In this document: piece after piece, positions 1-43,730 of the stretch
Position numbering within the stretch: the stretch's first letter is position 1
How the letters are laid out: every line of letters starts with the position of its first letter
Program-made: the position numbers and the translations under genes
Origin: an uncultured Bacteroidota bacterium
Lineage (GTDB): Bacteria; Bacteroidota; Bacteroidia; Flavobacteriales; Flavobacteriaceae
Reading direction: 5' to 3'
Assembly (NCBI GenBank): GCA_902511755.1
Contig: CABXGL010000011.1
Span: 1 to 43,730, forward strand
Length of the DNA stretch: 43,730 bases
Notes under the pieces: generated by a model
Database searches by the model: none
The model's input: the letters and a program-made list of their open reading frames with translations, nothing else
Told to the model about the DNA's origin: nothing

Positions 1-337
1 TTAATTCAAGTGTAAAATGAGTTTCTTTTTCTTCTACTTTTATATGAGCAACCACATCATTTTCAAAGTTTAATATTATTTCATTCCTATTTAACGAAGC
101 AAATATTGGATGCAAAATTTGATTATCAATTCGAATTGACATTACAGAAACTATGGTGTCTTTTGAAATGTAATCTTTGCCATTTTTTACATCAATAAAA
201 TTTACAAATGCTCCCTTATCATTTATGGTGGTTTTTAATGAATTTGTTGTGATATCAATGATTTTTTTATTTGGGTCTCTTGAGCAAGAGATAAATACTA
301 TGTTAAGTAATAATGAAATTATAATTATTTTTTTCAT
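1..337 (-). CDS. Partial lipoprotein, N-terminal part only
   Basis: An open frame begins at an ATG (complement of 335-337) and runs off the left edge without a stop, giving about 112 residues. The N-terminus is a lipoprotein signal: a short basic start, a hydrophobic stretch, and a lipobox VFISC with Cys near residue 18. The mature part is beta-rich in appearance, with phrases such as INDKGAFVNF and ILNFENDVVAHI. These resemble the N-terminal beta-sandwich of some Bacteroidota glycoside hydrolases, but that is only an impression and I do not recognise the family. The gene starts 36 nt from the displaced ssrA repeat, so it is probably the resident chromosomal neighbour of the ssrA locus. Confidence 0.7.
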   Translation of the reverse strand, partial: MKKIIIISLLLNIVFISCSRDPNKKIIDITTNSLKTTINDKGAFVNFIDVKNGKDYISKDTIVSVMSIRIDNQILHPIFASLNRNEIILNFENDVVAHIKVEEKETHFTLEL

Positions 338-372
338 CTATTTATAAATATAGTAATAAGGATGTAGATTAA

Positions 373-438
373 GGCAACCAAAAATAAAAACCCCTGTAAA
401 TCAGTGACTTACAAGGGTATTGGTGGAGTCGGAGGGAA
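373..438. repeat. Direct repeat, displaced ssrA 3' end (distal att-like copy)
   Basis: This 66-bp segment matches 2451-2516 except for one A/T change near its twelfth base. It contains the tmRNA terminator palindrome (391-417) and the final 18 nt of the tmRNA gene including the CCA complement (421-438). The match then stops abruptly: the next bases are CGCCAATCG, where the real tmRNA continues with its T-loop. It is therefore a gene fragment, not a second tmRNA. Confidence 0.85.
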
Positions 439-725
439 CGCCAATCGTGCAATATAACTCATGTTAAATACCTTTTAAATCATACATTATATCAGAAAAT
501 TACAACAATAACAGAATAAAACTGTTAAGTCTATTATTGCGTTATATTTCATGAAATTGTATAAATTTTCAATTCACCGTACAAGTACCGTACAAGTTTT
601 GATTAAATATATTATATTTAATAGATACTTAATATTCTCCTTTAATATAATGGCTTTAGTAAACTTTTTATATCATTAATAAAAAAATATTTAACAATGA
701 AAAACGTATTTTATTAACTATTAAT
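439..725. other. Non-coding AT-rich stretch inside the ssrA island
   Basis: No convincing reading frame was found on either strand in this stretch. It holds a tandem 11-bp repeat (576-597) and the leader of the downstream lipoprotein gene. The last part before the ATG at 726 is very A+T rich, with no recognisable ribosome binding site, which is usual in this phylum. No clear TAnnTTTG box was seen. Confidence 0.5.
576..597. repeat. Tandem 11-bp direct repeat, possible integrase arm site
   Basis: The 11-mer ACCGTACAAGT occurs twice back to back (576-586 and 587-597). It lies about 140 bp inside the left att-like repeat. One helical turn between identical short motifs close to an attachment site is typical of arm-type binding sites of tyrosine recombinases. 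That role is inference. Confidence 0.45.
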
Positions 726-2132
726 ATGAAGAAAATTTTATTCTTGTTTTACGTTTTATTTCTAGTTTCTTGTGAGGAAAATTCTGTTTTATATATGTTA
801 ACTACTTCATCTAGTCCTGTTGAGGGCGGTGAAGTTCTTCCAGAAACTAGACAATATAATGCAGGAGATACCGCTAAGCTCTTTGCCGTTCCATCAGCAG
901 AATATGTTTTTGAAAGTTGGACAGGAGCGGCTGGAACCGATGAAACTACTATTGTAATGGATTCTGATAAAACTGTAGTTGCAAATTTTGTTAAAAAGAA
1001 ATATGCTTTAACAACAACAGTTGAAGGTGAAGGTGCTGTTAGTGAAAAAGTAATTAAAGCGGGAGTTTCTACGGATTATAATAATGGAACTATTTTAGAG
1101 CTTACGGCTAATCCGGAAGTAGAATGGGTATTTAAAGAATGGACTGGTGACTTAACAGGCACTGAAAATCCGAAAGAAATAACAATAGATAAAGCCAAAA
1201 CAGTGAAAGCTGTATTTGAAGAACAATCTCCTTTTTATTTAGACGAAAATGGGATAACCATTAAAGCTAGAGATTGGGTGACAGTTGGAACAATAGGAGA
1301 ATTAGGTGGTGTTACTTATACGGCTGTAGATAATACAATTTTAAAATCAATGGCAGATAAAAATCAAGATGTGACTAAAGTAGTGACTACGCTTGTGACT
1401 GATATGACTAGTCTATTTATGGATGCTACAGGATTCAATCAGAATATTTCAAGCTGGGATACAAGCAATGTGACTTCTATGTATTTTATGTTTAGATCCA
1501 CTGCTTTTAATCAAAATATTGGAAGTTGGGATGTGAGTAAGGTAACTGATATGGGAAGTGTGTTCCGTCTTGCAACTGCATTTAATAAAGATATTGGAGG
1601 CTGGGATGTAAGTAAAGTTAATGACATGGGAAACATGTTTTTAAACACATCTACATTTAATCAAGACCTCACTAAATGGTGTGTTACTAATATTACGAGT
1701 GAACCTAAAGGATTCAGCACTTCATCTGCTTTAACAGAGGCTAATAAACCTGTTTGGGGTACTTGTCCTAGCAGCAACTCCGACGATCCTATTATTGGAA
1801 CTTGGAGACTGACTAATGAGGTCTGGGTTGGTGAAGGTGATTGGCCAGAAAATCAGGCAAGAGGGTGCTTTAAAGATGGAGATGAAGGCTCACCAGATCA
1901 ATATATTTTTACTAAAACTTCTGTAACAAAAAAAGTTTGGGAATGTGATCAAGATGGTAAGTTAAAGGTTGATTTAGTAACATATGGTCCATTTAGTTGG
2001 TCAAACTTAGGTAATGGTAGTTACTCATGGGCTGGAGGAACAATTCAAGTTACTTTCGAAAACAACAACGTAATAATGAAACTTCCTTTTGATGATGGGA
2101 ATATTACTCAGACTTGGGAAAGAAATGAATAG
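726..2132 (+). CDS. BspA-type DUF285 lipoprotein with InlB-like repeats and lipocalin-like end
   Basis: The 468-residue product starts with a lipoprotein signal peptide whose lipobox FLVSC puts Cys at residue 16. Two InlB B-type repeats follow at about residues 22-90 and 91-168, recognisable by FESWTGAAG...VVANF and FKEWTGDLTG...VKAVF. Residues about 215-345 carry DUF285 (BspA-type) repeats built on FNQNI..WDVSKVTDM. The last 120 residues begin IIGTWRL and end in a beta-strand pattern like small lipocalin-like domains. Such proteins are surface exposed and thought to mediate adhesion or protein contact, but no specific ligand can be named. It is the only gene inside the ssrA island and so its likely cargo. 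The lipoprotein start fixes the ATG. Confidence 0.85.
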   Translation: MKKILFLFYVLFLVSCEENSVLYMLTTSSSPVEGGEVLPETRQYNAGDTAKLFAVPSAEYVFESWTGAAGTDETTIVMDSDKTVVANFVKKKYALTTTVEGEGAVSEKVIKAGVSTDYNNGTILELTANPEVEWVFKEWTGDLTGTENPKEITIDKAKTVKAVFEEQSPFYLDENGITIKARDWVTVGTIGELGGVTYTAVDNTILKSMADKNQDVTKVVTTLVTDMTSLFMDATGFNQNISSWDTSNVTSMYFMFRSTAFNQNIGSWDVSKVTDMGSVFRLATAFNKDIGGWDVSKVNDMGNMFLNTSTFNQDLTKWCVTNITSEPKGFSTSSALTEANKPVWGTCPSSNSDDPIIGTWRLTNEVWVGEGDWPENQARGCFKDGDEGSPDQYIFTKTSVTKKVWECDQDGKLKVDLVTYGPFSWSNLGNGSYSWAGGTIQVTFENNNVIMKLPFDDGNITQTWERNE

Positions 2133-2450
2133 TTTATTTATAAAGTTTACTTGGTATTTGAAAAACTCAATATTTTGAGTCTCCAATGGAAATAACAGAT
2201 TTGTATTACAGTTTTTCTTTAAAAGGAAGTTCAAAAGCTATTAGGTTTATTGATTAACCATAGGCATATCTTCTTCTTTTAATTCAGACACTCAGAACCT
2301 TACTATTATACATAGTTATACGAATACAGCCCATCATAAGAAAATCGATATTATATAAGTAGGGTAGCGCCAATTAAAAATTACTATTGAGATTTTTTGA
2401 CTTTTTGTTATAACTTAGTGTTAGTTAAAAGCAGTAAAGGCAACGATTCA
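2133..2450. other. Non-coding right part of the ssrA island
   Basis: No gene of credible length is seen. The stretch contains a copy of a short element also found near tRNA-His (2254-2287). Next to the right att-like repeat it contains a second GGCAAC motif (2439-2444) spaced 12 bp from the one that opens the repeat (2451-2456). The minus-strand frame over 2025-2234 is antisense to the lipoprotein end and has no gene-like features. Confidence 0.5.
2254..2287. repeat. Shared short element, copy A
   Basis: The core from TAGGCATATCTTCTTC to the end at 2287 is identical over 27 bp to 34008-34034, in the pocket beside tRNA-His 31.7 kb away. The left part AACCATAGGC also matches the third copy at 34427-34436. 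It lies about 120 bp after the stop of the island lipoprotein gene. Read on the minus strand it encodes the short tail ELKEEDMP followed by a stop, so it may be a gene-end relic instead of a DNA site. Confidence 0.6.
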
Positions 2451-2516
2451 GGCAACCAAAATTAAAAACCCCTGTAAATCAGTGACTTACAAGGGTATTG
2501 GTGGAGTCGGAGGGAA
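2451..2516. repeat. Direct repeat, ssrA-proximal att-like copy
   Basis: This copy contains the functional tmRNA 3' terminus and its terminator. It begins GGCAACC and pairs with 373-438 (65/66 identical). Its outer boundary, where identity stops, is inside the tmRNA 3' acceptor/T-stem region at 2516, the usual place for recombination at tmRNA genes. Confidence 0.85.
2464..2495 (-). terminator. Intrinsic terminator of ssrA
   Basis: On the minus strand CCCTTGTAA and TTACAGGGG form the stem, and the inner bases GTCA/TGAT can extend it to a nearly perfect 13-bp palindrome. A short T tract follows at 2468-2464. It starts only 3 nt after the tmRNA CCA end. Almost the same sequence ends the tRNA-Glu gene at 20221-20253. 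Confidence 0.8.
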
Positions 2517-2896
2517 TCGAACCCTCGTCCAAACAAGCGACAAAATAGCTTTCTACAGATTTAGTTTTCAATTAATTTTCGATAATATTCTGACTGAAAA
2601 CTGCCTAAATATTACTTAGCTTTTTTATTTTAAAACCTTACCAAAGCCTTAAGATTTCTATGTTGACTTTAATGGTATCTCATAATGAATCGCCGTCAAC
2701 AAAGGCTATTCTGAGACATCTTACCTTCCCGCCTAGCGGGACAAGGCCTTAACTTACTATAATTCAGTTATTAGGCTGCAAGAGCGTAATTGTTTTCGCC
2801 ATTTAAAGTTTGGTACTAGAATATTTACGAGCTATAGTCCAGAGCTCGATCTGCTTACCATTAAATCGGACTCGCTGTCAAAACCAGTCGACCCCA
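2499..2896 (-). ncRNA. ssrA: Transfer-messenger RNA (tmRNA)
   Basis: tmRNA rescues stalled ribosomes and tags the incomplete protein for proteolysis. The 5' end begins GGGGUCGACUGGUUUUGACAG (complement of 2896 downwards). The 3' end folds into the tRNA-like T arm GAGGGTTCGATTCCCTC and acceptor GACTCCACCA, with CCA encoded at 2501-2499. The tag frame lies at complement 2800-2771 and reads GENNYALAA followed by UAA, the form common in Flavobacteriia. Length is about 398 nt. Its 3' end is duplicated at 373-438. A minus-strand TATATTTG box (2938-2931) lies 34 nt upstream of the mature 5' end and could drive a precursor. Confidence 0.97.
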
Positions 2897-2950
2897 ATTT
2901 TTTTTTCAAAGAACAAAAAATTTGCAAGGGCAAATATATATTAATTTGAT

Positions 2951-3769
2951 TTATTTAAATGAATTAATTGCTTTTTTGATTGCAACTAACTTTTCTAAAA
3001 GATCTTCTAATTTACTAATATCAAGCATATTAGCTCCGTCACTTTTGGCATTTTTAGGATCAAAGTGTGTTTCAATGAAAATACCATCAGCTCCTGAAGC
3101 AATTCCTGCTTTTGCAATTGTTTCAATCATTTCAGGTTTTCCACCAGTAACTCCTGATGATTGATTGGGTTGTTGAAGAGAATGTGTTACATCAAGAACA
3201 ACTGGAGCATATTCTTTCATTACTGGAATTCCTCTAAAGTCAACCAATAGGTCTTGATACCCAAACATACTTCCTCTTTCGGTAATTATTACATTATTAT
3301 TTCCAGAATCTTGTATTTTTTTTACAGCATGAGACATGCTTTCAGGACTCATAAATTGACCTTTTTTTAAATTAATGTGTTTTCCGGTTTTAGCTGCTGC
3401 AATTAATAAATCAGTTTGTCTAATAAGAAAAGCAGGTATTTGAAGAACATCTACATGGTTTGCTGCAAGATTAGCGTCTTTTATTTCATGAATATCGGTA
3501 ACTGTTGGAATTTGGAATTTCTTACCAATATTTTTTAAAATATTCAAAGCTTTTTCATCACCAATTCCTGTAAAGCTATCAATTCTAGTCCTGTTGGCTT
3601 TTTTAAAACTTCCTTTAAAAATAAATGGTATTTCTAACCTGTTGGTTATATCTAATATTTTTTCTGCAATTTCAAATGCCATTTCTTCACCTTCAATTGC
3701 ACAGGGTCCTGCCATTAAAAAGAAATGGTTTGATTTAAGATGTTTAATATTTTTTATTTTATCAATCAT
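2951..3769 (-). CDS. kdsA: 3-deoxy-8-phosphooctulonate (KDO-8-P) synthase
   Basis: KdsA condenses phosphoenolpyruvate with arabinose 5-phosphate to make KDO 8-phosphate, the precursor of the lipopolysaccharide inner-core sugar, in the cytoplasm. The 272-residue length is normal. Family motifs are MAGPCAIEGEE near residue 18, GSFKKANRTRIDSF near 53, the PTVTDIHE strand, LKKGQFMSPE, and IFIETHFDPKNAKSDG near the C-terminus. It is the first gene after ssrA. A 64-nt gap separates it from ftsE upstream on the same strand, so the two may be co-transcribed. I see no disruption. Confidence 0.96.
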   Translation of the reverse strand: MIDKIKNIKHLKSNHFFLMAGPCAIEGEEMAFEIAEKILDITNRLEIPFIFKGSFKKANRTRIDSFTGIGDEKALNILKNIGKKFQIPTVTDIHEIKDANLAANHVDVLQIPAFLIRQTDLLIAAAKTGKHINLKKGQFMSPESMSHAVKKIQDSGNNNVIITERGSMFGYQDLLVDFRGIPVMKEYAPVVLDVTHSLQQPNQSSGVTGGKPEMIETIAKAGIASGADGIFIETHFDPKNAKSDGANMLDISKLEDLLEKLVAIKKAINSFK

Positions 3770-3833
3770 AGATCAAATAAATTTATGCTAAATTAAATAA
3801 TAATCTCTAGTTCTTTAGTTTTGATGAGAATAG

Positions 3834-4514
3834 TTATTTTTTTTCAGATAATTCAAAAAATTTATTATTCTCTATTCTTATAGTTTTTGCTGGAAACTTT
3901 GAGATGATATCATAGTCGTGAGTAGCTATTAATATAGTAGTTCCGCTTTTATTTATTTTTTTTAATACCTCCATTATTTCTGCACTGGTGGCAGGATCAA
4001 GATTTCCAGTTGGCTCATCTGCTAAAATTAGCTCAGGTTTGTTAAGAAGTGCTCTTGCAATAGCAATTCTTTGCTGTTCTCCCCCAGACAATTCATGAGG
4101 AAATTTATTCTCAGTGTTTTGTAATTTTACTTTTTCTAAAACTGTTTGAATCCTATCTTCTATTTTTTTCTTGTCTTTCCAATCAGTTGCTCTTAAAACA
4201 AACTCAAGATTTTTTTTAATAGATCTATCTGATAGAAGTTTAAAATCTTGAAAAACAATACCAAGTTTTCTTCTTAAAAAAGGGATTTCTTTTTCTTTAA
4301 TTTTAATAACATTAATTCCTACAACATTAGCTTCTCCATCTAAAATTTTAAGATTTCCATATAATATTTTAAGTAAGCTGCTTTTTCCACTTCCTGTTTT
4401 ACCTATTAAATAAATAAATTCTCCTTTTTTTATTGAAAGCGATATGTCAGAAAGAATGTTTTTATCATCATGATTTATGTTAATGTTTTTTAAATCAACG
4501 ATAGGAGTCTCCAT
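3834..4514 (-). CDS. ftsE: Cell division ATP-binding protein FtsE
   Basis: This 226-residue ABC ATPase has Walker A GKTGSGKSS (residues 38-46), signature LSGGEQQR, Walker B LILADEPT and the H-loop ATHD. Length, the phrase DEPTGNLDP, and sequence near the Q-loop (GIVFQDFKLL) fit FtsE, which with FtsX couples ATP hydrolysis to septal peptidoglycan hydrolysis at the inner membrane. FtsX is not next to it here, as is common in this class. A LolD-type or other MacB-like ATPase is the alternative, but the absence of a partner permease nearby and the match at QDFKLL favour FtsE. Confidence 0.85.
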   Translation of the reverse strand: METPIVDLKNININHDDKNILSDISLSIKKGEFIYLIGKTGSGKSSLLKILYGNLKILDGEANVVGINVIKIKEKEIPFLRRKLGIVFQDFKLLSDRSIKKNLEFVLRATDWKDKKKIEDRIQTVLEKVKLQNTENKFPHELSGGEQQRIAIARALLNKPELILADEPTGNLDPATSAEIMEVLKKINKSGTTILIATHDYDIISKFPAKTIRIENNKFFELSEKK

Positions 4515-4700
4515 TTTTATAGCAAATATTTATAAAATTCAATTTACTAAATCTTTCAATTTATAAGGATATTTTGTTGTTTTTTATATAAAAGTTTCAA
4601 ATTAATATAAATATATTTATATATATAATAATATATAACTAATATTAAAAATTAAGTTTCATTTATTTATATTTTTATCATATTTGCTTAAAAATTTTAT

Positions 4701-6365
4701 ATGTGTGGAATAGTTTGTGCATTGAATACAAAGCAAGATTCAGAAATTCTTAGAAATCAGGTTTTAGAAATGTCTAAGAAAGTTAGGCATAGAGGCCCAG
4801 ATTGGAGCGGTATATATTCTTGTAAAAATGCTTTATTAGCACATGAACGTTTAGCAATTGTAGATCCAAAATCAGGTAATCAGCCAATATTTAGTGCAGA
4901 CAGAAAGCTTATTTTAGCTGCTAACGGAGAAATTTACAATCATAGATCATTAAAAGATAATTTAAATATTGATTATGACTTTCAAACTAATTCTGATTGT
5001 GAAATTATCCTGGCTTTATACAAACAAAAAGGTATTGATTTCTTAGATGATCTAAATGGGATATTTGGATTTGTTTTATATAATGAAAGTACTGATGAGT
5101 ATTTAATTGCTAGAGATCATATGGGAATTATTCCTCTCTATATTGGTTGGGATAAGTTAGGCACTTTTTATGTCGCTTCTGAATTAAAAGCTCTAGAAGG
5201 TATTTGTAACAAAATTGAAATTTTTCCTCCAGGACATTATTTGTCTAACAAATCTATCAAGCCAGTAAAATGGTATAAAAGAGACTGGATGAATTATGAT
5301 ACAGTTTCTAATAATAAAACAGATATTACTGCTTTACAAGATGCTTTAGAGAAGGCTGTTCATAGACAGTTAATGAGTGATGTACCCTATGGAGTTCTTT
5401 TGTCAGGAGGTTTAGATTCATCTATTACTTCTGCTTTAGCTAAAAAGTATTCTAAGAATAGAATTGAAACAGACGATCAAAAACAAGCTTGGTATCCTCA
5501 ATTACATTCTTTTGCAGTTGGTTTAGTCGGCTCACCTGATTTAAAAGCAGCCAGACTTGTTGCCGATCATATTGGCTCTATTCACCATGAAATTAATTTT
5601 ACTATTCAGGAGGGATTGGATGCAATTAAGGATGTTATTTTCCACCTAGAAACGTATGATGTTACAACTGTTAGAGCTTCAACTCCGATGTATTTAATGG
5701 CTAGAGTAATAAAATCTATGGGTATAAAGATGGTTTTATCTGGTGAAGGTGCTGATGAAATCTTTGGAGGGTATTTATATTTTCATAAAGCTCCTAGTGC
5801 TGAGGAATTCCATAAAGAAACGGTTAGAAAACTAGAGAAACTTTATCAATATGATTGTTTAAGAGCAAATAAGTCCTTAGCTGCATGGGGAATAGAAGGT
5901 AGAGTTCCTTTTTTAGATAAAGAATTCCTTGATGTTGCAATGAGAATTAATCCTCGTGATAAAATGATTAATAAAAATAAAATGGAAAAATGGGTTTTAA
6001 GAAAGTCTTTTGAGAATTATTTACCTCCATCTGTTGCTTGGAGACAAAAGGAACAGTTTAGTGATGGTGTTGGATACGATTGGATAGATAGCTTAAAAGA
6101 ATTAGTTGATAAAGAAGTTTCAGATGAAACGTTTAACAATGCTAAGTTTACTTTTCCTTTTCAAACTCCAATGTCGAAAGAGGAATTTTATTACCGATCT
6201 ATTTTTGAATCTCATTTCCCCTCGGAAACTGCTGCTAAAACAGTTCCATCCGTTCCATCTGTAGCATGCAGTACTCCAGTTGCACTTGAGTGGGATAAGT
6301 CATTTAAAAACATGAATGATCCGTCAGGAAGATCAGTTTCAAATGTTCATTTAGATTCTTACTAA
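4701..6365 (+). CDS. asnB: Asparagine synthetase B, glutamine-hydrolysing
   Basis: AsnB makes asparagine from aspartate, ATP and glutamine. The N-terminal class II glutaminase domain begins MCGIVCAL with Cys2 as nucleophile after Met removal, which fixes the start codon. It continues with the RHRGPDWSG motif and NGEIYNH. The synthetase domain has the PP-loop LLSGGLDSSI and SGEGADEIFGGY. At 554 residues it matches the E. coli AsnB length. The C-terminal tail with VACSTPVALEW is typical for this family. The gene stands alone, with a very A+T-rich leader (4515-4700) in which I see no firm promoter. Confidence 0.96.
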   Translation: MCGIVCALNTKQDSEILRNQVLEMSKKVRHRGPDWSGIYSCKNALLAHERLAIVDPKSGNQPIFSADRKLILAANGEIYNHRSLKDNLNIDYDFQTNSDCEIILALYKQKGIDFLDDLNGIFGFVLYNESTDEYLIARDHMGIIPLYIGWDKLGTFYVASELKALEGICNKIEIFPPGHYLSNKSIKPVKWYKRDWMNYDTVSNNKTDITALQDALEKAVHRQLMSDVPYGVLLSGGLDSSITSALAKKYSKNRIETDDQKQAWYPQLHSFAVGLVGSPDLKAARLVADHIGSIHHEINFTIQEGLDAIKDVIFHLETYDVTTVRASTPMYLMARVIKSMGIKMVLSGEGADEIFGGYLYFHKAPSAEEFHKETVRKLEKLYQYDCLRANKSLAAWGIEGRVPFLDKEFLDVAMRINPRDKMINKNKMEKWVLRKSFENYLPPSVAWRQKEQFSDGVGYDWIDSLKELVDKEVSDETFNNAKFTFPFQTPMSKEEFYYRSIFESHFPSETAAKTVPSVPSVACSTPVALEWDKSFKNMNDPSGRSVSNVHLDSY

Positions 6366-6449
6366 ATATCAGTTTTTTATACAATAAAATTGTTGATAAC
6401 TTGAGGCTATTCATATCTGTAAAAATCTCCAATTCCTTTACTAATTTCT

Positions 6450-6457
6450 TATATTTG
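6450..6457 (+). promoter_or_regulatory. Candidate -7 box upstream of gyrB
   Basis: TATATTTG matches the Bacteroidota TAnnTTTG -7 element and lies 33 nt before the gyrB ATG. No good TTG -33 element was seen at 19-20 bp upstream, so the call rests on the -7 box alone. Confidence 0.45.
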
Positions 6458-6484
6458 TTACAACGAATTTTATTAAAAAATTAA

Positions 6485-8440
<1,956 letters not shown>

Positions 8441-8452
8441 TTATATAATAAT

Positions 8453-9379
8453 ATGAAAGTAACTATAGTAGGAGCAGGAAATGTAGGCTCAACTTGTGCG
8501 GATGTTATCGCATCGCAGTCTATAGCAAGTGAGGTTGTTCTTTTAGATATAAAAGAGGGGTTCGCTGAAGGTAAAGCTTTAGATATGATGCAAACTGCAA
8601 CAACAATAGGATTTGGCACTAAAATAGTAGGAACAACAGGTGATTATTCAGTTACATCAAATAGTGATGTAGTTGTTATTACTTCTGGAATTCCAAGAAA
8701 ACCTGGCATGACTAGAGAAGAATTAATTGGTATAAATGCTGGTATTGTTAAGGAAGTATCAAATAATGTTTTAAAACATTCAAGTAATGCAATTATTGTT
8801 GTTGTTTCTAATCCTATGGATACAATGACATATTTAACTTTGAATTCAACAGGTTTACCTAAAAATAGAGTTATTGGTATGGGTGGTGCGTTAGATAGTT
8901 CCAGATTTAAAACTTATTTGTCATTGGCTTTAAATAGACCAGCAAATGATATTCATGGAATGGTAATTGGTGGTCATGGTGATACCACTATGATTCCTTT
9001 AACTAGGCTTGCAAGTTATAATGGAATTCCTATTTCTAATTTAATTTCAGAAGATAAACTTAAAAAAGTAGCTCAGGATACTATGGTTGGTGGAGCAACT
9101 CTTACTAAATTATTAGGCACATCAGCTTGGTATGCACCTGGTGCATCTGTTGCTTACTTAGTGAATTCTATTCTTAACGATCAAAAAAGAATTATTCCTT
9201 GTTCAGTCCTTCTTGATGGAGAATATAATCAAGATGATATATGTATTGGTGTACCATGTATTATCGGAAAAAATGGTTGCGAAAAAATTATTGATCTAGA
9301 TTTAAATGATGAAGAAATGATTAAATTCAGTCAGAGTTCTGAGGCTGTCAGAAGAATGAACTTAACATTAGACAATTGA
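8453..9379 (+). CDS. mdh: Malate dehydrogenase
   Basis: Mdh interconverts malate and oxaloacetate with NAD in the TCA cycle. The 308-residue protein belongs to the LDH-like MDH group. It has the Rossmann motif GAGNVGS (residues 7-13), Asp32 at the end of the second strand for NAD, the substrate-binding Arg82 and Arg88 in SGIPRKPGMTREE, and the catalytic His175 in GGHGDTTM. Arg82 at the specificity position supports malate over lactate as substrate. It follows gyrB by 12 nt. Confidence 0.95.
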   Translation: MKVTIVGAGNVGSTCADVIASQSIASEVVLLDIKEGFAEGKALDMMQTATTIGFGTKIVGTTGDYSVTSNSDVVVITSGIPRKPGMTREELIGINAGIVKEVSNNVLKHSSNAIIVVVSNPMDTMTYLTLNSTGLPKNRVIGMGGALDSSRFKTYLSLALNRPANDIHGMVIGGHGDTTMIPLTRLASYNGIPISNLISEDKLKKVAQDTMVGGATLTKLLGTSAWYAPGASVAYLVNSILNDQKRIIPCSVLLDGEYNQDDICIGVPCIIGKNGCEKIIDLDLNDEEMIKFSQSSEAVRRMNLTLDN

Positions 9380-9417
9380 TAAAATGAGAAGATCAGTACC
9401 TTAACCTGTATTATTAA

Positions 9418-9448
9418 TTGCTTTATCCTGTCGGAAATCATATATTTG
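9418..9448 (+). promoter_or_regulatory. Promoter of secDF
   Basis: A TTG (-33 element, 9418-9420), 20 bp of spacer and TATATTTG (-7 element, 9441-9448) match the Bacteroidota sigma-A promoter closely. The ATG of secDF is 38 nt downstream. This is the cleanest promoter in the window. Confidence 0.75.
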
Positions 9449-9486
9449 CTCGTTTTTAAAAAAGAAATTTTCTTAAATTTAATTTT

Positions 9487-12435
9487 ATGCAAAATAATGG
9501 ACTCATAAAGTTTTTTGCTTTTTGTTTTGGATTAGTAAGTCTATATCAAATTTCATTTACTTTTATAACCTCCAGCGTTGAGGATAATGCTTTAGAGTAT
9601 TCGATTAACTCAGTTTCTGAAAATGAAACAAATTTTTTAGATAAAAGACAACAGAAATATGTTAATTATTTAGATTCTATTTCTGATGAAAGTATTTTTG
9701 GATTTACAACCTACAATAGTGCTAAATCTAAAGAACTTAACAAAGGATTGGATCTTAAAGGAGGGATTGATGTTACACTACAAATTTCTGTAAAGGATAT
9801 TTTAAAAGGCTTAGCTGAAAACTCTAAAGATTTAGTTTTTAATAATGCATTAAATAATGCTGATGAATTACAAAAAGAGTCCGATCAAACCTATCTAGAA
9901 TCTTTTTTTACTTCTTTTGATGAAATAAAAGGAGATACAACCCTTGCTTCTCCTGATATTTTTGCAAATAGATCACTTAGTGATGAGATTAATTTTGAAA
10001 TGTCTGATGATGAAGTTAAGCCAATTATTAAGCAAAAAATTGATGAATCTATTGTTTCTGCATTTGAAGTGTTAAGAAAAAGAATTGATAAATTTGGAGT
10101 TACTCAACCCAATATTCAAAGATTAGGAAATTCTGGTAGAATTCGTGTTGAGCTTCCTGGAGCTAAAGATGTAGCTAGAGTAAAAAAATTATTACAAAGT
10201 ACAGCCCAATTAGAATTTTGGGTTACTGAAAAAAATGATCAATTTTTACCTTTTTTATCACAAGCTAATGAAGCATTAAAAGAAATTTCAAAAGAAGAAA
10301 ATGAAGCAGATGTTGAAGCTGAAACTTCAAAAATTGATGACTTATTAGCAGATGTTGAAGCAAATGATTCTATAAATAAATCCATCAAAAATCCATTATT
10401 TGATTATATAGTAGGAACAGGTTATCAAGGAGGTCCAGTAATAGCTCAATTCTTATTAAAAGATCAAAAAAAGATTGAAGAATATCTTTCTATGCCTGAA
10501 ATCAGAAAACTTTTGCCATCTGAAAAAAGGTTTACTAAGTTTTTATTTGGAAAGCCTGATCCTAATTCAAAAGTTGTAGATCTATATGCAATCCAATCTA
10601 ATAGAGATGACAAGCCACCATTAAGTGGAAGTGTTGTAGTAGATGCTAGCCAAAGTTATGATCAAATAGGATCCCCTGCAGTTTCTATGCAAATGAATGG
10701 AAAAGGGGCTAGAAAATGGGAAGAAATGACAGGAAATGCTTACAAAGATAAAAGCAATATTGCAATAGTTTTAGATGATATAGTTTATTCTGCACCAGGA
10801 GTTTCTAAAGGTGCAATTTCTGGAGGTAGATCTGAAATATCAGGTCAATTTACTTTAAATGAGGCAATTGATTTAGCTAATGTTTTAAGAGCTGGTAAAT
10901 TGCCTGCATCAGCTGAGATTATTGAATCTGAAATTGTAGGTCCATCTCTCGGAAAAGAAAATATTGAAAGAGGGATTAATTCATTTGCAATAGCACTATT
11001 ACTGGTTCTTATATGGATGACATTTTATTATGGAAGAGCTGGAATTTATGCTGATACAGCATTAGTTTTAAATATTGTACTAATTTTTGGAATTTTAGCA
11101 GGTTTAGGAGCTGTTTTAACCTTACCTGGAATTGCAGGTATTGTATTAACAATTGGTATGTCTGTTGATGCAAATGTTTTAATTTTTGAAAGAATTAGAG
11201 AAGAGATAACAAAAGGAAAAGGTCAAAAACAGGCTGTAAGTGATGGTTTTAGTAATGCACTATCATCTATTCTTGATGCTAATATAACAACTGGATTAAC
11301 AGCCTTAATATTATTTGTATTTGGATCAGGTCCAATCAAAGGTTTTGCTACAACTCTTTTAATAGGTATTGCTACTTCATTATTTACAGCTATATTCATT
11401 ACAAGAATATTGGTAGATGCTAGAATAAGTAAATCTAAAACTTTGAACTTTTCTACAAAATCTACCAAAAATTTGTTTAGGGATTTAAGTATTACTTTTT
11501 TACAAAAAAGAAAAGTTGCATATATGTTTTCTTTATCCTTATTGACTATTGGTGTTTTTTCACTTTTTACTAATGGTTTGAATCAAGGTGTAGATTTTGT
11601 GGGAGGAAGATCTTACACGGTTAGATTTGATAACAATGTTAATCCAAGTGATATTCAAAATAATCTTATAGAAGTTTTCGGAAGTGCTGAGGCTAAGACA
11701 TATGGTTCAGACAATCAACTTAAAATAACTACAAATTATAAGGTGGATGTTGAGGGTACTCAAGTTGATGATGAGATTCAACTTAAAATGTTTAATGCTC
11801 TAAAAAGTATTTTTCCTACTGATTTAACTTATGATAATTTTGTCAATGGATCAGATGATAAGTCAATTGGTATTATGGGTTCATCAAAGGTTGGTCCAAC
11901 TATAGCTGATGATATTAAAAAGAACTCATTTTTAGCAATATTTGGTTCTCTAGCTGTTGTTTTCTTATATATTTTATTGAGATTTAGAGATTGGCAATAT
12001 TCTTTAGGAGCTGTAGCAGCAGTTTTTCATGATGTTTTAATTGTTTTAGGAGTCTTTTCTATAGCTTATTCATTTATGCCTTTTAATATGGAAATTAACC
12101 AAGCATTTATTGCTGCTATTTTAACAGTTATAGGGTATTCATTAAATGATACAGTTGTTGTATTTGATAGAATTAGAGAATTTAGATTGATTAATAAATC
12201 ATGGGAATTTACTAGAATAGTAAATGGTGCTTTAAACTCAACTTTAAGTAGAACACTAAATACATCATTTACCACTTTAGTTGTTCTTTTAGCAATATTT
12301 ATTTTTGGTGGTGAATCAATTCAAGGATTTATGTTTGCTTTAATTATTGGAGTTATGATAGGAACGTATTCTTCCGTTTTTATTGCTACACCAGTAATGT
12401 TTGACACTTTAAGAAGAAGCATAAAAAAGAAGTAA
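9487..12435 (+). CDS. secDF: Fused protein translocase subunit SecDF
   Basis: SecD and SecF use the proton gradient to help pull preproteins through SecYEG on the outer side of the inner membrane. Here they are one 982-residue chain, the usual state in Bacteroidota. The SecD half has an N-terminal helix, GLDLKGGIDVTLQI near residue 90, the P1 head with VLRKRIDKFGVTQPNI, and a six-helix bundle with TIGMSVDANVLIFERIREE. The SecF half starts near residue 660 with GLNQGVDFVGGRSYTVRF and has its own six helices, including VIGYSLNDTVVVFDRIRE. An acidic linker lies in the P1 region. The gene has its own promoter and converges on lgt, with 1 bp between the stop codons. Confidence 0.97.
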   Translation: MQNNGLIKFFAFCFGLVSLYQISFTFITSSVEDNALEYSINSVSENETNFLDKRQQKYVNYLDSISDESIFGFTTYNSAKSKELNKGLDLKGGIDVTLQISVKDILKGLAENSKDLVFNNALNNADELQKESDQTYLESFFTSFDEIKGDTTLASPDIFANRSLSDEINFEMSDDEVKPIIKQKIDESIVSAFEVLRKRIDKFGVTQPNIQRLGNSGRIRVELPGAKDVARVKKLLQSTAQLEFWVTEKNDQFLPFLSQANEALKEISKEENEADVEAETSKIDDLLADVEANDSINKSIKNPLFDYIVGTGYQGGPVIAQFLLKDQKKIEEYLSMPEIRKLLPSEKRFTKFLFGKPDPNSKVVDLYAIQSNRDDKPPLSGSVVVDASQSYDQIGSPAVSMQMNGKGARKWEEMTGNAYKDKSNIAIVLDDIVYSAPGVSKGAISGGRSEISGQFTLNEAIDLANVLRAGKLPASAEIIESEIVGPSLGKENIERGINSFAIALLLVLIWMTFYYGRAGIYADTALVLNIVLIFGILAGLGAVLTLPGIAGIVLTIGMSVDANVLIFERIREEITKGKGQKQAVSDGFSNALSSILDANITTGLTALILFVFGSGPIKGFATTLLIGIATSLFTAIFITRILVDARISKSKTLNFSTKSTKNLFRDLSITFLQKRKVAYMFSLSLLTIGVFSLFTNGLNQGVDFVGGRSYTVRFDNNVNPSDIQNNLIEVFGSAEAKTYGSDNQLKITTNYKVDVEGTQVDDEIQLKMFNALKSIFPTDLTYDNFVNGSDDKSIGIMGSSKVGPTIADDIKKNSFLAIFGSLAVVFLYILLRFRDWQYSLGAVAAVFHDVLIVLGVFSIAYSFMPFNMEINQAFIAAILTVIGYSLNDTVVVFDRIREFRLINKSWEFTRIVNGALNSTLSRTLNTSFTTLVVLLAIFIFGGESIQGFMFALIIGVMIGTYSSVFIATPVMFDTLRRSIKKK

Positions 12436-12458
12436 TCTAAGTACTTTTTTTACTTCTT
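12427..12458. terminator. Possible shared terminator between secDF and lgt
   Basis: AAGAAGTAA (12427-12435) and TTACTTCTT (12450-12458) are a perfect 9-bp inverted repeat overlapping the stop codons of both convergent genes, with T-rich sequence in the loop and an A-rich flank. The stem is A+T rich and weak, so its function is uncertain. Confidence 0.35.
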
Positions 12459-13288
12459 AACATTAGGAAAAAACCAATTATTATAAATGGAATACTTAGC
12501 CATTGACCTGTAGATAATATACCTAAGGCATCTTCAAAACCTCCTTGACTTTCTTTTACAAATTCGACTAATACTCTAATAGAAAACAAGCAAATCAAAA
12601 AGAGTCCAAAAAGAAATCCTTTTTGATTTTTATAATCTGTTTTCCAATATAAATACCATAGTAAAATAAAAAGAAGGAAATAACCAAAAGCTTCATATAA
12701 TTGGGCTGGGTGTCTAGGATATATTTCTCCTCTATTAGAAAAAATAATACCAAAATTATTTCCTGTATAATTACCAACAATTTCAGAATTAAAGAAATTA
12801 CCAATTCTTACAAACATCCCACCAATTGAAATTGGAATAACTATTCTATCAAAAATCCATAAAACAGAATCATACTTAAACTTGTATTTATATATAAACA
12901 TTGATGTGATAATACCTATTGTCGCTCCATGACTTGCTAAACCTCTATATCCAACAAATTTAAATCCATCAATAATTCCAAATAAAAGAGAACTGTTGGG
13001 GTCCTTTTTTATTGGAAGTAAGATTTCAATTAAATTATTTTGGAAATATTCCCAATTGTAGAAAAAAACTTCTCCAAGTCTTGCTCCAATTAATGTTCCT
13101 AAGACGGTATATATAAATAATGGCTCTACTAATTCTATAGATTTATTATCATTTATATATATCTTTTTTATAATATAATACCCTAGGGTAAAAGCAATTA
13201 TAAACATCACACTATACCAATGAATAGCAAGAGGACCTAGTTTTAAAAAAATTTCGTTTGGAGCCCAGTCAATCTTTAGAAATGTCAT
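12437..13288 (-). CDS. lgt: Prolipoprotein diacylglyceryl transferase
   Basis: Lgt attaches diacylglycerol to the lipobox cysteine of prolipoproteins in the inner membrane, the first step in maturing the many lipoproteins encoded here. I place the start at the ATG at 13288 (protein begins MTFLKIDWAPNEIF, 283 residues). An upstream in-frame ATG at 13360 would add 24 residues that lie inside yidD in another frame. Motifs are the GPLAIHWYS N-terminus, SHGATIGI, the Lgt signature RIGNFFNSEIVG and HPAQLYEA. About seven membrane helices are visible. It is the last gene of the folE-cysS-yidD-lgt run. Confidence 0.95.
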   Translation of the reverse strand: MTFLKIDWAPNEIFLKLGPLAIHWYSVMFIIAFTLGYYIIKKIYINDNKSIELVEPLFIYTVLGTLIGARLGEVFFYNWEYFQNNLIEILLPIKKDPNSSLLFGIIDGFKFVGYRGLASHGATIGIITSMFIYKYKFKYDSVLWIFDRIVIPISIGGMFVRIGNFFNSEIVGNYTGNNFGIIFSNRGEIYPRHPAQLYEAFGYFLLFILLWYLYWKTDYKNQKGFLFGLFLICLFSIRVLVEFVKESQGGFEDALGILSTGQWLSIPFIIIGFFLMLRSKKST

Positions 13289-13317
13289 AAGAATATTTTG
13301 AATAAATATAGATAAAA

Positions 13318-13536
13318 TTAAGGTACTGGATCTAAACCTTTTCCACCCCACGGGTGACACCTAATTATTCTTTTAAATGAAAGAAATAATCCCTTAATTA
13401 ATCCATGTTTTAGTAAAGATAATTTACTGTATTCTGAACATGTAGGAGAAAATCTACAGGTTGATGGTAATAGAGGGGAAATTAATGTTTGATAAAATTT
13501 TATTAATAAAATAAATGGATATACAATAATCTTCAT
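13318..13536 (-). CDS. yidD: Membrane protein insertion efficiency factor YidD
   Basis: This 72-residue protein has the YidD pattern: an N-terminal amphipathic or membrane helix, then [10 protein letters not shown] and a C-terminal GGKGLDPVP. YidD is thought to assist YidC in inserting inner-membrane proteins. It sits 2 nt after cysS and 29 nt before the chosen lgt start on the same strand, consistent with one transcript. Confidence 0.93.
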
Positions 13537-13538
13537 TA

Positions 13539-15014
13539 TTAGATCATTTTGTATGAAGATTCATTTTTTTCATCATTTAATTGTATTCCAAGTTTCAATA
13601 AATCATTTCTAATTTGATCTGATAATTCAAAATTTTTATTTACTCTGGCCTGATTTCTTATTTTAATTAATAATTCAATTAAATCAGATGATTTTCCAGA
13701 ATTCGAGTCCTTTTCATTTATTAATCCTAATATCTCAAAAAGAAATATTTCAAATGTTTTTTGAATTTTTTCTTTATCTTTTTTATTTAGATTCTTAGAA
13801 CCAATATTAACGTTGTTAATAAACTTTACACATTCAAATATTTCTGCCATTAGCATAGGTGTATTGAAATCATCATTCATTCTAGAATAACAATTAGAAA
13901 TCCAATTATCAATATCAAAATCAGACTTTTTATTATTACTATCTAAATTTGGAATTAAATTAAATCCGTCTACTAACTTGTTTAATCCTTTCTCAGATGC
14001 AAGTAATGCATTGTTGCTCAAATCTAAGACATTTCTATAATGAGCTTGATACATAAAAAATTTGACAACATTTGGAGAAAAATCTTTACTCAAAAAATTA
14101 TTTTTCCCTGTAAATATTTCATTAGGCAAAATGAAATTATCAATTGATTTAGACATCTTTTTACCATTCAATGTTAACATATTCGTATGCATCCAAAACT
14201 TAGCTAGACTTTGATTGTCAATTGCTTCTGACTGTGCTATTTCACAATCATGATGAGGAAATTTCAGATCCATGCCACCACCATGAATATCAAAAAAATC
14301 TCCAAGATATTTTTTACTCATGGATGTACATTCTAGGTGCCATCCTGGAAAACCTTTTCCCCATGGTGAATTCCAATACATTATATGATTATTTTCAGCT
14401 TTTTTCCATAAAGCAAAATCTTGTGGATTTTTTTTATCTGAAGTTCCATCTAAATCTCTAGAACTATTCATCATATCTTCAATTTTTCTTCCACTTAATT
14501 TACCATACTTATTTACTTTATTAAACTTTATAACATCAAAATATATGGATCCATTTTTTTCATAGGCATAACCGGATTCAATTATTTTACTAATGCTATC
14601 AATTTGCTCTAAAATATGTCCTGTAGCTGTTGGTTCTATATTTGGAGGAATTGTATTGAATTTCTCCATAATTGTATGAAAATCTAATGTGTATTTTTGG
14701 ACTATTTCCATTGGCTCTAATTTTTCAATTCTTGCCTTTTTAGAAATTTTATCTTCCCCATCATCATCATTTTCTAAATGCCCTACATCTGTCAAGTTTC
14801 TTACATATCTAACTTTATATCCTAAATGGGAAATATATCTATGAATTATATCAAATGATATAAAGGTTCTACAATTACCTAAATGAGCATTATTATATAC
14901 TGTGGGTCCACAAACATAAATACCAACATTTTTTTTATTTATGGGTACAAAAATTTCCTTTTTTCCTGAAAGTGAATTGTATATTTTTAAATCTTTATAA
15001 AAAACAGATTTCAT
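13539..15014 (-). CDS. cysS: Cysteinyl-tRNA synthetase
   Basis: CysS charges tRNA-Cys. The 491-residue protein has the class I signature in [15 protein letters not shown], zinc ligands in that CGP motif and in the HLECTSMS and [20 protein letters not shown] segments, and the KMSKS loop. The C-terminal helical domain ends with a segment resembling [17 protein letters not shown], which is typical. It follows folE after 6 nt and precedes yidD by 2 nt. Confidence 0.96.
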
Positions 15015-15020
15015 TGTAAG

Positions 15021-15722
15021 TTAAAGTGAACTTTCATTACTAATATAATCTAAAAATTCTCTTTTCACACTTTGATTTTTAAATTTACCACCAAATTCTG
15101 CAGTTACTGTGCTACAATCAACGTCTTTTATACCTCTAGAATTAACACAAAGATGCTTTGCGTCAATAACACAAGCAACATCCTGGGTTTTAAGGATTTC
15201 TTGTAAAGCTTTTACTATCTGTATAGTTAATCTCTCTTGTACTTGAGGTCTTTTAGAAAAATATTCTACTATTCTATTCATTTTTGAAAGACCAATTACA
15301 GTACCACTTGAAAAATATGCAACATGAGCTTTACCAACAATAGGCAATAAATGATGTTCACATGTTGAATAAACCGTAATGTTTTTTTCAACTAACATTT
15401 CTTTATAATCATATTTATTTTCAAAGGTTGATGATTTAGGAAGTTTATTAGGATCTAATCCGCCAAAGAGTTCCTTTACAAACATTTTAGCAACTCTTTT
15501 AGGAGTGCCTCTTAAACTATCATCATTTAAGTCCATTCCTAATGTTTCTAGTATATTGTGGATGTCTTTTTCAATTAATGAGATTTTTTCATCATCTGAA
15601 ATTTCAAATGCATTATCTCTAATTGGGGTTTCTGATGATGAACCTATATGATCATCACCCATTAAATCTAATTGATCTTCAAAAAACTTATCGTATTTCA
15701 TGTTTAAAATTTCTAATGACAA
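15021..15722 (-). CDS. folE: GTP cyclohydrolase I
   Basis: FolE converts GTP to dihydroneopterin triphosphate, the first step of folate synthesis. folP, a later step, is also in this window. The 233-residue protein has the zinc-site motif YSTCEHHLLPIVGKAHVAY, KMNRIVEYFSKRPQVQERLT, and KHLCVNSRGIKD with the second Cys ligand. The N-terminal 45 residues are acidic and variable. Met8 is an alternative start and the sequence does not decide. It heads the folE-cysS-yidD-lgt run, with only 6 nt before cysS. Confidence 0.95.
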   Translation of the reverse strand: MSLEILNMKYDKFFEDQLDLMGDDHIGSSSETPIRDNAFEISDDEKISLIEKDIHNILETLGMDLNDDSLRGTPKRVAKMFVKELFGGLDPNKLPKSSTFENKYDYKEMLVEKNITVYSTCEHHLLPIVGKAHVAYFSSGTVIGLSKMNRIVEYFSKRPQVQERLTIQIVKALQEILKTQDVACVIDAKHLCVNSRGIKDVDCSTVTAEFGGKFKNQSVKREFLDYISNESSL

Positions 15723-15785
15723 AGATAATTAAAGAATACTTAATAGAATAATAGATTTTATTTATCAGGATTATTTAAAAAACTG

Positions 15786-17312
15786 TTAAAACTTAAATAC
15801 AACAGATAGTGTAGATGCTGAATTATTCGAATCAATTTTGGCAAAATCTGTTAAACCAGAATCAAACAACTGGTGATGTTTATTAGATTCTAACATTTTA
15901 TAAGAAAAACTAATTAATGTCTCTCCAAAATCATAACCCATTCCAAAAGAATATAATTTGGAATCATCTATAATTTTCGAGTCATTGTTTACACCAATAG
16001 AACCTGCGTATGGACTCCCAAATTTTCCATAACCAGCTCTTAGACTTAACCTTTCTATTTTAATTTCTGTTCCGAGTCTAATATCAACAGTATTTGTAAG
16101 TTGGTTCTCAATTTTTTTATTTGTATTTAAAAAATCTCTATTAGGTTTTGCTTTGATTTTAGAATAATCTCTATTAATAATATCTAGACTTAATAATCCT
16201 AATTTTCCAAAAATAATTGCAGCACTAGTTGTTATAGATGAGGGGCTAGTCAATTTGTACTCTGGATAAGAATTAATTACTCTTGGATCAATTTTATCCT
16301 GATATTTAACGCCATCCTTATCTACTGATTGGGTTTCTAAATATTGATAAGTTTCATCCCATAGATTATACCAAGTAGGTGATTGATATGAAAGTCCTAA
16401 TCTAAAAGAATTAAATTTCGCAATTCCCCCTAATTGAATAGAAAGACCCTCTCCTTGTGTGACTAAATTATTTTCAAATGTAATACCAGTAATTGCAGAG
16501 TTTGAAGCAAAATTACTTTCTTTATGCCTTATATAATTATTGATATAAATTTCATGAGTATTAATGTTTAACCCGAAATAATAATTTTCTTTAAACTGGA
16601 CAGCAAAATTTATATTGTATTTTGTATTAACTCCCTTAGTTTCACTTATATATTCTTGATCTACTCCCTCACTATAGTTTGCTAGCGAGTAAAAACTATT
16701 TGAATCTTTATCATAATTTATTAGATAAGCTTGATATGCTAAAAAAGCTTGTTGTGCAGAATACCCAAAATTCTCACCTAAATATTTATAAACACCTGCT
16801 ATACTTTCATTGTTGCCAACACTTAAGTCAGATGAATTAAAACCTAAAGAATTATTTAGAAAAAATTTATCGATTGAATTAGATTTGTTTCTTCCAACAA
16901 TTTCAAAACTATTGTTAAATGAATTAATGGTTTGAGCATTAATTCCAAAAGAGATCTTATTAATATTTCCTCCACCTAAATTTTTTAATAACCAAACACC
17001 ACCTGCTTGATTAACAGAAAACTTATTATTATTTACTTTTTTTGAATTATTAAAAAACAGGGATTTATTAGATTTTTTTTCTGTGCTTAAAGTTAAAGTG
17101 TATTCATTATCATTAAAGACAGAACTACTTGCTGGATTTATATTAATAGCTGAAAGGTCACCTCCTAATGCACCAAAAGCTCCTCCCATGGATTCAAATC
17201 TAGCTGTCCCATTAGGTTTGTCTAATGAAATATTTAAAATCTCTTGTAAAGTTTGAGAGTTTATAGATAATGAGAAAAACAAAAATAGAAATAGTACAGA
17301 CTTTTGTAACAT
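15786..17312 (-). CDS. OmpP1/FadL-family outer-membrane beta-barrel protein
   Basis: The 508-residue product starts with a cleavable signal peptide ending in SINSQ. The segment GTARFESMGGAFGALGGDLSAININPASS is the hallmark of Bacteroidota FadL/OmpP1-like barrels, in which the N-terminal region plugs the pore. The rest is alternating hydrophobic strands with aromatic ends, and the protein finishes with a terminal Phe (VVFKF), as outer-membrane barrels do. FadL relatives carry hydrophobic molecules across the outer membrane, but the substrate here is unknown. It lies 9 nt downstream of the Tyr/Ser-rich lipoprotein gene, so the two are probably one transcript. Confidence 0.85.
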   Translation of the reverse strand: MLQKSVLFLFLFFSLSINSQTLQEILNISLDKPNGTARFESMGGAFGALGGDLSAININPASSSVFNDNEYTLTLSTEKKSNKSLFFNNSKKVNNNKFSVNQAGGVWLLKNLGGGNINKISFGINAQTINSFNNSFEIVGRNKSNSIDKFFLNNSLGFNSSDLSVGNNESIAGVYKYLGENFGYSAQQAFLAYQAYLINYDKDSNSFYSLANYSEGVDQEYISETKGVNTKYNINFAVQFKENYYFGLNINTHEIYINNYIRHKESNFASNSAITGITFENNLVTQGEGLSIQLGGIAKFNSFRLGLSYQSPTWYNLWDETYQYLETQSVDKDGVKYQDKIDPRVINSYPEYKLTSPSSITTSAAIIFGKLGLLSLDIINRDYSKIKAKPNRDFLNTNKKIENQLTNTVDIRLGTEIKIERLSLRAGYGKFGSPYAGSIGVNNDSKIIDDSKLYSFGMGYDFGETLISFSYKMLESNKHHQLFDSGLTDFAKIDSNNSASTLSVVFKF

Positions 17313-17321
17313 TATATTTTT

Positions 17322-18500
17322 TTATCTAGGACCTTTTGAGCTTCCTCCACTGCTGGATGATGGAGCACTCGGTCTTCCACCTCCGGATGACCTGCTACTT
17401 GAAGAGGAAGAAGAGTATGAAGGTCTACTAGAGCTTGATGAACCTGAACTGGATCGAGAAACATCATAGGACCTACCTGATGAACTGGAATTATTTGTTG
17501 AACCAGAACTAGATCTAGAAACATTGTATGACCTTGAAGATGAATTTCCATATCTACTAAGTTGAAAATCAGATGGCTTACCACTTGATCCTGTGTAAGG
17601 TCTAGAATCATTACCTTTCTTAACATTACCACCACCATTACTACCTCCTAATTCATCACCATCTCTAGGAACTAGATAATTTCTAACAGATCTAGAATTT
17701 TTTAATACATAATACATTCTATTAATATTTCTAGTTTTATTTACTTCATCTTGAGAAGAACTATCCTCTGTATCATTTCTACCAACATTATAATTTGAAA
17801 TAGATCTTGAACCAATACTAGTAGAATAAGAGGATGAATTGGCACTTCCAGTTGAAGATGAAGAGTTATTAGAATTAGTCCCCCTTCTTCCATTCATAAA
17901 TGCTATGTTGTTTTCGTTATATCTATTATAATAAGGATCAAAATATCCACCGTATCCTGAATATCCACCATAACCCCAAGGTCTGAACATGAAATTCCAA
18001 TAATTATATCTGCCATATCTTTCATAAGGATAATAATGCCATGAATAGTAAGGGCTGTAAAAAGGAGAATAGTAATAATTATACCATGAATTCATATAAT
18101 ATGGTTGATAATAATGTCCCCAATATGGCCTGAAAATATCATTATATATGAAATTAATTGATGTAGGGTTGTCTCCCCAGGATCCATAACTATTTGTATA
18201 GGCTATGTTTGAACTATTTGTTGTATTTGAATATGAGTTTACATCAGTAATGATACTATCATTAACTTGATTGTTTAAACCATATTCCTGAGCTTTTTGA
18301 TCAAAATAATTTTTATAGTAAATTCCATTCTGATTGGTTCCATTCTGATTAGTTTTTACTTGATTTTTAGTTCCATAAATACCATCACTAGCTAAATATC
18401 CACTTGTGCTAAAAGACCCACAACTTAAAAAAGTCATGGAAAATAAAATAAAAGAAAAGAATTTTATTTTTTGAAGAATTTTATAATATGAATTTATCAT
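17322..18500 (-). CDS. Tyr/Asn/Ser-rich lipoprotein of unknown function
   Basis: The 392-residue product has a lipoprotein signal with lipobox FLSC (Cys27). The central part (about residues 115-200) is extraordinarily rich in Tyr, Trp, Pro and Asn, in patterns such as YYSPFYSPYYSWHYYP. The last 90 residues are almost pure Ser, Gly and Arg. I recognise no catalytic domain. The composition suggests an extended, possibly sticky, surface-facing or periplasmic lipoprotein. It is upstream of the FadL-like gene on the same strand and divergent from proS. The Ser-rich 3' end opens a second frame at 17312-17638, which I treat as a shadow. Confidence 0.8.
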   Translation of the reverse strand: MINSYYKILQKIKFFSFILFSMTFLSCGSFSTSGYLASDGIYGTKNQVKTNQNGTNQNGIYYKNYFDQKAQEYGLNNQVNDSIITDVNSYSNTTNSSNIAYTNSYGSWGDNPTSINFIYNDIFRPYWGHYYQPYYMNSWYNYYYSPFYSPYYSWHYYPYERYGRYNYWNFMFRPWGYGGYSGYGGYFDPYYNRYNENNIAFMNGRRGTNSNNSSSSTGSANSSSYSTSIGSRSISNYNVGRNDTEDSSSQDEVNKTRNINRMYYVLKNSRSVRNYLVPRDGDELGGSNGGGNVKKGNDSRPYTGSSGKPSDFQLSRYGNSSSRSYNVSRSSSGSTNNSSSSGRSYDVSRSSSGSSSSSRPSYSSSSSSSRSSGGGRPSAPSSSSGGSSKGPR

Positions 18501-18584
18501 GATATTATTTTGTTGTTAAAAAAATTAAAATAGTTATTTTAGCATCTATACATAATTAAACAATTATTATGCCAAAAACAATTT

Positions 18585-20063
18585 ATGGGTAAAAAACTAA
18601 CAAAAAGAGAAGAAGATTATTCAAAGTGGTATAATGAATTAGTTGTAAAAGCTGATCTTGCTGAAAACTCTTCCGTTAGAGGATGTATGGTGATTAAACC
18701 ATATGGATATGCTATATGGGAAAAAATGCAAAATCAGTTAGATCAGATGTTTAAAGAAACTGGTCATCAGAATGCCTATTTTCCCTTATTTGTTCCAAAA
18801 AGTTTATTTGAAGCTGAGGAAAAAAATGCAGAAGGTTTTGCTAAAGAATGTGCAATAGTTACTCACTATAGATTGAAAAGTGACATTAAAAACCCAGGAA
18901 AATTAATTGTAGATGAAAAAGCTAAATTGGAAGAAGAATTAATTGTTCGTCCTACTAGTGAAGCTGTAATATGGAATACTTACAAAAATTGGATTCAATC
19001 TTATAGGGATTTACCTATTTTAATTAATCAATGGGCCAATGTAGTTAGATGGGAAATGAGAACACGTCTTTTTTTAAGAACTGCTGAGTTTCTTTGGCAA
19101 GAGGGGCATACAGCTCATGAAACTAAGAAAGAAGCAATTAATGAAGCAATATTAATTAATGATATTTACGCTGAATTTGCAGAGAATCACATGGGAATTC
19201 CTGTTATTAAAGGATTAAAGTCTGATAGTGAAAAATTTGCAGGTGCTGAAGAAACTTATTGTATAGAAGCATTGATGCAGGATGGAAAATCGCTTCAAGC
19301 AGGAACATCTCACTTTTTAGGTCAAAATTTTGCTAAAGCTTTTGATGTTAAATTTGCTAGTAAGAATGGTGATTTGGATTATGTGTGGGCAACCTCTTGG
19401 GGAGTCTCTACAAGGTTAATGGGTGCTTTAGTCATGACCCATAGTGATGATAATGGGCTTGTTCTTCCACCTAAATTAGCACCTATTCAAGTTGTAATAA
19501 TTCCAATATATAAATCAAAGGAAGAGTTTAATGCTGTTGAATCTTACATTGAACCAATACTTGAAAAATTAAAATCTAAAGGAATAAGTTTTTTATTTGA
19601 TAAAAGGGATACACATAAACCAGGTTTTAAATTCAATGAACATGAGATAAAAGGAGTTCCTATTAGAATTGTAGCTGGACCAAAAGATATAGAAAATTCT
19701 AGTTTGGAAATTTTTAGAAGAGATAAAATGGAAAAGGAAACAATAAATTTTGATGATGTTTTTTCTAGGATAGATTTTCTAATTACAGATATTCAAAATA
19801 ATTTATTTGAAAGAGCACAGAGTTTTAAAAATGCAAATATTAGAAATGCAAATACATATCAGGAGTTTAAAGATTTAATTAAAAATAAAGGAGGCTTTGT
19901 GTCTGCTCATTGGGATGGTACTGCGGAGACTGAGGAAATAATTAAAAAAGAAACGAAGGCTACAATTAGATGCATTCCAATAGATGGAGTTAAAGAAAAA
20001 GGTAATTGTATATATTCAAAAAAACCTTCTGAACAGAGAGTTTTATTCGCCAAAGCATATTAA
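18585..20063 (+). CDS. proS: Prolyl-tRNA synthetase
   Basis: ProS charges tRNA-Pro. At 492 residues and without the YbaK-type editing insert of E. coli ProS, it is the archaeal/eukaryotic-like form used by Bacteroidota. Class II motifs are visible: [35 protein letters not shown], and [17 protein letters not shown]. The anticodon-binding domain follows, and the C-terminal zinc-like domain ends in [20 protein letters not shown]. It is divergent from the lipoprotein gene and 78 nt upstream of tRNA-Glu. Confidence 0.96.
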
Positions 20064-20094
20064 TTTCAACTTAAACAAAAGGATCATTATTATG

Positions 20095-20125
20095 TTGCAA
20101 GTTTGTGACCTTTGAATTACATTTG
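20095..20125 (+). promoter_or_regulatory. Promoter of tRNA-Glu
   Basis: TTG at 20095-20097, a 20-bp spacer and TACATTTG at 20118-20125 fit the phylum consensus. The tRNA starts 17 nt after the -7 box. Confidence 0.65.
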
Positions 20126-20141
20126 CAATCGTTTCAAATTT

Positions 20142-20213
20142 GGCCCGTTCGTCTATCGGCTAGGACGCCAGGTTTTCATCCTGGTAAGAGGGGTTCGATT
20201 CCCCTACGGGCTA
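20142..20213 (+). tRNA. tRNA-Glu (anticodon UUC)
   Basis: The cloverleaf is complete. It has a D arm with TCTATCGGCTAGGA, anticodon stem CCAGG/CCTGG with loop TTTTCAT (anticodon TTC), and T arm GGGG-TTCGATT-CCCC. The acceptor is GGCCCGT/ACGGGCT, with a G:U first pair and discriminator A. CCA is not encoded. Confidence 0.95.
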
Positions 20214-20220
20214 CTAAAAT

Positions 20221-20253
20221 CCTTGTAAGTCATTGATTTACAGGGTTTTTTTT
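20221..20253 (+). terminator. Intrinsic terminator of tRNA-Glu
   Basis: CCTTGTAA and TTACAGGG form the stem, and eight T follow. The sequence is 23/24 identical to the ssrA terminator, including the loop bases GTCA.TGAT that a terminator does not need. It overlaps the 3' end of the convergent hydrolase gene. Confidence 0.8.
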
Positions 20254-21319
20254 ATTGGTATATAGAACTAGATAAATGATTTTTAAAAGTAGATGAATTA
20301 TATATGTCATTTGCATTATGTCCAACTTGTTGAACTATTAACCTTTTATGATTGTGAGTAGACTTATAATATTCCTCAAAATATTTTTGAATGTAAAGGC
20401 TTCTTTTATTTCTGTTTTCTCCTAAAAGAATAGCTTCACAATCTTTAGTATTAAGTGTGCCAGTAGTTGAGGTATCATCTTCACCTTGAAGATAAATTGT
20501 TCTTCTCTTTATCTGATTTTCTTTTAGAATTGATTCAGAAGAGTTTTTAGAATAATTTATGATATTAGCATATCCATAAGGCCAATTGGAAATTCCATTA
20601 CAAGTTGAAGGAGAATAAAAACTATTAATATTTGAATCATATCTTTTTGAATCAGGATAACAATAATATTGACTGTTTGCTATAATGTATTGAAAATTAT
20701 AACTGCTCGATGTAGTCTCTGATTTTCCAGATATTGCATATAAATGAGCATATGTTCCTCCAGAAGAATGGCCAGTAATTACTATATTTTTTAATGATGG
20801 AAAATTACCTTGGTTTTTAATTTTATTAATTACTTCATCAATCATTTTAAATGAACTAATATTAATATTTTGGTTATCAGAATCTGCACCTTCTCTCCAA
20901 GAAGATGTATTCCAGAATAATTCATTTGTGCTTGCTGAAAGATTATCTTTAAAATGCATTGAAATTATTAGAGTTTCATCTTGTTTATTTAGGTTGCTAA
21001 TTGAATTATTCATATAACTAAAGTATGGTCCAGCAGTTCGACTAACTCCATGAATTAGAAAAATTACAGATTTTATTTTTGCCCATTTTTTATTTGATTT
21101 TGAAACAAAATCATAATTTGAATAGAAACTAAAATGATTTCCTTCTGAGTTAATAATTAATTTTTCTATACAATCATTTGAGTCAGATATGCAGGGTTTG
21201 TTATCATTAAGAGTCGGAGAATTGTCTTCTGTTGATTCAGAATTAGAAGAACAAGAAAAAATAAATAATAATAGAAATAAAGTTAAATACTTATAGGAAA
21301 GAGTTAGGCCTTTTAGCAT
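20252..21319 (-). CDS. Lipoprotein alpha/beta hydrolase
   Basis: The 355-residue product has a lipoprotein signal (lipobox IFSC, Cys23), so it is probably membrane anchored outside the cytoplasm. The alpha/beta-hydrolase core shows an oxyanion HG motif (FLIHGVS, residues 88-94), the nucleophile elbow GHSSG with Ser185, and a late His334 in VGHNAND as the likely catalytic base. An acidic partner is probably near EDDTSTTG. The substrate is unknown; esterase, lipase-like or peptidase activity are all possible. The gene is wedged between tRNA-Glu and rpsT and its stop lies in the tRNA terminator, so it looks like an accessory insertion in an otherwise core block. Confidence 0.8.
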   Translation of the reverse strand: MLKGLTLSYKYLTLFLLLFIFSCSSNSESTEDNSPTLNDNKPCISDSNDCIEKLIINSEGNHFSFYSNYDFVSKSNKKWAKIKSVIFLIHGVSRTAGPYFSYMNNSISNLNKQDETLIISMHFKDNLSASTNELFWNTSSWREGADSDNQNINISSFKMIDEVINKIKNQGNFPSLKNIVITGHSSGGTYAHLYAISGKSETTSSSYNFQYIIANSQYYCYPDSKRYDSNINSFYSPSTCNGISNWPYGYANIINYSKNSSESILKENQIKRRTIYLQGEDDTSTTGTLNTKDCEAILLGENRNKRSLYIQKYFEEYYKSTHNHKRLIVQQVGHNANDIYNSSTFKNHLSSSIYQ

Positions 21320-21367
21320 ATAGTAAAATAAAGTTAAAAAAGATTAAAGAGCAAATAAAAAAACTCC

Positions 21368-21375
21368 TATATTTG
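21368..21375 (+). promoter_or_regulatory. Candidate -7 box of rpsT
   Basis: TATATTTG lies 36 nt before the rpsT ATG. A convincing -33 TTG at the right spacing is not seen. Confidence 0.45.
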
Positions 21376-21411
21376 CGAAGTTTTTAATTAAAAATTTTTG
21401 AATTTTAAAAT

Positions 21412-21669
21412 ATGGCAAATCATAAATCTGCTTTAAAAAGAATTAGAAGAAATGAAGTTGTGAAACTTAGAAATAAGGTTCAGCATAAATCTACTAGAAA
21501 CGCTATTAAAAAGCTAAAAGATTTAAAATCAAAGAAGGCAGCTGATAAACTTTTTCCTTCTGTTGCCTCTATGCTTGATAAGCTAGTTAAGAATAATATT
21601 ATTCATGCAAATAAATCGGCTAATATTAAATCTAAACTTTCAAAGCATATTACTACACTAAAGAAATAA
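21412..21669 (+). CDS. rpsT: Small-subunit ribosomal protein S20
   Basis: The 85-residue, very basic product starts MANHKSALKRIRRNE and has the S20 pattern RNKVQHKSTRNAIKKLK. S20 binds 16S rRNA early in 30S assembly. The gene is alone on the plus strand and converges with rho, with 15 nt between the stops. Confidence 0.96.
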   Translation: MANHKSALKRIRRNEVVKLRNKVQHKSTRNAIKKLKDLKSKKAADKLFPSVASMLDKLVKNNIIHANKSANIKSKLSKHITTLKK

Positions 21670-21684
21670 AGAAAGTTATAATTG

Positions 21685-23139
21685 TTAAGAGTTCATTGAG
21701 ATAAGAAATTCCTCGTTGTTAAGTGATTTTTTAATCTTATCATTAATAAATTCCATTGCTTCTACTGGATTCATGTCTGCTAAATATTTCCTCATAATCC
21801 ACATTCTTTGAATCGTGTTTTCATCTAAAAGCAGATCATCTCTTCTAGTTCCAGAAGAAACAAGATCAATTGCTGGGAATATTCTTCTATTTGATATTCT
21901 CCTGTCTAGTTGAAGTTCCATATTTCCAGTACCCTTAAATTCTTCAAAAATTACTTCATCCATTTTTGATCCAGTTTCAGTTAAAGCTGTTGCAATTATT
22001 GATAGAGAACCCCCTCCTTCAATATTTCTTGCTGCACCAAAGAATCTTTTAGGTTTGTGTAATGCATTTGCATCTACACCACCACTTAATATTTTTCCAG
22101 ATGCAGGTTGAACTGTATTATATGCTCTTGCAAGTCTTGTGATTGAATCTAGTAAAATAACTACATCATGACCACATTCAACTAATCTTTTTGCTTTTTC
22201 TAAAACAATATTTGCAACTTTAACATGTCTATCTGCTGGTTCATCAAAAGTGGAAGCTACAACTTCTCCTTTAACATTTCTTTGCATATCAGTAACTTCC
22301 TCAGGTCTTTCATCAATTAGTAGTATTATCTGATATACTTCAGGATGATTAGCAGCTATAGCATTTGCAACATCCTTAAGCAGCATAGTTTTTCCAGTCT
22401 TAGGTTGTGAAACTAGCATTCCTCTTTGACCTTTTCCAATAGGTGAAAAAAGATCCATAACCCTTGTAGATATAGTATTGTTCTTGTCAGCAAGATTAAA
22501 TTTTTCATCAGGAAATAATGGAGTTAGATGTTCAAATGAAACTCTATCTCTAACTACGTTTGGACTCAATCCATTTATTTTAGAAACTTTTATTAAAGGA
22601 AAATATTTTTCTCCCTCTTTTGGAGGTCTAACATGACCTAAAACTGTATCTCCAGTTTTAAGTCCAAATAATCTAACTTGAGACTGTGAGACATAAATAT
22701 CATCAGGGGATGTTAAATAATTGTAATCGGATGATCTTAAAAAGCCATAACCTTCTTGCATTATGTCAAGAACTCCCTCACTTTCAATAATTCCATCAAA
22801 CTCAAAATCTGGTTCTTTATACCTATTTCGGTTGTCTTTGTTATGATTTCTTTCTTTTTTCACAAAGTTATTTCCGTTATTTCTATTGTTATTATTTGAA
22901 GATGGAGTGTTAGTTTCTTTTTTCTTTACTTCTTTATCTTCAGGTTTATTTTCCTTCTTAGTTTCCACAGGAGGAGAAGTTTTTTCATTGGAAGCTTTAG
23001 GATTAGCGGCATAATGATCTATAATCTTATATGCTAAATCAATTTTTTTCAAAGTATTAATTTTTTTAATTCCTAATTCAGTAGCTATTTCTTGTAGTTC
23101 TGATATTTTTTTTTCTTTTAAAGCGGATATTTCAAACAT
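21685..23139 (-). CDS. rho: Transcription termination factor Rho
   Basis: Rho is the hexameric RNA helicase that ends transcription of untranslated RNA. The 484-residue protein has an N-terminal Rho_N helical domain ([13 protein letters not shown]). A low-complexity insert follows at about residues 50-110 and is rich in Asn, Lys, Glu and Arg. Then comes the RNA-binding OB fold ([15 protein letters not shown]) and the RecA-like motor: Walker A QPKTGKT, Walker B region [16 protein letters not shown], and [35 protein letters not shown]. Asn-rich inserts at this place are common in Bacteroidota Rho. It is divergent from the DUF4293 gene. Confidence 0.96.
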
Positions 23140-23285
23140 TTATATTGGTTAAGTTAATTGTGATATGTAGAAAAATGTAATTCGTTGTATGAAATTGTGG
23201 GAACGATTATAAATAATCAATGCAAATATACAATTATTTATTAAATCAATATAAAATCATAATTTTAACATATAATTTTATTAAT

Positions 23286-23690
23286 ATGATTCAAAGGGTT
23301 CAATCTGTTTATATGTTTTTGCTTCTTGTAATTAATTTTCTATTAATTATTTCAATTGATAGTAATCCTGAGATGTCTTTGGCTGATTCTTATTTTGGCT
23401 ATTATAGACCTTATATTGAGGACTATTTTTTTTCTGAAATTATTTCAATAGTTGTATTAATAAATATTTTTTTATTTAAATATTCAAAAATTCAGCTTTT
23501 TAATTTGAAAATAATAGGTTTATTAATGGTATTTGGGGTATTTAATTTTTTTGATGAAAGAGCTTTATCGATTTCTTTTCAAGACTTAGGTATAAGTTAT
23601 TTTATTTCTTCTTTTGTTTTAATTGGTTTAGCCCATAAGGCTATTAATAAGGACCGAGCTATCATTAACTCGTCAAATAGACTAAGATAA
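23286..23690 (+). CDS. DUF4293 family membrane protein
   Basis: I start this at the ATG at 23286, giving MIQRVQSVYMFLL and 134 residues, because DUF4293 proteins characteristically begin MIQRIQT/SVY. An in-frame ATG 66 nt upstream would add an A+T-coded leader of no family resemblance. Four hydrophobic helices are visible, and the C-terminus ends with the short basic tail NSSNRLR. The family is nearly confined to Bacteroidota and its function is unknown. Its last 9 bp overlap the convergent phosphoesterase gene. The rho-DUF4293-truA neighbourhood is common in Flavobacteriia as far as I know. Confidence 0.85.
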   Translation: MIQRVQSVYMFLLLVINFLLIISIDSNPEMSLADSYFGYYRPYIEDYFFSEIISIVVLINIFLFKYSKIQLFNLKIIGLLMVFGVFNFFDERALSISFQDLGISYFISSFVLIGLAHKAINKDRAIINSSNRLR

Positions 23691-24188
23691 TTTAGATCTG
23701 TTACCTAACTCAATTACTTCCATATTTTCTATTTCTTTTCCATTAATTTCAAACCTTATCATGGTTCTTTTTTTATGAAATCCATGTCTACCGGCGGCTC
23801 CTGGATTCATATATAATATATCCTTAGCTCTATCATATTCCACTTTTAAAATATGTGAATGACCACATACTAATATTTTAGGGCTTTCCATTTTTATTAA
23901 AGCATTGGCTTTCTTGTTGTAATGTGGAGGTTTTCCCGCAATGTGTATCATAGAAACTTTTATATTTTCACAAATAAAAGTGTTGGTTTCTTTTGTAGCA
24001 GAACGAACTATATGATCATCAATATTACCATAAACTGATCTAACGAATACCTTCCTCTCAAGCGTTTCTAACACATCTATTTTCCCAATATCTCCAGCAT
24101 GCCAAACCTCGTCAGTTTGGTTTACATATTTCATGATGCCATTGTCAATATAACTATGTGTATCTGATAATAGTAGAATTTTTTTCAA
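23682..24188 (-). CDS. YfcE/MJ0936-type metallophosphoesterase
   Basis: The 168-residue protein has the calcineurin-like motifs LLSDTHS (DxH), WHAGDIG (GDxxD-like), VYGNIDD (GNxD/E), the IHIAGKP strand and CGHSHI (GHTH-type). Members use two metal ions to hydrolyse phosphodiesters, often of small nucleotides, and the physiological substrate is not established. It is divergent from truA and shares 9 bp with the end of the DUF4293 gene. Confidence 0.9.
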   Translation of the reverse strand: MKKILLLSDTHSYIDNGIMKYVNQTDEVWHAGDIGKIDVLETLERKVFVRSVYGNIDDHIVRSATKETNTFICENIKVSMIHIAGKPPHYNKKANALIKMESPKILVCGHSHILKVEYDRAKDILYMNPGAAGRHGFHKKRTMIRFEINGKEIENMEVIELGNRSKLS

Positions 24189-24218
24189 ATAAATATTTTT
24201 TTGACTTTCTTATTAAGG

Positions 24219-24226
24219 TATATTTG
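24219..24226 (+). promoter_or_regulatory. Candidate -7 box of truA
   Basis: TATATTTG lies 26 nt before the TTG start of truA. A TTTG at 24200-24203 lies upstream at only 15 bp spacing, shorter than the usual 19-20. Confidence 0.45.
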
Positions 24227-24252
24227 ATAGTTAAACAAAAGTAGTATTTCTC

Positions 24253-25005
24253 TTGCGATATTTATTAGAATTATCATTTAATGGATCTAATTATCATGGT
24301 TGGCAAATACAACCTAAATCTATTTCAGTTCAAGAAACTATTGAAAAGTGTATTTCTACTATTCTAAATAAAAAAACAAATATTGTAGGAGCTGGTAGAA
24401 CAGATACTGGAGTACATGCATCTTATTTCTGTGCCCACTTTGATTCTTTAATAACTATTGAAGATAAAACAGATTTTGTATATAAATTAAATTCTTTTTT
24501 ACCCAATGATATTTCAATTCACAACTTATATAAGGTTTCAGATGATTTTCATGCAAGATTTGATGCATTATCCAGAACATATCAGTATAAACTAAACACT
24601 AAAAAAAACCCTTTTTTAATAGATGGATCTTATTTTCTAAAAAAGGATATTGATTTTTCTAAAATGAATTTAGCAGCATTAAAACTTTATAATTATAAAG
24701 ATTTTAAATGTTTTTCAAAATCTAACACTGATGTTCATACATTTGATTGTAATATAACAAATGCTAAGTGGAGATTTAAAGAAAATTACTGGTTGTTTGA
24801 AATTTCAGCTAATCGTTTTTTAAGAAATATGGTAAGAGCCATTATAGGGACTTTAATTGAAATAGGGGAGGGTAAAAATGAAATTAATCATATGGATAAA
24901 GTAATAATGAGTAAAAACAGGGAAGAAGCAGGATATTCAGTACCTGCACATGGCTTATATTTAACAGATATTATTTACCCAGAAAATTTTTTATTAGATG
25001 ACTAA
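24253..25005 (+). CDS. truA: tRNA pseudouridine(38-40) synthase TruA
   Basis: TruA isomerises uridines 38-40 in the anticodon arm. The 250-residue product has the catalytic motif GAGRTDTGVHA with Asp51, FHARFDALSRTYQYKL, and RNMVRAIIGTLIEIG. The start is a TTG: the frame reads MRYLLELSFNGSNYHGWQIQ, the standard TruA N-terminus, and no ATG lies upstream in frame at a sensible place. Its end overlaps the ABC transporter start by 8 bp, indicating translational coupling. Confidence 0.95.
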   Translation: MRYLLELSFNGSNYHGWQIQPKSISVQETIEKCISTILNKKTNIVGAGRTDTGVHASYFCAHFDSLITIEDKTDFVYKLNSFLPNDISIHNLYKVSDDFHARFDALSRTYQYKLNTKKNPFLIDGSYFLKKDIDFSKMNLAALKLYNYKDFKCFSKSNTDVHTFDCNITNAKWRFKENYWLFEISANRFLRNMVRAIIGTLIEIGEGKNEINHMDKVIMSKNREEAGYSVPAHGLYLTDIIYPENFLLDD

Positions 25006-26785
25006 AAAAACTACTAATCTATTTGATTTTAAGCTTTTAGGTAGACTACTTAAATATGTTCTTAAATATAAAGTAACATTTATTTTTGTGGCTATTGCTG
25101 CAGTTTTAATTTCAATTTTTGCAACACTTACTCCATATTTAATAAAAATTGCTGTTGATGACTATTTAGCCATTGGAAATTATGATGAATTCATTTTTAT
25201 TATTTGTTTGATGTTACTTAATCTTATATTGACAGTATTATTTATGTTCCTTTTTAGTTATTATGCTAATCTTTTAGGACAAAATGTTGTTTATGATATA
25301 AGGGTTAAGCTTTTTAAACATATTCTTAATTTTAAAATGTCATATTTTGACAAATCTTCCGTGGGCAGATTGGTTACAAGAGCTGTTAATGATATGGAAA
25401 CTATAGCAAGTATATTTAGCCAAGGCCTTTTCATGATTGTTGCTGATTTATTACAAATGCTAATTGTAGTTACAGTAATGCTTGTTCTTAGTTGGAAGCT
25501 TAGTTTAGCGGTTTTTGTAATTCTTCCTTTTATTTTGTTTGCAACTAGACAATTTCAAAAATCAATGAAGGCTGCTTTCAAAGAAGTTAGAACAGAAGTA
25601 GCAAACTTAAATTCCTTTATTCAAGAAAGGTTAACAGGAATGAAAATTGTACAGCTTTTTAATAGAGAAAAAATTGAATATGAAAATTTCGTTGAAATAA
25701 ATGAAAAACATAAAAAAGCATGGTTAAAAACGGTTTGGTATAATTCTATCTTTTTCCCACTTGCCGAACTTTCTACATCAATTACTATTGGTTTGATTGT
25801 ATGGTATGGAGGATTAAATTTGATTTTAGAAGATTCAGGGATAACATTAGGAATAATATTTCTGTTTATTCAACTTTCTCAGATGTTATTTCGTCCTTTA
25901 AGACAGATTGCAGACAAGTTTAATACTCTTCAAATGGGAATGGTTGCAGCAAATAGAGTATTTAAAATTTTAGATACAGAAAGTAAAATTCCTAACAACG
26001 GAAACCAATTAGCTGATTCATTAAAGGGTAATATAAAATTTGATAAAATTGTATTTTCATATGTTAAAGGTGAAGATGTTTTAAAAAATATTTCCTTTAA
26101 TGTAAAAAATGGTGAAAAAGTAGCTATAGTTGGAGCTACGGGTTCTGGGAAAACAACTATTGTAAATCTTCTTACTAGATTTTATGATCCACAAAATGGT
26201 TCAATTGAAGTAGACAATATAAACATTAAAGATCTAGATATTTTATCATTAAGATCAAAAATTGCACTTGTTTTACAGGATGTGTTTCTGTTTGCAGATA
26301 CCCTGCTAAATAATATAACACTTTGGAACAAGTCTATTTCATTTAATAATGTTGTTGATGCAGCAAAAAAAATTGGAATTCATGATTTTATTATGAGTTT
26401 ACCAAATGGTTATAATTACAATGTTAAAGAAAGAGGGGTAATGTTATCACAGGGTCAAAGACAATTAATATCTTTTTTGAGGGCATATTTAAAACATCCT
26501 TTAATTTTAATTCTTGATGAAGCAACCTCTTCTATTGACTCTAATTCCGAAGAATTAATTCAAAATGCAACAAAAAAAATTACAGAAAATAAAACCTCAA
26601 TAATTATTGCCCATAGATTATCTACTATTCTTAATTCAGATAGAATTTTGGTTATGGATGAAGGTAGATTAGTAGAATCAGGTACTCACTTAGAGTTGAT
26701 AAAAGAAAAGAAAGGATATTATAGGAATCTTTATGAAATTCAATTCAAAAAATCAGAATCTAAACAAGTTCAGCTTCAATCATAG
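24998..26785 (+). CDS. MsbA/MdlB-type ABC exporter, fused permease-ATPase
   Basis: The 595-residue half-transporter has a six-helix exporter domain (residues about 20-310) and an ABC ATPase. The ATPase shows Walker A GATGSGKT (379-386), signature LSQGQRQL, Walker B LILILDEATSSID and the H-loop AHRLS. The LSQGQ form of the signature and the overall length fit the MdlB-like multidrug/lipid exporter group, which works as a dimer in the inner membrane. The substrate cannot be told from sequence. The gene overlaps truA by 8 bp and, convergently, the 3' end of cdaA by 26 bp. Confidence 0.92.
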   Translation: MTKKTTNLFDFKLLGRLLKYVLKYKVTFIFVAIAAVLISIFATLTPYLIKIAVDDYLAIGNYDEFIFIICLMLLNLILTVLFMFLFSYYANLLGQNVVYDIRVKLFKHILNFKMSYFDKSSVGRLVTRAVNDMETIASIFSQGLFMIVADLLQMLIVVTVMLVLSWKLSLAVFVILPFILFATRQFQKSMKAAFKEVRTEVANLNSFIQERLTGMKIVQLFNREKIEYENFVEINEKHKKAWLKTVWYNSIFFPLAELSTSITIGLIVWYGGLNLILEDSGITLGIIFLFIQLSQMLFRPLRQIADKFNTLQMGMVAANRVFKILDTESKIPNNGNQLADSLKGNIKFDKIVFSYVKGEDVLKNISFNVKNGEKVAIVGATGSGKTTIVNLLTRFYDPQNGSIEVDNINIKDLDILSLRSKIALVLQDVFLFADTLLNNITLWNKSISFNNVVDAAKKIGIHDFIMSLPNGYNYNVKERGVMLSQGQRQLISFLRAYLKHPLILILDEATSSIDSNSEELIQNATKKITENKTSIIIAHRLSTILNSDRILVMDEGRLVESGTHLELIKEKKGYYRNLYEIQFKKSESKQVQLQS

Positions 26786-27551
26786 TTTTTAAGTTTTCGC
26801 TATTCTTGTGAGCAAAAATCTCCCCATTTTTAATAAAATTTATTTTTCCATTTTCTTCAGAAATAACAATTGCAATAGCATCTGTTTTTTCAGTAATTCC
26901 AAATGCTGCCCTATGTCTAAGTCCTAAACGGGAATTTATATTTTTATTTTCTGAAACCGGGAGAATTACTCTGGCTGCAGTGATAAAATTCCCATCAATA
27001 ATTACTGCACCATCATGAAGAGGACTATTTTTAAAGAATATGCTTTCAATTATAGGTGATGAAATTTCTAGATATAAATCATCTCCTGTATTTTTTATAA
27101 AATCTAAACTATTATTTCTTTCAATTACAAATAATGCTCCAGTTTTATTTTGAATAAGTTTATCACAGCTTTTAAGAAATTCGTCAATATTCATTTGGCT
27201 AATTTCTCTAGAAGGCTTAAATATGTTTATATATTTAAAATAAAGTTTATTGTTTGTAAGATTATTTGATCCTAACATTAAAAGAAACTTTCTTATTTCT
27301 TGCTGAAAAACAACTATCAGTGCCAGAACTCCTACACTAATAAATTGACCTAATAAACTACTAAATAGGTTCATGTTAAGAATATCAGTTAATTTCCAAA
27401 TTAAATAGATAATTACTATTCCAATTAACACATTAATTGCAGCAGTTCCTTTGACCAACTTATATACATAGTAAATTAATATTAATACAAGAACTATGTC
27501 TATTACACTTATAAATGTAATTTCAGATAGCAAAGATTCAAGTTTATCCAA
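26760..27551 (-). CDS. cdaA: Diadenylate cyclase CdaA (c-di-AMP synthase)
   Basis: CdaA joins two ATP into cyclic di-AMP, a second messenger tied to osmotic and cell-wall control in bacteria that have it. The 263-residue protein has three N-terminal membrane helices (about 10-30, 35-50, 68-85) and a DAC domain with the catalytic DGA (180-182, in SPLHDGAVII) and RHR (212-214, in GLRHRAAFG). folP is upstream on the same strand with a 36-nt gap, so the two may be co-transcribed. CdaR and GlmM, its partners in Firmicutes, are not here. Confidence 0.95.
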   Translation of the reverse strand: MDKLESLLSEITFISVIDIVLVLILIYYVYKLVKGTAAINVLIGIVIIYLIWKLTDILNMNLFSSLLGQFISVGVLALIVVFQQEIRKFLLMLGSNNLTNNKLYFKYINIFKPSREISQMNIDEFLKSCDKLIQNKTGALFVIERNNSLDFIKNTGDDLYLEISSPIIESIFFKNSPLHDGAVIIDGNFITAARVILPVSENKNINSRLGLRHRAAFGITEKTDAIAIVISEENGKINFIKNGEIFAHKNSENLKTMIEAELV

Positions 27552-27587
27552 TTGTATAGAATTTATATAAAAGTAATTAAAAATGAA

Positions 27588-28418
27588 TTAAGAGTTTTTG
27601 TTTAGAAAATTTGTTAATGTAATTACTTCCTTTGCTTCTTTTACATCATGTACACGAAGTATTTTTGCGCCATTAATTATTGATATAGTATTTAGACAAG
27701 TCGTTCCATTTAATGCGTTTTCAGGATTTTTATCAAGTAATTTATAAATCATCGATTTTCTTGAAATTCCTACTAAGATTGGACACCCTAATTCTTTAAA
27801 AAATGATAAATTTTTTAATATACTATAGTTATGAGTTGCAGTCTTTCCAAACCCAAATCCAGGATCAATTATGACATCTATTATTCCAGCTTTCTTTGCT
27901 AAGAATAATTTATTTGAAAGATTCTTTACTATTTCAACTATAACATTTTCATATTCTGGATTTTTTTGCATGTTATTAGGACTTCCTTTCATGTGCATCA
28001 TTATATAGGGAACTTTTAATTTTGCAACACAATTAAACATCTCAGGATCTAAATCGCCAGAAGAAATATCATTTATTATTGATGCTCCAGCATTTATTGC
28101 TTTTTTTGCTACTTTACTTCTAAAAGTATCTATAGAAATTATAGTATCACCAAATTTATTTTTAATCAACTCTATAGCAGGAATAACTCTATCTATCTCA
28201 TCATCTATATTCACTTCATTTGCTCCAGGTCTAGAGCTGTATCCTCCTATATCAATCATATCTGCACCTTCACTTATCATTTTTTCGACCTGATTTAAAA
28301 TTTTTTTATCAGAATTAAATACTCCACCATCATAAAATGAATCCGGTGTAATATTTAAAATCCCCATGATTTTTGGAGTTGATAAATCTAATAATGTTCC
28401 ATTTATATTTATCGTCAT
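27588..28418 (-). CDS. folP: Dihydropteroate synthase
   Basis: FolP joins p-aminobenzoate to the pterin to form dihydropteroate, the step blocked by sulfonamides. The 276-residue TIM barrel shows MGILNITPDSFYDGG, GADMIDIGGYSSRPGA, SIDTFRSKVA, INDISSG, MMHMKGSPNNMQ, DPGFGFGKT and GISRKSMI, all standard. It lies upstream of cdaA on the minus strand and is divergent from the DUF1599 gene. Confidence 0.96.
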   Translation of the reverse strand: MTININGTLLDLSTPKIMGILNITPDSFYDGGVFNSDKKILNQVEKMISEGADMIDIGGYSSRPGANEVNIDDEIDRVIPAIELIKNKFGDTIISIDTFRSKVAKKAINAGASIINDISSGDLDPEMFNCVAKLKVPYIMMHMKGSPNNMQKNPEYENVIVEIVKNLSNKLFLAKKAGIIDVIIDPGFGFGKTATHNYSILKNLSFFKELGCPILVGISRKSMIYKLLDKNPENALNGTTCLNTISIINGAKILRVHDVKEAKEVITLTNFLNKNS

Positions 28419-28499
28419 TTTAATTTAAATTTTTTAATAACTTTCACAAAACTAAACTACCTATTTAAATATTTTCAACGAAATTTACAGAAAAAACTA

Positions 28500-29042
28500 T
28501 TGGCTATCAAAACTTCAAATCAATACGACGCAGTTACAACCATTTGTCGAAACCTTTTTTTAAAAAAGATGAAAGACTATGGAAGTGCATGGAGAATACT
28601 AAGGCTTTCATCATTAACTGATCAAATTTTCATTAAAGCCCAGAGGATTAGAGGGTTGCAAACTAAGAAAACTAGAAAGGTTGATGAAGGTCAAGCTTCA
28701 GAATTTATAGGAATAATTAATTATTCTATTATGTCTTTAATTCAAATTGAGCAAGGAATTGTTGAAACTCCCGATCTAGATTTGGAAGTAGCACTAAATC
28801 TATATGATATTCAATTAGCTAAAACAAAATCTTTGATGGAAAATAAAAATCATGATTACGGCGAAGCTTGGAGAGATATGCGTGTTAGTTCATTAACTGA
28901 TTTAATAATCCAAAAAATTTTAAGAATAAAACAAATTGAAGATAATCAAGGAAAAACTCTTGTAAGTGAAGGTATTGATGCAAATTATCAAGACATGATA
29001 AATTATTCAGTATTTGCTTTAATTCATTTAGAAGATAAATAA
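28500..29042 (+). CDS. DUF1599 family protein, duplicated domain
   Basis: The 180-residue product consists of two copies of one module. The marks are KMKDYGSAWRILRLSSLTDQI near residue 21 and NKNHDYGEAWRDMRVSSLTDLI near residue 118. The start is a TTG at 28500; relatives begin a few residues before QYDAV, so the TTG fits better than any internal ATG. DUF1599 is also called nucleotide-modification-associated domain 1. I would not assign a reaction. It precedes the ABC permease by 7 nt and so probably belongs to the same operon. Confidence 0.85.
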   Translation: MAIKTSNQYDAVTTICRNLFLKKMKDYGSAWRILRLSSLTDQIFIKAQRIRGLQTKKTRKVDEGQASEFIGIINYSIMSLIQIEQGIVETPDLDLEVALNLYDIQLAKTKSLMENKNHDYGEAWRDMRVSSLTDLIIQKILRIKQIEDNQGKTLVSEGIDANYQDMINYSVFALIHLEDK

Positions 29043-29049
29043 CTTCATT

Positions 29050-30123
29050 ATGTATTGGATATTAAGGAAATTATCTAATATGATTTTAACTCTATTTGGA
29101 GTTGTAACAATTATATTTTTTCTTTTTAATGTATTGCCTGGAGATCCTGCTCAAATGATGCTAGATCAAAATGAGAATTCAGAACAACTTGCTATAATCA
29201 AAAAAAAGTATGGTTTTGACAAACCAGTTTTTGTTCAATATTTATATTATATAAATGATTTATCCCCTGTATCTATTCATTACAAGAATTCAGAAAATAT
29301 CTCTTATTTAAGTGAAAATAAATATAACTATATCAACTTTTTAAATTTTAAAAAATTCAATTTAGTTTTTAAAACTCCTTACTTAAGAGAATCATATCAA
29401 AAAAATGGAGTTAGTGTTATTGAAATTATTAAAAATACTTTGCCAAACACAGCAATTTTGGCAATTTCATCTATCATGATTGCTATTGTTTTGGGAATGT
29501 TTTTGGGAATTTTTTCAGCTTTGAATAAAAATTCTTGGATTGATTATTTTATACAGTTATTAAGTACATTAGGAATGAGTGTTCCTTCCTTTTTTAGTGC
29601 AATTTTATTTGCTTGGTTATTTGGTTATGTTTTGAATGATCTTACAGGATTAAATATGACAGGAAGTTTATATGAATTAGATGATTATGGAGAAAATGTA
29701 ACAATTAATTTAAAGAACTTAATTCTTCCATCAATTGTTTTAGGTATTAGACCTGTAGCAGTAATTTCTCAAATGATGAGAAATTCACTTTTAAAAGTTT
29801 TGTCGGAAAATTACATTAGAACGGCTTATGCGAAAGGACTTTCAAAATTTAATATAATAAAAGATCATGCTATTAAAAACTCTCTTAACCCTGTAATCAC
29901 TGCATTATCAGGTTGGTTTGCTAGTATGTTAGCTGGGTCAGTTTTTGTTGAATATATTTTTGGATGGAATGGTTTAGGTAAAGAAATAGTAGACTCACTC
30001 AACTCTTTAGATGTTCCAGTATTAATAGGCTCTGTATTAACAATAGCTTTCATATTCATTTTGATTAATATCTTTGTAGACATAATTTATACTTGGCTAG
30101 ATCCTAAGGTTAAATTGGAATAA
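29050..30123 (+). CDS. DppB/OppB-type ABC transporter permease
   Basis: The 357-residue protein has the DppB pattern: the N-terminal helix ILRKLSNMILTLFGVVTIIFFLFNVLPGDPA, a soluble loop of about 100 residues, then five helices. Within these is the EAA-type loop region NYIRTAYAKGLSKFNIIKDHAIKNSLNPV. Such permeases import di- or oligopeptides or nickel together with a second permease and ATPases, none of which is here. It lies between the DUF1599 gene (7-nt gap) and tpiA (14-nt gap). An orphan permease next to tpiA is, as far as I know, a conserved layout in this class. Confidence 0.9.
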   Translation: MYWILRKLSNMILTLFGVVTIIFFLFNVLPGDPAQMMLDQNENSEQLAIIKKKYGFDKPVFVQYLYYINDLSPVSIHYKNSENISYLSENKYNYINFLNFKKFNLVFKTPYLRESYQKNGVSVIEIIKNTLPNTAILAISSIMIAIVLGMFLGIFSALNKNSWIDYFIQLLSTLGMSVPSFFSAILFAWLFGYVLNDLTGLNMTGSLYELDDYGENVTINLKNLILPSIVLGIRPVAVISQMMRNSLLKVLSENYIRTAYAKGLSKFNIIKDHAIKNSLNPVITALSGWFASMLAGSVFVEYIFGWNGLGKEIVDSLNSLDVPVLIGSVLTIAFIFILINIFVDIIYTWLDPKVKLE

Positions 30124-30137
30124 AAATTTTTAATGAA

Positions 30138-30896
30138 ATGAGAAAGAAAATAGTTGCTGGAAATTGGAAAATGAACAATGATTTTAATCAAGCAATATCA
30201 TTAGTTAATGAATTAAAAAGAATGGATACATTTAAAGATGTAAGTGTAATGATTTCTCCCGCTTTTCCATTTTTAAAAACAGCTTTAGATCTTCTTGAAA
30301 ATTCTAATATTGAAGTGATTTCTCAAAATGTTCATCAAAATCAAAAAGGAGCTTTTACCGGAGAAATTTCTGTTGAAATGTTAAAAAGCATTGGAGTTAA
30401 TAAAACTATAATAGGCCATTCAGAAAGAAGAGCCTATTTTAATGAAAATGATTCAGTGTTATTGGAAAAAGTTACGTTAGCTTTATCTAATAATTTAGAT
30501 GTTATTTTTTGTTTTGGAGAAGAATTATTAGATAGAAAATCCAATAACCACTTTCAAGTAGTTAAAAATCAACTTCAGAATACAGTTTTAAATCTTGATA
30601 AACACTTATGGAGTAAAATAGTGTTAGCATATGAACCTGTTTGGGCTATTGGAACTGGGGAGACTGCAACTCCGGAACAGGCTCAAGAAATGCATGAGTT
30701 TATTAGGAAATGTATTTTAGAATCATATGATAAAACTACTTCAGAAAATGTTTCAATTTTATATGGTGGAAGTGTAAAGCCTTCAAACGCTAATGAAATA
30801 TTTATAAAAAAAGATGTAGATGGAGGTTTAATTGGAGGAGCATCATTGGATGCTAAAGATTTTCATCTCATAATTAAAGCCAATAGCTCCCTTTAA
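30138..30896 (+). CDS. tpiA: Triosephosphate isomerase
   Basis: TpiA interconverts dihydroxyacetone phosphate and glyceraldehyde 3-phosphate. The 252 residues include the substrate-binding Asn9 and Lys11 (GNWKMN), electrophile His94 in IIGHSERR, catalytic base Glu166 in AYEPVWAIGTG, and the phosphate loop LYGGSV. The gene lies between the permease and clpS at short distances on the same strand. Confidence 0.97.
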   Translation: MRKKIVAGNWKMNNDFNQAISLVNELKRMDTFKDVSVMISPAFPFLKTALDLLENSNIEVISQNVHQNQKGAFTGEISVEMLKSIGVNKTIIGHSERRAYFNENDSVLLEKVTLALSNNLDVIFCFGEELLDRKSNNHFQVVKNQLQNTVLNLDKHLWSKIVLAYEPVWAIGTGETATPEQAQEMHEFIRKCILESYDKTTSENVSILYGGSVKPSNANEIFIKKDVDGGLIGGASLDAKDFHLIIKANSSL

Positions 30897-30918
30897 ATTT
30901 TTGTAAATTAGTGTTGTT

Positions 30919-31194
30919 ATGAGCACTAAAGAAAGAACATCAGAAGAGGAATTAACTTTAGTTGATTCTGTTCATGAAAATGAAATTATTCTATATAATG
31001 ATGATGTTAATACATTTCAGCATGTTATTAAAACTTTAATAGCAGTTTGTGAACATACACCTCAGCAAGCTGAACAATGTAGTTTAATAGTTCACTATAA
31101 AGGAAAATGTAGCGTTAAATCTGGTTCTCTTTCGGATCTTAAACCTAGATGTGCAAAACTTATTCAAGCAGGTTTAAGTGCAGAAATAGTTTAA
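30919..31194 (+). CDS. clpS: ATP-dependent Clp protease adaptor ClpS
   Basis: ClpS delivers N-degron substrates to the ClpAP protease. The 91-residue product has the core ILYNDDVNTFQHVI, with the Asn-Asp residues that hold the substrate's alpha-amino group. The ClpA-facing helix region with CEHTPQQAEQCSLIVHYKGKCSV follows. It comes 22 nt after tpiA. In many relatives prmA (ribosomal L11 methyltransferase) lies between the two, but it is absent here. Confidence 0.93.
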   Translation: MSTKERTSEEELTLVDSVHENEIILYNDDVNTFQHVIKTLIAVCEHTPQQAEQCSLIVHYKGKCSVKSGSLSDLKPRCAKLIQAGLSAEIV

Positions 31195-31199
31195 GTTAT

Positions 31200-31207
31200 T
31201 ATATTTG
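31200..31207 (+). promoter_or_regulatory. Candidate -7 box just before the glutathione peroxidase start
   Basis: TATATTTG ends 7 nt before the ATG at 31215. If used, transcription would begin at or within a few bases of the start codon, giving a leaderless mRNA. The box lies right after the clpS stop (31194). Confidence 0.45.
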
Positions 31208-31214
31208 CCGATCT

Positions 31215-31766
31215 ATGAAAAAAACAATTTTAATAATTACTCTATTTATAAGCCACTTGGCATTAACACAAAACTTTAAACAAATGAAGGAATCTATTTA
31301 TCAATTTGAATTAACGGATTTATATGGTGATAAATTTGACATGGCTAGTCTTAAAGGAAAGAAAATAATGGTTGTTAATACCGCTTCAAAATGTGGCTTA
31401 ACTTATCAATATGAAATTTTAGAGAAGCTTTATAAAGATTATAAATCAAATGATTTTATTATTGTTGGTTTTCCTTCAAACAATTTTTTATGGCAAGAAC
31501 CAGGCACAAATGAGGAGATAGCAGAGTTTTGTAAAGAGAATTATGGAGTTTCTTTCCCTATGATGGAAAAAATATCTGTCAGAGGATCTTCCATGCACCC
31601 ATTATATCAATTTTTAACCAATAAAAATAAAAATGGTTATAAAGATTCTTCTGTTAAATGGAATTTTCAGAAATATTTAATTAATAGAGAAGGTTTTTTA
31701 GAAAAAATAGTTTCTCCTAGAGTAAAACCAGATGATCCATCTGTTTTGGAGTGGATAAAAAGTTAA
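31215..31766 (+). CDS. Glutathione peroxidase-family thiol peroxidase
   Basis: The start is the ATG at 31215, giving a 183-residue protein with an N-terminal signal-like helix (MKKTILIITLFISHLALTQ). An upstream in-frame ATG would read through the clpS end. The GPx core has catalytic Cys60 in NTASKCGLTYQYE, and Trp149-Asn150 in WNFQKYL. The position normally held by the tetrad Gln (FPCNQF) is Asn90 in FPSNNF. Cys106 in EFCKENYGVSFP is where the resolving Cys of thioredoxin-dependent family members sits, so it probably reduces peroxides with thioredoxin and not glutathione. The signal suggests a periplasmic or membrane-anchored location. Confidence 0.9.
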   Translation: MKKTILIITLFISHLALTQNFKQMKESIYQFELTDLYGDKFDMASLKGKKIMVVNTASKCGLTYQYEILEKLYKDYKSNDFIIVGFPSNNFLWQEPGTNEEIAEFCKENYGVSFPMMEKISVRGSSMHPLYQFLTNKNKNGYKDSSVKWNFQKYLINREGFLEKIVSPRVKPDDPSVLEWIKS

Positions 31767-31772
31767 TAATTT

Positions 31773-32918
31773 ATGGAAAAGAAAAAAGGATTAAATACTC
31801 GTTCTGTTCATGATGGTGAATTAATAGATGACTTATATGAAGGCGCTGTTTCGCCAATCTATTTAAGTACTGCTTATAATTATTCTGAAGGAGATGATGA
31901 TAAATATCCAAGGTACTTCAATACACCAAATCAATTAGCTCTTTCAAATAAAATAGCATCATTAGAAAACTGTGAAAAAGGATTAGTTTTTGGATCTGGA
32001 ATTGCAGCAATTTTTGCTTCAATGTTTAGTTTTCTCAAATCAGGTGATCATGTAGTTTTTCAATCTTCTTTATATGGTGGCACTATTAATATGGTAGTAA
32101 AAGAGTTTAAAAAATTTAATATTGAGTATTCTTTGGTTGAATCTTTGGAAATTAATGATTACCAAAAAGAAATAAAAAGCAATACTAAAATTATATACGT
32201 TGAAACTCCAAGCAATCCTCTTCTTCAAGTAATTGATTTAAAAGAGGTTTCGGTCTTGGCTAAAAAACATAAATTACTATCAATAATTGATAATACATTT
32301 GCAAGTCCAATTAATCAAAATCCTTCGGATTTTGGTATTGATATTGTGGTTCATAGTGCAACCAAATATCTTGGAGGTCATAGTGATATTTTAGCTGGTG
32401 CAATAGCTTCATCAAAAACTATTATTGATAAAATTGTTTCTTCATCCATAAATTATGGAGGTAATTTAAGTGAACATACAGTTTGGCTTCTAGAAAGAAG
32501 TATGAAAACTCTATGTATTAGAGTTAATGCCCAAAGTGAAAATGCTTTAAGAATTGCTAATTTTTTAGAAAAAAATAAAAATGTTTCTATAGTAAACTAT
32601 CCTGGATTACAAAGTCATCCTCAGTATGATCTTTCAAAAAAACAAATGAGAGGATTTGGAGGAATGCTGTCTTTTGCTTTAAAGGATGAAAAAAAAGTAA
32701 ATCAATTTACTAGGTTTCTAAAAATTATAAAGCCAGCAGGAAGTTTAGGTGGTGTTGAATCAACTATAACATCCCCAGCTTTAACCTCTCACGCAAAAAT
32801 TTCAAAGGAACAAAGAGAAAAATTTGGAATTTCAGAGGGTTTACTTAGATTTTCAGTTGGAATTGAAGATTATCAAGATTTAGAAGATGACTTAACTCAA
32901 GCTTTTAATAAAATATGA
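31773..32918 (+). CDS. Cys/Met-metabolism PLP-dependent enzyme (cystathionine gamma-synthase/methionine gamma-lyase family)
   Basis: The 381-residue protein is a fold-type I PLP enzyme. It has Asp173 in IIDNTFASP, the Schiff-base Lys198 in HSATKYLGGHSD, and GSLGGVESTITSPALTSH near the C-terminus. The family contains cystathionine gamma-synthase, cystathionine gamma- and beta-lyase, O-acetylhomoserine sulfhydrylase and methionine gamma-lyase, and sequence alone does not settle which. It overlaps bshB1 by 4 bp (ATGA), so the two are translationally coupled. That suggests a role in the cysteine/thiol pool. Confidence 0.9.
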   Translation: MEKKKGLNTRSVHDGELIDDLYEGAVSPIYLSTAYNYSEGDDDKYPRYFNTPNQLALSNKIASLENCEKGLVFGSGIAAIFASMFSFLKSGDHVVFQSSLYGGTINMVVKEFKKFNIEYSLVESLEINDYQKEIKSNTKIIYVETPSNPLLQVIDLKEVSVLAKKHKLLSIIDNTFASPINQNPSDFGIDIVVHSATKYLGGHSDILAGAIASSKTIIDKIVSSSINYGGNLSEHTVWLLERSMKTLCIRVNAQSENALRIANFLEKNKNVSIVNYPGLQSHPQYDLSKKQMRGFGGMLSFALKDEKKVNQFTRFLKIIKPAGSLGGVESTITSPALTSHAKISKEQREKFGISEGLLRFSVGIEDYQDLEDDLTQAFNKI

Positions 32919-33640
32919 AGGAAATGAAATTAGATATATTAGCTTTTGGCGCACACCCTGATGATGTTGAATTAGGATGTGGTGGAACGATTGCTAAGGA
33001 AATTGCTAATGGTAAAAAAGTTGGAATAGTTGATTTAACTAGGGGAGAGCTAGGAACAAGAGGGACACCTGAACTAAGAATCAAAGAAAGTGAAAATGCT
33101 TCTAAAACAATTGGGATAGAAATAAGAGAGAATTTAGGGTTCAAAGATGGTTTTTTTAAAAATGATGAACCTCACCAACTTGAAATAATTAAAATCATTA
33201 GAAAATTTAAGCCTAATATAGTTTTATGTAATGCAAAGGATGATAGACACATCGATCATCCTAAAGGAGCAGATCTTGTTGTAGACTCATGTTTTTTAAG
33301 TGGATTAAAAAAAGTTAAAACTGATTTGGAAGGGAAAAAACAAGATTCATGGAGACCCAATAATGTTTATCATTACATCCAGTGGAAGAATACTAGTCCT
33401 GATTTCTTAGTTGATATTAGTGGCTTTGAAGATGTTAAAATGAATGCAGTTAAATGTTACTCTTCTCAGTTTTATGATCCAAGTAGTAAAGAGCCTGAGA
33501 CTTTAATTAGCAAAAAGAATTTTTTAGATACTATTTATAATAGATCCTTAGATTTTGGAAGGTTGATAGGGGTAGATCATGCAGAAGGATTCACAACCAA
33601 TAAAGCAATTGGTGTGGATTCTATAAATGACCTAATATAG
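32915..33640 (+). CDS. bshB1: Bacillithiol biosynthesis deacetylase BshB1
   Basis: BshB1 removes the acetyl group from GlcNAc-malate so that cysteine can be added to form bacillithiol. The 241-residue protein has the zinc motif AHPDD (residues 13-17), LGCGGT, DLTRGELGTRGT, and DDRHIDHPKGADLV, and ends with the DFGRLIGVDHAEGF pattern typical of BshB1. It starts inside the preceding PLP-enzyme gene. A second ATG three codons in is equally possible. Confidence 0.93.
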   Translation: MKEMKLDILAFGAHPDDVELGCGGTIAKEIANGKKVGIVDLTRGELGTRGTPELRIKESENASKTIGIEIRENLGFKDGFFKNDEPHQLEIIKIIRKFKPNIVLCNAKDDRHIDHPKGADLVVDSCFLSGLKKVKTDLEGKKQDSWRPNNVYHYIQWKNTSPDFLVDISGFEDVKMNAVKCYSSQFYDPSSKEPETLISKKNFLDTIYNRSLDFGRLIGVDHAEGFTTNKAIGVDSINDLI

Positions 33641-33665
33641 ATTTTTACTTCTTGAAGAAAAAATA

Positions 33666-33673
33666 TAAATTTG
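33666..33673 (+). promoter_or_regulatory. Candidate -7 box of tRNA-His
   Basis: TAAATTTG fits TAnnTTTG and ends 14 nt before the tRNA. The nearest TTG upstream (33652-33654) is too close, so the -33 element is unclear. Confidence 0.45.
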
Positions 33674-33687
33674 CCAACTTAATAAAT

Positions 33688-33763
33688 GGTGGTTGTAGTT
33701 CAGTTGGTTAGAACGCCTGATTGTGGTTCAGGAGGTCGCCGGTTCGAGTCCGGTCTTCCACCC
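33688..33763 (+). tRNA. tRNA-His (anticodon GUG)
   Basis: The cloverleaf has D stem GTTC/GAAC, anticodon stem CCTGA/TCAGG with loop TTGTGGT (anticodon GTG), and T arm GCCGG-TTCGAGT-CCGGT. G-1 pairs with discriminator C73, as expected for tRNA-His. In the acceptor stem, pairs 5:68 and 6:67 are both U:U mismatches (5' half GTGGTTG, 3' half CTTCCAC), which is odd. CCA is not encoded. Confidence 0.93.
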
Positions 33764-33772
33764 AAAAGTAAG

Positions 33773-33797
33773 CCCTCGAGTAATCGGGGGTTTTTTT
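33773..33797 (+). terminator. Intrinsic terminator of tRNA-His
   Basis: CCCTCGA and TCGGGGG form a 7-bp stem with a GTAA loop, followed by seven T. Confidence 0.85.
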
Positions 33798-33840
33798 GTT
33801 TAGATATTTGACAAAGAACTTACTTAAAGTTACAAAATCT

Positions 33841-33860
33841 TGGCAACTATTTGGCAACTA
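33841..33860. repeat. Two phased TGGCAACTA repeats, possible integrase arm sites
   Basis: TGGCAACTA occurs at 33841-33849 and 33852-33860, an 11-bp period, about 80 bp after tRNA-His. GGCAAC also occurs twice at a 12-bp period at the right end of the ssrA island. A role as recombinase arm sites is inference. Confidence 0.45.
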
Positions 33861-33864
33861 CAAC

Positions 33865-33996
33865 TTCTCAATTAAATTTTTAGATAAAGCACGAAATCAA
33901 TCTATAGAAACCCAATCCAAATTAGAGGAGCAGTTGGTTTACTTAAAACAGTTAAAATCCTCTATACTTAGTAAAGCATTTAAAGGTGAGTTATGA
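33865..33996 (+). pseudogene. 3' remnant of a type I restriction specificity gene (hsdS)
   Basis: The reading frame ends with FLDKARNQSIETQSKLEEQ followed by LVYLKQLKSSILSKAFKGEL and a stop. This is the C-terminal coiled coil and closing motif of HsdS subunits of type I restriction-modification enzymes. Full HsdS proteins have about 400 residues; only about 43 remain. Upstream the frame opens at a TTG in the tRNA terminator and reads unrelated sequence, so the gene is truncated. No hsdM or hsdR is present. It is the trace of a defence locus once at tRNA-His. Confidence 0.75.
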
Positions 33997-34003
33997 GGGT
34001 TTT

Positions 34004-34034
34004 ATTTTAGGCATATCTTCTTCTTTTAATTCAG
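34004..34034. repeat. Shared short element, copy B
   Basis: Bases 34008-34034 are identical to 2261-2287. The element begins 8 nt after the hsdS remnant stop. On the minus strand it reads ELKEEDMPKIKPS and a stop. Confidence 0.65.
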
Positions 34035-34053
34035 CAATTCTTATATTTAGGTT

Positions 34054-34404
34054 GTGAAAAAACTACTTCTACTATTACTGTTTATTCCACTTGTTTCTTG
34101 TCAAAATGATGTGGATGAAGAAGTTATTAATAATCAATCTGATCCTTTTGTTTCAATCAAATATGCCTCTTTTCAATATAGCATAGGTGGATCTTATGGA
34201 AGTCAAGTTAACTTCACTCATAAAGATTATCAAAACAATAATTTTAATTATTGTGGCTGTATGGCCTGTAACACTAATTCATATATTGTTGAAGAACTCT
34301 ATTATGATAAAAGCACATCAACAATAAAATATAAAATCTTAGGGGAAGAATCATATACTTTAGCGGTTTATGGATCAAAATGGAGCTGCAAAAAATATGA
34401 ATAA
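34054..34404 (+). CDS. Small lipoprotein of unknown function
   Basis: The 116-residue product starts at a GTG: MKKLLLLLLFIPLVSCQND, with a clear lipobox LVSC (Cys16). The mature part contains the cluster YCGCMACNTNSY and a later SCKKYE, giving four further cysteines that could form disulfides or bind metal. I know no family for it. The start codon lies 5 nt after a TATATTT box (34042-34048), inside the tRNA-His accessory pocket, between two copies of the shared short element. Confidence 0.75.
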   Translation: MKKLLLLLLFIPLVSCQNDVDEEVINNQSDPFVSIKYASFQYSIGGSYGSQVNFTHKDYQNNNFNYCGCMACNTNSYIVEELYYDKSTSTIKYKILGEESYTLAVYGSKWSCKKYE

Positions 34405-34422
34405 AACTGCTAAGTAATAACT

Positions 34423-34457
34423 CCTAAACCATAGGCTTATCTACTTCTTTTAAAATT
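34423..34457. repeat. Shared short element, copy C
   Basis: CCTAAACCATAG (34423-34434) is shared with copy D. The stretch 34427-34453 matches copy A except for two substitutions in the TAGGC.TATCT.CTTCTTTTAA core. It begins 18 nt after the stop of the small lipoprotein gene. The minus strand reads LKEVDKPMV and a stop. Confidence 0.6.
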
Positions 34458-34473
34458 ATTGTAAATTGTACTT

Positions 34474-34905
34474 ATGAATAATATATTAGAACTTCATTCA
34501 TTATGGGCATTACCTACTTTATTGGTTAGTTTAATCACAATTCTTAAATTTTTGTATTCTTTTATCTTAAATGAGGAATTCAAAACAGTGGACTTTAGAA
34601 TAGCATTAATTACTTTGATTTTTAACCATATACAATTAGCAATAGGAATTATTCTATATTATACCTCACCAAAATTTGATTGGTGGAGCGAAGGGATGTC
34701 TTCCGTTATGTCTAACTCCGTTTACCGTCAACATTTAGTTGAACATCCAACAACTAATATTATAGGTGTTTTAATTATAACGGTGGGGTGGTCAATTCAT
34801 AAAAGAACAAATGAAGATTCAAAAAAGTTTTTAAGAATTGGGGTTTTTTATTTTATAGGCCTTGTGCTTATCTTAAGTAGGATTCCTTGGGAGAATTGGC
34901 TGTAA
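34474..34905 (+). CDS. Four-helix membrane protein, cytochrome b-like family
   Basis: The 143-residue product has four hydrophobic helices. His8 lies in LHSLW, a second His in IFNHIQLAIGIILYYTSP, and a further one in the EHPTTNI segment before helix 3. The end is SRIPWENWL. This pattern matches a family of small Bacteroidota membrane proteins often labelled 'cytochrome B', in which the conserved His could hold haem, but no function is established. The ATG lies 5 nt after TAAATTG (34462-34468), which may be a -7 box. Confidence 0.7.
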   Translation: MNNILELHSLWALPTLLVSLITILKFLYSFILNEEFKTVDFRIALITLIFNHIQLAIGIILYYTSPKFDWWSEGMSSVMSNSVYRQHLVEHPTTNIIGVLIITVGWSIHKRTNEDSKKFLRIGVFYFIGLVLILSRIPWENWL

Positions 34906-34909
34906 AAAA

Positions 34910-34935
34910 CCTAAACCATAGCCATCTTCAGATAG
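34910..34935. repeat. Shared short element, diverged copy D
   Basis: CCTAAACCATAG at 34910-34921 is identical to copy C. The rest (CCATCTTCAGATAG) is only loosely related. It begins 4 nt after the stop of the membrane-protein gene. Confidence 0.4.
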
Positions 34936-34969
34936 TTTAAGGAAAAACTAAATGTTGTAAATTGGGGGT

Positions 34970-35029
34970 ATGAAAAAAATCATTTTTTTTGTTTTGCTTG
35001 GGGCCCTTGCTTACCGATCTCTTGTTTAG
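34970..35029 (+). pseudogene. 19-codon fragment resembling a signal peptide
   Basis: ATG at 34970 opens MKKIIFFVLLGALAYRSLV and then a TAG. It looks like a secretion signal cut short by a stop or frameshift. It is preceded by TAAATTG with 5 nt to the ATG, as for its neighbours. It could also be a genuine leader peptide. Confidence 0.35.
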
Positions 35030-35049
35030 ATAATTGTTATATTAGTGTT

Positions 35050-35199
35050 ATGAAGAAACCTTTTGTTTTTATTATTGGGTGTTTAATTGGGTTTATCTTT
35101 GCTGTTCTAGTAAAATCATATTTTGGAAACGAATGGGATGCAGATATGATATTCCCAACACTCTTATTTGGAGCATGTGCAATTTCATTGATAAAATAA
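35050..35199 (+). CDS. 49-residue membrane microprotein
   Basis: The frame reads MKKPFVFIIGCLIGFIFAVL, a short polar loop with NEWDADM, a second hydrophobic stretch (IFPTLLFGACAISLI) and Lys, then TAA. Two helices flank a short acidic loop. TATATTA lies 5 nt before the ATG, like the other small ORFs in this pocket. No family is known to me. Length and hydrophobic pattern are the only support. Confidence 0.45.
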   Translation: MKKPFVFIIGCLIGFIFAVLVKSYFGNEWDADMIFPTLLFGACAISLIK

Positions 35200-35215
35200 T
35201 TCTAACGGATTTCTT

Positions 35216-36568
35216 TTATTCTTGTTCTTTATACTGTTCAGGTTTTTCTATTCCAAGTTTTTCTGTTGGAGGAGGAATAAGATTAAAGAGAATTTCATTT
35301 CCTCCAATCTTAAATATCATTTTATTCCCTTCCTTAAATTCTATTTCTAAACCTGCCATTTCCATTTTAAATTTGTTTTTTCCCTTTTCATCCAAAACCA
35401 TGGATTCGTCTTTAGATCTTCCCTCTGGAAACATCGAGAGTTTTCCATCATTTTCATAAAAGTGAAACATTCTTGGGAATGCATCGCTTTTGTATAATCC
35501 TTCAAACGATTTTAATTCTTTTTTAGAATGAGAGTATGAGTCAGAAACTTTTTCAGGTTTGGGGTCAACAACTAACCTAGCATCTCTATTTGCTATATTC
35601 CATGCGGTATAAAAAATAAGCTGAGTTCTTAGTTCTAATAAATCATATTCTATTTTATCTGGAGTATCAGTTGGTTTATGATAATCAGCATGTGTTCCCG
35701 TAAAATAAAAAATTATTGGAATTCCTTTTTTTGCAAAATTATAGTGATCGCTTCTGTAATAGAATCTATTTGGATCATTCTTGTCGTTGAATCTATAGTC
35801 CAATGTCATATTTATTGTCTCTTTATTGGTTTCTTCAGATAAATTATGAAGGTCTTTACTATCATGATCCGAACCTATTAAATAAATATAATCTCTATTT
35901 TTTGCTTCTCTAGTTGGGTCAATCCTACCAATCATATCAATATTTAAATTTACAACTGTATTTTCAAGAGGATAAATAGGGTCTGTATCTGTATAATATC
36001 TAGAACCAAGTAATCCTTTTTCTTCTCCTGTTACATGTAAAAATATAATGGATCTTTTAGGTCCTTTCCCTTTTTTAACAGCCTTTTTAAAAGCTTCAGC
36101 AATTTCTAGCATTGCTACTGTACCTGAACCATCATCATCAGCACCATTATATATTTCACCACTTTCATTAACTCCAACATGATCAAGGTGAGCAGAAATA
36201 ACAACATATTCATCTGCTTTTTCTGTTCCTTTAATTATAGCTATTACATTTTCAGTATCCACTTTTTTTCCTTCTCTTCCTCTTCTGCCACGAAGAGTTA
36301 GAGTCATAGGCTGAAAATAATCTTTATCTGGATCTCCAGGTTCAATTCCTATAGACTTATAATAATTTTTAAGATATTCAACCGCTTTTTTTTGTCCTTC
36401 TTCTCCCGTATCTCTTCCTTCAAATTCATCGGAAGCGTAAGTATATAGATGTTCTTTTAAATCTTTATCAGTAATGCTTTTAGCAAACTTTTTTGCTTTA
36501 GATAACTGAGAAAAGCCAAGATTTATAGTAATTAGGGAAATAACTATAATTGATAGAATTTTTTTCAT
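35216..36568 (-). CDS. Secreted M28-family metallopeptidase
   Basis: The 450-residue protein has a signal peptide (MKKILSIIVISLITINLGFSQ) and an M28 zinc aminopeptidase domain. Metal ligands are in SAHLDHVG, NGADDDGSGT, HVTGEEKGLLGS, NIDMIGRID and the final GTHADYHKPTD. The N-terminal stretch YASDEFEGRDTGEEGQKKA is typical of these peptidases. A C-terminal beta domain of about 100 residues follows. It is probably a periplasmic or secreted aminopeptidase that supplies peptides as nutrients. It converges on the accessory pocket. Confidence 0.93.
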   Translation of the reverse strand: MKKILSIIVISLITINLGFSQLSKAKKFAKSITDKDLKEHLYTYASDEFEGRDTGEEGQKKAVEYLKNYYKSIGIEPGDPDKDYFQPMTLTLRGRRGREGKKVDTENVIAIIKGTEKADEYVVISAHLDHVGVNESGEIYNGADDDGSGTVAMLEIAEAFKKAVKKGKGPKRSIIFLHVTGEEKGLLGSRYYTDTDPIYPLENTVVNLNIDMIGRIDPTREAKNRDYIYLIGSDHDSKDLHNLSEETNKETINMTLDYRFNDKNDPNRFYYRSDHYNFAKKGIPIIFYFTGTHADYHKPTDTPDKIEYDLLELRTQLIFYTAWNIANRDARLVVDPKPEKVSDSYSHSKKELKSFEGLYKSDAFPRMFHFYENDGKLSMFPEGRSKDESMVLDEKGKNKFKMEMAGLEIEFKEGNKMIFKIGGNEILFNLIPPPTEKLGIEKPEQYKEQE

Positions 36569-36658
36569 AATAAATTTATTAGTCTAGCAAGATAAAAAAT
36601 TAAATTATGAATAAATCTATTTGTAAGATTATTAGGCTATTTATAATTATATTTATTT

Positions 36659-37270
36659 ATGCATCTAGAGGTTATTATTGCATTTGTTATTTCATCTTTA
36701 GCCTTAACTATATCCCCAGGTCCAGATATCATATATGTTATTTCTCAAAGTTTTATTAAAGGAAAAAAGGCAGCAATAGTCACTTCAATTGGCCTTACAA
36801 CAGGACTTTTATTACATACTTTTTTTGTAGTTATTGGGTTTTCACTTCTATTAAGAGAAAATGAAAATATTTTCTTTTTATTAAAACTATTGGGCTCAAT
36901 GTATTTTGTTTATTTAGCATTTATGGTTTTTATAAATAGAAATAAAGAGATAAAATTTAATTCTGAAGAAACAGAAAATATTGCTTTTTTTAAAAAGGGA
37001 CTATTAATGAATCTTTTAAATCCAAAAGTTAGTATATTTTTTATTGCTCTCTTTCCAGGATTTATTTTTCATGATAATTTAAGCTCTGAATTACAATTTT
37101 TAATTCTTGGAATCATTTTTTGGTTTCAAGCAAACTTAGTTTTTATTATAGTTTCAGTTTTTTCTCAAAAAATTAAAAATATTATTTCAGGTAAAAAATT
37201 TCTTAATAAACGGAAATTTATTATTGAAATGTGTGTTTATATTTTTATTTCTATTTGGATATTGAAATAA
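36659..37270 (+). CDS. LysE/RhtB-family amino acid exporter
   Basis: The 203-residue membrane protein has the LysE signature near its N-terminus, SLALTISPGPDIIYVISQSF, then GKKAAIVTSIGLTTGLLLHTFFVVIGFS and FKKGLLMNLLNPKVSIFFIALFPGF. Six helices are visible. Such proteins export amino acids or derivatives; the substrate is unknown. The HMG-CoA lyase gene follows after 21 nt, so the two may be one transcript. Confidence 0.9.
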   Translation: MHLEVIIAFVISSLALTISPGPDIIYVISQSFIKGKKAAIVTSIGLTTGLLLHTFFVVIGFSLLLRENENIFFLLKLLGSMYFVYLAFMVFINRNKEIKFNSEETENIAFFKKGLLMNLLNPKVSIFFIALFPGFIFHDNLSSELQFLILGIIFWFQANLVFIIVSVFSQKIKNIISGKKFLNKRKFIIEMCVYIFISIWILK

Positions 37271-37291
37271 TAAATCTCCTAACTTTATAGT

Positions 37292-38155
37292 ATGTCATTA
37301 ATAAAAGTAGTTGAATGTCCAAGAGATGCTATGCAAGGGATAAAAAATTGGATTCCTTCAAAGTATAAGATTTCCTATATACAATCTATTCTTTCCGTTG
37401 GTTTTGATGTAGTTGACTGTGGAAGTTTTGTTTCACCACGTGCAGTTCCACAAATGAAGGATACCCATCATGTTTTGGAAGGTTTAGATTTGAGTTCAAC
37501 AAAATCTAAGCTTTTAGCCATAGTAGCTAACTTACGAGGAGCAAAAGATGCATGTAACTATTCACAAATAAGTTATTTGGGTTATCCATTTTCTATCTCA
37601 GAAAACTTTCAAATGAGAAATACAAATAAAAGTATTGAAGAATCTATATCGGAATTAAGTAAGATTATTGAACTAGCTAATAAAAATAAAAAGGAGGTGG
37701 TTGTTTATTTATCTATGGGATTTGGTAACCCGTATGGTGATCAGTGGAATTATGAAATAGTAGAGAAATGGATAGATTTATTGTATTTCATGAATATCAA
37801 AACTATTTCAATTTCTGATACTGTTGGAGCAGCAAAAATTGAAGACATTAAAACAGTATTTTCAAATACAGTTGTTAAATATCCTACAATTGAGTTTGGT
37901 GCACATTTTCATACGAAACCAAATGAATGGCATGAAAAAATAGATACTGCCTATAAGGCAGGATGCAAAAGATTTGATAGTGCTATTCAGGGATATGGGG
38001 GATGCCCAATGGCCAAAGATGAACTTACGGGCAATTTTCCAACGGAGAAATTAATAACCTATTTTAATTCAAAAAATGTTCCACTAAACATCAATGCTTT
38101 ACATTTTGACTCTAGCTTTAATGAATCTACTAAACTTTTTTCTCGTTATAAGTAA
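37292..38155 (+). CDS. Hydroxymethylglutaryl-CoA lyase
   Basis: The enzyme cleaves HMG-CoA to acetyl-CoA and acetoacetate, the last step of leucine breakdown. The 287-residue TIM barrel has ECPRDAMQG (residues 8-16, substrate Arg and metal Asp), the metal ligand pair in GAHFHTKPNEW, and the catalytic Cys loop SAIQGYGGCPMAKDELTGN. The start MSLIKVVECPRD fits the family. It lies 21 nt after the LysE-type gene. A related aldolase of the DRE-TIM family is unlikely given the GGCP loop. Confidence 0.93.
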   Translation: MSLIKVVECPRDAMQGIKNWIPSKYKISYIQSILSVGFDVVDCGSFVSPRAVPQMKDTHHVLEGLDLSSTKSKLLAIVANLRGAKDACNYSQISYLGYPFSISENFQMRNTNKSIEESISELSKIIELANKNKKEVVVYLSMGFGNPYGDQWNYEIVEKWIDLLYFMNIKTISISDTVGAAKIEDIKTVFSNTVVKYPTIEFGAHFHTKPNEWHEKIDTAYKAGCKRFDSAIQGYGGCPMAKDELTGNFPTEKLITYFNSKNVPLNINALHFDSSFNESTKLFSRYK

Positions 38156-38215
38156 TTGGGAATCAAAAATTTAAGCTTATAATTCTTATCTTTATTTAGA
38201 ATAATTAAAAATAGC

Positions 38216-38247
38216 TTTGTTTTTAAATGATTTGTGTGTTATTTTCG
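38216..38247 (+). promoter_or_regulatory. Candidate promoter of the DUF6607 gene
   Basis: TTTG at 38216-38219, a 20-bp spacer and TATTTTCG at 38240-38247 approach the phylum consensus, with C in place of the last T. The ATG is 13 nt downstream. Confidence 0.4.
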
Positions 38248-38260
38248 TTACAAATTTTAT

Positions 38261-39166
38261 ATGAATAAAATAATATACAACATACTGACCTTATTAATTG
38301 TTACAAGCTTACAATCGCAAACAAAAAAGAAGAAAGATATTAATTCAATTAAAGAAATGTGTGGGTGTTTTGAAGTAAGATTTGACTTTGCAGAAACATT
38401 TATAAATAATGATGATGAAGACTACAAACCATCTAAAAATTATAGCACTACAGCTCTTGAATGGGCTCAAATAATAGAAGAAAATAAAGACATTATATCC
38501 ATACAACATATATTAATTTCAGGAACTAATGAAAAACCATATATTATTAAACATTGGAGACAAGATTGGTTATATCAGAATACTGAATTTTATATTTATT
38601 ATCATGACAACAAATGGAATTATGTTAAAAAAGATAAAAATCAAGTAAAAGGACAATGGACTCAAAAAGTTTTTCAAGTTGATGATAGTCCTAGATATGA
38701 GGGTTCGGGATCTTGGGTTTACGTGGATGGAAAGAGTTATTGGGAAAACACAACTTCTGCTCCACTTCCAAGACGAGAATATAGCAAAAGAAGTGACTAT
38801 AACACTACAATTAGAGGGAATAGGGTAGAAGTAACTAAAACTGGTTGGATACATGACCAAAATAATAGTAAAGTAATTAGAAAAGAAGGTAAAGAAGATC
38901 GAATTTTAGCATATGAAAAAGGATATAATAGTTATGTTAAAGTTAATGATAGTAAATGCACGTCAGCTGCAAAATGGTGGGTTGAAAATAAAGTAAAATG
39001 GAATTATGTAAGAAACAAATGGACACAAGTTTTTAATAAAAATAAAACACTTAGCTTAAAAAAACTTGTTGACAATAAACCTCTTTATAGAACTTTATTT
39101 TCTAAAGATATTAATCAAAAAAATCAAATTGATTCCACAATTGAATCCTATATAAATAAATTATAA
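38261..39166 (+). CDS. DUF6607 family exported protein
   Basis: I use the ATG at 38261 because it opens a signal peptide (MNKIIYNILTLLIVTSLQSQ), giving 301 residues. The body has features of DUF6607: EMCGCFEVRFDFAETF, the HWRQDW and GQWTQKVFQVDDSPRYEGSG segments, and ENTTSAPLPRREYSKRSDYN. Function is unknown. It is placed with HmuY and TonB-receptor genes here, and I recall the same in other Flavobacteriia, so a link to haem or iron uptake is likely. Its last 6 bp overlap the convergent AraC-type gene. Confidence 0.8.
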   Translation: MNKIIYNILTLLIVTSLQSQTKKKKDINSIKEMCGCFEVRFDFAETFINNDDEDYKPSKNYSTTALEWAQIIEENKDIISIQHILISGTNEKPYIIKHWRQDWLYQNTEFYIYYHDNKWNYVKKDKNQVKGQWTQKVFQVDDSPRYEGSGSWVYVDGKSYWENTTSAPLPRREYSKRSDYNTTIRGNRVEVTKTGWIHDQNNSKVIRKEGKEDRILAYEKGYNSYVKVNDSKCTSAAKWWVENKVKWNYVRNKWTQVFNKNKTLSLKKLVDNKPLYRTLFSKDINQKNQIDSTIESYINKL

Positions 39167-40042
39167 CGACATTAAATATTTTTTTGGAGTAATGTCAAAT
39201 TTTTTTTTGAAAGCATTTATAAAATGGGATGCTGAACTGTATCCAACTTTTAGTGCAACTTCATTTACATTATAATTTCTACTAGACAACAATTTTTTTG
39301 AAATTTCCATTTTATGATTTAAAAGAAATGTGAAAACAGAAGTTCCATAAACTTGTTTAAACCCATCTTTTAATTTATTCAAGCTTATTTCAACTTCATT
39401 TGCTAATTCTTGAAGGGTTGGAGGTTCAGTCATTTTTGAAATAATTAAATCTTTTGCCTTTTTAATTTTTTTAATGTTATTATCATCAAGTAAAAAAGGG
39501 CATTGTTCATTATCTGTTCCTTTTTTCTTATTAAAATAAAGACTCAATAGTTCAAAAATTTTACCTCTTAAATATAGATTGTACATGCTCATTTTGTTTG
39601 ATTGCTTAAGCATTTGATTTAAGATTACAGAAATCTTAGGTTCTATTTTTTTATCCCTATAAAATTTGTTGTTAATATTTTCATTATTTAAGAAAGAAAT
39701 TTGATCAGCATCATCCGAAAAGAAACTATGAAATTTTTTTATTGAAATTAAGGTTGATAATACAATTGAATTTTTGTTTAACAATAAATTTACAGGAAGT
39801 GATTTTATAGGATTATATAATAGTATTGAATTATCACTTGAAACAGGAAAAATATATGAGCCATCATTAAAAAGGAACTTGGAAGATCCTTTAATACAAA
39901 AATGAAACTGAATATAGTCTTTACTAATTTCAAAATTGTAAAGTAACTTTTTATTTAAATGATTGATTTGTTTTAAGAAAATAATTCCCTCTTCAACATG
40001 ATAATTTTCAGTAATCCCTTTAGCGATACTTTTATTTGACAT
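39161..40042 (-). CDS. AraC-family transcriptional regulator
   Basis: The 293-residue protein ends with the double helix-turn-helix of the AraC family (about residues 195-293): LQELANEVEISLNKLKDGFKQ for the first, then NVNEVALKVGYSSASHFINAF and the closing KKKFDITPKKYL. The N-terminal 190 residues form a sensing domain of the type seen in siderophore or iron regulators such as PchR, though no ligand can be assigned. It is divergent from the TonB receptor gene across a 194-nt intergenic region and probably regulates it. Confidence 0.9.
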   Translation of the reverse strand: MSNKSIAKGITENYHVEEGIIFLKQINHLNKKLLYNFEISKDYIQFHFCIKGSSKFLFNDGSYIFPVSSDNSILLYNPIKSLPVNLLLNKNSIVLSTLISIKKFHSFFSDDADQISFLNNENINNKFYRDKKIEPKISVILNQMLKQSNKMSMYNLYLRGKIFELLSLYFNKKKGTDNEQCPFLLDDNNIKKIKKAKDLIISKMTEPPTLQELANEVEISLNKLKDGFKQVYGTSVFTFLLNHKMEISKKLLSSRNYNVNEVALKVGYSSASHFINAFKKKFDITPKKYLMSL

Positions 40043-40208
40043 TATAATTAGTTATTTTATTTATCTATACAACCTAATCAAAATTTTTTTAAACTGATTT
40101 TATCTGTAAAAATATTAATAAAATTTGATTTTATTTTATAAATATTTAAAAATTCTTAGAGAGTAATTTTATGTGCTTTTAGCGTAATTTTTTGTAATAA
40201 TCGCAAGT

Positions 40209-40216
40209 TATATTTG
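40209..40216 (+). promoter_or_regulatory. Candidate -7 box of the TonB receptor gene
   Basis: TATATTTG lies 20 nt before the TTG start. A TTTG at 40191-40194 lies only 14 bp upstream of it, shorter than the usual spacing, as may occur at activator-dependent promoters. Confidence 0.5.
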
Positions 40217-40236
40217 CTCTTTTAAAATTTGATTTA

Positions 40237-42330
40237 TTGAATAATTTATTTTTAATTATTGTTTCATCAATAATTTTTTTCCTCCTTTTTTTAAATCATT
40301 CTTATGCTCAGGTTTCTAATTTAGAGGTTGATAGTACTAATGTTCAAACGTTAAAAGAAGTTATTATTTCAGCTACTCGAGTTGAACGTCAACTTTCTTC
40401 ATTACCATTACCAGCTACTATTATATCTAAAAAAGCTATTTCTAGATCTAATTCTAATACATTAAATCAAATTTTGCAATCCCAAACGGGATTAACTACG
40501 GTTCCAGATTTTGGTGGTGGAGAGGGACTTCAAATGCAAGGTTTAGATTCTCAATATACCTTAATTCTTTTAAACGGATCTCCATTAATTGGAAGATCAG
40601 CAGGAACTTTTAACCTTAAAAGGATTAATCTTGGAAATATTCGTCAAATTGAAATTGTTAAGGGTGCTTCTTCTAGTCTTTATGGTAGTGAAGCATTAGC
40701 TGGTATTATTAATATTGTAACTGAAAAACCTACTGTTGGTCTTTCTAATTATATAAATTATTCATTAAGTACTCATAACTCAAATGATTTTAGTTATTCC
40801 ATGAATAATTTATTAAATAATACCGGTTTTGATTTTTTTTTCAATAGAAATTCTAGTGATGGTTATGATTTAAATGAAAATGATGAGTTAATGACAGTTG
40901 ACCCATTTGTAAATTATACAATAAATGGTTCTCTCACTTATGACTTAAAGGATAAAACTAAATTTTCTTTATCTACTAGGTATTATAATAATGTTCAGGA
41001 TAATGTAGCTTCATCTTCTTTGAAAGGATTGTCAGAAATTGATGAATGGAATACAAATTTTAAAATAAATTATTCTCCAAATTCTAAATGGGATAGTTTT
41101 TTAGAATTGTATTTAACCAACTATTTAGCTAAAGAAAATTTAAATAATCTTGATGGAAGTCTATATGATGAAAGTTTCTATGATCATTCATTATTTAAAC
41201 CTGAATTAAGAAACATATATAGAATTTCTAATAATAAAATTATAGTTGGAGGTATAGGTTTAAGTATTGAAAAGTTAAATAGAACTTATTTTGAAGTTAA
41301 GCCAATTTTTAAGTCTCCTTACATATATATTCAATATGATTATTATCCAATTGAAGATTTAAATCTAATAATTGGTTCAAGATTTGATTCTCACAATAAA
41401 TATAAATCTCAATTTAGTCCAAAGTTAGCTTTGAGATATAAAATAAATGAAAAAATATCAACAAAGTTTTCTTTAGGATATGGATATAAAGCACCTGATT
41501 TTAGACAATTATATTTTGATTTTACTAATTCTTTAGTCGGATATTCAGTTTTGGGTTATAATGTTGCTGTTGAGTCTATCTCTTTGATGCAAAGTCAAGG
41601 TAAAATTTCAAACATAATTTATTCATTAGATGATTTAAAAGGAGAATTAAAAGCAGAAAATTCCATTAGTTTTAATTTAGGATTTAATTACATATTAAAT
41701 TCAGAGATTTCTTTTGATTTAAACATTTTTAGAAATACAATTAAAGATTTAATTGATACTAGAGTTATTGCAAATAAAACAAATGGTCAAAATGTTTTTA
41801 GTTATTATAATGTAAACAATGTATTTACTCAAGGTTTAGAATTTAATTCAAAATGGAATCCGTCTAATAGTTTAACTATTAATTCTGGTTTCCAACTTCT
41901 TTACGCTAAAGATTCGGATGCAATAAAGTCATTTAATAATGGTGAGGTTTATGCTAGAAAAAATCCCAATTCACCTGCATTTCAATTAAAAAAGAAAGAT
42001 TATTTCGGTCTTTATAATAGATCTCGAACAATGATTAATATCAATATTAATTATGATTTGTTTCAAAAAAATATTGAACTGAATTTAAAAGGGAAATATC
42101 GTTCTAAATATGGGATTATAGACAGCAATTATAACAATTTTTTAGACTCTTACGATGAATTTGTTAATGGTTATGCACTCATTGATTTTACCCTAAATAA
42201 AAAAATAAATAAAAAATATAATGTTGGTTTTGGAATAGATAATGTTTTTGATTTTAAAGATTATCAGAACATTACAAATATTTCTGGACGAATATTTTAT
42301 GCTAAACTCAATCTTAATTTTAATCAATAA
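40237..42330 (+). CDS. TonB-dependent outer-membrane receptor, haem/siderophore type
   Basis: The 697-residue protein starts at a TTG with a signal peptide (MNNLFLIIVSSIIFFLLFLNHSYAQ). The TonB box/plug region reads LKEVIISATRVERQLSSLP, then LNQILQSQTGLTTV, LILLNGSPLIG, and the plug end RQIEIVKGASSSLYGSEALAGIINIVTEKP. A 22-strand barrel follows, ending with aromatic strands (FYAKLNLNFNQ). HmuY follows 11 nt later, so this is probably the HmuR-like haem or haem-protein receptor. The absence of a SusC-type carboxypeptidase-like domain sets it apart from polysaccharide receptors. Confidence 0.92.
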   Translation: MNNLFLIIVSSIIFFLLFLNHSYAQVSNLEVDSTNVQTLKEVIISATRVERQLSSLPLPATIISKKAISRSNSNTLNQILQSQTGLTTVPDFGGGEGLQMQGLDSQYTLILLNGSPLIGRSAGTFNLKRINLGNIRQIEIVKGASSSLYGSEALAGIINIVTEKPTVGLSNYINYSLSTHNSNDFSYSMNNLLNNTGFDFFFNRNSSDGYDLNENDELMTVDPFVNYTINGSLTYDLKDKTKFSLSTRYYNNVQDNVASSSLKGLSEIDEWNTNFKINYSPNSKWDSFLELYLTNYLAKENLNNLDGSLYDESFYDHSLFKPELRNIYRISNNKIIVGGIGLSIEKLNRTYFEVKPIFKSPYIYIQYDYYPIEDLNLIIGSRFDSHNKYKSQFSPKLALRYKINEKISTKFSLGYGYKAPDFRQLYFDFTNSLVGYSVLGYNVAVESISLMQSQGKISNIIYSLDDLKGELKAENSISFNLGFNYILNSEISFDLNIFRNTIKDLIDTRVIANKTNGQNVFSYYNVNNVFTQGLEFNSKWNPSNSLTINSGFQLLYAKDSDAIKSFNNGEVYARKNPNSPAFQLKKKDYFGLYNRSRTMINININYDLFQKNIELNLKGKYRSKYGIIDSNYNNFLDSYDEFVNGYALIDFTLNKKINKKYNVGFGIDNVFDFKDYQNITNISGRIFYAKLNLNFNQ

Positions 42331-42341
42331 ATACTTAAACT

Positions 42342-42959
42342 ATGAAAACACTTAAACTTTTATTTTTATCATTTTTAATAATTTCATTATCGTCATGTAG
42401 TGATGATGATGAACCTTTGTTAGATGTTGTTTCTAATAAGGTAATTAATTTTCATGCTCCTCAAGCTGGAGGCATGGGACAACCTATTACAGGAGAATTT
42501 GCAAAATTTAGTTTTGCTACTGGAGTACAATCTAGTAGTTCAACAGAATGGGACATAGGTTTTAGAGGAACTACTATTATTGTAAATGGTGGCACTGCTA
42601 CTGGAACTGCAGATGAACCAACTAGAAATGGCCAAGGAGGTGCTTATGTTGCATCAGGGACTATGGCTTCTGTTTTAGATGTTGATACAACTAAATTTAA
42701 ACAAGATGCGTCTTCTGCATTAGCTATTACTACAGGTAGTGGAAATGGATGGTATACTTACAATGGCCAATCGCATGTTATAAGTCCGACACCAGGTAAA
42801 ATACTTGTATTTAAAACTCATGATGGGTTATACGCTAAAATAGAAATTTTAAGTTATTATAAAGATTCACCAGCTAGTCCTAATGCCTTTACAGATCCAA
42901 GCAGATATTATACATTTAATTATATATATCAGCCAAATAAAGGTCAGACTTCTTTTTAA
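42342..42959 (+). CDS. HmuY-family lipoprotein
   Basis: The 205-residue product has a lipobox SLSSC (Cys19). HmuY features include WDIGFRGTTIIVNGG, the Gly-rich loop after it, and the C-terminal YAKIEILSYYKDSP...YTFNYIYQP strands. HmuY captures haem from host or environmental haem proteins at the cell surface and passes it to HmuR. The haem-binding His pair of Porphyromonas HmuY is not obvious here. It comes 11 nt after the TonB receptor gene. A hairpin follows the stop. Confidence 0.85.
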   Translation: MKTLKLLFLSFLIISLSSCSDDDEPLLDVVSNKVINFHAPQAGGMGQPITGEFAKFSFATGVQSSSSTEWDIGFRGTTIIVNGGTATGTADEPTRNGQGGAYVASGTMASVLDVDTTKFKQDASSALAITTGSGNGWYTYNGQSHVISPTPGKILVFKTHDGLYAKIEILSYYKDSPASPNAFTDPSRYYTFNYIYQPNKGQTSF

Positions 42960-42973
42960 TACTTCTCATTTTT

Positions 42974-43017
42974 AATAAATCCATTAGTATTATTTGATTA
43001 ATACTAATGGATTTATT
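42974..43017. terminator. Perfect 19-bp inverted repeat after the HmuY gene
   Basis: The arms 42974-42992 and 42999-43017 are exact complements around a 6-nt TTTGAT loop. It begins 14 nt after the HmuY stop. It is followed by GTTATAATCTTTCTTTT and lies in a gene-free 138-nt gap, so it most likely terminates or stabilises the receptor-HmuY mRNA. Its A+T-rich stem is unusually long for a terminator. Confidence 0.65.
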
Positions 43018-43070
43018 GTTATAATCTTTCTTTTCGCTTTCTTTTAATTAATTGTTTATATACCTTGCAG

Positions 43071-43087
43071 TTTAGAATTAGTCTAAA
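43071..43087. promoter_or_regulatory. Candidate metal-repressor operator
   Basis: TTTAGAATTAGTCTAAA is an imperfect 17-bp palindrome (TTTAGA/TCTAAA arms) lying 10 nt before the ATG of the iron-type binding-protein gene. It resembles DtxR-family boxes (TTAGG..AGCCTAA type) in arm placement. Identity of the repressor is inference. Confidence 0.35.
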
Positions 43088-43097
43088 TAAAAATTAA

Positions 43098-43730
43098 ATG
43101 AAAAATATACTTTATTCCATATTAATATCCTCTTTAATATTGAGTTGTGCGACAACTGAAAAAAAACCAAATGAAGTCAACCTATATAGTCAAAGACATT
43201 ACTCTGTAGATAAGCTTCAGTATGAAAATTTTACAAAATTAACTGGTATAAAAGTTAATGTAATTAAAGCTAATGCTGATGAATTGATTGAAAGATTAAA
43301 AAATGAAAGAGAGAATAGTCCTGCAGACTTATTTATTACTGTAGATGCAGGAAAACTTCAAAAAGCTGCAGATTTAGATTTGCTTCAAAAAATTTCTAAT
43401 TCCAAAATAAATAATAATGTATCGGATGATTTAAAAGATCAAAATGGATTTTGGATTCCAATAACTTATAGAGCTAGAATACTTGTATATAGTAACGATA
43501 GAGTTAAAGAAAGTGATTTAACTACTTATGAAGATCTAGTAAATGAAAAATGGAAAGGAAGAATACTAGTTAGATCTTCTTCAAATGCTTATAATCAGGC
43601 TTTAATGTCTTCAATTGTAGCGAACCTGGGAAGTGATGCTGCTTCTGATTGGTCAGAGGGTATAGTCAAAAATTTTGCTAGAGATCCAAAAGGAAGTGAT
43701 AGAGATCAAGTTAAAGCTATTGCTGCCGGT
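43098..43730 (+). CDS. Fe(III)-type ABC substrate-binding lipoprotein, partial
   Basis: The frame opens at 43098 and runs past the right edge; 211 residues are visible. The signal has lipobox LILSC (Cys17). The body matches FbpA/FutA-like iron-binding proteins: VNLYSQRHY (the start region with Tyr ligand candidates), FTKLTGIKVNVI, ELIERLKNERENSPADLFITVDAGKL, GFWIPITYRARILVYSNDRV and WKGRILVRSSSNAYNQALM. It probably imports ferric iron with a permease and ATPase to the right of the window. The gene-free stretch upstream holds a hairpin and a possible operator. Confidence 0.88.
   Translation, partial: MKNILYSILISSLILSCATTEKKPNEVNLYSQRHYSVDKLQYENFTKLTGIKVNVIKANADELIERLKNERENSPADLFITVDAGKLQKAADLDLLQKISNSKINNNVSDDLKDQNGFWIPITYRARILVYSNDRVKESDLTTYEDLVNEKWKGRILVRSSSNAYNQALMSSIVANLGSDAASDWSEGIVKNFARDPKGSDRDQVKAIAAG

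Follow-up and report, generated by a model that had tools for sequence, protein, structure and literature searches.

A small integrase-less island at the 3' end of ssrA with arm repeats of two types

Introduction

Elements of the CIME class have att sites on both sides and no integrase, and lie next to a related integrase-bearing element that can mobilize both. The class is named in a study of Dehalococcoides (PMC3146451), which describes ssrA-specific islands that stand in tandem downstream of ssrA, are inserted at the T-loop and are bounded by ssrA or by a short repeat of its 3' end; some of them have no integration module and were suggested to be cis-mobilizable. Islander islands lie in tRNA and tmRNA genes; a regenerated gene and a displaced fragment mark their two ends, and tmRNA is an enriched target (PMC4383910). 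A Riemerella island adjoins tRNA-Arg, not tmRNA (PMC6764341).

The locus described here lies beside the tmRNA gene of a flavobacterium. It shares with the Dehalococcoides islands the tandem position at ssrA, the 3'-end repeats as bounds and the absence, there in some islands, of an integration module. However, the Dehalococcoides islands have CcrB-related serine recombinases and 20-bp repeats, whereas the present locus has arms of the tyrosine-integrase kind, 72-bp repeats, one gene and mixed ends. Like the Islander islands, it has a regenerated ssrA and a displaced fragment, but Islander requires an integrase gene in the interval (PMC4383910) and would therefore miss it. With CIMEs it shares att sites on both sides and the lack of an integrase, and it differs from them in having two ends of different type; its left side is visible for only 366 bp before the contig ends, with no integrase there. 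Tandem and integrase-less ssrA islands, as well as tDNA islands, have already been described, while mixed ends and cargo slots common to tRNA-Ser and tmRNA are new as far as our searches go. Among the titles and abstracts covered, a partial sample and hence a weak negative, none dealt with ssrA islands in this clade or with arrays of integrase 3' ends.

Results

We analyzed one whole contig from start to end (G000:C11, 43,730 nt; hereafter the window), which belongs to a genome in 57 contigs that is given as 68% complete. A repeat search of the window returned one direct repeat pair, 72 bp long and 97% identical (367-438 and 2445-2516), with the longest exact run common to both copies beginning at 385 and 2463. 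The original prediction had described two 66-bp repeats with 65 identical positions, and by reading the sequence we counted exactly one difference across this span. One complete tmRNA is present on the minus strand (2499-2895; ARAGORN and Rfam RF00023, 153.6 bits). The two tools agree with the predicted layout, in which each repeat copy contains the last 18 nt of ssrA and its terminator next to one full tmRNA. The features of the locus are as follows.

2..337, minus strand: 5' part of an 814-aa-type gene that the contig end truncates; cargo of the adjoining outer element
367..438, minus strand: distal att copy, with the displaced 18-nt ssrA 3' end, terminator A and 13 bp of A-type arm (367-379)
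576..597, minus strand: direct repeat ACTTGTACGGTACTTGTACGGT of a B-type arm; 142 bp separate it from the displaced ssrA end; counterparts in G026, G158 and G033
726..2132, plus strand: cargo lipoprotein gene, 468 aa, with InlB-type B repeats and DUF285
2254..2280, minus strand: M', which duplicates the 3' end of another, third integrase gene (translation ..ELKEEDMPMV)
2293..2406, minus strand: module U, about 115-125 bp, a dispersed repeat of the genus
2434..2457, minus strand: direct repeat GGTTGCCTGAATCGTTGCCTTTAC of the A-type arm that forms the ssrA-side end; a similar repeat adjoins integrase genes in G179 and G063
2445..2516, minus strand: ssrA-side att copy, with the last 18 nt of ssrA, terminator A and the first GTTGCC of the arm
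2499..2895, minus strand: intact ssrA (tmRNA), tag GENNYALAA

The interval between the copies holds one convincing gene, for the 468-aa lipoprotein, and its remaining open reading frames are of at most 69 aa. Neither the open reading frame list nor a domain search of the interval contained a recombinase gene, in agreement with the prediction of a single lipoprotein gene and no recombinase. The lipoprotein has two stretches of PF18998 and two of PF03382, and its PHROG matches are function-unknown entries; from its lipobox and domains, it probably acts at the cell surface. Relatives of this protein are abundant, with matches at E <= 1e-20 in 21 of 22 same-genus genomes, some of them domain-only, and 23 such matches in G015 alone (examples are G015:C1:614-619 kb and G000:C2:113.5 kb).

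The locus has the intact RNA gene and the displaced 3' fragment, in the same orientation, of a tDNA-targeting island, with no integrase gene inside the interval. Both attL and attR are present without a recombinase, as in a CIME. Genes for an integrase, replication or packaging interference, as found in phage satellites (PICI, tycheposon and others), are missing from the interval, which has the single lipoprotein gene.

In the 60 bp outside the copies, 20 positions match on either side. The duplication is therefore confined to the repeats with no outward extension, and an extension of the repeat through the flanks, named at the outset as evidence against insertion, was not seen. These non-matching flanks speak against a segmental duplication. 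An assembly artefact could be imagined, since the contig comes from a fragmentary genome, terminator A also follows tRNA-Ser, tRNA-Arg and tRNA-Glu, and repeats common to tRNA-Ser loci make a wrong join possible in principle. However, the flanks do not match and the same end anatomy recurs in independent genomes, and we consider an origin by duplication or artefact very improbable.

The distal end of the island (367-597) resembles the integrase end of a known type of element. The repeat ACTTGTACGGTACTTGTACGGT stands within the island at a distance of 142 bp from the displaced CTCCGACTCCACC, and at up to three mismatches it has no further site in the 22 same-genus genomes. A 21-bp form of this repeat, with up to two mismatches, was found in 8/199 family genomes, as compared with 3/199 for a reversed control. 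Besides that of the window there are seven matches, three of which adjoin an integrase gene (G158, G026, and G025) and two a tRNA 3' end (G109 and G135); the other two (G022 and G215) have neither in the 3 kb inspected. In G158 and G026 the B repeat is followed by a tmRNA 3' remnant. The gap between the repeat and CTCCGACTCCAC is 142 bp in the window, G026, G158, and G033, that is, in all four tmRNA cases measured, and the last three are integrase-bearing ssrA elements of other genera with the same kind of B repeat and the same spacing. This common distal anatomy supports the predicted site-specific insertion into ssrA.

We inspected 17 loci with relatives of the G026 integrase, from 16/199 genomes, for a B-type repeat. 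Such a repeat, at up to five mismatches, was present in nine of the 17. Eight of these nine loci had an RNA-gene-like end at a similar distance when the printed DNA was read by eye: three tmRNA (the three elements above), three tRNA-Leu-like, one tRNA-Ser-like and one other. The repeat was absent from the remaining eight loci, which mostly belong to more distant relatives.

The G026 element (L271) extends 7.1 kb from ssrA and encodes the integrase, which scores above the cut-off for PF13102 and below it for PF00589, together with a D5_N/DUF5906 protein and a DUF6371 protein. The island of the window has the same target, kind of direct repeat and 142-bp spacing, and likewise an ssrA-side terminator and arm. 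It differs in lacking these three genes and in its ssrA-side arm, which is A-type, whereas that of G026 is B-type. The best reading of the distal end is therefore that it is where a B-type element has its integrase side, the lipoprotein gene standing in the place of the integrase gene; the end is recognized here by its 22-bp repeat and spacing, without an adjoining integrase. By reading, the start codon of the lipoprotein gene is farther from the B repeat than that of the integrase gene.

At the ssrA side, the arm repeat consists of GTTGCC with a 12-bp period (full repeat GGTTGCCTGAATCGTTGCCTTTAC). A form of this repeat with up to two mismatches occurred in 6/299 family genomes versus 1/299 for the control, namely in three genomes of the window's genus and in G179, G063, and G129. 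Two of the three matches outside the genus adjoin an integrase. In G179 the neighbors of the repeat are an integrase gene of 411 aa and a tRNA-Ser-like remnant whose terminator is CCTTGTAAGT, and in G063 they are an integrase gene that appears to be interrupted and a remnant resembling tmRNA; the match in G129 falls inside an open frame resembling a transporter and is probably due to chance. The gap at these A-type ends is 127 bp in G179, 123 bp in G063 and again 127 bp, to a displaced tRNA-Ser end, in G019:C10, measured from slightly different anchors; in the G019:C10 island the distal arm alone is visible.

The two A-type integrases are 50% identical to each other over 299 aa, and A and B integrases are 30-32% identical over 224-275 aa. 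Since A and B are the arm types of two integrase families, the island, with one of each, is a hybrid. A non-autonomous element served by one integrase would have arm sites of that integrase at both ends; here the ssrA side has A and the distal end has B.

In the genus, terminators A and B and their arms occur behind tRNA-Ser as well as behind tmRNA. Arm content is not uniform there, because the displaced ends of G008 (ssrA) and G017:C8 (tRNA-Ser) are preceded by no recognizable repeat within 330 bp. As a separate observation, the terminator CCTTGTAAGTCATTGATTTACAGGG, loop included, follows tRNA-Glu, tRNA-Ser and tRNA-Arg genes (window 20142-20259, G000:C13 and C14), and the ssrA terminator of the window differs from it by one base.

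KdsA was used to locate ssrA in relatives, and 58 of 60 gave a match or a distant-relative match. Close matches in 17 of the 21 other same-genus genomes provided 17 stretches; a tmRNA is present in 16 of these (all except that of G001), which with the window makes 17 loci, examined over 1.8-13.6 kb downstream of ssrA. Within this DNA, the last 18 nt of ssrA recurred at up to three mismatches in two of the 17 loci, the window and G008, by a test that missed the displaced end of G026 with its four mismatches. The situation in which all relatives have the same two repeats, which would have pointed to another origin, was thus not found.

By reading, terminator A (ACCCTTGTAAGTCWYTGATTTACARGGG) follows ssrA in nine of the 17 loci, terminator B in three and something else in five. 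The arm GGTTGCCTGAATCGTTGCC comes after terminator A in five of the nine, one of which (G012) has it in a shortened form, so that an A-type end adjoins ssrA with differing cargo in 5/17 loci. In G002 and G014, conserved neighbor genes, which we take to be a small Kazal-like gene, an M28-like peptidase gene and a lycopene-cyclase-like gene, start 0.23 kb from ssrA. This block starts 0.9-5.7 kb from ssrA in four more loci, and for the cyclase-like gene of G010 the distance is 2.5 kb; in the examined DNA of the other ten loci the block was not found, with one 33% match to one neighbor in G019. Because the distance of the block differs between loci, the interval near ssrA is variable and near-empty sites exist. 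The proposed search for an empty site among the same-genus loci gave no such site in the strict sense, with the left flank of the window, as this flank is itself cargo and the contig ends.

The cargo behind ssrA differs among relatives. Six near-ssrA genes of relatives were tested, and five have known domains (CBM9, FGE-sulfatase with a dienelactone hydrolase domain, phytase, BNR, and peptidase M15), while one is without a family. In G010, G020, G012, and G019, 211-261 positions of the window's ssrA-side unit are kept at 90-91% identity and different genes follow. This pattern, together with the dispersed copies of U and M, could also be produced if homologous recombination of the ordinary kind, acting on repeated modules (terminator A, U, and M), had swapped the cargo between old, fixed ends. 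However, such swapping leaves unexplained the B-type repeat at exactly 142 bp and the displaced 18-nt ssrA end. Moreover, the identity of the shared unit lies between those of kdsA and ssrA (G010, G020, and G019), so that plain descent suffices too. We regard this explanation as decidedly unlikely.

The island could alternatively be a minimal non-autonomous element that remains able to excise and integrate when a phage or a larger element provides an integrase in trans. Consistent with this possibility, the island retains the two att copies and has an arm repeat at either end, the family contains related integrases that adjoin tmRNA and tRNA ends, and A-type ends adjoin ssrA with different cargo in the five same-genus loci above. 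PF00589 matches were found in 21 of the 22 same-genus genomes, and two strong matches of about 300 aa per genome were presumed to be XerC and XerD. Nine further matches comprised eight proteins (including one at 434 kb in G010) that we compared with the A and B integrases, and an M-type piece in G013. The best similarity to the B integrase was 31-33% (G009, G015, and G010) and that to A 25-30% over 163-195 aa, with one match of 38% over 91 aa; a translated search of 60 same-genus loci (0.76 Mb, overlapping) found nothing closer to either. The non-Xer PF00589 proteins of the window's own genome (C3 and C19) are neither A nor B type and were rejected as helpers, and in a close-relative search of viral contigs B had a single match, at 27%, while A had no match. 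No close relative of the A or B integrases was thus found in the same-genus DNA examined, a weak absence given genomes that are 51-93% complete and PF00589 as a weak detector, below whose cut-off the G026 integrase scores.

Ends that bear the arms of two integrase families speak against a trans-mobilized element, and we think it unlikely. The original prediction had offered either such a minimal element or the residue of a larger one, and it is the residue that the two different arm repeats favor.

Outward of the distal copy, terminator A and GGTTGCCTTAATC, the start of an A-type arm, are followed by a gene that runs into the contig end. This gene is present in 3/22 genomes, namely the window's own, G007, and G019. 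In G019 it sits behind a tRNA-Ser with terminator A and arm A, and there the full-length gene codes for 814 aa, with no Pfam match above the cut-off. Over 337 bp, the identity of the gene is 99.4% to G007 and 95.8% to G019, as compared with 91.8% and 80.0% for kdsA; the corresponding values for ssrA are 98.5% and 93.7%. In G007 the homology sets in with the start codon, in G019 17 bp earlier, and the DNA differs further upstream. An identity exceeding that of kdsA points to cargo that may have moved between species and between tRNA-Ser and tmRNA sites, an argument that depends on kdsA alone, as ssrA identity is also high.

Module U and M' sit between the ssrA-side arm and the lipoprotein gene. 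U was found at 38 places in 40 sequences searched, with variable flanks, and gave three matches only (E 0.2-5) in the integrase loci of other genera. We rejected U as an integron attC or structured RNA, since RNAalifold found no consensus fold for 34 of the 38 copies, although single copies do fold weakly. With RNAalifold on U, the sole candidate examined, a folded attC beside the gene, as in integron cassettes or CALIN, was thus not found.

The 27 bp of M' read as the end of the third integrase, and M copies stand between genes in arrays of the window's genus. A 77-aa query from the tail of this integrase gave 168 encoding stretches, the best 80 of which led to 78 loci, mostly from Flavobacteriales/Bacteroidetes by record title. 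A full-length integrase (at least 330 aa from ATG, one long fusion excluded) was present in 50 loci, and the other 28 were dropped. In these 50 loci there were 44 extra matches to the integrase gene; 37 fell within its last 120 bp, and 32 of the 37 were downstream in the same orientation. Twelve of the 44 do not fit this pattern, being longer or elsewhere in the gene, upstream, or reversed. All 35 extra matches downstream of the full-length integrase have its orientation. These arrays are a lead separate from the island, and recombination at M is putative.

Several further observations concern these arrays. Gene arrays split by copies of a tyrosine integrase gene's 3' end, mostly of 25-95 bp, occur at L104 (G000:C2 100-112 kb), L175, L179, L187, L191, L199, L212, and others. 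In the window's genus, the gene beside an M copy often stops at a TAA within the copy, and many array genes (L104, L053, and others) begin with the near-identical signal peptide MKKLLLLLLFIPLVSFGQ, followed by unrelated sequence. Elsewhere in the window (33689-34905), a tRNA-His with a terminator is accompanied by a direct repeat of the TTGGCAACTA type, two M-like sites (34008 and 34427) and two small genes, one of which begins MKKLLLLLLFIPLVSC. This region looks like another small integrase-less island; a second tRNA-His end was not found within the window.

Discussion

On balance, the island is probably a composite remnant of stacked ssrA insertions that kept cargo. Tyrosine integrases would have recombined circular elements with the T-arm end of ssrA, and with each arrival a new copy of the last 18 nt, together with a terminator, would have made ssrA whole again and shifted the previous fragment away from it. 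This would imply two arrivals at the least, and probably three: an A-type one outside the distal copy, carrying the 814-aa-type cargo; a B-type one, whose integrase-side end would be the island's distal end; and an A-type end that now faces ssrA. Deletion or recombination may then have joined the A-type ssrA-side end to the B-type distal end, removing the integrase genes and leaving the lipoprotein gene. The repeats, the two arm types with their integrase-bearing counterparts, the spacing and the high between-species identity of the outer cargo are observed; this order of events, the deletion and the hybrid's loss of self-mobility are what we infer. The composite reading is weakened by the occurrence of the exact hybrid in one genome only, with a fragmentary assembly.

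A broader idea, which we put forward as doubtful, is that the tRNA-Ser and tmRNA ends of the genus could be shared docking slots for integrase-free cargo shuffled by the integrases of passing elements, with the integrase-3'-end arrays acting as an integron-like cassette feeder.

Together, the fixed 142-bp spacing and the two arm repeats can serve as a key to search for islands without an integrase, which finders based on integrases miss. The anatomy of the island shows how small-genome flavobacteria can accumulate genes for surface proteins and polymer degradation at tmRNA and tRNA-Ser while retaining no recombinase.
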